Positions 1-44,465 of a stretch of 44,465 nucleotides of DNA are shown here, piece by piece. The position numbers and the translations under genes were made by a program. How positions within the stretch are numbered: the stretch's first letter is position 1; every line of letters begins with the position of its first letter. Below the pieces are notes generated by a model that was given only the letters and a program-made list of their open reading frames with translations, was not told where the DNA came from and did not search any database. Source of the DNA: a bacterium (GTDB lineage: Bacteria > Patescibacteriota > Minisyncoccia > Minisyncoccales > JANBVM01); the NCBI GenBank assembly GCA_030588745.1, contig JAUUXB010000005.1:1-44465 (forward strand), read 5' to 3'.

Positions 1-2805
1 GAAAGAACAGTGAAATTTGAGATTACTCAATACACTGATGTTGTAGCCTATGGGGCTAATTCGGGTGGAGCAACTACTATTACTCAAAGTGTTGGTACTG
101 CTTACGCAAAGCAGACCGGAGCACTAATGACCATTGGTCAGGGTGCTCTGACAATTGCTTTGGATGCCGCTGAAAATCCATCATCTCAGAATTATGTTAA
201 AGGAACTTCAAACAGACCTATTACTGCTATAAAGTTTTCTACAGGTTCAAGAGAGGGAGTAAGGATAACAAAGATCAGACTTACCTTAACTGGAAACGTC
301 ACTGATATTTCCAATATCACTCTTTGGGACGGTACTACTCAGATTGCAGGTCCTGCCAGCGCCATTAGTTCTTACGTTACTTTTGGAGCTAATACTGTTG
401 GTTGGGATGTAAGTGGTTTGTTTGACATAGAGGCCTCACAGAATAAAACGCTAGTAGTTAAGGCTGATATTCCGAGCGGAGCTACAGCTACCAATGAAAT
501 AAAATTGAGTATTGCTGCAGCTTCAGATGTTTGGGCTGATGGTTTAGACTCACAGTATGACTTACCTTCAGCAAGTATTACTGGTACAGCTACTGGAAAT
601 CTCCATACTATCACAGATAGCGGTAGCTTAGCAGTTTCTTTATCTGCTGATACTCCTGCTGCTCAAACCATTGTGAAAGGTGCTGTTAACAAAGTGCTTG
701 CCAAGATTAACTTGACTGCTGGTTCTGGAGAAGACATTCTTATTTCCTCTATTACAGTTAGATGTTATGTAGGCACTGGTACTGGAACTCCATGTACTAA
801 TGGTACTACTACTAATGTTAAATTGCTGAAATCAAATGGAAGCCAATATGGTTCAACAGTTAGCACTCCAACAGCTTCTGCTTCCTTTACTGGAAACTTA
901 ACTGTGGCTGCTGCTCAAACTGAAACCTTAAGTGTTGTAGCTGATATTCCTACAGGAAGTGGAGCTGCTTCTGTTCACTTTGATATACCGGATATAGCAG
1001 GTGCGCTTGTTGAAGATGAGCTTGCCTCAACAGGTATCTCTTCAGCAGCTGACATTGTAGAGACGGGTTCTGCTACTGGTAAGTTAATAACCCTTGGTGC
1101 AGGAACAGTAACTGTTACTGCTGCTGCTACTCCTGGTGATCAGACTATGATTGCTGGAGCTAGTCAGGCTTCCTTTGTTGATTTGGTATTCTCAGTTGGA
1201 ACAGCAGAAGATGTTAAGATAACCAGAATAAAGCTAAACTCTGTTACCAATAATAGAGGAACAACAACTGATGTGGCTCATATTGCTCTTTATGATGGAG
1301 CTACAAGATTGACCGCTAAAAAGAGTTTGACAGCATCAACAACTGAAAATCACTATGTTGTGTTTTCAGCTTCTGACTTCCTAAACCTTTCAGGAATTAC
1401 AATCACCAAAGGACAGCAAAAGAGAATTACAGTTAAAGCTGATGTTCCTTCTACTGCTTCCAGTACTAATACTATTGGTTTTGGTATTGCTCATGCTGGT
1501 AGTGTTACCTTTGTTGGTCTTTCTTCCAACACAACTCCAGACGCAACTGTTACAGGAGCAACAACCGACTTAACTGGAGCCAACTATGACGCTGGAGCTT
1601 TAGGTGATAGTGCCCTTAATCTAGTTACTTTAGCTGAAAAGGGTACTTTGACTATAAGCACTACTGCTGATACTCCTATTGCCGCAATTCAGTCTGTAAG
1701 TAAATCCCCAACTGTAGTTACTGGAGTCGCCTTCCACAAATCCCAGTTTGCAGCTACCTATGAAGACATTGATATAAAATCAATCAGTGTCACAAGATCA
1801 GGTGGTGCTGATGCTGACTTTGCGTATATTACGCTTTGGGACGGAAGCACTCAATTAGGTTCAGCCCAGAGTTTGAGTAATGGTTCAAGTACTTTCAACT
1901 TTGCAACAGAAGATTACTGGAGAATTCCAGCTGGTGGAGCTAAGTACTTAACCATAAAAGCTGACCTTAATGGAATTAAAAGTCCTGGCGTTTCTGGTGC
2001 ATCAACAGGTGATGCTCCGAAACTTGGTGTTGATACTGTAGAGTCTGAAGGTGTAGCCTCTGGCGTAGCACCAAATGGTGATGGAGAACAGGATAAACTT
2101 GGTAACATCCAGTATTTGAGACAGTCACAACCAACTATTGCTTTGGCTAGTCCAACTTCTGGAACCTATGGTGCTGGAACTCAAGAACTTATCAGATGGA
2201 CTGTATCAGCTTCTCCTACTGGTGATATTGGTTGGGAAAAGGTTGTGTTTGACATCTCGGGTTCAGTGATTATTACCTCTGGAGGTGCTTCTTATACCAT
2301 TGGTTGTGTAACCGGTAATAGTACTTGTACTGCAGAGACAGATGGTGTTTACATGTCCAGCAGTACTGATCCTGTAGCTACTCAATTAATAGCTACAACC
2401 TCAATGCAGGTCTGGGATGTTGATAGCAATACTCAGGTTATTGCTACTACAACTGCTACTGCTTGGACAGTTGACCAAAGCACTTCTGCTGGAACAGCTA
2501 GGGTTAGCTTTGTAGCTTCTGCTGAACAACAGGTTTCTATTGGAACCACCAAGACATATAAGTTGATTGGTACTGTTCTGCAGGGCTCAGGTCAGATTGG
2601 TAGTTCAATGTTAACCAAGATTGCATCCAGGTCTAGTACTGCTCTTACTGATGTATACGCGACTGTTGCCGGTACCGCTGGTGTTACCTTTGTCTGGACA
2701 GATAGGTCCGGAGCTGGTGGTGTTCACTCTGCAGGCAGTGCTGACTGGACTCACGACTTCAAAGTTTCTGGTATATCAACCCCTACAAAGACTCTTAGTA
2801 AGTAA
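1..2805 (+). CDS. Large Thr/Ser/Ala-rich surface (S-layer-like) protein with tandem Ig-like repeats; probably 5'-truncated by the window edge
   Basis: Open frame from base 1 (E-R-T-V-K-F-E) with no upstream stop; repeated units with 'ITLWDGTTQ', 'KADIPSG', 'TADTPAAQTIVKG'-type motifs; stop TAA at 2803-2805. Confidence 0.75.
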   Translation, partial: ERTVKFEITQYTDVVAYGANSGGATTITQSVGTAYAKQTGALMTIGQGALTIALDAAENPSSQNYVKGTSNRPITAIKFSTGSREGVRITKIRLTLTGNVTDISNITLWDGTTQIAGPASAISSYVTFGANTVGWDVSGLFDIEASQNKTLVVKADIPSGATATNEIKLSIAAASDVWADGLDSQYDLPSASITGTATGNLHTITDSGSLAVSLSADTPAAQTIVKGAVNKVLAKINLTAGSGEDILISSITVRCYVGTGTGTPCTNGTTTNVKLLKSNGSQYGSTVSTPTASASFTGNLTVAAAQTETLSVVADIPTGSGAASVHFDIPDIAGALVEDELASTGISSAADIVETGSATGKLITLGAGTVTVTAAATPGDQTMIAGASQASFVDLVFSVGTAEDVKITRIKLNSVTNNRGTTTDVAHIALYDGATRLTAKKSLTASTTENHYVVFSASDFLNLSGITITKGQQKRITVKADVPSTASSTNTIGFGIAHAGSVTFVGLSSNTTPDATVTGATTDLTGANYDAGALGDSALNLVTLAEKGTLTISTTADTPIAAIQSVSKSPTVVTGVAFHKSQFAATYEDIDIKSISVTRSGGADADFAYITLWDGSTQLGSAQSLSNGSSTFNFATEDYWRIPAGGAKYLTIKADLNGIKSPGVSGASTGDAPKLGVDTVESEGVASGVAPNGDGEQDKLGNIQYLRQSQPTIALASPTSGTYGAGTQELIRWTVSASPTGDIGWEKVVFDISGSVIITSGGASYTIGCVTGNSTCTAETDGVYMSSSTDPVATQLIATTSMQVWDVDSNTQVIATTTATAWTVDQSTSAGTARVSFVASAEQQVSIGTTKTYKLIGTVLQGSGQIGSSMLTKIASRSSTALTDVYATVAGTAGVTFVWTDRSGAGGVHSAGSADWTHDFKVSGISTPTKTLSK
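145..2110 (+). repeat. About four degenerate tandem protein repeats of roughly 150-180 aa
   Basis: Recurring pattern: 'L(T/A)(I/V)...A.(T/N)P..Q.....KG', then 'DI.I.SI.(V/L)', then '(I/V)TLWDG..Q', then 'K.L.VKADIP'; boundaries approximate. Confidence 0.6.
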
Positions 2806-2840
2806 AGATTGAACTGAAAATGCCTTTTCCTTGTAAAGGC

Positions 2841-2879
2841 AACCGAAAAAACCGCTCCATATGGGGCGGTTTTCGGTTT
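2841..2879 (+). terminator. Intrinsic terminator-like hairpin after the surface protein gene
   Basis: AACCGAAAAAACCGCTCCATATGGGGCGGTTTTCGGTT: AACCGC/GCGGTT core with outer AACCG/CGGTT; could act in both directions between convergent genes. Confidence 0.8.
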
Positions 2880-2901
2880 AGTATACAATTATCTGATCTT
2901 G

Positions 2902-4080
2902 TTAAAACAGTTTTTCTGTTTGCTTAACCATGTTAAATAAAGAAAATCTTTTTAGTTTTTCTCTTGCTTGTTTTTTAAACTGTTGGGCTAATTCAGGATT
3001 TTTAATTAGCTTAGCTATGCTCCCCGCTAATTCTTCAGCGTTTTTAGGTTTAATTAAAATTCCCTGCTTATTGTTTTCAATTATTTCTTCTAGAGCTCCT
3101 GCTTTAGTAGCTATAATAGGGATTTCAGCTGCCATTGCTTCTAAAATAATCCAAGGAAAGCCTTCTTTTAAAGAAGGAAGAACAAAAACATTAAAAGCTT
3201 TTAAATATCTATATGCATCAGGAATCCTGCCTATAAGAAAAACCTTGTTTTTAAGACCATGTTTTTCAATCAGTTTTTCTAATTCTGGTCTTTGTTTGCC
3301 ATCTCCAATAACAATACATTTTACATCCAGAAGCTTGTATTCAGCTTCTAGTGAACTTATTGCTTTAATTAAGTAATTTATACCCTTTGTCCTGTAAAAA
3401 TTGGCCACAGTTCCAATTATGTATTTAGCATCTTGTATTTTGTATTTAGGAATTTTATTGAACAAGAATGCTTTTGCCTCTTGTTTTAGCAAGAATTCTA
3501 GTTTTTCAGGATTAATGCCATTATGAATCTTAACTATTTTTTCTGGTGAACAGATTTTGTTTTTTATTGCAGCTTGGTAATCATATTCAGAATTAACAAT
3601 AACTCTGTCTTTAAATGGAACAGTTAATTTCTCAGCCCACAAAATAAGCTTGTTTAAAAGCCAGTTTCTCGGATCATTAAATGCCCAGCCACCAATCCTA
3701 TAAACAATCTTGAACTCTGAATCGTGAATCTTGAATAATTTATACATTGAAGCAGCAGTAGAGCCTAATATGCCGGCAGTGGTTGAACATAAAAAAAGGA
3801 TATTTGGCCCTTTCTTTTTTAATAAACCAAGTATTTCTGATATTGAGAAAATTGCTTCTAGGGGATTTGGATTTCTTTTTAAGTGTTTTAAGTGAATCGT
3901 TTCAATATTCAATCCCTGAAGCTTATTAAATAAACCTTTGTCTCCCTGGCCAGCAGCTACTAAAATATCATATTTTTCCTTGTTTAAATGAGAAACCAGC
4001 TCAAAAATATATCTTTGAGCTCCTCCAAATTCTGATTGGGTGACAATAAAAAGAATTTTAGTTTTATTGATAGTTTGCAT
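2902..4080 (-). CDS. GT4-family glycosyltransferase
   Basis: N-terminal 'FIVTQSEFGGAQRYIFELV', C-terminal 'VFVLPSLKEGFPWIILEAMAAEIPIIATKAGALEEII' typical of GT4. Confidence 0.9.
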   Translation of the reverse strand: MQTINKTKILFIVTQSEFGGAQRYIFELVSHLNKEKYDILVAAGQGDKGLFNKLQGLNIETIHLKHLKRNPNPLEAIFSISEILGLLKKKGPNILFLCSTTAGILGSTAASMYKLFKIHDSEFKIVYRIGGWAFNDPRNWLLNKLILWAEKLTVPFKDRVIVNSEYDYQAAIKNKICSPEKIVKIHNGINPEKLEFLLKQEAKAFLFNKIPKYKIQDAKYIIGTVANFYRTKGINYLIKAISSLEAEYKLLDVKCIVIGDGKQRPELEKLIEKHGLKNKVFLIGRIPDAYRYLKAFNVFVLPSLKEGFPWIILEAMAAEIPIIATKAGALEEIIENNKQGILIKPKNAEELAGSIAKLIKNPELAQQFKKQAREKLKRFSLFNMVKQTEKLF

Positions 4081-4213
4081 TTTTAAATACTAATTTGCTG
4101 ATGTACTGATAAATAACATTTGTTTTTAGTGTAATAAATCAGGCTTTTTAACGTCCTATTTATATGAGGCGCTCATAAGCTTTTTTATTGGTTTTAAAGT
4201 CAATTTTAGAGAA

Positions 4214-4241
4214 TTGACTTTTAACTTGCTTTCTCTATAAT
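4214..4241 (+). promoter_or_regulatory. Sigma70-like promoter of the glycan operon
   Basis: TTGACT (4214-4219), 16 bp, TATAAT (4236-4241), about 45 nt upstream of the first + strand gene. Confidence 0.7.
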
Positions 4242-4286
4242 AGATTATTAAATTTAAATAATCAATCTCATTTATATATATAAAAT

Positions 4287-5114
4287 ATGTTTAAAAAACC
4301 AGGAATTATGGGCGTTGGCATGGTTGGCAGCGCTTTAAGGCGCTATTTTGAAAAGAATAAAAACATAAAGCCTTTTTTATATGATCCAGGCAAAAACCTG
4401 GGCTCTATTGAGGAAATCAATAAAGCTGATATTATTTTTATCTGTGTTCCTACACCATTTAATAAAGAAAAGAGCTATTTTGATTTATCCTATATTGAAG
4501 ATGCCCTTTCAAAAGTTGAGGGTAAAAAAGTTATTGTAATTAAATCTACGGTTCTACCTGGTACCACTGAATCTTTACAAAAAAAATATCCTCAGCACAA
4601 GATATTATTTAACCCAGAATTTTTAACAGAAGTTACAGCTGACCAAGATATGTCTTATCCAGACAGGCAAATTATTGGTTATACAAAAAAATCATTTAAT
4701 ATTGCTAAAGATATTATGAATCTTTTGCCCTTAGCTCCATTTGAAAGAATTTTGCCGGTTACTGAAGCTGAGACAGTGAAATATTTTGGCAATACCTGGT
4801 TTTCAACAAAAGTAGTTTTTGCAAACCAGATTTTTGATTTGTGTCAAAAATTAGGGGTTGATTATGACAAGGTTATGGAATCTGCGGCTGCTGATAAAAG
4901 AATTGACAGAACTCATTTAACAATTTGGCATAAAGGCAAAAGGGGATATGCGGGAGCTTGTTTACCAAAAGACATAAAAGCTTTTATTAAGTTTGCTGAG
5001 AAAAAAGGAATTGATTTAAAGCTTCACAAAGTGGTTGATGATATTAATGAAAAGCTTTTGAAAGAACAAGGTATTGATGATCCAGAAAAATACAGCAAAC
5101 GAGATCCATTTTAA
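4287..5114 (+). CDS. UDP-glucose/GDP-mannose 6-dehydrogenase-like protein lacking the C-terminal UDP-binding domain
   Basis: 'GVGMVGSALR' Rossmann start, 'FICVPTPF', 'STVLPGTTE', 'FNPEFLTE', 'GYAGACLPKDIKAF' catalytic Cys motif; only 275 aa. Confidence 0.8.
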   Translation: MFKKPGIMGVGMVGSALRRYFEKNKNIKPFLYDPGKNLGSIEEINKADIIFICVPTPFNKEKSYFDLSYIEDALSKVEGKKVIVIKSTVLPGTTESLQKKYPQHKILFNPEFLTEVTADQDMSYPDRQIIGYTKKSFNIAKDIMNLLPLAPFERILPVTEAETVKYFGNTWFSTKVVFANQIFDLCQKLGVDYDKVMESAAADKRIDRTHLTIWHKGKRGYAGACLPKDIKAFIKFAEKKGIDLKLHKVVDDINEKLLKEQGIDDPEKYSKRDPF

Positions 5115-5142
5115 AGGAATTATATAATATCAATTTTTAAAT

Positions 5143-6045
5143 ATGGCAAAAATACTAATCACAGGCGGAGCTGGTTTTATCGGCTCCAATTTAGTAGATG
5201 AATTGATTAAACAAGGTCATCAGGTTTTGGTGATCGACAATTTGATTACTGGTAAAAAAGAGAACATTAATCCAAAAGCTAAATTTTTTGAGGTTGATTT
5301 AAGAGATTTTGAAAAAATAAAGCCATTGTTTGAAAATATTGATTTTGTTTTTCATTTAGCTGCTTTGCCAAGAGTTCCTTTGTCAGTTGCCAAGCCAATA
5401 GAAAGCAATGAAATGAATATCACAGCAACTTTAAATGCATTGGTTGCTGCAAAGGATGCCAGGGTAAAAAGATTTGTTTATAGTTCTTCTTCTTCAGTTT
5501 ATGGAACAGGCACAGAGCTTCCTTTAAAAGAAAGCATGACAGCTTCTCCTATAAGTCCTTATGCATTGCAAAAATATGTAGGCGAACTTTATTGTAAAAT
5601 CTTTTCTTCTGACCTCTATAATTTACCTACAGCTTCCTTAAGATACTTTAATGTTTATGGACCAAGACAGCCAGAAGAGGGAAGTTATGTTCCAGTTATT
5701 GGTCTTTTTTTAACGCAGAAGAAAAAAGGACTACCTTTAACAATTACTGAAGATGGTGAACAAACTCGTGATTTCACGCATGTTTCTGATGTGGTGAATG
5801 CTAATATTTTAGCCATGAAATCAGATAAAGTTGGTAAGGGTGAAGCAATTAATATTGGTGCTGGTAAGAATTGTACTGTTAATAAAATAGCAGAATTAGT
5901 TGGTGGAGAAACTAAACATATTGCTCCAAGGCCTGGTGATGTAAGAGATACTTTAGCAGATATAACTTTAGCCAAAGAATTATTGGGTTGGGAGCCAAAA
6001 ATAAGTCTAGAACAAGGCATAAACCAATTGAAAGATGAACAATAA
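5143..6045 (+). CDS. NAD-dependent epimerase/dehydratase (extended SDR)
   Basis: 'ILITGGAGFIGSNLVDELI', 'YSSSSSVYG', 'SPYALQKYVGE', 'LRYFNVYGPRQ'. Confidence 0.9.
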   Translation: MAKILITGGAGFIGSNLVDELIKQGHQVLVIDNLITGKKENINPKAKFFEVDLRDFEKIKPLFENIDFVFHLAALPRVPLSVAKPIESNEMNITATLNALVAAKDARVKRFVYSSSSSVYGTGTELPLKESMTASPISPYALQKYVGELYCKIFSSDLYNLPTASLRYFNVYGPRQPEEGSYVPVIGLFLTQKKKGLPLTITEDGEQTRDFTHVSDVVNANILAMKSDKVGKGEAINIGAGKNCTVNKIAELVGGETKHIAPRPGDVRDTLADITLAKELLGWEPKISLEQGINQLKDEQ

Positions 6046-7009
6046 TAAAAAAATCTTGATCACAGGTGGAGCTGGTTTTATTGGTTCTCATTTGACTGAA
6101 AAACTTATTGAACAAGGAAATGAGATTTTTATCATTGACAATCTTTCTACTGGAAGACTAGAAAACATTAAACACCTTCAAGACAACAAAAAACTTCATT
6201 TTGTCAAAGGTTCTGTGTTAGATGAAAAATTAATGGCAGAGTTAATAGCTCAAGTAGATGAAATTTATCATCTGGCAGCAGCAGTTGGAGTCAAACATAT
6301 ATTAGAAAAGCCACTGGACTGTCTTTTAGTTAATCTTAATGGAACAGAAATAGTATTAAGACAAGCAGAAAAAAGAAAAGTTAAGGTTTTAATTGCTTCT
6401 TCTTCTGAGGTTTATGGAAAAGGTGATAAAGTTCCTTTTAAAGAACAAGATGACAGAGTATATGGTTCTGTTTACAATAATCGCTGGATTTATGCTTTTT
6501 CAAAGGGGGTAGATGAGTTTTTAGGCTTGGCTTACTACAAAGAAAAAAATGTACCTGTGATTGTTGTCAGATTCTTTAATGTTATTGGACCAAGACAAGT
6601 AGGAAGATATGGCATGGTTGTTCCTAATTTTGTTAAGCAGGCACTTAAAAGTGAACCAATTACTGTTTATGGAAATGGTAATCAAACCAGGAGTTTTGCT
6701 GATGTGGATGATATTATTAGAGCCATTATTAAACTAATGGATACCAAACAAGCAGAAGGTCAGGTTATTAATCTGGGAGCAGACAAAGAAATTAGCATAA
6801 ATAATTTAGCTAAAAAGGTTAAAGAATTAACAAAGAGTTCTTCAAAAATAACTCACATTCCATATAATCAAGCTTATCCTGATGGGTTTGAAGATCTTAG
6901 GCGAAGAGTGCCAGATATTTCAAATGTCAGAAGAATGATTGGCTATGAGCCAAAGTTTAGCTTAGAAGAAACTATTAAAAAAATAATAAAATACCAGCAA
7001 CAAGCTTAA
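6035..7009 (+). CDS. NAD-dependent epimerase/dehydratase (extended SDR), second copy
   Basis: 'ILITGGAGFIGSHLTEKLI', 'IASSSEVYG', 'RFFNVIGPRQVGRYGMVVPNF'; overlaps previous CDS by 11 nt. Confidence 0.9.
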   Translation: MNNNKKILITGGAGFIGSHLTEKLIEQGNEIFIIDNLSTGRLENIKHLQDNKKLHFVKGSVLDEKLMAELIAQVDEIYHLAAAVGVKHILEKPLDCLLVNLNGTEIVLRQAEKRKVKVLIASSSEVYGKGDKVPFKEQDDRVYGSVYNNRWIYAFSKGVDEFLGLAYYKEKNVPVIVVRFFNVIGPRQVGRYGMVVPNFVKQALKSEPITVYGNGNQTRSFADVDDIIRAIIKLMDTKQAEGQVINLGADKEISINNLAKKVKELTKSSSKITHIPYNQAYPDGFEDLRRRVPDISNVRRMIGYEPKFSLEETIKKIIKYQQQA

Positions 7010-7026
7010 AGGTCTTTTATTAGATT

Positions 7027-7782
7027 ATGAAAATTTGTTTTGTTTCAATTGATGTTGAGTCTGACTTAGCTAAACCGCAAAGCTTTGAAGGAGTGGAAAA
7101 TCTAGATAGGATTTTTAATATTTTTAAAAAACATAATCTTTCAGCTACGCTTTTTATCAGTGGAAATGTGCTTGAAAGATGTGAAAACCGGATTAGAGGC
7201 TGGGCAGAAAGCTATGAAATTGCCTCACATAGCTTTTCACACCAGTTTTGGAATAATTTAAACAATGAACAAAGACAAGAAGAGCTGGATAGATTTATTA
7301 ACCTCTACAAACGAATTTTTAACAAGAACCCAAAAGGATTTCGTGCACCCTCTCATATTATTGATAATTCTGGACTCAAGCTTTTAGAAGAAAAAGGTTT
7401 TTCATACGACTCTAGCGTTGTGCCGCATTCTCCTTTTTTAAAAAACTACAGAGGATACAGAGGTAAAGCACCTTTAAGCCCATATTTTCCAAATTATCAG
7501 GATTATATGAAAAAGGGGGAAATGAGAATCTTAGAAATCCCTGTATCAGGAGTTTTAAGCTTTCCTTTAGCAGGCACTTGGATTTCAAAACTACCATTTT
7601 TTGTTTATGAATTATTGTTTAGGATTGAAAACCCTGATTTTTTAAGCTTGAGTCTTCATTCCTGGGATAGTTTGAATGATAAGGTTATTATTAAATTAGA
7701 AAAGTTGATAAAGTTATTAAAAAACAAAGGATATATTTTTTTAGATGGAAAACAAATCCATGAACAATTTTCAAAGAATTGA
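7027..7782 (+). CDS. Polysaccharide deacetylase (NodB-like)
   Basis: 'SIDVESDL', 'ATLFISGNVLE', 'EIASHSFSHQ', 'GFRAPSH'. Confidence 0.85.
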   Translation: MKICFVSIDVESDLAKPQSFEGVENLDRIFNIFKKHNLSATLFISGNVLERCENRIRGWAESYEIASHSFSHQFWNNLNNEQRQEELDRFINLYKRIFNKNPKGFRAPSHIIDNSGLKLLEEKGFSYDSSVVPHSPFLKNYRGYRGKAPLSPYFPNYQDYMKKGEMRILEIPVSGVLSFPLAGTWISKLPFFVYELLFRIENPDFLSLSLHSWDSLNDKVIIKLEKLIKLLKNKGYIFLDGKQIHEQFSKN

Positions 7783-8758
7783 AAACAAGGAAAAATGGCT
7801 TGAGTTGTTGAATAAGGTTTTGTTTAAAACTTTTTTTCATTCTTTGGAATGGGAAGAGTTTTTAGAAAGTCAATTTAAATGGCTAAAGTTTGAGCATTAT
7901 TTATATAAAGATGAAGCTATTTTAAGTTTGGCCAGATATAATTTTTTAGGAAAGGAAAAACTTGTTTCACATCCTTTTTGCGAATACGGAGGGGTTTTAC
8001 CTTTAAAAACTGGTATCAGTGGCAGAGAGTTAAAAATTAAGCTTTTTGAAGAATTTCAACATGAATTAAAAATTAAATTCCACCCTGAAATCCCAAAACA
8101 TTTCAAGGAATTCGGGCTCAAAGAACCAGAAGGCACAAAAGACACTTATTTTATTGAAGGTATAGATAAAAAAAGCGAACAAGAGATTTATTCTTCTTTT
8201 AGGAAAACTCTCAGGCATTCAATAAAAAAAGCTGAAAATGAAAAAATTAAACTTGAGAAATGTAAAAACCAGAATAATTTAAGATTGTTTTACAATCTTT
8301 ATCTTATAACTATTAAAAAGCACAAAACCATAGCTTATCCTTTTTCTTTTTTTAAGTATTTTTTAAATTCCTCAGATACTGAAATAGTTTTGGCAAAATA
8401 TGAAGATAAAATTATAGCTGGCAGCATTTTTCTCTTTTACAATAAATTTGTTCATTATTTTTTAAATGCTTCAGATTATAATTATAGAAATAAAAAACCA
8501 ACGTATTTAATCTTGTGGAATCAAATTAAAAATTGTCTTCAAAAAGAGCATAAAGTTTTTGACTTAGGGGGAACGGGCAGAAATTCTCAATTAGAAATTT
8601 TTAAGAGAGGATGGGGGACAAGGAAATACACAATTTTTGAATTAAAGAATTTTCAAGAAAAGAGAATGAAAACATCAAAATTAAGAAATGTTTTTAGATT
8701 TTTACCTTGTTTCTTGTTTGAAAAAATTAGCCCATATTTTTTAAAGTATAAATTATGA
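7745..8758 (+). CDS. FemAB-like/GNAT-fold aminoacyl- or acyltransferase; start may be the internal ATG at 7760
   Basis: 'FHSLEWEEFLE', 'SFRKTLRHSIKKAE', 'DLGGTGRNSQLEIFKRGWGTR' FemAB-type C-terminus. Confidence 0.75.
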   Translation: MENKSMNNFQRIENKEKWLELLNKVLFKTFFHSLEWEEFLESQFKWLKFEHYLYKDEAILSLARYNFLGKEKLVSHPFCEYGGVLPLKTGISGRELKIKLFEEFQHELKIKFHPEIPKHFKEFGLKEPEGTKDTYFIEGIDKKSEQEIYSSFRKTLRHSIKKAENEKIKLEKCKNQNNLRLFYNLYLITIKKHKTIAYPFSFFKYFLNSSDTEIVLAKYEDKIIAGSIFLFYNKFVHYFLNASDYNYRNKKPTYLILWNQIKNCLQKEHKVFDLGGTGRNSQLEIFKRGWGTRKYTIFELKNFQEKRMKTSKLRNVFRFLPCFLFEKISPYFLKYKL

Positions 8759-9867
8759 TGTTTTTTGTTCACCCTCAAATTAAATTGAATAGCAAAGTTT
8801 TTTCAAGTTTTTTTAAAAAACCAAATCTAAACTACTTGAAGAAAAAGCTTTACTCATATTTTCCTGACAAGCAAATTGTTTTTACTGACATGGGTAGAAC
8901 AGCTTTTAAAATTATTATTGAGAAACTGAATTTAAGAAATTCAAAAATAATTTTTCCAGCATATATTTGCGATATCTTTTATCCGATTTTCAAAACATAC
9001 AACATTAAGCCAATTTTTGTAGATATTGATCTTCAAACTTTTAATGCAAGTCAAGATAAAATTCTAAGTGTTGCTACCCCTGAAGCAAAAGCTGTTTTAA
9101 TTTCACACACATATGGATTGATTAATAACATTGATAAGATTAGAAATTTAACAATTATTGAAGACTGTGCTCATTCGTTTGGTTTTAAAAAGGCTGGAAA
9201 ATTAGGCGCTGTTTCTTTTTTTAGTCTTTACAAACAGTTTCCAAGCTTAAGAGGAGGAATGTTAGTTTGTCCAAAAGATTGGAAAATTAAACTTCCTAAA
9301 ACTAGTTTTAGTTTCAGAGATTTTATTTCATTACTGAACTCATTTCCTCTTTTCGCTTTTATGTTTAAATCGTTTGGATCAAGAACTCCACGCCTCGCTG
9401 AAAATTTCATAAGAGAAGAAAAAACAATAAAACCAGCTGGTATTAATAATGTTTCTTTGAATATTTTTTCCCAGTTTTTAGAGGATTTTGAAAAACAACT
9501 TGAAAAAAGAAAAAAATTAGCCTTGTTGTTTCAAAAAGAATTAGAAAAATTAGGTTTTAGAACTCAAGTATCAGAAAACAATGTTTTTTGTTACGTTTCA
9601 GCTTTAATACCCAAAAGATTAGAAGAGAAAAGAGATACATTTGTTAATAAGTTAAAAAAACAAAGAATTTTTTGCACCAGAATCTGGCATACTCCAATTA
9701 TTATTAATCCAAAAGTTCAAGAAGAATACAATATTAATTTAAATGAATTCCCAAATACTGTTGAAGCATCCAAAAGAATAATTAATTTGCCTTTACAAAA
9801 TTACTATACTGAAAAAGACATTAGAATCATGTCAAAGATAATAGAAAAAACAGTAAAAAAATTATGA
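8755..9867 (+). CDS. DegT/DnrJ/EryC1-like PLP-dependent protein
   Basis: 'PAYICDIFYPIFKTYNIKPIFVDID', 'IIEDCAHSFG', 'GAVSFFSLYKQFPSLRGGMLV'. Confidence 0.75.
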   Translation: MMFFVHPQIKLNSKVFSSFFKKPNLNYLKKKLYSYFPDKQIVFTDMGRTAFKIIIEKLNLRNSKIIFPAYICDIFYPIFKTYNIKPIFVDIDLQTFNASQDKILSVATPEAKAVLISHTYGLINNIDKIRNLTIIEDCAHSFGFKKAGKLGAVSFFSLYKQFPSLRGGMLVCPKDWKIKLPKTSFSFRDFISLLNSFPLFAFMFKSFGSRTPRLAENFIREEKTIKPAGINNVSLNIFSQFLEDFEKQLEKRKKLALLFQKELEKLGFRTQVSENNVFCYVSALIPKRLEEKRDTFVNKLKKQRIFCTRIWHTPIIINPKVQEEYNINLNEFPNTVEASKRIINLPLQNYYTEKDIRIMSKIIEKTVKKL

Positions 9868-10979
9868 AAGTTTTAATGCCTGTTTTACATTATTGGCCTG
9901 TGATTGGAGGACTGGAAACCTGGACTCAAAATATTGCTGAAAGAATTTCTGATAAAGCAGAGGTTTTCGTTGTTACTGGCAAGGTAAAGAGCCAGTCAGA
10001 AAAAGAAAATCTTAATCAGGTAAATATTTTTAGAAGTTCTTTGCTTTCTTTAACAAATCTTTCATATTCTTCTTTTCTATATATTATTACAGCCTTGCCT
10101 TTTATTTTCTTTAAATCATTAAGTGTTATGAAAAAAGAAAAGATTAATATAATTCACTCTCAAGGTTTTTTAAGCGCATTTTTAGGATATTTGCTGTCTA
10201 AATTAACAAATACTCCCTATATCGTTACAGTCCAAAGACTAGAGCAAAGTAAAGGTTTCTTAAGAAAATTAGTTTATAACAATGCAAAAGTTTGTATTGC
10301 TGCAAGCAATAAAATTAAGGAATATTTCCAACAGATTGAATGTAAAAACATAGAAGTAATTCCCAACGGTATTGATTTGAAAAGATTTCAAAACTTAAAC
10401 AGAGAAAAAAACAGAAAAGAACTTGGGTTAGATAGTGAATTTGCAGTGATTTCAGTGGCGCGACTTCAAAAAGTTAAGGGATTAAGATATTTAATAAAAG
10501 CTATAGAGATTTTAAATAATAAATTCCAAGTTCCGAATATTAGATTAATAATAATAGGTGATGGCACAGAGAGAAAAAATCTCAAGAGTTTGGTAAAAAA
10601 ACTTAAACTAGGGGAGAAAGTTAGATTTTTAGGGCAAGTTGGGAACGAGAAAGTTCCAGAGTATTTATCAGCTGCTGATTGTTTTGTTTTACCATCTTTA
10701 AAAGAGGGATTTGGCATTGTTGTTTTAGAGGCAATGGCTTCCAAGTTGCCGGTCGTGGCTACAAAAGTAGGGGGAATATTAGATATAGTTGAACATGAAA
10801 AAACAGGACTTTTGGTTCAATCAAAAAAGTCAGAAGAAATTGCTAGTAAGATATTTGAGATTTACAAAGAACCAGAACTTGTTGAAGAACTAACCAAAAA
10901 CGCATCTGCCAATTTATACAAATACAACTGGTCAAATATTGCCAGTCAAGTTTATGAAGTTTATAAAATAACCTTATGA
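9864..10979 (+). CDS. GT4-family glycosyltransferase
   Basis: 'HYWPVIGGLETWTQNIAE', 'VARLQKVKGLRYLIKA', 'FVLPSLKEGFGIVVLEAMASKLPVVATKVGGI'. Confidence 0.92.
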   Translation: MKVLMPVLHYWPVIGGLETWTQNIAERISDKAEVFVVTGKVKSQSEKENLNQVNIFRSSLLSLTNLSYSSFLYIITALPFIFFKSLSVMKKEKINIIHSQGFLSAFLGYLLSKLTNTPYIVTVQRLEQSKGFLRKLVYNNAKVCIAASNKIKEYFQQIECKNIEVIPNGIDLKRFQNLNREKNRKELGLDSEFAVISVARLQKVKGLRYLIKAIEILNNKFQVPNIRLIIIGDGTERKNLKSLVKKLKLGEKVRFLGQVGNEKVPEYLSAADCFVLPSLKEGFGIVVLEAMASKLPVVATKVGGILDIVEHEKTGLLVQSKKSEEIASKIFEIYKEPELVEELTKNASANLYKYNWSNIASQVYEVYKITL

Positions 10980-12127
10980 AAATAATATTTGCTACTGGTA
11001 TTTTTCCTCCTGATATTGGCGGACCAGCAACTTATGTTGAGAAGTTGGCTAATCAATTGCTCCAAAAAGGCTTTGAGGTAAAAGTAATCACTTTTTCTAA
11101 CACTAAAACAAAAAAGAATTATGATTTTCCTGTTATAAGGATTTCAAATAAATATCCTAAAGGAATAAAACACTTTATATACTTTCTGGAACTATTAAAA
11201 ATGGCAAAAAGTACAGATATAATTTATGCACAAAACCAAACAAGTGCAGGGTTTCCAAGTATTTTGGTTTCTAAACTTCTTAAAAAAAGACTTATTTTAA
11301 AAGTTGTAGGAGATGCAGCCTGGGAGAGCTATGCGAACAGAGTTAGTGAATTTGACAATATTGAGATTTTCCAAGAAAAAAAATATGATTTTTTTACAGA
11401 ACTGATAAGAAAAACAAGAAGTTTTGTTGCAAAAAATGCTGATACTATAATCACTCCAAGCCAATATCTAAAAAACATAGTTAAAGGTTGGGGTGTGCCA
11501 AAGCAGAATATACAAGTAATCTACAATGCTTTGGAACAATTACCTGAACCTCATGTTTCCAAAGAGGAAATTAAAAAGAAAATCAGAGTCGAAGGAGATA
11601 TTATTTTGTCAATTGGCAGATTAGCTCCTTGGAAAGGATTTTCAGCTTTAATTGATATTTTCCCTGAACTATTAAAAGAAAACCCTGATTTTAAATTAAT
11701 TATTGTTGGTGAAGGAGAAGAGAAAAAGAAGCTAGAGCTGCAAGTTGAAAAATTGGGATTAAAAGATAATGTGAAATTGATAGGGAAGATTAGCCATCAA
11801 GATATTCCGTTATACTTTAAAGCAGCAGATATTTTTATGTTAAATTCTGGGTATGAAGGTCTGCCCCACGTAGTTTTGGAAGCAATACAGCTTGGGGTGC
11901 CGGTTGTTATTTCAAACAAAGGAGGAAATCCAGAATTGATTAAAGATAGTTTTAATGGATTTTTAATAGAATACAATAACAAAGAACAGATAAAGAATAA
12001 GTTGCTGAAGTTATGGCAAGATAGAAATCTTCAAAAAAGGTTTGTTGAAAATTCAAAAGAAAAATTAAAAGAATTCAATTGGGAGAATTTAGTCAATAAA
12101 ACAATAAAAATTCTAACTAACAAATAA
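10976..12127 (+). CDS. GT4-family glycosyltransferase
   Basis: 'FPPDIGGPATYVEKLA', 'SIGRLAPWKGFSALIDIFPE', 'FMLNSGYEGLPHVVLEAIQLGVPVV'; ATGA overlap with upstream gene. Confidence 0.92.
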   Translation: MKIIFATGIFPPDIGGPATYVEKLANQLLQKGFEVKVITFSNTKTKKNYDFPVIRISNKYPKGIKHFIYFLELLKMAKSTDIIYAQNQTSAGFPSILVSKLLKKRLILKVVGDAAWESYANRVSEFDNIEIFQEKKYDFFTELIRKTRSFVAKNADTIITPSQYLKNIVKGWGVPKQNIQVIYNALEQLPEPHVSKEEIKKKIRVEGDIILSIGRLAPWKGFSALIDIFPELLKENPDFKLIIVGEGEEKKKLELQVEKLGLKDNVKLIGKISHQDIPLYFKAADIFMLNSGYEGLPHVVLEAIQLGVPVVISNKGGNPELIKDSFNGFLIEYNNKEQIKNKLLKLWQDRNLQKRFVENSKEKLKEFNWENLVNKTIKILTNK

Positions 12128-12129
12128 TT

Positions 12130-13221
12130 ATGAAAAAGGTCTTATTCATTGGAGTAACAAATTATGACTTTAAACAATCTTTTCCTTTACACCTTAAGGC
12201 AAAGTTTTTAGGACTAAGCAAAGATATTAAACCATACATTCTGGCTCGGGGCAGGCCTTTTCATAAAAAAACCTGGAACAGTGAATTTTATCTTTTACCG
12301 TACAGTATTTTCTGGCTGTTTGCTTTTTTCATTGCTTTTTACATTTGTCTAAATAAAAAGATTGATGTAATTATAGCTCAATCACCTTTAATGGAAGGAT
12401 TAACAGGTTCAATTCTAAAAAAGATTTTTAAAAATCAATTAATTATTGAAATCCATGGAGACTGGGAGAGGGGACCATTTCTTTCAAAAAAAAGAAGATT
12501 TAAATTTTTTCAAAAAAAAGTTGTACCGATATTAGCTAGATTTAGTTTAAAGTCAGCAGATAAAATTAGAGCTATCTCAAGTTTTACCAAGAAAGAAGCT
12601 ATAAAATTATCGGGAATAAAACCTTATTTTGTATTTCCTACCTTTACTGATATCAACGCTTTTTTAGAGGAAAAAGAAACCGTATTCGAAAACTTCATTT
12701 TATTTGTAGGAGGCTTAGAAAAAGTTAAGGGAGTTAAATATTTAATTAAAGCATTCTCCAAAGTTAAACAGGAATTTCCTCAATTTAAATTAGTGATTAT
12801 CGGTAAAGGCTCTGAAAAAGAGAATCTAGAGTCAGAAATTAGGAGTTTAAACATAGAAGATAAGGTGAAATTTAAAGGTAGATTATCCTTAGAAGAAACA
12901 AAAAATATTATGAAAAATTGTTATTGTTTAGTTTTACCTTCTTTATCTGAAGGATTAGGAAGAGTCTTAATGGAGTCTATGGCTTTAGGAAAACCAGTTG
13001 TCGCAAGTAGAGTTGGCGGGATTCCGGACTTAATAAAAGATAATGAAAATGGTTTCTTATTTGAGAAAGGAAATTCAAATGAACTAGCAGAAAAATTAAG
13101 GATTTTATTGAATAACAGAAATTTAACAATTAAGATGGGTCAAAAAGGAAGAGAATTTGTTCGAGTCAACTTCTCTAATGAAAAGTATATTAAGAGCTAT
13201 ATTTCAATGATAAATGCTTAA
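12130..13221 (+). CDS. GT4-family glycosyltransferase
   Basis: 'FVGGLEKVKGVKYLIKAFSKV', 'LVLPSLSEGLGRVLMESMALGKPVVASRVGGIPDLI'. Confidence 0.9.
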   Translation: MKKVLFIGVTNYDFKQSFPLHLKAKFLGLSKDIKPYILARGRPFHKKTWNSEFYLLPYSIFWLFAFFIAFYICLNKKIDVIIAQSPLMEGLTGSILKKIFKNQLIIEIHGDWERGPFLSKKRRFKFFQKKVVPILARFSLKSADKIRAISSFTKKEAIKLSGIKPYFVFPTFTDINAFLEEKETVFENFILFVGGLEKVKGVKYLIKAFSKVKQEFPQFKLVIIGKGSEKENLESEIRSLNIEDKVKFKGRLSLEETKNIMKNCYCLVLPSLSEGLGRVLMESMALGKPVVASRVGGIPDLIKDNENGFLFEKGNSNELAEKLRILLNNRNLTIKMGQKGREFVRVNFSNEKYIKSYISMINA

Positions 13222-13251
13222 AAAAAGTTGAGGATTTTTAAAAAACTAAGC

Positions 13252-13280
13252 TTGATTTAAAGAGAAAAAACAAGTAAAAT
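13252..13280 (+). promoter_or_regulatory. Candidate internal promoter
   Basis: TTGATT, 17 bp, TAAAAT, about 25 nt before the next ATG. Confidence 0.4.
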
Positions 13281-13304
13281 AAACCCATATAAACTCATAA
13301 AATT

Positions 13305-13682
13305 ATGTCTTTTTCAACTATTTTAGCTCTTCTGGTGTCTGTTGTGACTGCCAGCGCAGCCCAGTTTTTTTTAAAAAAAGGGGTTTTAAATTTAACTGAT
13401 TTAGACCTGTCTTTTTCTGGCCTTTTAAAGCTGTTTGTTTCTATTTTTCAGAACAAATGGCTTTTTTTAGGATCTTCGTTATTCATTTTTAGCTTTGTTT
13501 TTTATCTTTTTGTTCTTTCTAAACTTCAGTTAAATTTAGCTTATCCGGTCATGGTTAGTGCCGGAATTGTATTGGTCACTATCGGTTCTTGGGCCTTCTT
13601 TCAAGAACAAATTTCTCAGTGGCAAATTTTAGGAATCTTTCTAATCATTTTTGGCATATTTTTATTGTTTCCTAGAATTTAA
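13305..13682 (+). CDS. Small multidrug resistance/EamA-like 4-TM transporter (lipid-linked-sugar flippase-like)
   Basis: 125 aa, four hydrophobic segments, 'AAQFFLKKG', 'LNLAYPVMVSAGIVLVTIGSWAFFQEQISQWQILGIFLIIFGIFLL'. Confidence 0.7.
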   Translation: MSFSTILALLVSVVTASAAQFFLKKGVLNLTDLDLSFSGLLKLFVSIFQNKWLFLGSSLFIFSFVFYLFVLSKLQLNLAYPVMVSAGIVLVTIGSWAFFQEQISQWQILGIFLIIFGIFLLFPRI

Positions 13683-13687
13683 AAAAT

Positions 13688-13726
13688 ATGAAGCTTCTAA
13701 TTATAAGTCAAAAAGTAGATAAAATA
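13688..13726 (+). pseudogene. Remnant of a glycosyltransferase 5' end
   Basis: Encodes MKLLIISQKVDK, nearly identical to MKLLIITQKVDM at the intact GT start (15479); then runs out of frame. Confidence 0.55.
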
Positions 13727-14685
13727 TGCCTATTTGGTTCACAATAGATCTGGATGTGGAATTTGATAATGAAAGATTCGGCAAACCATATGGTTCTAAA
13801 AATCCTGGAATTGAAAAGGGAATTCCTTTGTTTTTGAGTCTTTTTAAAAGATTCCAGATTCCAGCTACATTTCATATTCAGGAGCAATCAGACATTCATG
13901 ACAGCATTTCTGCAACATATTCTCACATTGTAGAGGCCATCCAAAAGGATGGTCATGAAATTGGGCTCCATACTCATTTTCAAAAAGGCTATGATCCAGA
14001 ATCTCGTGAAAGAGAAATAACTTCTGGTATCAGACGTTTAGAAGAAAAGTACGGCAAAATTGTATCTTTTAGGGCAGGGAAGTATTTCACCAGTGAAGCT
14101 ACCATTAAGATTTTAGAAAAGTATGGTATTAAGTATGATGTTTCTCCTTACAAGAATACTTCAATCGGCAACATGAGATGGTATGATATAGCTGATTCTC
14201 CCTATCACCCAAGCTATAAAGACATAACAAGGATTGATAATGCAAGCATTTTAATGATTCCTATTACGAATAAGCGGTTAGGCATCATCCTTGATAGTTC
14301 TATTTCGCTAGAATTGATGAAAAAAGGAACAAATATATTAATTTCTGAATCAAAAAAGATTAAGCAGCCAATTATCATTTTTCTTAGCACTCATTCCTGG
14401 AAGTGCATAGATCCAGTCACGAATAGTTTTAGAAAAGATATAATTCAACGCCTTAAAGAATACTTTGCATTTCTTCAGCAATTTAATAATATAGAATTTA
14501 TGAATATAAGAACTTTAGGAGAAAGATGGGAGCAGGGAGAATTTACTCCTTATTTTTTAAATACACCTGATTTATTTGGCCAGAATTTCTCGTTATTCTC
14601 TCCCAGACGTTATTTCTGGCTTTCTAAATATTTTCTTTTTTGGCGAAAATATTTTAAATACATTTTATTTAAAAAAATTGATTAG
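13726..14685 (+). CDS. Polysaccharide deacetylase (NodB-like)
   Basis: 'FTIDLDVEFDNERF', 'PATFHIQEQ', 'DGHEIGLHTHF', 'SFRAGKYF'. Confidence 0.85.
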   Translation: MPIWFTIDLDVEFDNERFGKPYGSKNPGIEKGIPLFLSLFKRFQIPATFHIQEQSDIHDSISATYSHIVEAIQKDGHEIGLHTHFQKGYDPESREREITSGIRRLEEKYGKIVSFRAGKYFTSEATIKILEKYGIKYDVSPYKNTSIGNMRWYDIADSPYHPSYKDITRIDNASILMIPITNKRLGIILDSSISLELMKKGTNILISESKKIKQPIIIFLSTHSWKCIDPVTNSFRKDIIQRLKEYFAFLQQFNNIEFMNIRTLGERWEQGEFTPYFLNTPDLFGQNFSLFSPRRYFWLSKYFLFWRKYFKYILFKKID

Positions 14686-14699
14686 TTATTCAAATTACA

Positions 14700-15461
14700 A
14701 TGACCACCAATCACACAAATCCAAGATTAAAGAGATTACTTAAAAGATATGGAAAGAAAACTTCGCCTGTTAGATGGGATTTTTTTGTAGGATACCGTCC
14801 ACTTGTTCGTTATAGAATGGAGAGGCAGACAAAAAAACTTTTAGGGTTAATAAAAAGAAATCAACAGAGCAACCAAGAATTTACTCTCCTTGATGTAGGT
14901 TGTGGTACAGGGCGTTATCTTACCCACTTCTTATCTTTAGGAAAAGCAGTGGGAGTTGATATAAGCAAGCCAATGTTAGAACAAGCTGAAAAAAATACCA
15001 ATGGTCGTGCGACATTAATACAGGCTGATGCAGAAAATCTACCTTTTAAGGACAATACTTTTGATGTGGTTACTTGTTCATATCTTTTAGAAAATCTAAA
15101 TGGACCAAAAGATAATCCCAAAAAAGTTCTCAATGAAATGTATCGGGTAACGAAAAACAAAGGCCAGATAATTTTTACTGTTGAAACATGGTATTCAATG
15201 CCAAATCTTATTAGTTATGTTATATCATTTTTAAAACGGAAAACGCCGCTTAATTTCTATAGCGTTAAAAAGATAAAGGAATTAACTAAAAGAATAGATG
15301 TTCAGTCAATTAATATTTATGGTCTTTCTCCGATTACTGTATTTTTTCCCTGGGCTAGAGATCCTTTATCAATGATGAAATTGATTGAGAGAATTGATAA
15401 TAAACTTGAAAAGCTTATGCCTCTTTTTGGTACTCAACTAATAATAGAAATTAAGAAATGA
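14700..15461 (+). CDS. SAM-dependent methyltransferase
   Basis: 'LLDVGCGTGRYLTHFLSLGKAVGVDISKPMLEQAEK'. Confidence 0.9.
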   Translation: MTTNHTNPRLKRLLKRYGKKTSPVRWDFFVGYRPLVRYRMERQTKKLLGLIKRNQQSNQEFTLLDVGCGTGRYLTHFLSLGKAVGVDISKPMLEQAEKNTNGRATLIQADAENLPFKDNTFDVVTCSYLLENLNGPKDNPKKVLNEMYRVTKNKGQIIFTVETWYSMPNLISYVISFLKRKTPLNFYSVKKIKELTKRIDVQSINIYGLSPITVFFPWARDPLSMMKLIERIDNKLEKLMPLFGTQLIIEIKK

Positions 15462-16522
15462 ATGTGGAAATGAAGAAAATGAAATTATTAATAATTACTC
15501 AAAAAGTAGATATGAATGATGATAACCTTGGTTTTTTCCATGGCTGGCTTGAAAAATTTTCAGAAAAATTAGACAAACTCTATGTAATTTGTCCTACCCA
15601 GGGAGACTATAATCTTCTTTCAAATGTCAGTATTTATTCGTTGGGTAAGGAAAAAGGAGCTTCAAAGCTTAGCCAGTGGATTTGTCTTCAGAAAAATTTA
15701 ATTCAAATTCTTCCTAAAATTAATGGTGTTTTTATCCATATGTGCTCAATATATGCCATAGCATCTTTTCCTTTAGTAAGAATTTTTAACAAAAACATGA
15801 CTTTATGGCACGTTCATAAATCGATAAATTGGAAATTAAAATTAGCTGAGAGGTGTGTAGATAAAATTTTAACTGCTTCTGAACAAAGCTGTCGTTTAAA
15901 AAATAGGAAGAAAATTGAGATTGTGGGTCATGGCATAGATACTGAGACATTTAGTCCAAAACCAAAAAGTCAAAAGTTAAAACCAGAACTCCAGGACTTC
16001 ATAATTACTTCTCCAGGGAGAATCTCTCTGATTAAAGATCAAGAAACTTTGATTAAAGCAATGGACATTTTGGTTAATAAAAGGAATATTACAGATATTA
16101 AGTTGCAATTTATTGGAAGTTCTATTGAAGATTATGAAAAACAATATCTTAAAAAATTAAAAAATTTAGTTAAAGAAAAAAAGTTAGAAGATTACATTAA
16201 GTTTTTAGGAAGTGTTTCTTATGATAAAATGCCAAAATATTATCAAGATTCTGATTTAGTGATAAATCTTAGTCATACAGGAAGTGTTGACAAAGTAGTG
16301 CTAGAAGGCATGGCTTCAGGTTGTTTAGTTCTAACTTGCAATGAAGCATTTGAACCTATTCTAGATAATAAATATTTATTTAAAAAGAAAAACTTTCAAG
16401 ATTTAGTTGGAAAGATTATTAACTTAAAAAGTGCAAAAGAGGATAAAAATTTAAGAAAAATAGTAATAAAAAATCATAATTTAGATAATCTAATTGATAA
16501 AATAATTAAAAGCTTCAGATAG
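15458..16522 (+). CDS. GT4-family glycosyltransferase
   Basis: 'SPGRISLIKDQETLIKAMDIL', 'LVINLSHTGSVDKVVLEGMASGCLVLTCN'; real start may be ATG at 15479. Confidence 0.85.
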   Translation: MNVEMKKMKLLIITQKVDMNDDNLGFFHGWLEKFSEKLDKLYVICPTQGDYNLLSNVSIYSLGKEKGASKLSQWICLQKNLIQILPKINGVFIHMCSIYAIASFPLVRIFNKNMTLWHVHKSINWKLKLAERCVDKILTASEQSCRLKNRKKIEIVGHGIDTETFSPKPKSQKLKPELQDFIITSPGRISLIKDQETLIKAMDILVNKRNITDIKLQFIGSSIEDYEKQYLKKLKNLVKEKKLEDYIKFLGSVSYDKMPKYYQDSDLVINLSHTGSVDKVVLEGMASGCLVLTCNEAFEPILDNKYLFKKKNFQDLVGKIINLKSAKEDKNLRKIVIKNHNLDNLIDKIIKSFR

Positions 16523-16625
16523 GAATAAAAACTCTAAAAATACAGTTTTTCTCAATACGATTACAAAAGTAAATAGATAAGCTACTGGCATCAAAATAGA
16601 TTATTTATTCTTCAGCAATAACAAA

Positions 16626-17465
16626 ATGACAAATAAACTTTCAAAAACTAAAATTCCTTGTTCGGTTGGAATATTAACCTTGAATTCAGGGGCAGTTTTG
16701 GCTCGTTGCCTGGAGAGCGTTAAAGATTTTTCCGAGATTATTATTTGCGATGGAAACAGCACAGATAAAACTTTGGAAATTGCTAAAAAATATGGGTGCA
16801 AAATTATCAAGCAATATGATACCGACGAACCTAATCAGAAAATTAAGGATTTTTCTGAAGTAAGAAATAAATGTCTTCAGGCGACCAGCTTTGATTGGTT
16901 TTTTTATATTGATAGCGATGAGGTAGCCTCTCCACAATTAGTCGAAGAAATAAGAGAAGTTATTAATAAAAATCCGAAAGAAACTTTGGTTTATTTTGTT
17001 CCTGGCAAATATGTAATGAACGGAAAAGTGATTAAATATTCTACCACTTACCCCGGCTACGAAGAGAGGTTTTTTAATAAAAGGAGCGGAGCAAGGTTTG
17101 TTAAGCCTGTTCATGAAAAAATAATTTATGATAAGGATAAATACAAACTTGGCAAACTGAAGAATCCTCGTTATGGTTTTTTGTCCCAAGAAAGGATAAA
17201 TAACCAATGGAGACATGTTCAAAAGTATTTAAAAATGGAGAAAGAACTAAATCGCAATTCGCCATTTTTGACTTATCTTAAATGGGTATTAATTATTAGA
17301 GTAGCAAAAACAGTGAAGCTTATTCTCGTGACGCCTATGATGTATATTCTTCACGGATTTAAAGAAACCGCGCCAGTAAAAATTGAAATAGCAAAGATTT
17401 TATATAATTTAAAAATCATTTATTATTTAACACTTAACCAATTAGAGAAACTTTATAAAAAATAA
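16626..17465 (+). CDS. GT2-family glycosyltransferase
   Basis: 'VGILTLNSGAVLARCLESVKDFSEIIICDGNSTDKTLEIAKKYG', 'FYIDSDEVAS'. Confidence 0.9.
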   Translation: MTNKLSKTKIPCSVGILTLNSGAVLARCLESVKDFSEIIICDGNSTDKTLEIAKKYGCKIIKQYDTDEPNQKIKDFSEVRNKCLQATSFDWFFYIDSDEVASPQLVEEIREVINKNPKETLVYFVPGKYVMNGKVIKYSTTYPGYEERFFNKRSGARFVKPVHEKIIYDKDKYKLGKLKNPRYGFLSQERINNQWRHVQKYLKMEKELNRNSPFLTYLKWVLIIRVAKTVKLILVTPMMYILHGFKETAPVKIEIAKILYNLKIIYYLTLNQLEKLYKK

Positions 17466-17492
17466 AGAGTTTGTTGTGAAATTAATTAAATT

Positions 17493-18281
17493 ATGAATAA
17501 AAATTTTAAAGAACTCTATTATAAAAAAGCTAGAGAAAAAGGAGATTGGAAGAAAGGATTTAGGGCCGAAGCGCTTCGCTTCATTTTAGAGAGAATTAAA
17601 CTAGGAAATTCTTTATTGGAAATAGGTTGTGGAATAGGGGATGTGATCGACCATTTTCCTAAAACTTTAAAGTTTGTAGGGGTTGAAGCCTCTCTGTTTG
17701 CGATTAAGGAGGCAACAAAAAGATTTAGTAATCTAAAGAATGTAGAATTTCTTCACTTTAAGAAAAGCAATATAATACCTTTCCCCAACGGATTATTTGA
17801 TTTTGTAATGAGTATTTTTGTTCTTGAACATCTTCAAAATCCAAAAGAAATGCTAAATGAAATGGTCAGAGTATTGAAAAGTAAAGGATATTTAATTCTC
17901 ATGGCACCAAATCTAGAAATGCCCCTTTCCTCACACAATGCCGTTCGGCATAAAAATATTGTTTATAAATTTAGCTTAATTTTATTAAGAATAAAGGATT
18001 ATTTTTTCCGACTTCTTGGAGTTTACAATTTTAGAATAATAAAGGATAATTTCACTCAGGCGACCGGAAGATACGAAAAATCAGATGATGATTTAACTTA
18101 TGTTGTGTCTTCTTTTGAGGTGATAGAATATTTAAAGAAACAACATAAATTGCAGCCGATCTTGATTAATAAATTTAAAACAGGAGATAGCTGGAGAGAT
18201 AAAATCAAGAGAATAATAACTATGCTACCTACAATGGAATATTACGGGACTATTCTTTTTATCGTTATGAGGAAAATATGA
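17493..18281 (+). CDS. SAM-dependent methyltransferase
   Basis: 'LLEIGCGIGDVIDHFPKTLKFVGVEAS', 'FVLEHLQNPKEMLNEMVRVLKSKGYLILMAPN'. Confidence 0.88.
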   Translation: MNKNFKELYYKKAREKGDWKKGFRAEALRFILERIKLGNSLLEIGCGIGDVIDHFPKTLKFVGVEASLFAIKEATKRFSNLKNVEFLHFKKSNIIPFPNGLFDFVMSIFVLEHLQNPKEMLNEMVRVLKSKGYLILMAPNLEMPLSSHNAVRHKNIVYKFSLILLRIKDYFFRLLGVYNFRIIKDNFTQATGRYEKSDDDLTYVVSSFEVIEYLKKQHKLQPILINKFKTGDSWRDKIKRIITMLPTMEYYGTILFIVMRKI

Positions 18282-18330
18282 ATTTTGAATTTTTAAAAAA
18301 AATTATCAGTAAATATTTTTAGTAAAAAGC

Positions 18331-19560
18331 ATGAAATCAAAGATTTTAGTAGTTACAATAAAGTTTCCTTTTCCACCCACTGGTGCATGTGAGTCTGATA
18401 GAGCAAACGGAATTTTACAACTGATAAGATTAGGTTTTGACGTGAAGGTAATTACTAAAATTACCAATTATCAATCTCTCAAAGATATTCAGAAAACTTC
18501 AGAAGATTTGGGTGTAGAAATAATACCTGTTAGTTATAAGTTTGATACCAAAGCTTCTGGGGCTCAAAAGCTGAAAAAGTATATATTAAGGTTTTTTAAA
18601 AACCCATTAATATTAGACGGTGCTGCTTCTGAATTTGATGACCAGGAGTTAAAGAATGTCTTTAAAATCCAAATGGAGAATTGGCAACCAGCTCTTGTTT
18701 GGTTTGACTGCACCTATACTTGGCCATTATATGCAATTGCAAAAAACTATAAAACGCCAATTATTACAAGATCTCCAAATTTTGAACCCATTCATTTCTT
18801 AGAAGAAAACGGATATAATCCTATTAATTATTTGAGGTTTTTGCCTAAATTTATAGGCGAAGTAATGGCTGTTAAAAAAAGCAACTTAATTTTTGCAATA
18901 ACCCCCAGAGAGGCAAGAAGTTATGAAAAACTTGGCGCAAAAAATGTCGAGGTTTTGCCCCTAAGGGGATTACCAAAATGTTTAAAGAAAAAAAGGAATG
19001 TGAAAGATAAGCAAAAGCTAAATGTATTTTTTATGGGATCAACATATAATGTTTTTCATATGAGAAGAGCATTAGATTTCATTTTAAAAGAAATTCTTCC
19101 TAATATTAATAAGATGGCAACCAATAAATTTTCTTTTCACATCTTTGGAGCCAAACTTCCTAAAGAGTATAATGGTTATTTAAAAGAGAATGTGGTTTAT
19201 AGAGGCTACGTTGAAAATTTAGAAGATGCTCTTGAAGATATGGATATTGCATTGATTCCGTCATTGTGTGGAGCTGGAATGCAACAAAAGATATTTGAAC
19301 CACTTGCAAGAGGAATTCCAACCATAACGTCTCCTCGAGGAGTAGCTGGTTATTCTTTTGAAAATGAAAAAAATGTTTTATTGGCGTCTGACGCTGATGA
19401 ATTTGTCGAACATTTAATTAATTTTCAAGACATACATTTAAGGAAGAATCTATCTGAACAAGCGTTAAAAACCTCTAATCAATTATTTTCTCAAGACAAA
19501 TTAAATTCAATAGTTTTATCTAATATTAATAAACTTATTTATGACTCACAAACTCATTAG
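18331..19560 (+). CDS. GT4-like glycosyltransferase
   Basis: 'MGSTYNVFHMRRALDFILKEILP', 'IALIPSLCGAGMQQKIFEPLARGIPTITSPRGVAGY'. Confidence 0.8.
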   Translation: MKSKILVVTIKFPFPPTGACESDRANGILQLIRLGFDVKVITKITNYQSLKDIQKTSEDLGVEIIPVSYKFDTKASGAQKLKKYILRFFKNPLILDGAASEFDDQELKNVFKIQMENWQPALVWFDCTYTWPLYAIAKNYKTPIITRSPNFEPIHFLEENGYNPINYLRFLPKFIGEVMAVKKSNLIFAITPREARSYEKLGAKNVEVLPLRGLPKCLKKKRNVKDKQKLNVFFMGSTYNVFHMRRALDFILKEILPNINKMATNKFSFHIFGAKLPKEYNGYLKENVVYRGYVENLEDALEDMDIALIPSLCGAGMQQKIFEPLARGIPTITSPRGVAGYSFENEKNVLLASDADEFVEHLINFQDIHLRKNLSEQALKTSNQLFSQDKLNSIVLSNINKLIYDSQTH

Positions 19561-20440
19561 AACAATAGGGAAAGCTTTTATTCCAACTTCTATTAAGCCG
19601 CTTGCCAGAAAACTATACTATCAGATTAGTAATTTGGTTAAATATGGCGACCCTAATTTTTTTAATGCTGTAGATATAGAAACCATTACTGCTTGTAACC
19701 GAAGATGTGCTTGGTGTCCTAATTCTATTTATGACAGGGGTTTGATCAAGAATAAAAAATTGATGGATGAAAGATTGTTTTCAAAAATAATAGACGAATT
19801 ATCTGAACTTAAATTCAGCGGGCAGATTAGATTCTCCTTTTATGGCGAACCCTTGTTAGATGAACGTTTAGAGGTGTTCGTTAAATATGTTAAAGATAAA
19901 TTACCAAAAGTGGACATTTTTATATTTACAAATGGTGATTTTCTTACCTTAGATTTATACAAACGTTTATCTAAAAATGGTGTTGATTTTTTCATTATGA
20001 CTCAACATGACGAAATCATGTCATTAACAATGAAAGAATTATTAAAGAATTTTCACAAAGTACCCTATAGTAAAAAAGATTTTTTTCACCAATATGCTTA
20101 TAGATTAAATGGTTATGATACAACTATATTGCACAAGCACATCAAGAGAATGAAATTATGTAATCGTGGGGGTTTATTAAAAAACATTAAGCCCAAAAAA
20201 CGGACACATCTTAAATGCTTTTTACCTACAAATGGCGTGGTTATTAACCACGCAGGAAATGTGATTTTATGTTGTGATGATTATTTAGGAAGCATTAAAT
20301 TTGGAAATTTGAAAAATGAATCTATTCTTGAAATTTGGCAAAAAGAAAATTTCAAAAAAATCAGAAAAGAATTAAGAGAAGGAATATTACGTTTAGAAAT
20401 TTGTAAAAAATGTAAGGGGGGTTACGAAAAAGCAGTCTAA
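19541..20440 (+). CDS. Radical SAM/SPASM-domain protein
   Basis: 'ETITACNRRCAWCPNS' CX3CX2C, 'FSFYGEPLLDERL', C-terminal 'GNVILCCDDYLGSIKFGNL...EICKKCKGG'. Confidence 0.88.
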   Translation: MTHKLIRTIGKAFIPTSIKPLARKLYYQISNLVKYGDPNFFNAVDIETITACNRRCAWCPNSIYDRGLIKNKKLMDERLFSKIIDELSELKFSGQIRFSFYGEPLLDERLEVFVKYVKDKLPKVDIFIFTNGDFLTLDLYKRLSKNGVDFFIMTQHDEIMSLTMKELLKNFHKVPYSKKDFFHQYAYRLNGYDTTILHKHIKRMKLCNRGGLLKNIKPKKRTHLKCFLPTNGVVINHAGNVILCCDDYLGSIKFGNLKNESILEIWQKENFKKIRKELREGILRLEICKKCKGGYEKAV

Positions 20441-20465
20441 AAAATAATAAATTAATCTATTTATA

Positions 20466-21287
20466 ATGCCTAACTTCTTGAAATTTTTAACAAAAATAAT
20501 AGTCAACCAGAAAGTAAAAGGATTTTTAGAGAAAATTGGTCTATATTATTACTTGAAAAACAGTTATCGTTTCTTCCTTGTTTTTTTAGGCAAAAGAGGT
20601 TTAAAATTAAAAGTTCAAGATACTAATGCAAAGATTATTATTTCTAATCCCAATGAATTTAGTATTTACCAATCTTTAGATGGCGAGAAAATTTTTCTTC
20701 AGAAATTTTTGAGTAGAATCAATAATGAAACTGTTTTTTACGATATCGGAGCTAACATAGGGATGTATTCTTTATGCGCTGCTAAATATAAGGTTTGTCC
20801 AAGATTTATTTATTGTTGGGAACCAGAACCATTTAACTTCAAAAGACTCAAGGAAAATATAGGTTTAAACGATATTGAAGACATTGCGGCTTTCCCTGTA
20901 GCTTTGGGGTCTAAAAATGCTGTTCTTGAACTCTGGACTGATGCTAAGGAGCCAGGTTCACTGACTCCAAGCTTTACTAGAAAATCTTCAAAGTCAATAC
21001 CAGTTCAGGTTACAAGGGGCGATGATTGGGTCTTAAGGAAAAAACTATATTTACCATCAATTATGAAAATCGATGTTGAGGGATATGAATTTGATGTATT
21101 AAAGGGTTTTGAAAAAACAATAAGTAAATCAAAACCGATTATTTTTTTAGAAATTCACCCATTTTTTCTAAAAAACTTAGGAATTAAAAAAGAACAAGTT
21201 TTAAATTTTCTATACGGCTTGAATTATACAACAACTTTTTCGTCATTAAGAAAAAATCAAGAGCATTATATTTTAGAATCTTTATAA
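20466..21287 (+). CDS. FkbM-family methyltransferase
   Basis: 'VFYDIGANIGMYSLCAAK', 'IMKIDVEGYEFDVLKGFE'. Confidence 0.9.
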   Translation: MPNFLKFLTKIIVNQKVKGFLEKIGLYYYLKNSYRFFLVFLGKRGLKLKVQDTNAKIIISNPNEFSIYQSLDGEKIFLQKFLSRINNETVFYDIGANIGMYSLCAAKYKVCPRFIYCWEPEPFNFKRLKENIGLNDIEDIAAFPVALGSKNAVLELWTDAKEPGSLTPSFTRKSSKSIPVQVTRGDDWVLRKKLYLPSIMKIDVEGYEFDVLKGFEKTISKSKPIIFLEIHPFFLKNLGIKKEQVLNFLYGLNYTTTFSSLRKNQEHYILESL

Positions 21288-21291
21288 TACT

Positions 21292-23151
21292 ATGTGTTCA
21301 ATCTGTGGTTTCAATTTTAAGAATGAAAAGCTGGTTAGAAAAATGGTTCAAATAACTAAGCACCGGGGACCAGATCAGAAAGGTTTTTATTGTAGTGATA
21401 ATATTTCTTTGGGTCAGGCTCGTCTTTCTATTATTGATTTATCTGAAAAAGGCAGACAGCCAATCTGGAATGAAGACAAATCAATTTGTATCCTTTGTAA
21501 TGGAGAAATATATAATTTTAAAGAATTAAGAAAAGAACTTCAGGCAAAAGGTCATAGATTTTTCTCTCATTCAGACAGCGAAGTTATTCTACATCTTTAT
21601 GAAGAAAAAGGTGAAAAGTGCGTAGAAAATTTAAATGGAATTTTTGCTTTTGTAATTCTTGACAAGAATAAAGATAAACTTTTTTTAGCCAGAGACAGAG
21701 TTGGAGTAAAACCACTCTATTATTACTTTGACGGGAAAAAATTCATTTTTTCTTCTGAAATTAAGGCAATCTTGTCTCACCCTATTAAAAGAGAAATTGA
21801 TCAAGATGCTTTATTCCATTATTTCCGACTTTTTTTTGTTCCAAGCCCATTTACTTTATTCAAAGACATTCAAAAACTTCCTCCAGCCCACTATTTAATT
21901 TGCAGAGATGGAAAAATTATCATTAAAAAATATTGGGACATTAAAGATCTTCCAGAGATAGAATCAAAGGAAGAGGCAATGGAAGAAATAAAGTTCTTAC
22001 TTAGAGATTCCGTAAAACGCCAACTCATTTCTGATAGACCTTTAGGTATTTTTTTAAGTGGAGGGATTGATTCAACGTCTATTTTGGGAATAGCTTCTGA
22101 GTTTATTTCAGGACAAGTTAAAACTTATTCAGTTGGATTTGATATTGATATTGAGAGGGATAAATACAATAGAGATTTTCAGTTTGCTCGTCAAACTAGT
22201 AAGCATTATAAGACTTTTCATCACGAGCTTTTAATAAGTGATATTGATGCCAGAGATAATATTGAAAAAGTAATTTGGCACATGGAAGAACCTGTTCCCA
22301 ACCCAACCCAAATTGCCACCTTTCTTTTAGCAAAAGAAGCTAAAAAACAAGTTGCTGTAGTTTTGGGAGGGGACGGAGGAGATGAAATTTTCGGTGGATA
22401 TCCCCGTTATTATTACAGTAAATTAATAAATAGATTTCAGCTTCTTCCCTCTTTTTTAAGGAAAAATATTTTACCTTATTCTTTATTGGAGTTAATTTTT
22501 CAGAAAAAAAACCTAAAAGAAAAGTTAAATACTCCCCCTGGCGTCTCTCGTTATCTTTTGCATATGGGGCAAAAAGCAAAAATTTTATCTCAAGTTTTAA
22601 ATAAAAAATTTGAGGGGGAACTAACCAAAGATTTTTTAAAAAAATACTATCCTGAGAATAAATTTAAAGATAAATTAAAATATCTTATGTATTTAGATTT
22701 TTCAACTTGGCTTCCTGATGAATCTTTGATTCGTTCAGATAAAATGACCATGGCTTTTGGGTTAGAAGAAAGAGTTCCGATTTTAGATCACCGATTAGTA
22801 GAACTTGCTTTTAGAATTCCTACTAAGTATAAAGTTAAAGGGAAGAGAAATAATAAATGGATTTTTCAAGAAGCAATGAAAGAATATTTACCTTCTCATA
22901 TTTTAGGAAAGGAAAAAAGGGGTTGGTTTTCTCCGGCTGCTAAATGGTTAAGAATGGGCTTGAAAGATTTTGCTTATGAAGTTCTTTCTCCAAATTATTG
23001 TTCAGAAACTCAAAAATATTTCAATTTTCCTCAAATTAGAAAAATTTTAGACAACCATATCTCTAAAAAAGAATACAATTTAGATTTAATTTGGTCTTTG
23101 CTTACTTTTCAAATTTGGTATAAAAGTTTTATTAAAAGTCCAGCAACATGA
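21292..23151 (+). CDS. asnB: Asparagine synthase (glutamine-hydrolysing), AsnB-type
   Basis: Cys2 start 'MCSICGF', 'HRGPDQKG', 'CNGEIYNFKELR', 'LFLARDRVGVKPLYYY', 'IFLSGGIDSTS', 'VVLGGDGGDEIFGGY'. Confidence 0.93.
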   Translation: MCSICGFNFKNEKLVRKMVQITKHRGPDQKGFYCSDNISLGQARLSIIDLSEKGRQPIWNEDKSICILCNGEIYNFKELRKELQAKGHRFFSHSDSEVILHLYEEKGEKCVENLNGIFAFVILDKNKDKLFLARDRVGVKPLYYYFDGKKFIFSSEIKAILSHPIKREIDQDALFHYFRLFFVPSPFTLFKDIQKLPPAHYLICRDGKIIIKKYWDIKDLPEIESKEEAMEEIKFLLRDSVKRQLISDRPLGIFLSGGIDSTSILGIASEFISGQVKTYSVGFDIDIERDKYNRDFQFARQTSKHYKTFHHELLISDIDARDNIEKVIWHMEEPVPNPTQIATFLLAKEAKKQVAVVLGGDGGDEIFGGYPRYYYSKLINRFQLLPSFLRKNILPYSLLELIFQKKNLKEKLNTPPGVSRYLLHMGQKAKILSQVLNKKFEGELTKDFLKKYYPENKFKDKLKYLMYLDFSTWLPDESLIRSDKMTMAFGLEERVPILDHRLVELAFRIPTKYKVKGKRNNKWIFQEAMKEYLPSHILGKEKRGWFSPAAKWLRMGLKDFAYEVLSPNYCSETQKYFNFPQIRKILDNHISKKEYNLDLIWSLLTFQIWYKSFIKSPAT

Positions 23152-24272
23152 AAATCATATATATTGCTAATGCTAGAATGCCAACTGAAAAAGCTCATGG
23201 TATTCAAATAATGAAAATGTGTGAGAATTTTGCTTTGCATAATATGGAGGTTGAACTTGTTTTACCTAAACGCTTCAATCAAATTAAAGAAGACTCTTTT
23301 AAATATTATGGAATTAGAAGAAATTTTAAAATTAAAAAACTACCTTGTTTGGATTTAGTGCCATTAGATAGATATATTGGCCATTTAGGGTCTTGGGTAG
23401 AAAGTATTACCTTTAATCTTTTTGTATTTCCATATATTCTTTTCAAAAAAGCAGACATTATTTATACCAGAGATAAATTTTCTCTTTTCCTTATTCTTTT
23501 TAAAAAAAATCTATTTTTTGAAGCTCATACTTTTCCTAAAAACTATTTTTTATATTCCTCATTTTTAAAGAGATTCAAAAAAATAATAGTTATTACTCAA
23601 AAACTTAAAGATTTTTTTATAGAGAAGAGAATAAATACAGATAAAATTTTAGTAGTTCCCGATGGAGTGGATCTAGAGAAATTTAATATAAAAGATACTC
23701 AGGAGGAATGTCGGAGAAAATTGAAGTTGCCCCTAGATAAAAAAATAGTTCTTTACACCGGTCATTTATATGAATGGAAAGGGGCTCAAGTTTTAGCTGA
23801 TAGCTCTCAATTTTTACCAGAAGATATGGAAATTTATTTTGTTGGGGGTACTGATGAAGATGTAAGAAAATTTAAAGTTCAAAACTCAAAACTCAAAATT
23901 AATATAGTAGGTCATAAACCTTATTCAGAAATTCCTTTTTGGTTAAAAACAGCTGATGTTTTGGTTTTACCTAATTCAAGTAAACAAGACATTTCCAAAC
24001 ACTGGACCTCTCCTCTGAAGCTTTTTGAATACATGGCATCAAAAAGGCCAATTGTAGCTTCAAACTTACCTTCAATAAAAGAAATTTTAAATGGAAATAA
24101 CTCTCTTTTGGTTGAACCAGACAACCCAGAGAAATTAGCTGAAGGAGTTAAGGGTGCCTTGAAAAATCCTGATTTTTCAGCTAAAATTTCAAATCAGGCT
24201 TTTCAGGATGTTCAGGATTATACTTGGCAGAAAAGAGCAAAAAAGATTTTAGAATTCATAAAATATGACTAA
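23148..24272 (+). CDS. GT4-family glycosyltransferase
   Basis: 'MPTEKAHGIQIMKMCENF', 'YTGHLYEWKGAQVLADSS', 'VLVLPNSSKQDISKHWTSPLKLFEYMASKRPIVASNLPSIKEIL'. Confidence 0.92.
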   Translation: MKIIYIANARMPTEKAHGIQIMKMCENFALHNMEVELVLPKRFNQIKEDSFKYYGIRRNFKIKKLPCLDLVPLDRYIGHLGSWVESITFNLFVFPYILFKKADIIYTRDKFSLFLILFKKNLFFEAHTFPKNYFLYSSFLKRFKKIIVITQKLKDFFIEKRINTDKILVVPDGVDLEKFNIKDTQEECRRKLKLPLDKKIVLYTGHLYEWKGAQVLADSSQFLPEDMEIYFVGGTDEDVRKFKVQNSKLKINIVGHKPYSEIPFWLKTADVLVLPNSSKQDISKHWTSPLKLFEYMASKRPIVASNLPSIKEILNGNNSLLVEPDNPEKLAEGVKGALKNPDFSAKISNQAFQDVQDYTWQKRAKKILEFIKYD

Positions 24273-24861
24273 GTGGGAAAAGTTTTTTGATGAAAAAATT
24301 AGAGAGATTGCTAAAGAAAAAATAGTTTTTGATATTGGGGGAGGAAATAGATTTCAAAAAGAACTAGTTCCTTATAAGAAATATTTTGCTGATTGTGATT
24401 ATAAAACGATTGATACAAATGCAAAATACAAACCTGATATTTTAGCCGATATTCATAATCTTTCAATACCTGATAATTTTGCTGATGGAGTGATTTGTAA
24501 AGCGGTTTTAGAACATGTTGAAGATCCAACGCGAGTAGTTGAAGAAATTTATAGAATCTTAAAAACTGGCGGAAAGTGTTTTATCTATGTACCGTTTCTC
24601 CATGTTTACCACGGTTTGCGGGGTGGAAAAGATTTTTGGCGATTTAGCGAAGATGGGATAAGATATCTCCTTAAGAGATTTAAGAAGATCGAAATTTGTC
24701 CGGTGAGAGGTCACTTGGAAACTATAGCTAATTTTTTGCCCCATCAAAATAAATTTCCAGTAAACATTTTTGTTACTTTAGCAAGACTCTTAGATAATCT
24801 TTTGGGTAAGCACCAAAGCGGAAGACAGGTTTCTGGATATAATATATTTTTAATAAAATAA
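24265..24861 (+). CDS. SAM-dependent methyltransferase
   Basis: 'VFDIGGGNRFQKEL', 'GVICKAVLEHVEDPTRVVEEIYRILKTGGKCFIYVPF'. Confidence 0.85.
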   Translation: MTKWEKFFDEKIREIAKEKIVFDIGGGNRFQKELVPYKKYFADCDYKTIDTNAKYKPDILADIHNLSIPDNFADGVICKAVLEHVEDPTRVVEEIYRILKTGGKCFIYVPFLHVYHGLRGGKDFWRFSEDGIRYLLKRFKKIEICPVRGHLETIANFLPHQNKFPVNIFVTLARLLDNLLGKHQSGRQVSGYNIFLIK

Positions 24862-24952
24862 AACATTTAGGTAGAAAAATTTCTGTTAAAGCACGGAAAA
24901 ACTTCAGTACTTCAAGATAATATTTAATTGCGAGATTCTAAATCTATTAAAA

Positions 24953-25909
24953 ATGATTAAGTCTATTTTAAAAAGCTTAAAGCAAAATATTGGATCTTTA
25001 ACCCTACCTTATCTTCCTTGGTGGTTATGCGATTTCGGATTTTCTAGGAGAATAATTATTGAGCCCACTAATGCTTGTAACCTTAGGTGTCCTATATGTC
25101 CCACTCCTAAGATGAAAAGAAAAAAGGGGTTTCTTTCCTTTGAAAATTTTAAAAAAATTATTGATGATATCCCTGATTTAAAATCAGTCAGCATGAATTT
25201 TGCCGGTGAACCTCTTTTAAACAAAGATATTTTCAAAATGGTAAAGTATGCTGAGGCAAAGAACATCAAAATTTTAATAAGCACTAACACTGTTTTTTTA
25301 GATAGATATATGGATGAGGCTTTTGATTCTGGATTGAGCAATCTTATTGTTTGTTTAGATGGAGCCACCAAGGAAAGCCATGAGAGATACCGAGTAGGTA
25401 GTAGTTTTGAATCAGTAAAGAAGAATATCGAAGAATTTTGTAGAGAAAAAAAAAGAAGGAATTTAGAAAAGCCACATATAACCCTTCAATTTTTAGTAAT
25501 GAGATACAATGAGGCAGAAATACCTGCGATTATTTCTTTTGCTAAAGATTTAGGCATAGATAGTGTAGATTTGAAGACCGTGTCCTTGGGTGCTCATCAT
25601 AATATGACTGAGAAGGTAGAATTGGCAAAAAAATTTTTACCTTCAAACAATTTCTCAAGATATACCTTGAAAGACGGGAAACCAGTCCTTAAACACAGAC
25701 CGAAACTCTGTCAATGGGTTCGTCGAACTGTTATTTTATGGAATGGAGATGTAACTTGTTGTTATGACTTTGAAGGTAAATTGGTAGTTGGCAATATCTT
25801 CAAAGATGGTGGTTTCAAAAAGATATGGAACAGTAGCAAGTATAAAAAATACCGAAAAAAAATTCTTAGAAAAGAATTTGACTTATGTAAAAATTGTAAC
25901 CTTCAGTGA
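24953..25909 (+). CDS. Radical SAM/SPASM-domain protein
   Basis: 'IEPTNACNLRCPICPTPKMKRKKGFLSFENF', 'MNFAGEPLLNKDIF', C-terminal 'WNGDVTCCYDFEGKLVVGNIF...CKNCNLQ'. Confidence 0.9.
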   Translation: MIKSILKSLKQNIGSLTLPYLPWWLCDFGFSRRIIIEPTNACNLRCPICPTPKMKRKKGFLSFENFKKIIDDIPDLKSVSMNFAGEPLLNKDIFKMVKYAEAKNIKILISTNTVFLDRYMDEAFDSGLSNLIVCLDGATKESHERYRVGSSFESVKKNIEEFCREKKRRNLEKPHITLQFLVMRYNEAEIPAIISFAKDLGIDSVDLKTVSLGAHHNMTEKVELAKKFLPSNNFSRYTLKDGKPVLKHRPKLCQWVRRTVILWNGDVTCCYDFEGKLVVGNIFKDGGFKKIWNSSKYKKYRKKILRKEFDLCKNCNLQ

Positions 25910-26091
25910 TAACTATTAAAACCTTATGAAAATTCGTTCTTACAGAGACATTAAAAGCAATACTACAGGTAGCCTAAGAGGATTTATTTTTGACCTTAAG
26001 AAAAATTTACCAAAAAATAAAGAAATCTAAAATATGAAGATTTCAGCTTTCCTAATTTTCTCCCCAAAATTTTCAGATAAGTTTTATTAAC

Positions 26092-26796
26092 ATGGAAACT
26101 AAAAATGGCGAATATAAAAAAAGAGGGGATTATCATAAAAAATTAGATCCCCATTGGTCATATTACCCTACTTATTTAGCTAAGAAAAAATTTGTCTTTA
26201 ATCTTTTAAAAAAAGAATCAAAGAATTCTCAAATTTTAGACATGGGGTGTGGAGAGGGTGTTTTTGTTGAAGAATTAGTTTCCCAGGGATTTAAGAATGT
26301 TTTAGGTATAGATTTAAATTATTCTTCAGAGTTGGTAAAAAAAGAAAATATTTTAGAAACGTCATTTTCCCCAAAACAATTTGATATTATCTTACTTTTA
26401 GATGTTATTGAGCATATGTCTTTTCGAGAGCAAGAAAAGGCATTAAAAGAGATAAAAAGGATATTAAAAAATGATGGGAAATTAATAATTTCAATTCCAA
26501 ATTTAGCTCATTTTTATTCCAGAATCTCTTTTTTATTAAAAGGTTCCTTAAAAAGAACAGCAAATATTAAAAAACATCCTGGAGATCGACCGATTGGAGA
26601 ATACCTTCAATTATTAGATAATGTTGGTTTTCAGATAAAGAAAATAAAAGGACTTTTTCCAACATACCCTTTTTTATACAATATAATTATTACTTTTCCT
26701 GCTAAAACACTTTGGTTATATAATTTTTTAAACAAAACAGTTGCCTTTCCAAACTTTTGTTTTTTAAATATTTTTGTTTGTAATAAAAAAAAATAA
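26092..26796 (+). CDS. SAM-dependent methyltransferase
   Basis: 'ILDMGCGEGVFVEELVSQGFKNVLGIDLN', 'IILLLDVIEHM'. Confidence 0.88.
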   Translation: METKNGEYKKRGDYHKKLDPHWSYYPTYLAKKKFVFNLLKKESKNSQILDMGCGEGVFVEELVSQGFKNVLGIDLNYSSELVKKENILETSFSPKQFDIILLLDVIEHMSFREQEKALKEIKRILKNDGKLIISIPNLAHFYSRISFLLKGSLKRTANIKKHPGDRPIGEYLQLLDNVGFQIKKIKGLFPTYPFLYNIIITFPAKTLWLYNFLNKTVAFPNFCFLNIFVCNKKK

Positions 26797-26804
26797 ATGG
26801 AATC

Positions 26805-27184
26805 AATTAAAAATTAAGGTGATGGGCTATAAATCTTATTCTGAAATTCCCTTTTGATTAAAAGCAGGTGATGTTCTATTTTACTTAATAGTGGAAAGCA
26901 AGATATTTCTAAGCATTGGACTTTTCCTTTAAAATTTTTTGAATACATGACGTCAAAAAGACCGATTATGACTTCTGACTTACCCTCTATTAAAGAAATA
27001 CTTAACGAAAATAACGCTTTTTTAGTTAAACCAGATGATCTAGAGAAATTAACTGAAAGAATTAAAAATGTCTTGAAAAATCCTATTTTTCTGCTAAAAT
27101 CTCAAATCAAGCTTTTAATGATGTTTTGAGATATAGCTGGGAAAAATGAACTAAAAATATTTCAGAGTTTTTAATGGAAATATA
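26805..27184 (+). pseudogene. Degraded 3' half of a GT4 glycosyltransferase, paralogous to the gene at 23148-24272
   Basis: Across frames: GYKSYSEIPF*LKAGDVL... / FEYMTSKRPIMTSDLPSIKEILNENNAFLVKPDDLEKLTERIKNVLKNP / KISNQAFNDVLRYSWEK*, matching GHKPYSEIPFWLKTADVL... / FEYMASKRPIVASNLPSIKEILNGNNSLLVEPDNPEKLAEGVKGALKNP / KISNQAFQDVQDYTWQK. Confidence 0.88.
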
Positions 27185-27273
27185 AAGAAAGGTAAAATCC
27201 CAAAGCATTAAGGCGGAGAAACGGCTTCTCGAATTGTAAATATCTTAAATCAAAAAATAAATAAAACCAAACA

Positions 27274-28161
27274 ATGAATTATTTTATTTGTGAAAGATGT
27301 CATCAATATCTATCTACCCATTTATTGAGCGAATATTCTGAAGATTTCTATCCTTTTTGTCAAAAATGCGAAGATATGAATATTATTCAGATTCCCTTGC
27401 AAATAATGTTAGAGAAATGTAAAGGGGAAGAAGAAAAAAAAGAGATCGTTAGATATACCTACAATAAATTCCACCGTTTTTATAAAGGAAAAAGCAAGAA
27501 TATCGAACATCCATTTGTTAAATATATACTTAATAAAATTAAGAAAACCGATATTGTATTAGACATTGGTTGTGGTCGAGGTTGGTTTTCAGCTCTGTCA
27601 AGTGAAAAAACAAAAGAGAGAGTCGAAGCCTTAGACGCATCTGATGTTCGTATTAATTTTTGCAGAAAAGCGTATAAAGATAAAAACATTAATTTTCAAC
27701 AAGGCTTCGCTGAAGATTTACCTTTTAACGATTCGCATTTCGACACGGCTATCATGTTTGATGTGTTAGAGCATTGTATTCATCCCGAGAAGGTTTTAAA
27801 AGAAGTCCACAGGGTTCTTAAACAAGATAAAAAACTATTTTTAATTGTACCCCAACTTTTCGGACAGATGAGAGTAAATTTAATCACCAATTATCGAAAA
27901 ACTGGCAGGTTATTTCAAATAAAACGTTATTTGAAATATTTTTGTGGGCTAGGACTAGAAGGTAATTTACATCTCCATGAATTTATCCCTCAAGGCATAA
28001 AAAGAATATTGAAACAAAACAATTTTGAGTCTAAGGTGCTGACTTTCCGTGATTATAATAGGTTGCCGTGGTATAAAAAAGTCGCTTTAAAACTTTCCTT
28101 CCCGGCTGATTATTATTCTCATTCCCTATTTATTGAAGCTACGAAATATGAATCTAGTTAA
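27274..28161 (+). CDS. SAM-dependent methyltransferase with an N-terminal CxxC...CxxC zinc-ribbon-like segment
   Basis: 'FICERCHQYLSTHLLSEYSEDFYPFCQKCEDM', 'VLDIGCGRGWFSALSSEK', 'MFDVLEHCIHPEKVLKEVHRVLK'. Confidence 0.87.
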   Translation: MNYFICERCHQYLSTHLLSEYSEDFYPFCQKCEDMNIIQIPLQIMLEKCKGEEEKKEIVRYTYNKFHRFYKGKSKNIEHPFVKYILNKIKKTDIVLDIGCGRGWFSALSSEKTKERVEALDASDVRINFCRKAYKDKNINFQQGFAEDLPFNDSHFDTAIMFDVLEHCIHPEKVLKEVHRVLKQDKKLFLIVPQLFGQMRVNLITNYRKTGRLFQIKRYLKYFCGLGLEGNLHLHEFIPQGIKRILKQNNFESKVLTFRDYNRLPWYKKVALKLSFPADYYSHSLFIEATKYESS

Positions 28162-28248
28162 AGAATTTTATAAAAATTATTCAGATGATATTTTTAACAA
28201 ACGTTTTATTGAAGCCAGCTTTCTATATTATTTTTTAAAATACAAAAT

Positions 28249-29577
28249 ATGAAAAAAAGTTATTGCAGAAATCTTACAAATAAAATTATTCTTAATAGAA
28301 GGAATTTTATTTTTAATCTTAGGGATAAACATCCTTTTGTGTGGCGTTCTTTATGGGCTATATGGCGTGTACTTCGCAGTATTAAATTCATGTTATGGAA
28401 GAATCAACTTAAATTACAAGTTATGCTGAAAGGAAGCAGAGAAAAATTAATCTTCGAGAAAATTTACTGGATTGACCCTTATAAAATAAAATATTTTTCA
28501 ACAAAACCTCTTAGTCAACAGGATAACTATTCTAAAGGATTGGAGGGGGATTGGGATTTATCAAAAAAACTCTTTAAAAATTCAGATGTTTACCGGGCTT
28601 TTAAGCAAAAATTTAAGGAAGGAAAAGAATGGAAAGAAACAGATTTTTATCATAGAGTCATTAAAAATATGTCTGATGGATTTAAGAAATGGGGCTGTAC
28701 GAATAGAGAACAATGGGAAGAAAGACTTAAAAAAGTAGAATCACTATATTATCAAATAAAAAGAGATGGTTATAAACCACAAAAAGAAATTTATTCTCCT
28801 AAAGGATGGCTTGAAAAAATAGAAAAGCCAATGGCGATACTAGATGACATAACTGTCGCTATTGGAAGAAACGGAGAAATATTACTTGTCAACGCGAGAC
28901 ATAGACTTTCAATAGCTAGATTGCTCAATCTTCCAAAGATCCCAGTTAGAATAATTTTTAGACATAAAAGATGGATGGATTTTAGAAGAGAATTAATGCT
29001 TTTTACTAATAACAACGGAGAACTATATCAACCCCTTACGCATTTTGACCTTCAGGATATTCCTTTTCAACACGGAGAACTTCGTTTTAATATCATCAAA
29101 GAAAATCTATCTGTTTCACATGGAAAACTTCTTGATATTGGAGCAGAACTAGGATATTTTTGTTGTAGATTTGAAGACGAGGGATTCGATTGTCACGCAG
29201 TAGAGGAAAACAAGAAACGTATTTACTTTTTAAATAAGATAAAAAAAGCAGAAAATAGAAAGTTTAAAATAGTTCCCGAGTCCATATTTGAATACAAAAG
29301 AAATCAGGAGTTAACATTTAATGTGGTTTTAGCCTTGAATGTGTTCCACCATTTCTTAGATACAAAAGATACGTATTTAAACCTTATTAAACTTTTGAAG
29401 AGAATTAAGGCAAAAGAATTCTTTTTCGAAGCTTATAAGCTTGATGAAGTTAGGGATCGTTATAAAGAATATACTCCAGAACAGTTTGTAGATTTTATAA
29501 TAGAAAATTCTGATTTTAAAAAGAGTGAGTTTATTGGAAAAGCAGAAGATGGTAGGTCTCTTTATAAATTCACATAA
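28249..29577 (+). CDS. ParB/Srx-like domain fused to a SAM-dependent methyltransferase-like domain
   Basis: 'ITVAIGRNGEILLVNARHRLSIARLLNLPKIPVRII' (ParB-like G/N-x-RHRL motif) followed by 'LLDIGAELGYFCCRFEDEGFDCHAVEENKKRI'. Confidence 0.7.
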   Translation: MKKSYCRNLTNKIILNRRNFIFNLRDKHPFVWRSLWAIWRVLRSIKFMLWKNQLKLQVMLKGSREKLIFEKIYWIDPYKIKYFSTKPLSQQDNYSKGLEGDWDLSKKLFKNSDVYRAFKQKFKEGKEWKETDFYHRVIKNMSDGFKKWGCTNREQWEERLKKVESLYYQIKRDGYKPQKEIYSPKGWLEKIEKPMAILDDITVAIGRNGEILLVNARHRLSIARLLNLPKIPVRIIFRHKRWMDFRRELMLFTNNNGELYQPLTHFDLQDIPFQHGELRFNIIKENLSVSHGKLLDIGAELGYFCCRFEDEGFDCHAVEENKKRIYFLNKIKKAENRKFKIVPESIFEYKRNQELTFNVVLALNVFHHFLDTKDTYLNLIKLLKRIKAKEFFFEAYKLDEVRDRYKEYTPEQFVDFIIENSDFKKSEFIGKAEDGRSLYKFT

Positions 29578-29590
29578 TGTGAAAAAAAGC

Positions 29591-30847
29591 TTAAATCTTT
29601 CTAAATAAAATTAGAGAAAGGATTAAAGTAAAAATCTTAGTTATTACTACTGTCGTTACTGCCCCCCATATTCCAAAAATAGGAATTAGAAATATTAAGA
29701 ATAATATTTGGACAAAAGAAGGAAGTATTTGGAGCAAATAAAGCTCCTTTTTTTTAACTTTAGCCTGAAACGAAGTGGTAAATAATATTGAGGAGTAGCC
29801 GATTAACGAAAATATTAATACTTGGGAATAAGGAACAGAGGCAAGATATTGGGGAAAGAATATTTTGTAAATATAAGGAGCGAAAAAGATGTAAATCAAG
29901 ATTGCTATTCCTACTAAAAGGAATAACTTCCAAAACTTTTTCATTAAAGTGATTTTTATTTCTTCATTGGATTTTGTTGAAAGTTTAGGTAAAGCTAATG
30001 CATTGATAATTTTTAAAATGCTAATTGTTTGGCTTGGGACTAACATAGCGAAAGAGTAAATGGCCAGTTGTCTCGAGCCCATAAGAGTAAAGAGAAGTAT
30101 TTTATCTAAATGGTTGGCAATGCCTGAGATAAGTGCCATTAAGCTTAAATGTTTTCCATAAGAGAAGGTTTGAGAATCTTCTTTTTTATTTGGTTTAAAC
30201 TTTGATTTGGTTAATAGATATAAAAAATAATTTAAAAAAGTATTGGTGATAAAATAAATTGCAATTAGCCAAAAAAGATTTTTGGTCAGAAAGAGAGTAG
30301 TTACCATTGCTCCGACAAATATAATTTGTCTGACAATATTGTATTTTACAACAACATTAAATAATCTTTTGCCCATCAAAAAAGGGCTATAAATCCCCGA
30401 AGCATGCATTAGAGGTGAAAAGATGGCTATTAGCAAAAGAGGAATGGGTAAAGTGTAATTTCCTCTAAAAAAATAATAACCAGCAAGACCTATTGCTGTT
30501 ATGCTTCCCAATACCCCAAACTTTAATTTTTCTCTAAAGCCTGAATAAAAGCTTCCTTCAAATCCTTTAGCTGTAGCTTGAGTGATTGCAGTTCTCATTC
30601 CAATAAGAGAAAAGATACTCAAAATTCCTGTTAAAGAAAGAACGTATTTATAATTACCATAAGTTGTAGGGTCTAATAAGTTAGCAAAGACTATGGCTAA
30701 TAAAAAAGAGACAGCTGTTACAATTATCTGTCCTAAGGTTAACCAAAAACCACCTTTAGCTAAATAGACCATGTCAGTTTGAGTGTACCTTTCACTCTTT
30801 TTCAGCAAGGAATAAATCAAATTCTTTGTTTTTTCAAAGATCTTCAT
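29591..30847 (-). CDS. Oligosaccharide flippase (Wzx/MATE-like)
   Basis: 418 aa polytopic; 'LAKGGFWLTLGQIIVTAVSFLLAIVFANLLDPTTYGNYKYVLS' typical Wzx N-terminus. Confidence 0.88.
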   Translation of the reverse strand: MKIFEKTKNLIYSLLKKSERYTQTDMVYLAKGGFWLTLGQIIVTAVSFLLAIVFANLLDPTTYGNYKYVLSLTGILSIFSLIGMRTAITQATAKGFEGSFYSGFREKLKFGVLGSITAIGLAGYYFFRGNYTLPIPLLLIAIFSPLMHASGIYSPFLMGKRLFNVVVKYNIVRQIIFVGAMVTTLFLTKNLFWLIAIYFITNTFLNYFLYLLTKSKFKPNKKEDSQTFSYGKHLSLMALISGIANHLDKILLFTLMGSRQLAIYSFAMLVPSQTISILKIINALALPKLSTKSNEEIKITLMKKFWKLFLLVGIAILIYIFFAPYIYKIFFPQYLASVPYSQVLIFSLIGYSSILFTTSFQAKVKKKELYLLQILPSFVQILFLIFLIPIFGIWGAVTTVVITKIFTLILSLILFRKI

Positions 30848-32148
30848 TCTTTTTTAAAAAATAATTGAAAAGTTCTAAGTAGAATTCCTATATCAAGTAA
30901 AAAGTTTCGATTTTTTAAATAATACAAGTCATACTGAAATTTTTTATGGCTATCCATGAGAGATCTTCCGTATCTGAATTTTATCTGGGCCCAACCAGTA
31001 AAACCAGGTTTTATTAGATGTCTTAAATGATAATGGGGAATTTCTTTTTCTAATTTTTCAACAAATTCTGGTCTTTCTGGTCTTGGTCCAACCAATGAAA
31101 TATCTCCTTTTATTACATTTATCATTTGAGGGATTTCATCTAAATGGCTTTGTCTTAAAAATCTTCCAACTTTGGTTATTCTTTTATCTTTTTTTTCTGC
31201 CCAAACAGCCTTTTCTTTTTCTGCTCCTACTTTCATTGACCTAAATTTATACAGAATAAAAAAATTTCTGTCTTTTCCAACCCTCTTCTGAGAATAAAAG
31301 ACAGGACCATTATCTTCTAATTTAATAGCCATGGCAATTAGAGGCCAAAGAGGAAGGGTTAGAATTAACAAAAAGCTATCTAAAATTATATCAAAAAGCC
31401 TTTTTGCCTCATCATAAAAGCTCTTTTCTCTTTCCTTTATATTCTCTAAAAACCAGGATTGAGAAACTATTGAAACCGGAATTTTTTCATAAATTAATTC
31501 GTAAGCTTTGGCAAATTCTAAAAAATTTACCCTGGCTGGCAAACAGAAATAAAGAGCTTTAAGCATTTCAGGATTTGACTCAAACTCTTCCGTGAAAATC
31601 ACTGTATCAATGTCATGCTTTTGAATCTGGGGAAAAAGATCTTTATTTATATCTATTGGAATTATCTTATAACCAAGATAAGGTTTTTCATTAATTTCTT
31701 TTTTTAATACTTCAACTTCAGAACCTTTTCCCACTATTGCAGTTCTGTTTAAAAAATGCACTGAAAACAAAAAATAAAATAATCTGCGCCAAGCTAAAAA
31801 CAAGATTCCAAAAATTAAAATATTTATTGCTAGGTTAGTTTTTGGAGTAATTTCAAAAAAAGGAACTGTATAAAAGAAGAGCATTCCCAGAACTAAACTT
31901 ACAGCAAGAGCTCCAAAAGTGCTGCCATAAAAAGAGGTTTTAGTTTTAATTAAATGAAGATCATAAAGGCCAAAAATGTAAAAAATAATGAACCAAAAAA
32001 CATAAATAATAGAAAAAGGCAAAACATGCAAAGAAAATATCTGAAAACTAAACCCACCAAAAAACCCTAGTAATAAGGTTAGAAAAAGTGAGAGATAGAT
32101 TAAGAAAATATCCCCAAAAAAAACAAGGATTTTCCTCATATTTGACAT
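30844..32148 (-). CDS. Polyprenyl-phosphate sugar-1-phosphate transferase (WbaP/WcaJ-like)
   Basis: 'KRLFDIILDSFLLILTLPLWPLIAMAIKLEDNGPVFYSQKRVGKDRNFFILYKFRSM', 'DEIPQMINVIKGDISLVGPRPERPEFV'. Confidence 0.93.
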   Translation of the reverse strand: MSNMRKILVFFGDIFLIYLSLFLTLLLGFFGGFSFQIFSLHVLPFSIIYVFWFIIFYIFGLYDLHLIKTKTSFYGSTFGALAVSLVLGMLFFYTVPFFEITPKTNLAINILIFGILFLAWRRLFYFLFSVHFLNRTAIVGKGSEVEVLKKEINEKPYLGYKIIPIDINKDLFPQIQKHDIDTVIFTEEFESNPEMLKALYFCLPARVNFLEFAKAYELIYEKIPVSIVSQSWFLENIKEREKSFYDEAKRLFDIILDSFLLILTLPLWPLIAMAIKLEDNGPVFYSQKRVGKDRNFFILYKFRSMKVGAEKEKAVWAEKKDKRITKVGRFLRQSHLDEIPQMINVIKGDISLVGPRPERPEFVEKLEKEIPHYHLRHLIKPGFTGWAQIKFRYGRSLMDSHKKFQYDLYYLKNRNFLLDIGILLRTFQLFFKKE

Positions 32149-32211
32149 AGATACATTTTAATAAAAAGCGTTAAAATTTGCAATATCTCATATATTGGCT
32201 AAAATAATTGA

Positions 32212-34212
32212 ATGACCCAAGCATTGAAAAAAACTTGTCTTTTCATAATCAAAACAGGAGCATATTTAGCCTTATTTGCTCCACTGGTTGTTCATCGCTA
32301 TTCTTTTTTTCCTTTTGTTACTCCAAAAACAATTTATTTCAGAATTTTAGTGGAGATTATGCTGGCCGCTTATCTGATTCTGATGTTATTATTTCCCCGC
32401 TATCGACCAAAACTTAATACTATACTTGCTTCCATCCTGGTTTTTATCTTTGTATTGATATTAACATCTATTTTAGGCATTAATTTTGAAAGGAGTTTTT
32501 GGAGCACTTACGAAAGAATGACAGGAATTTTTACCTTTCTTCATCTCTTAGCTTTTTTTGTTATTCTAACAAACACTTTCAAAAAAAGAGAAGATTGGGA
32601 AAAGATTCTTGCTGTTTCAGTATTAGTGGGAGTTATTCTTTGTATTGGTGTTTTAACGAAAAATGAACTTTCTAGCAGGGGAGGAGGAACAATTGGCAAC
32701 ACTTCTTTTATGGCAGCTTATCTGCTTTTTAATATCTTTTTTGCTTTGGTTTTGTTTTTAACAAAAAAAAGCTCGTTTTTACGAGTTTTTTCTGGAGTAT
32801 CTCTGCTTTTCCTAGTTCCAACCTTATTAATATCTACTGCTAGAGGAGCAATTATTTCTTTTTGGTCTGGCTTGCTTTTAATATTATTGGGTTATTTAAT
32901 ATTTTCTAAGAAAAAAAAGCTTCAAAAAGCAGGAATATATCTGATTTTTTGTTTAGTAATTTTAGGGATTATTGCACTAATTGTTCAACCCTCTTTTCTT
33001 AAGAATAAGGTTGAAAAAGTCTTAAAAGACATGAAACCAAGATTTGTTGTTTGGGAAAAAGGCTGGAAAGGATTTTTAGAAAAACCAATCTTTGGTTGGG
33101 GTCCAGAAAACTTTAATGTAGTTTTTACCAAATTCTTTAATCCCTGTGTGTTTCTATCAGAGTGTGGGGGAGAGATTTGGTTTGACAGAGTTCACAATAT
33201 TGTTTTAGATACTCTGGTTAATAGTGGAATAATCGGTCTTTTAAGTCATTTATTGATTTTCGCAGTTTCCATTTTCGCACTTTTTAAAATCTGTTTAAAA
33301 AGAGAAGAAAACATGATTTCTTGTTTAGTAATGGCAGCTTTATTAATTGTTTACTTTGCTCAGAATCTACTTGTTTTTGATATGATTTCAAGCTATACAG
33401 TATTTTTTTTAAGTTTAGGATTTGTCAGCTTTTTAATAAATGAAGAAGAATATTCATTTCCAGGTTCAGCTGAAGAACCATCTAGCTTCATTAGAGAGGG
33501 GTTGGGACGAAATATCATTTTTGCCCTTATTATATCACTAACCATCCTGTTCCTTTATTTTGGCAACATCAAGCCATTTTCAAGCGCCATAAATACTGTT
33601 GAAATAGTTATTGCTTCTGACAATTTAGATGAAACAACAAAAATTTACAAAAAATCATTAAATACTCTGATGGAAAAATATGAGATTAGAGAGCAGTTTA
33701 CTCTGAAACTTTACCAGTCTGCCTTTAATCCCCAAAACAATAAAGAGACTGTAAGACTAGCTTTTCAGATTGCTGAAGAACAAATGGAGGAAAGTATTAG
33801 AAAGAACCCTTTAGATTTCCGGCCCCATCTTTTTTTGGGCAGACTTTATTTCGCTGATTATCGTTTTAGTATTAACAAGGAAAAATTGGATTCAGCAGAA
33901 CAGATTTTTGAAAAAGCAATAGAATTAAGCCCCACTAATCAGCAGGGTTACTGGCATTTAGCTGAAGTAAAGCTGGCACAAGGTGAAAACCAAGCAGTTT
34001 TTGATTTATTTAAAAAAGCAATTGAATTAGAGCCAAGAATAGATAAGTCTCATTGGTATTTAGCTGTTGTTTATTACATAACAGGCCGATACGAACAGGC
34101 TTTTGAAAAAGTTAAAGATGCAGAAGCAGCTGGTTATGACTGGAGAAAAAATACAGAAGATGTTAAAAAGGTAACTGAAATCTATCAAGCTTTAGGCATT
34201 GAATTAGATTAG
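32212..34212 (+). CDS. O-antigen ligase/polymerase (Wzy/WaaL-like) with C-terminal TPR repeats
   Basis: Many TM segments, 'FGWGPENFNVVF...VHNIVLDTLVNSGIIGLL' Wzy_C motif, TPR-like 'AEQIFEKAIELSPTNQQGYWHLAEVKLAQG'. Confidence 0.88.
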   Translation: MTQALKKTCLFIIKTGAYLALFAPLVVHRYSFFPFVTPKTIYFRILVEIMLAAYLILMLLFPRYRPKLNTILASILVFIFVLILTSILGINFERSFWSTYERMTGIFTFLHLLAFFVILTNTFKKREDWEKILAVSVLVGVILCIGVLTKNELSSRGGGTIGNTSFMAAYLLFNIFFALVLFLTKKSSFLRVFSGVSLLFLVPTLLISTARGAIISFWSGLLLILLGYLIFSKKKKLQKAGIYLIFCLVILGIIALIVQPSFLKNKVEKVLKDMKPRFVVWEKGWKGFLEKPIFGWGPENFNVVFTKFFNPCVFLSECGGEIWFDRVHNIVLDTLVNSGIIGLLSHLLIFAVSIFALFKICLKREENMISCLVMAALLIVYFAQNLLVFDMISSYTVFFLSLGFVSFLINEEEYSFPGSAEEPSSFIREGLGRNIIFALIISLTILFLYFGNIKPFSSAINTVEIVIASDNLDETTKIYKKSLNTLMEKYEIREQFTLKLYQSAFNPQNNKETVRLAFQIAEEQMEESIRKNPLDFRPHLFLGRLYFADYRFSINKEKLDSAEQIFEKAIELSPTNQQGYWHLAEVKLAQGENQAVFDLFKKAIELEPRIDKSHWYLAVVYYITGRYEQAFEKVKDAEAAGYDWRKNTEDVKKVTEIYQALGIELD

Positions 34213-34237
34213 TTTCTGTGAAAATGAAAATGAATAT

Positions 34238-35935
34238 ATGAAAAATCCATCTTTTATTTTAATCATTTCAATCATTGTTTTTTTACCTATTTTTGTTAAT
34301 GCTGAACAAATCCTAGGAGATTCAGTTAGTTTTTACATTGAACCTTCTTATGATTCTTTAAAAAGAGAACAAATCCAAGCTACTTTAAGAGAGATTTCTC
34401 AAAAAGCATATTGGTATGTAGATAATGATTGGTGGAATGGATTAGAAGAAAACGAACAACTTGAAATGAATAATGCAATAACTGCTTTGTCTCAAGAATT
34501 CACAACTAATATCTATCCTGTTTTAACTCAGAATTTTGGCTCTGAATGGAAACCAGGAATAGATAAAGACTCAAGGATTACAATTCTAATACATCCAATG
34601 AATGAGCAGGCTGGTGGTTATTTTAACAGCGCTGATGAATTTCCAAAATCTCAAATACTTACTTCAAATGAAAGAGAGATGATTTATTTTAATGCCCTGT
34701 ACTTAAACACAAGTTTAGCAAAAAGCTTTCTGGCCCATGAGTTTCAACATCTTATTTCTTTTAATCAGAAAGAAAAAACCTATGGTGTTTCTGAAGAAGT
34801 CTGGTTAAACGAAGCACGCTCAGAATATGTTCCAACATTGCTGGGTTATAATGACAGCTTTGAGGGAAGTGATCTTCAAAGAAGGATAGAGAATTTTCTA
34901 GATAAACCTTATGATTCTTTGACTGAATGGAAGAGCCTTCCATATGACTATGGAGTGACAAGTTTGTTTATACATTATTTAACTGACCATTATGGTGTGA
35001 AAATCTTAATAGATTCTTTAAAGAGCTCTGAAACAGGCATCAACAGCTTGAATTCTACTTTACTTAAAACTGGATTTAAAGAAAACTTCAGCCAGATTTT
35101 CACTGATTGGACAATTGCTATTTTAGTTAATGATTGCTCTTTATCTGCCAAGTATTGTTATTTAAATGATAATTTAAAGAGCCTAAAACTAAATCCTTTA
35201 ATTAATTACCTTCCTTCTATTGGCAAGAGCGTTTTATCAGTTTCTAATACAACCCATGACTGGGCAGGCAACTGGCACAAATTCATTGGCGGTAATCACG
35301 GAGATTTAAAAGTGGAATTTATAACTTCTCCTTTGACTAAGTTTAAGATTCCTTACTTGGTTCAAAATAATCAAGGAGATTTATCAATTACTTTTTTGGA
35401 ACCAGACAATAAAGGAGAAGCAATTATTTATGTTCCTGATTTTGGTTCTAAAAATGTTTCTTTAACAATTATTCCTTCTGCTCAAAACAAGATATCAAAC
35501 TTTTCAGAATCAGAAACACCTCTTTCTTTTTTCTGGTCTGCTTCAACCATTGAAGAAGAGGATCAGCAGAATCAAGAGCAGGAGTTAATAAACAAGCTTT
35601 TAGCGCAGATAGAGGATTTACAAAAAGAGATAGCCAGACTGCAAGCTCAGCTAAATGCAGTTTTAGGGACAGGCGCAGCTTGTGAAAGATTTGATCAAAA
35701 TCTTTATTATGGAATGATGAATAATAGTCAGGTTGAATGTTTACAGGAATTTTTAAAATCTCAAGAAGCAGATATTTATCCTGAGGGACTTGTAACTGGT
35801 AATTTTCTTTCTTTGACAAAACAAGCAGTTATTCGTTTTCAAGAAAGATATGCCACTGAAATCTTAATTCCTATTGGTCTTGAAAAAGGCACTGGTTTTG
35901 TTGGGCCAATGACAAGAGCTAAAATTAACCAATAG
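34238..35935 (+). CDS. Secreted zinc-metallopeptidase-like protein with coiled coil and C-terminal peptidoglycan-binding domain
   Basis: Signal-like N-terminus; 'FLAHEFQHLISF' (HExxH at 34736-34750) and 'WLNEARSEY'; coiled coil 'LLAQIEDLQKEIARLQAQLNAVLG'; PG_binding_1-like 'VECLQEFLKSQ...TGNFLSLTKQAVIRFQERY...GFVGPMTRAKIN'. Confidence 0.8.
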   Translation: MKNPSFILIISIIVFLPIFVNAEQILGDSVSFYIEPSYDSLKREQIQATLREISQKAYWYVDNDWWNGLEENEQLEMNNAITALSQEFTTNIYPVLTQNFGSEWKPGIDKDSRITILIHPMNEQAGGYFNSADEFPKSQILTSNEREMIYFNALYLNTSLAKSFLAHEFQHLISFNQKEKTYGVSEEVWLNEARSEYVPTLLGYNDSFEGSDLQRRIENFLDKPYDSLTEWKSLPYDYGVTSLFIHYLTDHYGVKILIDSLKSSETGINSLNSTLLKTGFKENFSQIFTDWTIAILVNDCSLSAKYCYLNDNLKSLKLNPLINYLPSIGKSVLSVSNTTHDWAGNWHKFIGGNHGDLKVEFITSPLTKFKIPYLVQNNQGDLSITFLEPDNKGEAIIYVPDFGSKNVSLTIIPSAQNKISNFSESETPLSFFWSASTIEEEDQQNQEQELINKLLAQIEDLQKEIARLQAQLNAVLGTGAACERFDQNLYYGMMNNSQVECLQEFLKSQEADIYPEGLVTGNFLSLTKQAVIRFQERYATEILIPIGLEKGTGFVGPMTRAKINQ

Positions 35936-35938
35936 GAG

Positions 35939-35967
35939 TTGACAAAACATTTTAATTTTGCTATTAT
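35939..35967 (+). promoter_or_regulatory. Near-consensus sigma70 promoter
   Basis: TTGACA (35939-35944), 17 bp, TATTAT (35962-35967). Confidence 0.7.
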
Positions 35968-35972
35968 TTAAA

Positions 35973-36049
35973 TCAGTGAGTGTGGTTCTATTTATAGAAC
36001 TCCATTCTCAGTCGGCAAAAGCCCCTGCTTGCAGGGTCTTTTGCTTTTT
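35973..36049 (+). ncRNA. Candidate standalone small RNA, about 77 nt
   Basis: Starts about 6 nt after the -10; imperfect hairpin around GTTCTA-TTTA-TAGAAC; intrinsic terminator at the end; no ORF. Confidence 0.6.
36015..36049 (+). terminator. Intrinsic terminator of the candidate sRNA
   Basis: GCAAAAG-C-CCCTGC-TT-GCAGGG-T-CTTTTGC followed by TTTTT. Confidence 0.85.
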
Positions 36050-36143
36050 AGAACAACTTTTTCTTTTTTTGTCTTTTTTTTCTAATTCTTTATAATTAAG
36101 CTAGGTCAGGAGACTAGTATTTGCTATAATATTTATTAATTTT

Positions 36144-36602
36144 ATGAACCCAAGCAATAAAAAATCAAAAAACAGCAAAAAGGTTATAGTTGTAGCTTCT
36201 GGTTATTTTAACCCCTTACATGTTGGGCATGTTAGATATTTGAAAGAAGCAAAGAAGCTTGGAACAAAATTAATAGTAATAATCAACTCAGATGAACAAT
36301 CTAAGCTTAAAGGAAGTTTTGCTTTTATGAGCGAGAAAGAAAGGGCTGAAATAGTTTCTTCTTTAAAGTTTGTGGATGAAGTCGTCTTGTCAATTGATAA
36401 AGATAAAACAGTTTGTAAAACCTTAGAATTAATTAAACCGGACATATTTGCCAAGGGAGGGGATAGAGCGCTGGATAATATTCCAGAAAAGGAAGTTTGT
36501 CAGAAATTTGGCATTAAAATGGTTTTTAATGTTGGAGGAGGAAAAATTCAATCAAGCTCCTGGTTAATATCTAAATGCATAAATGGAAAGGATAAACAAT
36601 AG
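36144..36602 (+). CDS. Cytidylyltransferase-like nucleotidyltransferase (RfaE C-terminal/TagD-like)
   Basis: 'VVASGYFNPLHVGHVRYLKEAKKLG', 'SEKERAEIVSSLKFVDEVVLS', 'FAKGGDR'; upstream TATAAT at 36125-36130. Confidence 0.85.
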   Translation: MNPSNKKSKNSKKVIVVASGYFNPLHVGHVRYLKEAKKLGTKLIVIINSDEQSKLKGSFAFMSEKERAEIVSSLKFVDEVVLSIDKDKTVCKTLELIKPDIFAKGGDRALDNIPEKEVCQKFGIKMVFNVGGGKIQSSSWLISKCINGKDKQ

Positions 36603-36650
36603 GATTTTAAGAATCTCTTTTCTTTTTTTAAATAATACTTTAAAATGTAA

Positions 36651-36755
36651 ATGGATCAGGAGGATAGCACTCACTAAAGACTTAGAATAGGAGTAACTCT
36701 CCTGGTCCATAGGAATGTAAAAATATGCTCATTTTTCCACTCCTATGGATCAGGA
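36651..36755 (+). promoter_or_regulatory. murB leader with mutually exclusive hairpins and a duplicated start region
   Basis: 36699-36714 can pair with 36651-36662 (12 bp) or with 36741-36755 (15 bp, including the murB start codon). Confidence 0.6.
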
Positions 36756-37728
36756 ATCAATAAACAGCATTCCTGGCATACAATTTAATGTTTTGTTAAA
36801 AGATTACACAACATTTAGAATTGGGGGTAGGACAAAGTATTTTTTTATTGCCAGGACAAAAAATGAGTTAATTGAAATTATTAAGTCAGCAAGAAGAAAC
36901 AACTTGCCGTTTTTTATTTTAGGAGGAGGAAGCAAGCTATTGATATCTGATAAGGACTTTAATGGGCTTGTAGTAAAAATTCAGAACTCAGAATTTAAAG
37001 TTCAAGATTCCCAGATTTTCGCAGGAGCAGGTGTTTTAACCCCAAAACTGATAGCAATTGCTCTTGATAACAACTTAACCGGCTTAGAATATTTAAAAGG
37101 AATACCAGGAACAATTGGTGGTGCAATCAGAGGAAATGCTGGAGCTTCTGGTGGTTCAATAACAGGCTTTATAGGTGATGTGATAAAACAGGTTGAAGTA
37201 TTTGATAAAAATAAAGAAAAGATTAAAGTTTTTAAAAACAAGGAATGTCGATTCAATTACAGAACCAGTGTTTTTAAAGAAAATCAGAGTTTAATTATTT
37301 TATCTTGCATTCTTCAATTGAAAAAAGGAAACAAATCAGAAATTGAAAAAAGAATGAATGATTATTTAGAGTATCGTAAAAAAAACCAGCCTCTAAACTT
37401 TGCTTCTTGTGGAAGTATTTTCAAAAATTATGTTTTAAGTAAATCAGAAGTTTCTAATTTTAATAAAAAACTAATTAAAGAATTTCCAGAATTAGAAAAC
37501 TTTATTAAAAAAGGAACAATTCCTGCAGGTTATTTAATTGATAAGTGCAATCTAAAAGGAAAAATTATTGGAGGCGCTAAAGTTTCAGAAAAACACGCAA
37601 ACTTTATTGTTAATTTTAAAAATGCAAAAGCAAAAGATGTTAAAGAATTAATAGATTTGATAAAAAATAAAGTTAAAGATAAATTTAAGATTGAATTAGA
37701 AGAAGAAGTTCAGTATTTTAACTTTTAA
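36745..37728 (+). CDS. murB: UDP-N-acetylenolpyruvoylglucosamine reductase
   Basis: 'LLKDYTTFRIGGRTKYFF', 'ILGGGSKLLIS', 'GIPGTIGGAIRGNAGASGG', 'CRFNYRTSVFK', 'PAGYLIDKCNLKG'. Confidence 0.95.
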   Translation: MDQESINSIPGIQFNVLLKDYTTFRIGGRTKYFFIARTKNELIEIIKSARRNNLPFFILGGGSKLLISDKDFNGLVVKIQNSEFKVQDSQIFAGAGVLTPKLIAIALDNNLTGLEYLKGIPGTIGGAIRGNAGASGGSITGFIGDVIKQVEVFDKNKEKIKVFKNKECRFNYRTSVFKENQSLIILSCILQLKKGNKSEIEKRMNDYLEYRKKNQPLNFASCGSIFKNYVLSKSEVSNFNKKLIKEFPELENFIKKGTIPAGYLIDKCNLKGKIIGGAKVSEKHANFIVNFKNAKAKDVKELIDLIKNKVKDKFKIELEEEVQYFNF

Positions 37729-37764
37729 ATTATTAAAACTTACTAATTATTTTTAAAAAACAAG

Positions 37765-37792
37765 GAACAAAAACTAAACTTTGTTCTTTTTT
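37765..37792 (+). terminator. Intrinsic terminator after murB
   Basis: GAACAAA-8 nt-TTTGTTC followed by TTTTTTT. Confidence 0.7.
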
Positions 37793-37987
37793 TGTTTCAA
37801 AAACTAAAAAATTAGTTTTACACACTTGACATTATTCTTTTAAGTGAAAAAATAAAGTAATAAATTAAAAAACAAAAATAATTTTTTTAAAAATTTTAAA
37901 TTTAAAAAAGTTTTCAAATTAATTTCTAAAAAAGGGCAATAGGGGAGTCGACTATCTGCCTAGAAAAATAAATAATTTTTCTAAAAC

Positions 37988-38164
37988 ATGGTAAGAAGAA
38001 GAAGAAGAAAAGCAGCAACAAAAAAAAGGAGAACAACTAAAAGAAGAAAGACAACCAGGAAAAGAAAAACTAGAAAAAGAAAGACAACCAGGAAAAGAAA
38101 GACAACCAAAAGAAAGACAACCAAAAGAAAGACAACCAGGAAAAGGAGAAGAAGAAAGAGATAA
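37988..38164 (+). CDS. 58-aa extremely basic Lys/Arg/Thr repeat protein (protamine/histone-H1-tail-like)
   Basis: Hand translation: MVRRRRRKAATKKRRTTKRRKTTRKRKTRKRKTTRKRKTTKRKTTKRKTTRKRRRRKR*; missing from ORF track because below the length cut-off. Confidence 0.75.
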   Translation: MVRRRRRKAATKKRRTTKRRKTTRKRKTRKRKTTRKRKTTKRKTTKRKTTRKRRRRKR

Positions 38165-38286
38165 AGCCTTTCCCCCACCTTAATTTAAAAGCTTGCCCGC
38201 CTAAATTTCTTTCAGAAAACTTGGGAGGGCTTGTAAAAGTTTTTAAAAGTGATACACTCAAATAGCGTGGGGGTTTTCCTTTTTTT

Positions 38287-38727
38287 ATGAAGATAACTAT
38301 CAAATCCACAAACATTAAACTAAATCCTACTATTCGGGAGTTTATTGAGAGTAAAATCAGCCCCCTTGAAAAGTTTATTAAAATATTTAATAATAAGGGC
38401 TATCGCAGTCCTTCTAATAAGTTTAAAACTAACCTAGAAGCTTTTGTTGAAATTGAAAAAGGAACCCACCATAAGAAAGGACCTTTTTTCAGAGCAGAAT
38501 GTCAATTAAGGCTTCCAGGAAAAGTTATTAAGTCAGAGGCCTCTTCATCCAATTTAAGAGTAGCTATAAATGAAGTTAAAGATGAACTTCAAGAAGAATT
38601 GAAGAGGCAAAAAGGAAGGTTTATTGCGAAAGCGAAAAGAAAAAGTCGAACATTAAAAAGAAACCTTAAAATTTCTCCTTCTGCTAGATTTCATAAAAGA
38701 GAAAGGAATCTGGAGGAAGGAATATAA
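38287..38727 (+). CDS. hpf: Ribosome hibernation promoting factor/RaiA-like protein
   Basis: 'MKITIKSTNIKLNPTIREFIESKISPLEKFI', 'AFVEIEKGTHHKKGPFFRAECQLRLPGKVIKSEASSSNLRVAINEVKDELQEELKRQKGR'. Confidence 0.88.
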   Translation: MKITIKSTNIKLNPTIREFIESKISPLEKFIKIFNNKGYRSPSNKFKTNLEAFVEIEKGTHHKKGPFFRAECQLRLPGKVIKSEASSSNLRVAINEVKDELQEELKRQKGRFIAKAKRKSRTLKRNLKISPSARFHKRERNLEEGI

Positions 38728-38737
38728 TAGGTTAGTC

Positions 38738-38840
38738 TCAATCGCTTTTTTTTAACTCTTTGTTTTTCTCAACAAGAAAATAATTGTTGAGCGAGTTTTT
38801 CAGCATTCTGTTAACAGATGCTGAAAGATAAAGCGATTGA
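38738..38840 (+). ncRNA. Structured 5' leader of speD: three-way-junction candidate cis-regulatory RNA
   Basis: P1 TCAATCGCTTT (38738-38748)/AAAGCGATTGA (38830-38840), 11 bp perfect; P2 CTCAACAA (38768-38775)/TTGTTGAG (38784-38791); P3 about 38796-38806/38818-38828 plus CTG/CAG with TTAA loop. Confidence 0.7.
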
Positions 38841-38848
38841 CAAAGAAC

Positions 38849-39244
38849 ATGAACACAAAAACAAAGAGATCCATCAAATGGGTCATAGATACAAAAAATC
38901 AATTCAAACACGCAGGCATTCATTTAATTGCTGAGTTTTGGTATGGAAAAACTATTGAAAATGAAAAAGAATTAAAAGAAATCTTAATTAAAGCAGTTAA
39001 AAGAGCTAATTGCACTCCTTTAAAAATTGTAATCCATAAATTTGAACCGCAGGGAATCACTGGGGTTGTTTTATTGGCTGAAAGCCATATTGCGCTTCAC
39101 AGCTGGCCTGAATATGATTATGTTGCTATTGATATTTTTACCTGTGGAGATAGAGCTGTTCCTGAAAAAGCACTTGATTATTTAAGTACTGTACTGAATC
39201 CAAAAAAAGTTGAAATTAAGAAGATAGACAGGGGACAGGCTTAA
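38849..39244 (+). CDS. speD: S-adenosylmethionine decarboxylase family, prokaryotic pyruvoyl type; ATG at 38849 preferred over the track's TTG at 38837
   Basis: 'FKHAGIHLIAEFWYG', self-processing site region 'LLAESHIALHSWPEYDYVAIDIFTCGD'. Confidence 0.93.
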   Translation: MNTKTKRSIKWVIDTKNQFKHAGIHLIAEFWYGKTIENEKELKEILIKAVKRANCTPLKIVIHKFEPQGITGVVLLAESHIALHSWPEYDYVAIDIFTCGDRAVPEKALDYLSTVLNPKKVEIKKIDRGQA

Positions 39245-39258
39245 ACAGCTAAAAAACC

Positions 39259-40386
39259 ATGGAAAAATATTTTAAAGGGCTTTACATTAGATTTTTAAAA
39301 TCTCAAAAAGCAAGGTTTATTGAAGATAGTAAAAAACACTCAACAAGTCTTAAAGATTTGAAATTCTCAGATAAGATTCTTGGTGAGTTTTATGATAATT
39401 ATTACAAACCTACGTTTTTTGAGTTTTTGTATGATGTCAAAACAATAATTTATTCTGATAATGCTTTTGAATTTATTACAAAGCAAGCCCTAGAAGACTG
39501 GGACCTGCATCCTTATTTGAAACTTTTAATAGACGAGAAAATAATTAAAGTTTCAAAAAATGGAAAAGTTACTTTACTTAAAAAAGAAATTGAAAAGTTT
39601 ATTCCCAAACCTCAAACTGCAAAACAAATTAAAGCTGCTGTTGAAAAAAAATTAGGAATAAAAGCTAAAGACAAACAAGCAGTTATTAATTTATTTAAAA
39701 AGTTTGACAGATTCAAAGTTAAAGCTAAATGGGACCAAATGCCAATATCAGCTGAATCTGCATTTTTTGTTGCAGAGAAGATACTTGCAAAAATCCCTTT
39801 TAATAAAAAGTTTTTACTTGTTGGTGATGATGACTTTATTTCAGTTATTTTAACTTTGGTTGATCCAAATATTGAATGTTTGGCAATTGATATTGATGCT
39901 CAGCTGCTTGAGTGCATTGATATTTTAGCTAAGAAGTTCAAGCTAAAAATTAAAACCAAAAAAGTTGATTTAAGTAAAAAGAAAGATTTAAAAGAAAACT
40001 TTGTTGGATTTTTAGCTAATCCTGTTTACACAGAAACAGGAGTAAAAGAATTTGTTAAATTTGGTGTCAATCAGCTTTCAAAAGATGGGGGATTGGTGTT
40101 TTTAGAAATAGGAGATGAAGCAATAGGGAACAGATTTTTGTTTTTACAGGAATTCTTTTCAGAAAACAATCTGGTTATTAATGAGTTAATTCTGGGCAAA
40201 GTTTATTATCCTCATATTATGCTTTACAAAGAAGATAAAGAGATTCTAAAGAGACTTTCAACTTTAATTGATGAAAAGGTTATTAGAAACTCTTCTAAGC
40301 TTGGCGCTTCATTATATATCATGAATTACCTTCCTAAAAGACCTAAAAGAGTTAAATTTAAAAAACCATTTTATGCTTACCTCTAA
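39259..40386 (+). CDS. N4-bis(aminopropyl)spermidine synthase-like branched-chain polyamine synthase (BpsA family)
   Basis: 'WDQMPISAESAFFVAEKIL', 'FLLVGDDDFISVILTLVDPNIECLAIDIDAQLLECI', 'FLANPVYTETGVKEFVKFG' resembling GDDDxxS and NPxYTxxG motifs. Confidence 0.75.
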   Translation: MEKYFKGLYIRFLKSQKARFIEDSKKHSTSLKDLKFSDKILGEFYDNYYKPTFFEFLYDVKTIIYSDNAFEFITKQALEDWDLHPYLKLLIDEKIIKVSKNGKVTLLKKEIEKFIPKPQTAKQIKAAVEKKLGIKAKDKQAVINLFKKFDRFKVKAKWDQMPISAESAFFVAEKILAKIPFNKKFLLVGDDDFISVILTLVDPNIECLAIDIDAQLLECIDILAKKFKLKIKTKKVDLSKKKDLKENFVGFLANPVYTETGVKEFVKFGVNQLSKDGGLVFLEIGDEAIGNRFLFLQEFFSENNLVINELILGKVYYPHIMLYKEDKEILKRLSTLIDEKVIRNSSKLGASLYIMNYLPKRPKRVKFKKPFYAYL

Positions 40387-41248
40387 AGAAAAGTGGTTTT
40401 GCGAGGAAATTGCTCTTGGGAAAAGAGCGGGCAAAATCAAACATTGTTTTTCTATTGATAAAGTTGTTTTTAAAGGAAAAACTAATTTTCAAAATGTTCT
40501 AATCTTTGACAATAAGCTTTATAAAAGAGTATTGTGTCTTGATAAAATAGTTCAGTTTTCAGAACTGGACGGATTTATTTATCATGAGATGATTACTCAT
40601 CCAACATTATTTTCTCATCTGAAACCTGAAAACATTTTAATTATTGGAGGAGGAGACGGCGGTGTTTTAATGGAAGTTTTAAAGCACAATGTTAAGAAAG
40701 TTGATTTGGTTGAGATAGATAAAGAAATTATTGAGCTTTCTAAAAAATACCTTAAGTTTGTTTGTAAAAAAAGCTTTTTTGATAAAAGAGTAAAAATCCA
40801 CAACACAAAAGGAGAAAAGTTCATAATGGACTATATTGATTATTATGACGTAGTTATTCTTGACTGCACCAATCCTAAACCAGAAGGTCTTTCATCTGAG
40901 CTTTATTCAACAGAATTTTACAAACAAGTTTCAAGAGCATTAAAAAAAGATGGAATTATAATTACACTTGGTGCTTCTTTTTTGGATTTCGACACTTTTA
41001 TTAAAAAAACCTTTGAAAGAATAAAAAAGGTTTTTCAATTTGCTGCAATTTATAGATTTACAATGCCTTCTTATCATTGCGGTCAGTATTCATTTATTGC
41101 TGGTTCAAAGAAAGTAAATCTGGCCAGTGTTGATTTTAAAGAAATCGAACAAAGATTTAAAAAAATATCAAAAAAACATAAATTCAGTTATTATTCTCCA
41201 GAGATTCATAAATCTAGCATGATATTACCTAAAAACTGGCAGTTATGA
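40373..41248 (+). CDS. speE: Spermidine synthase-like aminopropyltransferase
   Basis: 'FQNVLIFDNKLYKRVLCLDKIVQFSELDGFIYHEMITHPTLFSH', 'ILIIGGGDGGVLMEVLKH', 'VDLVEIDKEIIELSKKYL', 'DVVILDCTNPKPEGLSSELYSTEFYKQV'. Confidence 0.88.
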   Translation: MLTSKEKWFCEEIALGKRAGKIKHCFSIDKVVFKGKTNFQNVLIFDNKLYKRVLCLDKIVQFSELDGFIYHEMITHPTLFSHLKPENILIIGGGDGGVLMEVLKHNVKKVDLVEIDKEIIELSKKYLKFVCKKSFFDKRVKIHNTKGEKFIMDYIDYYDVVILDCTNPKPEGLSSELYSTEFYKQVSRALKKDGIIITLGASFLDFDTFIKKTFERIKKVFQFAAIYRFTMPSYHCGQYSFIAGSKKVNLASVDFKEIEQRFKKISKKHKFSYYSPEIHKSSMILPKNWQL

Positions 41249-42222
41249 AAATAGTTATTTTTGGAAAAGGAAGGATAGGAAAAGCAGTAAAATATTATTT
41301 GAAAAAACTAAACCTTGATATAAAGGTTGGTTTTTTTAATACTGAGAAAGATGTAAAAGATTGTGATTTGCTAATTTCTGCTTTGCCTGGTGATGCTGGT
41401 GAGTTGGCTTTGGAATTAGCTTTGAAATATAGAAAAAATCTAATTGATATTGCTGATTTAGACTATGAGTTTTATTTGAAAAATAAAAACAATATTAGAA
41501 AAGCAGGAATTTTAGTCATTCCTTTTGCCGGGTTTTCTCCAGGACTTGTTAATTTTATATGCGGTAGGGAAGTGAAAGAAAACAAAGTTAAAGAAGTTGA
41601 AATTTCAGCAGGAAGTTTGTCAAAAGAAAAAGATTCTTTTCCGTTTTTATGGTGTTTTGAAGATTTAATAGAAGGCCATCAATTAAAAGTAACTTTAGTT
41701 AAAAATGGAAAAAAGATTAAAAAACCTGCTTTTTCTGATTATAAAAAACAAAAAATTGAAAAACTTGATGCTGAGTCATATTTAGCTGAAGGGTTGGGAT
41801 CTTTAATAGACAATTTAAAGGTTAAGAATATGACATATAGGATTATTAGGAATATAGGGTTCTATGAGTTTTTTAAATCTTTAGAAAATCAAAGTTTGTT
41901 GAATGAGAAAAACATTGAATCAACGCAAAGAAAATTAGAGTCTAGAAAACAAGATAATTTAACAATAGGAGTAATCAAGATCAAAACTGATAAAAAAGAA
42001 ATTATTTGGAAAATGAAAGCATTTTCAAAAGAAACGGAATTACTGAATTCAATGCAAAAAATAACAGCTGTTTTTCCAGCAATATTAGTAAAAGAAATAT
42101 TAGAAGGAAATATTATTCAGAAAGGATTAGTCTTTCTAGAGGAATTAGGGCAAAACAAGGATTTATTTAAAAAAATTATATCTCAAATCAAAAAACAAAT
42201 TTTTTTAACCCGTACCATTTAG
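41245..42222 (+). CDS. Saccharopine dehydrogenase-like NAD(P)-dependent oxidoreductase
   Basis: 'MKIVIFGKGRIGKAVKYYLKK', 'DLLISALPGDAGELALELALKYRKNLIDIADLDYEFY', 'AGILVIPFAGFSPGLVNFI'; ATGA overlap with speE. Confidence 0.75.
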   Translation: MKIVIFGKGRIGKAVKYYLKKLNLDIKVGFFNTEKDVKDCDLLISALPGDAGELALELALKYRKNLIDIADLDYEFYLKNKNNIRKAGILVIPFAGFSPGLVNFICGREVKENKVKEVEISAGSLSKEKDSFPFLWCFEDLIEGHQLKVTLVKNGKKIKKPAFSDYKKQKIEKLDAESYLAEGLGSLIDNLKVKNMTYRIIRNIGFYEFFKSLENQSLLNEKNIESTQRKLESRKQDNLTIGVIKIKTDKKEIIWKMKAFSKETELLNSMQKITAVFPAILVKEILEGNIIQKGLVFLEELGQNKDLFKKIISQIKKQIFLTRTI

Positions 42223-42283
42223 TTTGCGCTCTGTACGTGGGATAATGATGAATGGCGAAAATATCAAAATTCTATCTTAATTT

Positions 42284-42314
42284 ATAGAAAGAGCTTGCTC
42301 TTCTATTTTTTTTT
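42284..42314 (+). terminator. Intrinsic terminator at end of polyamine operon
   Basis: ATAGAAAGAGC-TT-GCTCTTCTAT (10 bp, one bulged A) followed by a long T tract. Confidence 0.85.
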
Positions 42315-42332
42315 ATTTAAGATGAATAAATT

Positions 42333-44369
42333 ATGTCAATTTTAAATAAGTTTTTTGGTGACCCGAATGCAAAATACTTGAAAAAACTAGAACCGCTTGT
42401 AAAAAAAATAAATTCCCTTGAAAAAGAATTTCAGGGGTTTTCTAATGAAAAGCTGAAAGAAAAAACTACTGAGTTCAAGCAAAGATTAAAAAAAGGCGAA
42501 ACTTTAAATGATATTTTATCAGGAGCTTTTGCTTTGGTAAGAGAAGCATCAAAAAGAACTTTGAACCAGCGCCATTATGATGTTCAATTGGTTGGGGGAA
42601 TTGCTCTTCATCAGGGAAAAATTGCTGAAATGAAAACAGGAGAAGGAAAAACTTTAGCAGCAACCCTTCCTTTATACTTAAATGCTTTAAAAGGAAAAGG
42701 AGCTCATTTAGTTACTGTTAATGATTATTTAGCTAGGCGTGATACTGTTTGGATGGGTCAGATTTTCCACGTATTAGGATTAAGTGTTGGTTGCTTAAAT
42801 CATCAGCAATCATTTATATATGATCCCGAATACAAAAAGCCGGAAGAGGAAGAAGAAAAATTAAGAGATGAGCTTGGTGGTTTTTTCGTTGTTGAGGATT
42901 TTTTAAGACCATGCGAAAGAAAACAGGCCTACCAAGCTGATATTCCCTATGGAACAAACAATGAGTTTGGATTCGATTATTTAAGGGATAATATGGTTTA
43001 TGCTTTAGATCAGCGCGTACAACGTGATTTTAATTTTGCAATCATTGATGAAATTGACTCAATTTTAATTGATGAAGCCAGAACTCCTTTGATTATTTCA
43101 GCTCCTGACGTAGAAAGCTCAAAGTGGTACAAAGATTTTGCAAGAATAATTCCCAGACTAGATTCAAAAACTGATTATGAGATTGATGAAAAAAGAAAGG
43201 TTGCTACTTTGACCGAGAAGGGAATTGATAAGATTGAAAAGATTTTAGGGATGAAAAATATTTATGAGGAGAGGGGAATTAGATATTTACGTCATTTAGA
43301 GCAAGCATTAAGAGCCCAGGCTTTGTTTAAAAAAGACAGGGATTATGTTGTTAAAGAAGGACAAATTATTATTGTCGATGAATTTACTGGAAGGTTAATG
43401 CCTGGCAGGCGTTGGTCAAGAGGGCTTCATCAGGCAATAGAAGCAAAGGAAGGATTAGAAGTGCGGCCTGAATCTTTAACTTTAGCATCTATTACTTTTC
43501 AGAATCTTTTTAGAATGTACAAGAAACTAGCTGGAATGACAGGAACTGCTGTAACTTCAGCTGAAGAGTTTGAAAAAGTCTATAATTTAGAAACAGTTGT
43601 TATTCCAACAAACAAGCCCTTAATTAGAAAAGCTTTGACTGATAAGATTTATAAGTCAGAGAGCGTAAAATACAAAGCAATAGTAAAGGAGATTGAAAAA
43701 AGAAATAAATCAGGACAACCAGTATTAGTGGGAACTCGTTCTATTGAAAAGAATGAATATTTAGGAAATCTGCTTCAAAAACAAGGAATAAAACATCAGA
43801 TTTTAAATGCTAAAAACCATGAAAAAGAAGGTCAGATTATTGCCCAGGCAGGAAAACTTAATGCTGTAACAATTGCTACTAATATGGCAGGCAGAGGGGT
43901 TGATATAGTTTTAGGAGGAAATCCACTCAATGAAAATGAATCTAAAAAAATAAAAGAATTAGGAGGGCTTCATGTTATTGGAACTGAAAGACATGAAGCA
44001 AGACGCATTGATAATCAGCTGCGGGGAAGATCAGGAAGACAGGGTGATTCTGGTTCAAGCCAATTCTTCTTGTCTTTGGAAGATGATTTAATGAGAGTTT
44101 TTGGAGGAGAAAGATTGAAAAACTTAATAACAAAATTAAATCTTCCAGAAGACCAGCCAATTGAAGCTAATTTGGTTTCAAAAGCATTAGAAGATGCCCA
44201 ATCAAGAATTGAAGGAATGAATTTTGATTTAAGAAAACATGTTTTAGAGTATGACGATGTAATAAACAAGCACCGTGATGTAGTTTATAAAAAAAGAAAA
44301 GAGGTTTTGGGGAAGACTGATGAAAAACAAATAAAACCATTTATTTTAGAGATTTTCGAAAATCCCTGA
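42333..44369 (+). CDS. secA: Preprotein translocase subunit SecA, frame interrupted before the C-terminal helical domains
   Basis: '[35 protein letters not shown]', '[16 protein letters not shown]', '[20 protein letters not shown]', '[26 protein letters not shown]'; stops at 678 aa. Confidence 0.93.
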
Positions 44370-44465
44370 TAAAAAGAACACGATTATGAGAAAAAAGAAA
44401 TAGAATTTGTATAAGAAAACATGGTTAATATTATACGAACCCTTTATTTTATATTGTTGGATATG

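Follow-up and report, generated by a model that had tools for sequence, protein, structure and literature searches.

Patescibacteria form a large group of very small bacteria, most of them uncultured. In this study, we sought to explain an arrangement at the start of murB in one of them, a member of the Minisyncoccales (assembly GCA_030588745.1, contig JAUUXB010000005.1; the whole stretch of 44,465 nucleotides that was analysed is referred to here as the window). The sequence ATGGATCAGGA occurs exactly at 36651 and again at the murB start (36745), and the DNA between the two copies can pair with either of them. A sequence-only reading of this locus had proposed that the leader controls murB translation, by way of a leader peptide or of a fold switch. 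The question that the locus raises is what the repeated start region is for, and whether it takes part in the regulation of murB.

Results

The murB start and its two hairpins

The reading frame that begins at 36745 is a bona fide murB gene (Table 1), and both of the stems described for its leader can be drawn. CTCCTGGTCCAT (36699-36710) pairs with ATGGATCAGGAG (36651-36662) over 12 bp including one G-U, and TCCTGGTCCATAGGA (36700-36714) pairs with TCCTATGGATCAGGA (36741-36755) over 15 bp, also including one G-U. The two small open reading frames (ORFs) that had been reported, MDQEDSTH (36651-36677) and one of 12 codons (36725-36763), are likewise there. The start-codon hairpin is longer than had been noted, with 25-nt arms (36700-36724 and 36731-36755) that are 88% complementary, and the fold of 36640-36790 has an energy of -42.1 kcal/mol, compared with -26.6 +/- 3.5 kcal/mol for shuffled sequences (z -4.4; 0/200). 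Absent from the sequence-only reading were the conserved loop of the leader and a coevolving partner RNA about 0.7 kb upstream.

An 11-bp direct repeat around 83 bp, together with a strong palindrome, is what a MITE-like insertion with target-site duplication would leave behind, and a palindrome may also arise by chance. The leader element is, however, present in a single copy in its own genome, and both helices have undergone compensatory evolution. The covariation of the stems, described below, refutes the repeat or transposon reading, and we regard the probability of an insertion or a chance palindrome as negligible.

Table 1. Positions of the features of the murB locus in the window
Feature	Coordinates	Strand	Basis or remark
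RNA B promoter: TTGACA (35939-35944), 17 nt, extended -10 TGC-TATTAT (35962-35967)	35939-35967	+	sequence
RNA B, predicted small RNA of about 75 nt: B1 (5' end), hairpin H1, B2, intrinsic terminator	35975-36049	+	match to model R2
B1 block, AGUGAGUG	35975-35982	+	complementary to A1; coevolution
B2 block, ACUCCAUUCUCAGUC	35999-36013	+	complementary to A2 (GACUUAGAAUAGGAGU); coevolution; duplex -17.4 kcal/mol
RNA B intrinsic terminator (predicted)	36014-36049	+	terminator-like hairpin with T-rich tail; conserved in model R2
-10 box TAAAAT of the RNA A/murB transcript (predicted)	36641-36646	+	no good -35
RNA A, conserved murB leader, containing the upstream copy of the repeat	36652-36709	+	model R1, E 9.5e-17 (sequence itself in model)
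P1, 5' strand	36652-36662	+	pairs with 36699-36709; double compensatory changes at each of the 11 pairs, 95 sequences
A1 block, CACUCACU	36668-36675	+	pairs with B1; coevolution
A2 block, GACUUAG-AAUAGGAGU	36679-36694	+	pairs with B2; coevolution
P1, 3' strand, common to P1 and the start-codon hairpin	36699-36709	+	covariation of P1 and of the alternative hairpin
Genus-specific alternative hairpin, core arms 36700-36714 and 36741-36755	36700-36755	+	excludes P1 and buries the murB ATG; fold and covariation
murB, UDP-N-acetylmuramate dehydrogenase	36745-37728	+	NF010480, 291 bits (cut-off 259); FAD_binding_4 and MurB_C

A conserved RNA ahead of murB

Comparison of the regions upstream of MurB homologues from 80 related genomes revealed a unit shared by many relatives, in which a GC-rich helix, P1, surrounds AGC-ACUCAC-UAAA-GACUUAG-nnnn-GGAGU-nAACU. 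Its two most conserved blocks are CACUCACU and GACUUAG. Searched with a covariance model (R1), this element, RNA A, was found in 113/247 genomes of the order, in nearly all as one copy, and in 60 of the 384 genomes of a class sample that includes order members. A phylum-wide sample gave few matches and none outside the class, and exact-core matches in a public genome collection were limited to records of Parcubacteria, Paceibacterota, Nealsonbacteria, Wildermuthbacteria, the Patescibacteria group and 'bacterium'. Neither RNA A nor RNA B, its predicted partner, had an Rfam match at the gathering threshold in the window, and scans of both regions at E<=10 remained far below the thresholds. In the alignment of RNA A, 93% of cells are paired and 229 are double-changed, compared with 42 in shuffles. 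On these comparative grounds, RNA A is a conserved RNA family and P1 is a real helix; the upstream copy of the repeat is the 5' strand of this closing helix, in a leader RNA of about 58 nt.

In 98 of 118 loci murB follows RNA A in the same orientation, with its first in-frame ATG most often 4-20 nt away; a further 12 had no murB match in the stretch examined. In the remaining eight RNA A is divergent from murB, demonstrating that it can exist apart from this gene, and a T-run follows P1 in several of these divergent loci.

In 68/118 loci, a hexamer that matches TATAAT at five or more of its six positions ends exactly 5 nt before P1, accompanied mostly by no recognisable -35 (mostly 3 of 6 positions). 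A -10 box 5 nt ahead of P1 implies that the transcript should start at P1, which in the window places the predicted start at about 36652-36653 and, consequently, the ATG of the MDQEDSTH frame at or just upstream of the transcript start. This bears on the proposal that stalling of a ribosome on this peptide drives the fold switch. The ORF is present and overlaps P1, and the congener G001 has a GTG-started equivalent; the frame is not conserved in other families, however, and is not kept outside the genus as a leader-peptide attenuator would be. Its TAA stop lies inside the conserved A1-A2 block, and its likeness to the start of MurB is forced by the pairing arm that the two regions share. We therefore consider stalling on this peptide highly improbable.

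A predicted start-codon switch in the window's genus

Among 89 loci with the leader and murB, a strong hairpin covering the ATG was found only in the window's genome (G000) and in G001, the single congener among the genomes compared (0/200 shuffles each). As a general feature of the leader, the start-codon hairpin was accordingly rejected. The sequence-only reading had taken an unrelated leader in relatives as the finding that would count against it: the leader itself came through this comparison, standing ahead of murB in most loci, whereas the hairpin, absent outside the genus, did not.

The MurB proteins of G000 and G001 are 70% identical, and their start-codon hairpins keep 14 of the 15 pairs, with one lost, through three double compensatory changes and two one-sided, pairing-compatible ones; covariation at the level of the genus thus means these two genomes. 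At one site three strands change together, with A to G in the 5' strand of P1, T to C in the shared arm and A to G in the start region. For G000, the calculated energy is -38.6 kcal/mol with P1 enforced, -39.6 kcal/mol at the free minimum and -34.9 kcal/mol with P1 blocked, so that the two folds differ by no more than a few kcal/mol; in this model the free ensemble buries the start codon, which becomes only partly unpaired when P1 is enforced. The conservation of both helices in two genomes supports a switch between P1 and the start-codon hairpin in the window's genus and, given that P1 competes with the hairpin burying the start, a closed P1 would mean a freer start codon. The fold-switch half of the original control idea is thereby upheld for this genus, through the compensatory changes between G000 and G001, while the leader-peptide half, with an ORF that other families do not keep, finds no support.

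Comparative evidence therefore identifies the duplicated start region with its two hairpins as the putative expression platform of one genus, built on a conserved leader RNA. The direct repeat at 36651 and 36745 is a by-product: its copies are alike because a single middle arm is the pairing partner of the 5' strand of P1 and also of the murB start region.

A predicted small RNA upstream of RNA A

In many genomes a second unit is found upstream of RNA A, consisting of TTGACA, 17 nt, TGC-TAATAT, AGUGAGUG, a hairpin, CUAAGUCG and an intrinsic terminator. The RNA predicted from it, RNA B, begins 677 nt upstream of RNA A in the window, where its covariance model (R2) matches 35959-36048, the -10 box included. 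Model R2 finds RNA B in 134/247 genomes of the order. RNA A and RNA B occur together far more often than expected by chance: of these 247 genomes, 101 have both, 12 only RNA A, 33 only RNA B and 101 neither (odds ratio 26, p 4e-26). Of the 97 loci with RNA B, 83 show TTGACA intact at all six positions and equally spaced. From these promoters we predict strong transcription of RNA B and weak transcription of RNA A.

By sequence, RNA B has the attributes of a trans-encoded small RNA (sRNA), namely its own promoter and intrinsic terminator, a position apart from its target, and conserved complementarity to it. Hfq (PF17209) was not found in the window's own genome, which is about 96% complete, while control genomes were positive.

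Two protein-coding genes adjoin RNA B in the window. Between RNA B and RNA A lies a nucleotidyltransferase gene (36144-36602; HldE-C/glycerol-3-phosphate cytidylyltransferase-like) with a promoter-like site of its own, which had a match in none of the other 117 loci examined. Upstream of RNA B, 34238-35935 encodes a secreted HExxH protease-like protein with a weak match to a peptidoglycan-binding domain; in three class-level genomes (L078, L085, L088), it is RNA A that is followed by a homologue of this protein.

RNA A and RNA B coevolve

RNA B contains two blocks, AGUGAGUG and CUAAGUC, whose complements are the two conserved blocks of RNA A, CACUCACU and GACUUAG, respectively. Where RNA A leaves the consensus, RNA B changes to match. 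Mutual information was computed for all 4838 pairs of 59 RNA A columns and 82 RNA B columns from 95 genomes, in alignments made without regard to A:B pairing. The five best of these 4838 inter-RNA column pairs are predicted A:B pairs, and they form two antiparallel diagonals (A17-24/B23-16 and A28-31/B48-45). In support of this, duplexes of each RNA A with its own RNA B are more stable than those with permuted partners (0/20000 for each block; z -12.6 and -16.6). With one genome for each of 36 families, a sampling that reduces the effect of kinship among the related genomes compared but does not remove it, the median z was -10.3 and in none of 200 draws did a permutation equal the true pairing.

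Individual base pairs had changed on both sides in many families, for example in nine for A24-B16, in nine for A28-B48 and in seven for A31-B45. Covariant A/B pairs include GGACAAATG/CATTTGTCC (L086), GGTCCTCAC/GTGAGGACC (L111), GTCTTAC/GTAAGAC (L037), CACCCACC/GGUGGGUG (G027), GUCUUAC/GUAAGAC (G058), GGUCCUCAC/GUGAGGACC (G091) and GGACAAAUG/CAUUUGUCC (G437), and in G056 both blocks have changed (CGCUCAC/GUGAGCG and AACUUAG/CUAAGUU). A strict pattern search for covariant RNA B with both blocks changed gave 0 matches; in G027, B2 has one extra base, and model R2 recovers an RNA B of this kind. At the level of comparative sequence analysis, pairing between RNA A and RNA B can be taken as established.

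One family, f10 (L081, L114, L131, L133), has an RNA A without GACUUAG; its RNA B pairs by means of CUCCAAUUC with GAAUUGGAG of RNA A.

A metabolite riboswitch for murB, with RNA B as an unrelated neighbour, was our first idea, since RNA A is a conserved, structured leader of a biosynthetic gene and has alternative folds. It was dropped because the conserved core is complementary to RNA B and coevolves with it: the most conserved positions of the supposed aptamer follow the sequence of another RNA, as those of a ligand pocket would not. There is also no Rfam match, and we hold this explanation to be very improbable.

The order of the blocks is parallel, the 5' block of RNA A pairing with the 5' block of RNA B and the 3' block with the 3' block, and not nested as in an antisense duplex. 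With P1 closed, a four-way junction could form between P1 of RNA A, A1:B1, H1 of RNA B and A2:B2; judging from the connectivity, the far ends of the two intermolecular helices could be joined by the short AAA linker of RNA A. RNAcofold does not show the A:B complex, returning an energy equal to the sum of the two monomers, because the two A:B helices are pseudoknotted relative to each other.

Possible read-outs and gene context in other lineages

Most lineages have no hairpin that competes with P1, from which it follows that the switch of the window's genus is not the general output of RNA A. Upstream of murB in G056 (L018:1276-1430), a long hairpin uses the 3' strand of P1 and is followed by seven T. 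In genus g64 of family f23 (L140, L144, L146), the 3' end of P1 takes part in a short hairpin (for example GACCC-ATAA-GGGUC) with T after it. By their sequences, these P1-excluding hairpins look like terminators. In the window's genus, in G056 and in the one f23 genus, P1 thus excludes a structure that appears inhibitory, and P1 would be the permissive state. In most loci P1 ends near the murB ATG, often with 3-7 T after it. Where P1 has no competitor, a weak terminator may be formed by P1 itself and the few T behind it. Whether control is positive or negative may, then, depend on the lineage.

The usual gene order, which is not complete everywhere, is a Wzy-like TPR protein, a metalloprotease with a peptidoglycan-binding domain, RNA B, RNA A, murB, HPF and SpeD. 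RNA A stands ahead of a metalloprotease homologue, instead of murB, in three class-level genomes. A leader role for whichever gene lies downstream fits the copies of RNA A that precede genes other than murB. In view of the divergent and stand-alone copies, the A:B complex may also act independently of such a role.

Some arrangements were seen in single lineages. In G125 (L051:1501-1600), the gene directly after RNA A is not murB and encodes a PilB-like ATPase of type II/IV secretion. G122 (L123:2319-4115) has two nearly identical copies of RNA A, with unrelated flanks, that flank an AbiEi/AbiEii toxin-antitoxin module. In family f18 (L016, L042, L047), RNA A and RNA B are convergent, with their 3' ends about 10 nt apart, and murB is divergent from RNA A.

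Discussion

We propose that RNA A would serve as the 5' leader of murB, transcribed from its own promoter, with P1 closing a loop that holds A1 and A2. RNA B, transcribed separately, would pair with it in trans, the 5' end (B1) with A1 and the linker before the terminator (B2) with A2. Binding would bias the equilibrium of P1, most simply by stabilising it. In the window's genus, RNA B would hold RNA A in its P1-closed form, the murB start would be freed and translation of murB would increase. Taken as a whole, control of the murB leader by two partner RNAs is, in our judgement, probable. From the comparisons we infer that RNA B is expressed and binds RNA A in vivo, and that this binding controls murB. 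On the sign of control our expectation is evenly divided, between activation on the one side and repression or a lineage-dependent outcome on the other.

In its repressive form, the pairing of RNA B with A1 and with A2, which contains GGAG, would stabilise P1 beside the start codon, or P1 as a terminator, and murB would be turned off. This is a variant in sign of the explanation that we prefer, and the two overlap. That P1 ends close to the murB ATG in most loci, often ahead of 3-7 T, lends support to repression, as does the predicted strong transcription of RNA B versus the weak transcription of RNA A; repression is a common outcome when a small RNA pairs with a leader. In the window's genus, G056 and the one f23 genus, however, P1 excludes the inhibitory-looking structure, and its stabilisation there should activate. 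Repression is, on this evidence, a serious possibility to which we give somewhat less than even weight.

Alternatively, RNA A and RNA B could be two pieces of one structured RNA or ribonucleoprotein with a housekeeping or sensing role, in which case the downstream position of murB would mainly reflect a conserved gene order, and control through the leader would be secondary. P1, the A1/A2 core and H1 would form a compact joint structure, the neighbourhood from the Wzy/TPR protein to SpeD is often syntenic, and RNA A persists in divergent loci with a T-run of its own and away from murB in several lineages. Against this, RNA A is ahead of murB in 98/118 loci, mostly within about 20 nt of the start, a position from which a murB transcript begun at the RNA A promoter would have to include RNA A, and the lineage-specific structures that exclude P1, acting on the start codon or involving T-runs, resemble expression platforms. 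We consider such a two-piece RNA unlikely. A broader form of the partner-RNA model, which we put forward as tentative, is that RNA A and RNA B make up a dedicated bipartite sensor or particle that works without Hfq and is held together by two parallel-ordered helices around a four-way junction. Across a class of Patescibacteria it would control envelope genes (murB and, elsewhere, a secretion ATPase or a secreted metalloprotease), and the read-out attached to P1, such as start-codon burial or a terminator, would differ between lineages.

Our search of the literature, with most subscription journals and preprints outside its reach, found no regulatory RNA pair in Patescibacteria. Together with the Rfam scans, the sequence evidence points to a two-RNA control system previously undescribed in the literature available or in Rfam. 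If the model holds, bacteria with very small genomes, including one in which Hfq was not found, possess a conserved RNA:RNA control device, and an RNA partner is tied to a committed step of peptidoglycan synthesis. Seldom is base-pair coevolution between separate RNAs so clear across dozens of families, and the natural compensatory variants are ready-made test mutants.

T-box leaders sense tRNA, a structured RNA that they recognise at two sites in the same 5'-to-3' order, and recognition is coupled to competing leader helices. RNA A resembles them as a leader with competing helices that would recognise another structured RNA at two separate sites; its predicted partner, however, is a dedicated small RNA and not tRNA, and no T-box match was found in the Rfam scans of the window or of the RNA A and RNA B regions. 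In CopA-CopT of plasmid R1, an antisense RNA and a leader, two hairpin RNAs are joined by two intermolecular helices in a four-way junction. Two intermolecular helices and a possible four-way junction are features that RNA A and RNA B would share with this pair. CopA is, however, a cis-encoded full complement of its target, whereas RNA B comes from a separate stretch of the same strand and matches RNA A in two short blocks, whose order is parallel and not nested.

Like Hfq-dependent trans-encoded sRNAs, RNA B is predicted to be a separate small RNA with its own promoter and intrinsic terminator that pairs with a 5' leader. Those sRNAs have many targets recognised through short seeds, whereas here one target leader has been identified and both sides coevolve, in a genome in which no Hfq was found. 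CJnc190 and CJnc180, an sRNA and its RNA antagonist, are likewise a pair of partner RNAs. The antagonist is reported to be cis-encoded (PMC8687705), which sets that pair apart from RNA A and RNA B. With translational riboswitches and attenuators, the murB leader shares mutually exclusive helices that bury or free a start codon or form terminators. It differs from them in its putative sensing core, which, unlike a ligand pocket, coevolves with an RNA.

Follow-up and report, generated by a model that had tools for sequence, protein, structure and literature searches.

A four-gene polyamine operon in a CPR bacterium

The 44,465-nucleotide stretch of DNA analysed here (the window) comes from a CPR genome of the Paceibacterota/Nealsonbacteria type. 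Between positions 38849 and 42222 of its + strand, it carries genes for SpeD, a BpsA-like protein, SpeE and a protein of the saccharopine-dehydrogenase fold (SDH), in that order. Which polyamine could such a set of enzymes make, and from which amines? The original prediction had proposed a self-contained or scavenging pathway towards a branched or carboxylated polyamine, with SpeD possibly acting as an ornithine or arginine decarboxylase (ODC or ADC). The four consecutive open reading frames were all recovered as predicted, tightly spaced or overlapping, by 14 nt between the BpsA-like gene and speE and by 4 nt (ATGA) between speE and the SDH gene (Table 1). A survey of gene neighbourhoods found the same order in five relatives (G001, G044, G018, G564 and G616; SDH is truncated by the contig end in G018). 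Since it recurs at protein identities of 34-85%, this order is not due to chance. Co-occurrence, the BpsA family, the fold of the fourth protein and scavenging thus stood up, whereas the self-contained pathway, the ODC/ADC role of SpeD and the carboxyspermidine reading did not.

Table 1. Features of the speD locus, in window coordinates
Feature	Position	Strand	Basis or remark
Conserved structured RNA: speD 5' leader and first codons (P1, variable P2/P3 hairpins, proposed pseudoknot strands, P4)	38731..38902	+	
P1, 5' strand CAAUCGCUU	38739..38747	+	
Proposed pseudoknot, leader strand CUCUUUGUUUUU	38756..38767	+	Perfect 12-nt complement of speD codons
P1, 3' strand AAGCGAUUG (within coordinates)	38829..38839	+	Some 10 nt ahead of the speD start codon
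speD, predicted S-adenosylmethionine decarboxylase (class 1b)	38849..39244	+	PF02675, TIGR03330, aligned active-site residues
Proposed pseudoknot, coding strand AAAAACAAAGAG	38857..38868	+	Inside speD codons T-K-T-K-R
P4 hairpin GAUCCAU-CAA-AUGGGUC	38868..38884	+	In speD coding region, S-I-K-W-V codons
BpsA-like aminopropyltransferase	39259..40386	+	PF01861, GDDD motif, AF2 model/Foldseek
speE, polyamine aminopropyltransferase	40373..41248	+	NCBIfam equivalogs, Pfam, motifs
Saccharopine-dehydrogenase-fold oxidoreductase, L-lysine-6-dehydrogenase branch, shortened Rossmann domain	41245..42222	+	Profile, AF2/Foldseek
Probable terminator hairpin AUAGAAAGAGCUUGCUCUUCUAU and U-run	about 42283..42313	+	RNA fold; not in stricter consensus scan

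SpeD resembles ordinary AdoMet decarboxylases

SpeD scored 124.8 bits against the Pfam family AdoMet_dc (PF02675, cut-off 25) and passed the AdoMet decarboxylase (AdoMetDC) equivalog TIGR03330 with 134.2 bits. Comparison of its active site with those of AdoMetDC, ADC and ODC homologues placed its residues on the AdoMetDC side: Ser79, His84 and Cys99 align with S63, H68 and C83 of the class 1b enzyme of T. maritima (1tlu, 2iii), which are the pyruvoyl serine, the catalytic histidine and the cysteine, and the proline of the shared WPE motif is in the AdoMetDC state. Length is also similar, apart from an N-terminal extension of about 18 residues in the window protein (NTKTKRSIKW...), whose codons are part of the RNA element described below. 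The central-region prolines P67 and P87 are both present in the four sequences aligned, window SpeD included; the published gamma-Pro that separates AdoMetDC from SpeDA-type ADC is one of these two.

A neofunctionalised ornithine or arginine decarboxylase would make the operon self-contained, and SpeDC and SpeDA enzymes are indeed known in CPR bacteria (PMC10407285), with SpeDC-like genes present in relatives of our genome. These SpeDC-like proteins read VQLIETS...HF (L056 and L081) or TQLIETS...HF (L082), unlike window SpeD, which reads VVLLAESHIALHSWPEY in the columns that we infer for the diagnostic Gln/Thr/Phe/Tyr set and lacks that signature. Besides keeping both prolines and clearing the equivalog cut-off, it is the only SpeD homologue of a genome whose two dcSAM-using enzymes are encoded next to it. 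Residues, equivalog score and gene context together led us to reject the ODC/ADC role, which we find scarcely credible; SpeD looks like an ordinary AdoMetDC. In relatives, a SpeDC-like gene, speD and speE occupy the same hpf-secA slot, as in the SpeDC-SpeD-SpeE clusters of CPR bacteria (PMC10407285), whereas the window has no SpeDC and carries the BpsA-like and SDH genes in its place.

A divergent BpsA-like enzyme is paired with SpeD

Membership of the second gene in the BpsA family was borne out by profile, fold and motif. The protein scored 74.4 bits against Pfam BpsA_C (PF01861, cut-off 27), with a match confined to positions 12-186 of the 243-position profile. The top nine PDB hits found by Foldseek for its AF2 model (pLDDT 86.4) were BpsA chains or the Pyrococcus homologue 2qm3, with E values from 3e-12 to 6e-11, and the next hit was at 1.9e-7. 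Whole-chain TM to solved BpsA was only 0.44-0.51, with a large rmsd, which probably reflects the orientation of the domains. The GDDD motif (G189-D190-D191-D192), which positions dcSAM in true BpsA (PMC12979288), is invariant in 11 relatives. Like the N4-bis(aminopropyl)spermidine synthases of T. kodakarensis (5xnc) and T. thermophilus (6j27), the protein thus combines the BpsA_C profile, a methyltransferase-like fold and GDDD, together with a pairing with SpeD for dcSAM supply. It differs from them by an identity of about 17%, by its occurrence in CPR genomes from groundwater-type metagenomes, with fusion to SpeD in some CPR families, and by its C-terminus: the last 29 residues hold no Asp or Glu, and the acidic cluster reported as aminopropyl carrier in T. 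kodakarensis BpsA (PMC12979288) is absent. The absence of this cluster makes branching activity uncertain.

The original prediction had missed how widely this enzyme is tied to SpeD. Patescibacteria were searched as samples of genomes, and at 22 of the 24 BpsA-like loci outside the order (22 genomes) SpeD was adjacent, nearby or fused with BpsA in a single ORF; a contig scan with BpsA gave three loci only, because the peptide patterns were strict. The speD-bpsA pair also persists in relatives that have neither SpeE nor SDH (L057, L059, L060 and L071). Judged from these arrangements, the core of the operon is SpeD plus the BpsA-like enzyme, and the retention of the pair, adjacent or fused elsewhere, speaks for dcSAM as a substrate of the BpsA-like enzyme.

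The same loci without speE (L057, L059, L060) and the fusions in other families would also be expected of a general linear aminopropyltransferase of CPR bacteria, converting for instance putrescine to spermidine, with the speE copy as an add-on. The low identity to solved BpsA, the missing acidic cluster and the unmatched profile beyond position 186 point the same way. Such a role conflicts with the invariance of GDDD across relatives, and with G004, where the BpsA-like gene accompanies SpeD, a SpeDC-like protein and SpeE and where linear synthesis is already covered. We regard it as quite possible, if somewhat short of probable, and retain a putative branching enzyme as our working assignment.

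SpeE and the fourth enzyme

SpeE scored 179 bits against Pfam Spermine_synth (cut-off 22.9), and 267.7 and 253.3 bits against the equivalogs NF002010 (cut-off 260) and TIGR00417 (cut-off 249.55). It carries the motifs GGGDGG and VEID, whereas in DxxD an Asn takes the place of the second Asp. In SpeE proteins of the spermine-synthase type, motif 2 has an Asp with x-Gly after it and motif 3 has a Glu; spermidine synthases are not told apart by motif 2 and motif 3 features such as GGGDGG and VEID (PMC11107197). The idea that an altered active site marks a new acceptor was discarded: the FLD loop is unspecific, since L056 SpeE has it too although L056 lacks SDH.

The fourth protein scored 43.9 bits against Pfam Sacchrp_dh_C (cut-off 31), and Sacchrp_dh_NADP was not matched in the same search. 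Profile comparison matched it over its whole length to the L-lysine 6-dehydrogenase PH1688 (3abi, E 3e-41), which was also the best Foldseek hit of its AF2 model (pLDDT 84.3; TM 0.87-0.88, compared to about 0.76 for carboxyspermidine dehydrogenase, CASDH). The structure comparison thus agrees with the predicted fold and, with the sequence match, places the protein on the L-lysine-6-dehydrogenase branch. Stretches of the type W-x-x-x-DLI and R-x-x-G are conserved with PH1688, whereas identity is about 25%, the operon contains polyamine genes, and the Rossmann domain is about 25 residues shorter than in 3abi and in L058, so that cofactor binding is not assured. No homospermidine synthase entry appeared among the PDB sequence hits, and this assignment was dropped.

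The prediction had raised carboxyspermidine chemistry, in which aspartate semialdehyde and an amine would be joined to a carboxylated polyamine. The window protein shares its superfamily fold and general chemistry with CASDH (8deb, 8h4z), it is encoded in a polyamine operon, and in other CPR genomes a CASDH-like gene adjoins a gene resembling carboxyspermidine decarboxylase (CASDC; L099). However, the His228-Glu229-Glu230 triad of CASDH (PMC10413350) is replaced by Ala-Glu-Gly, sequence and fold are both nearer to 3abi, and the genome contains neither a CASDC-type match nor a match to aspartate-semialdehyde dehydrogenase (Semialdhyde_dh, PF01118). We rejected the CASDH assignment on the missing triad and judge a carboxyspermidine-type reaction very unlikely. 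Could the protein be a lysine 6-dehydrogenase, or another amino-acid dehydrogenase, that sits in this operon for reasons unrelated to polyamines? PH1688 is its best match, and SDH is absent from several relatives that retain speD-bpsA. Within the order, where flanks are intact, SDH is nonetheless the last gene of the speD-bpsA-speE set, tightly spaced or overlapping with speE, and we find an incidental position unlikely. The enzyme would rather use NAD(P) as an amine dehydrogenase or a reductive aminase and work on the cell's amines; its most likely reaction is to add an aminoalkyl unit or to take one off.

Genome content fits probable scavenging of amines

The original prediction had noted that the window lacks a canonical ODC/ADC, agmatinase and CASDC. 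The absence of matches extends to the whole genome, in which ODC/ADC/CASDC (PF02784), OKR decarboxylase and agmatinase were all unmatched, while the relatives L056, L081 and L082, in contrast, encode a SpeDC-like ODC candidate. Since the assembly is a draft of 30 contigs with a completeness of 95.6%, a missing decarboxylase could sit in one of its gaps. This gene content fits a scavenging pathway, and neither a self-contained nor a CASDH-type one. SpeD would provide decarboxylated SAM (dcSAM), from which the BpsA-like enzyme and SpeE would transfer aminopropyl groups to di- or triamines; these would be taken up from outside, because none of the enzyme families looked for that form diamines was found in the genome. 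The product would be a longer, probably branched polyamine.

A conserved RNA leader precedes speD

The speD leader, which the original prediction had also overlooked, is an undescribed, conserved structured RNA with covariation. It precedes speD at all 30 matches within the order (E<=1e-11), and the window, which belongs to the seed, scored 137.9 bits with covariance model R1. In the 29-sequence alignment A10, 97.8% of cells are paired and nine pairs changed on both sides, compared to 5.0 in shuffled alignments and 0-3 in slid controls. Eight of the ten modelled pairs of P1 changed on both sides, and RNAalifold recovered P1 and P4 unprompted; the window leader folds with z = -4.05. The second pair of P4 is AU in 20 sequences, GC in 4, GU in 3 and UA in 2.

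The leader contains an invariant CUCUUUGUUUU whose complement lies in the codons K-T-K-R of speD, which suggests a pseudoknot over the start codon. Its ten modelled pairs are formed in 99.0% of cells across the 29 sequences and none changed on both sides, so that the pseudoknot rests on invariant complementarity. The codons themselves are frozen on rare synonyms: the Thr codon is ACA in all 27 rows having Thr there (17% elsewhere) and the Lys codon is AAG in 29 of 29 (19% elsewhere). Expression of the first gene would then be set by its own mRNA, P1 and the pairing of CUCUUUGUUUU with codons 3-7 enclosing both the ribosome binding site and the start codon within the pseudoknot loop; initiation would be blocked, probably as feedback.

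A protein-binding or RNA-processing hairpin without regulatory function, the codon match being a by-product of A/U-rich sequence, would account for the variable length and sequence of P2 and P3 and for the lack of both-side changes in the pseudoknot helix. Moreover, for some individual U/A-rich leaders, a 12-nt match arose in a few of 200 shuffles. Against this stand the near-invariance of motif and codons at a fixed place by the AUG, the frozen Thr and Lys codons and the covariation of P4 within the coding region. We hold a non-regulatory hairpin to be distinctly improbable, and the RNA probably controls the amount of first-gene product.

No Rfam family, SAM-I included, exceeded its gathering threshold for the leader, and known RNA families were set aside. 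Weak class-level hits outside the order (L134, L135, L137, L138) adjoin unrelated genes and were dismissed. The spermidine riboswitch, a SAM-I variant (PMC10853860), is likewise a structured leader ahead of polyamine genes, speD among them; the present element differs from it in architecture and lineage, and its proposed pseudoknot uses speD codons.

Proposed role of the operon

On balance, we favour a polyamine-elongation operon, under RNA control, in a streamlined and probably host-dependent CPR bacterium. More tentatively, the leader may be a new riboswitch class of one CPR order, in which a metabolite related to polyamines or SAM stabilises a pseudoknot having the first speD codons as one strand, and the operon may yield a branched polyamine in non-thermophiles through a divergent BpsA that is elsewhere fused to speD. 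A 2026 review restricts bpsA, and hence branched polyamines, to thermophiles (PMC12979288). This view would be overturned by a branch of BpsA in CPR bacteria, linked to SpeD through neighbouring or fused genes. Such a link suggests that these bacteria, which have given up most of their biosynthesis, keep a dedicated dcSAM-to-BpsA module. The leader RNA is a candidate for a new control of polyamine synthesis and would be an unusual case of RNA pairing that constrains the start of a protein sequence. In a literature search covering papers outside subscription, none was found on BpsA or on such an RNA in Patescibacteria.

At the other end of the operon, the predicted terminator was absent from a consensus terminator scan; RNA folding gave a 9-bp hairpin with a bulge and a U-run behind it, which makes a terminator plausible rather than firm.

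Organization and conservation of the operon

The polyamine operon of the window is real and conserved. It combines known enzyme families in a new way, in a lineage from which no BpsA was expected, and its head carries a probably cis-regulatory RNA that has apparently not been described so far. The host is a member of the CPR/Patescibacteria, with a draft genome of 625,872 bases in 30 contigs (95.6% complete), of which the window is contig 7; the genome sources are probably not hot. ORF and profile reading recovered the four genes with the overlaps and families of the original prediction. The cassette is flanked by hpf (ribosome hibernation factor), itself preceded by murB, on one side and by secA on the other. 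Among relatives, the order speD-bpsA-speE-SDH, where SDH is the fourth protein, of saccharopine-dehydrogenase fold, was found in one genome of the same genus (G001) and in G044, G018, G564 and G616 of the same order, with protein identities of 34-85% (SDH of G018 is cut by the contig end). The terminator proposed after the operon stood in part: RNA folding gives a bulged hairpin with a U-run, but the consensus terminator scan does not contain it. The window SecA stops at 678 aa, versus 816-852 aa in relatives, and about 100 bases short of the contig end; the protein may be truly truncated, or the stop may be an error at the edge of the assembly.

Coordinates of the window features and of loci (L) from other Patescibacteria genomes
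Feature	Location	Positions	Description
Conserved structured RNA around speD start	window	38731-38902	covarying P1, invariant leader motif, coding-region hairpin
speD	window (+)	38849-39244	
BpsA-like	window (+)	39259-40386	
speE	window (+)	40373-41248	
SDH	window (+)	41245-42222	
secA	window	42333-44369	
SpeDC-like	L056	6557-6919	probable pyruvoyl ornithine decarboxylase
SpeDC-like	L081	1042-1422	probable pyruvoyl ornithine decarboxylase
SpeDC-like	L082	5400-5804	probable pyruvoyl ornithine decarboxylase
CASDH-like, then CASDC-like	L099	6115-8567	
Agmatinase-like and SDH-like	L100	5053-7115	
Saccharopine-dehydrogenase-like	L102	5406-6632	

SpeD and the BpsA-like protein form the core of the cassette

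Along its entire length, the window SpeD, the only SpeD homologue of its genome, matches AdoMetDC of class 1b, and comparison with this class places the pyruvoyl Ser, the His and the Cys as expected. The SpeDC ornithine decarboxylase signature, visible as QLIETS...HF in second SpeD genes of relatives (L056, L081, L082), was not found in it. These features speak against the earlier suggestion of an ornithine or arginine decarboxylase; judging from sequence, AdoMetDC is the best-supported activity. SpeE scores above equivalog cut-offs and its motifs fit a spermidine or spermine synthase; the window protein and those of some relatives have Asn in place of the second Asp of DxxD.

The C-terminal domain of the BpsA-like protein matches the BpsA_C profile. 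The top Foldseek matches of its AlphaFold model (pLDDT 86.4) are solved BpsA chains and the Pyrococcus homologue 2qm3 (E 3e-12 to 6e-11), the next fold following at E 1.9e-7. Whole-chain TM against BpsA chains is only 0.44-0.51, probably due to domain orientation. GDDD does not vary across 11 relatives. The C-terminal acidic cluster, the reported aminopropyl carrier of T. kodakarensis BpsA (PMC12979288), was not found in the window protein, so by mechanism it is a putative BpsA.

Among 382 sampled Patescibacteria genomes, BpsA-like matches occur in 22 (24 loci), not counting the window genome. SpeD domain and BpsA share one ORF at 15 of the 24, and a separate SpeD gene adjoins or lies near BpsA at seven (with one gene between at L064); at two, no SpeD was found within the stretch examined. 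The fused SpeD parts examined keep Ser and His, and mostly Cys, which is missing in L069. Given such fusion and adjacency, these BpsA-like enzymes probably use dcSAM, the SpeD product. SpeD and BpsA are the core of the cassette; it is reduced to speD-bpsA in L057, L059, L060 and L071, and L056 carries a variant with speD, a SpeDC-like gene, speE and bpsA. As a review describes bpsA as restricted to thermophiles (PMC12979288), the distribution in Patescibacteria appears to be undescribed in the literature searched. BpsA-like proteins with a C-terminal SpeD, encoded by single ORFs of 335-458 aa, occur in other Patescibacteria families (L062, L063, L065, L066, L069, L072, L073, L027, L035).

The fourth protein and the source of amines

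Pfam scores only the C-terminal domain of SDH; its model (pLDDT 84.3) displays the full two-domain fold. The nearest structure is 3abi, the L-lysine 6-dehydrogenase PH1688 (TM 0.87-0.88), whereas carboxyspermidine dehydrogenases (CASDH) are farther (TM about 0.76), and the CASDH triad His-Glu-Glu (PMC10413350) is replaced by Ala-Glu-Gly. Moreover, neither Semialdhyde_dh nor PF02784 has a match in the genome, so a CASDH reaction would miss both its aldehyde and its decarboxylase (CASDC). SDH and its close relatives lack about 25 Rossmann-domain residues present in 3abi and L058, and retain the GxGxxG turn despite this shortening. SDH would act on the polyamine pool, as an amine dehydrogenase or a reductive aminase. 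Elsewhere in the CPR, one genome has adjacent CASDH-like and CASDC-like genes (L099) and another an agmatinase-like gene adjoining an SDH-like gene (L100). The hpf-secA slot of G206, a genome of the same class, lacks speD and is taken by a saccharopine-dehydrogenase-like gene (408 aa) that adjoins a probable FMN reductase (L102).

The search for amine sources covered PLP fold-III ODC, ADC and CASDC, OKR decarboxylase and agmatinase, and none of these was found in the genome. In many relatives the same slot is occupied by a SpeDC-like gene, speD and speE, and it seems to hold interchangeable polyamine cassettes. From these two observations, the window cassette looks dependent on imported amines. 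Two of the three SpeDC-like genes tabulated lie in the hpf-secA slot.

A structured RNA at the head of the operon

The intergenic region 5' of speD folds much better than shuffles (z -4.05), and a common plan recurs in relatives: the stem P1 near the AUG, an unvarying CUCUUUGUUUU in the 5' portion, variable hairpins, then the AUG. A covariance model had matches (E <= 0.01) in 41 of 247 genomes searched within the order; those of its 11 seed sequences are built in, the remainder are not. Each of the 30 matches with E <= 1e-11 is followed by speD, independent of what else the cassette contains. Beyond the order, 387 sampled genomes of the class yielded only weak matches, which lie beside unrelated genes. 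The leader has no family match in Rfam and differs from the spermidine riboswitch known so far, a SAM-I variant of Bacillota (PMC10853860).

In the alignment A10 (29 sequences), whose fitting to P1 and to P4, a stem within speD, favours both, 97.8% of cells are paired, with both-side changes in 9 pairs versus 5.0 in shuffles (1/500 as high) and in 36 cells versus 8.7 (0/500). Sliding the partner by 1-3 columns lowered these to 0-3 pairs and 0-7 cells. The first, structure-free MAFFT alignment (A8) was 95.9% paired with three such pairs, and RNAalifold independently predicts P1 and P4.

The leader CUCUUUGUUUU is complementary to AAAACAAAGAG, the speD codons K-T-K-R a few codons past the AUG. 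This helix is paired in 99% of cells with no both-side change. The case for the proposed pseudoknot is thus one of complementarity and invariance and does not draw on covariation; single leaders are rich in U, and a complement of equal length at times arises in shuffles. In the alignment, from which this evidence is drawn (the N-terminal listing was preselected for AAG), these positions use ACA alone for Thr and AAG alone for Lys, versus 17% and 19% elsewhere in these speD genes. We infer pairing in vivo, the ligand and the sign of control: the paired state would enclose the ribosome binding site and AUG in a loop bounded by P1 and the codon helix and should thereby impede initiation; the simplest guess is that a polyamine or SAM-related metabolite exerts feedback. 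The P4 hairpin lies in the codons immediately following, one of its pairs being A-U, G-C or U-A. A diverged version of the RNA in family f8 (L058, L133, L136) retains P1 and a shorter codon match.
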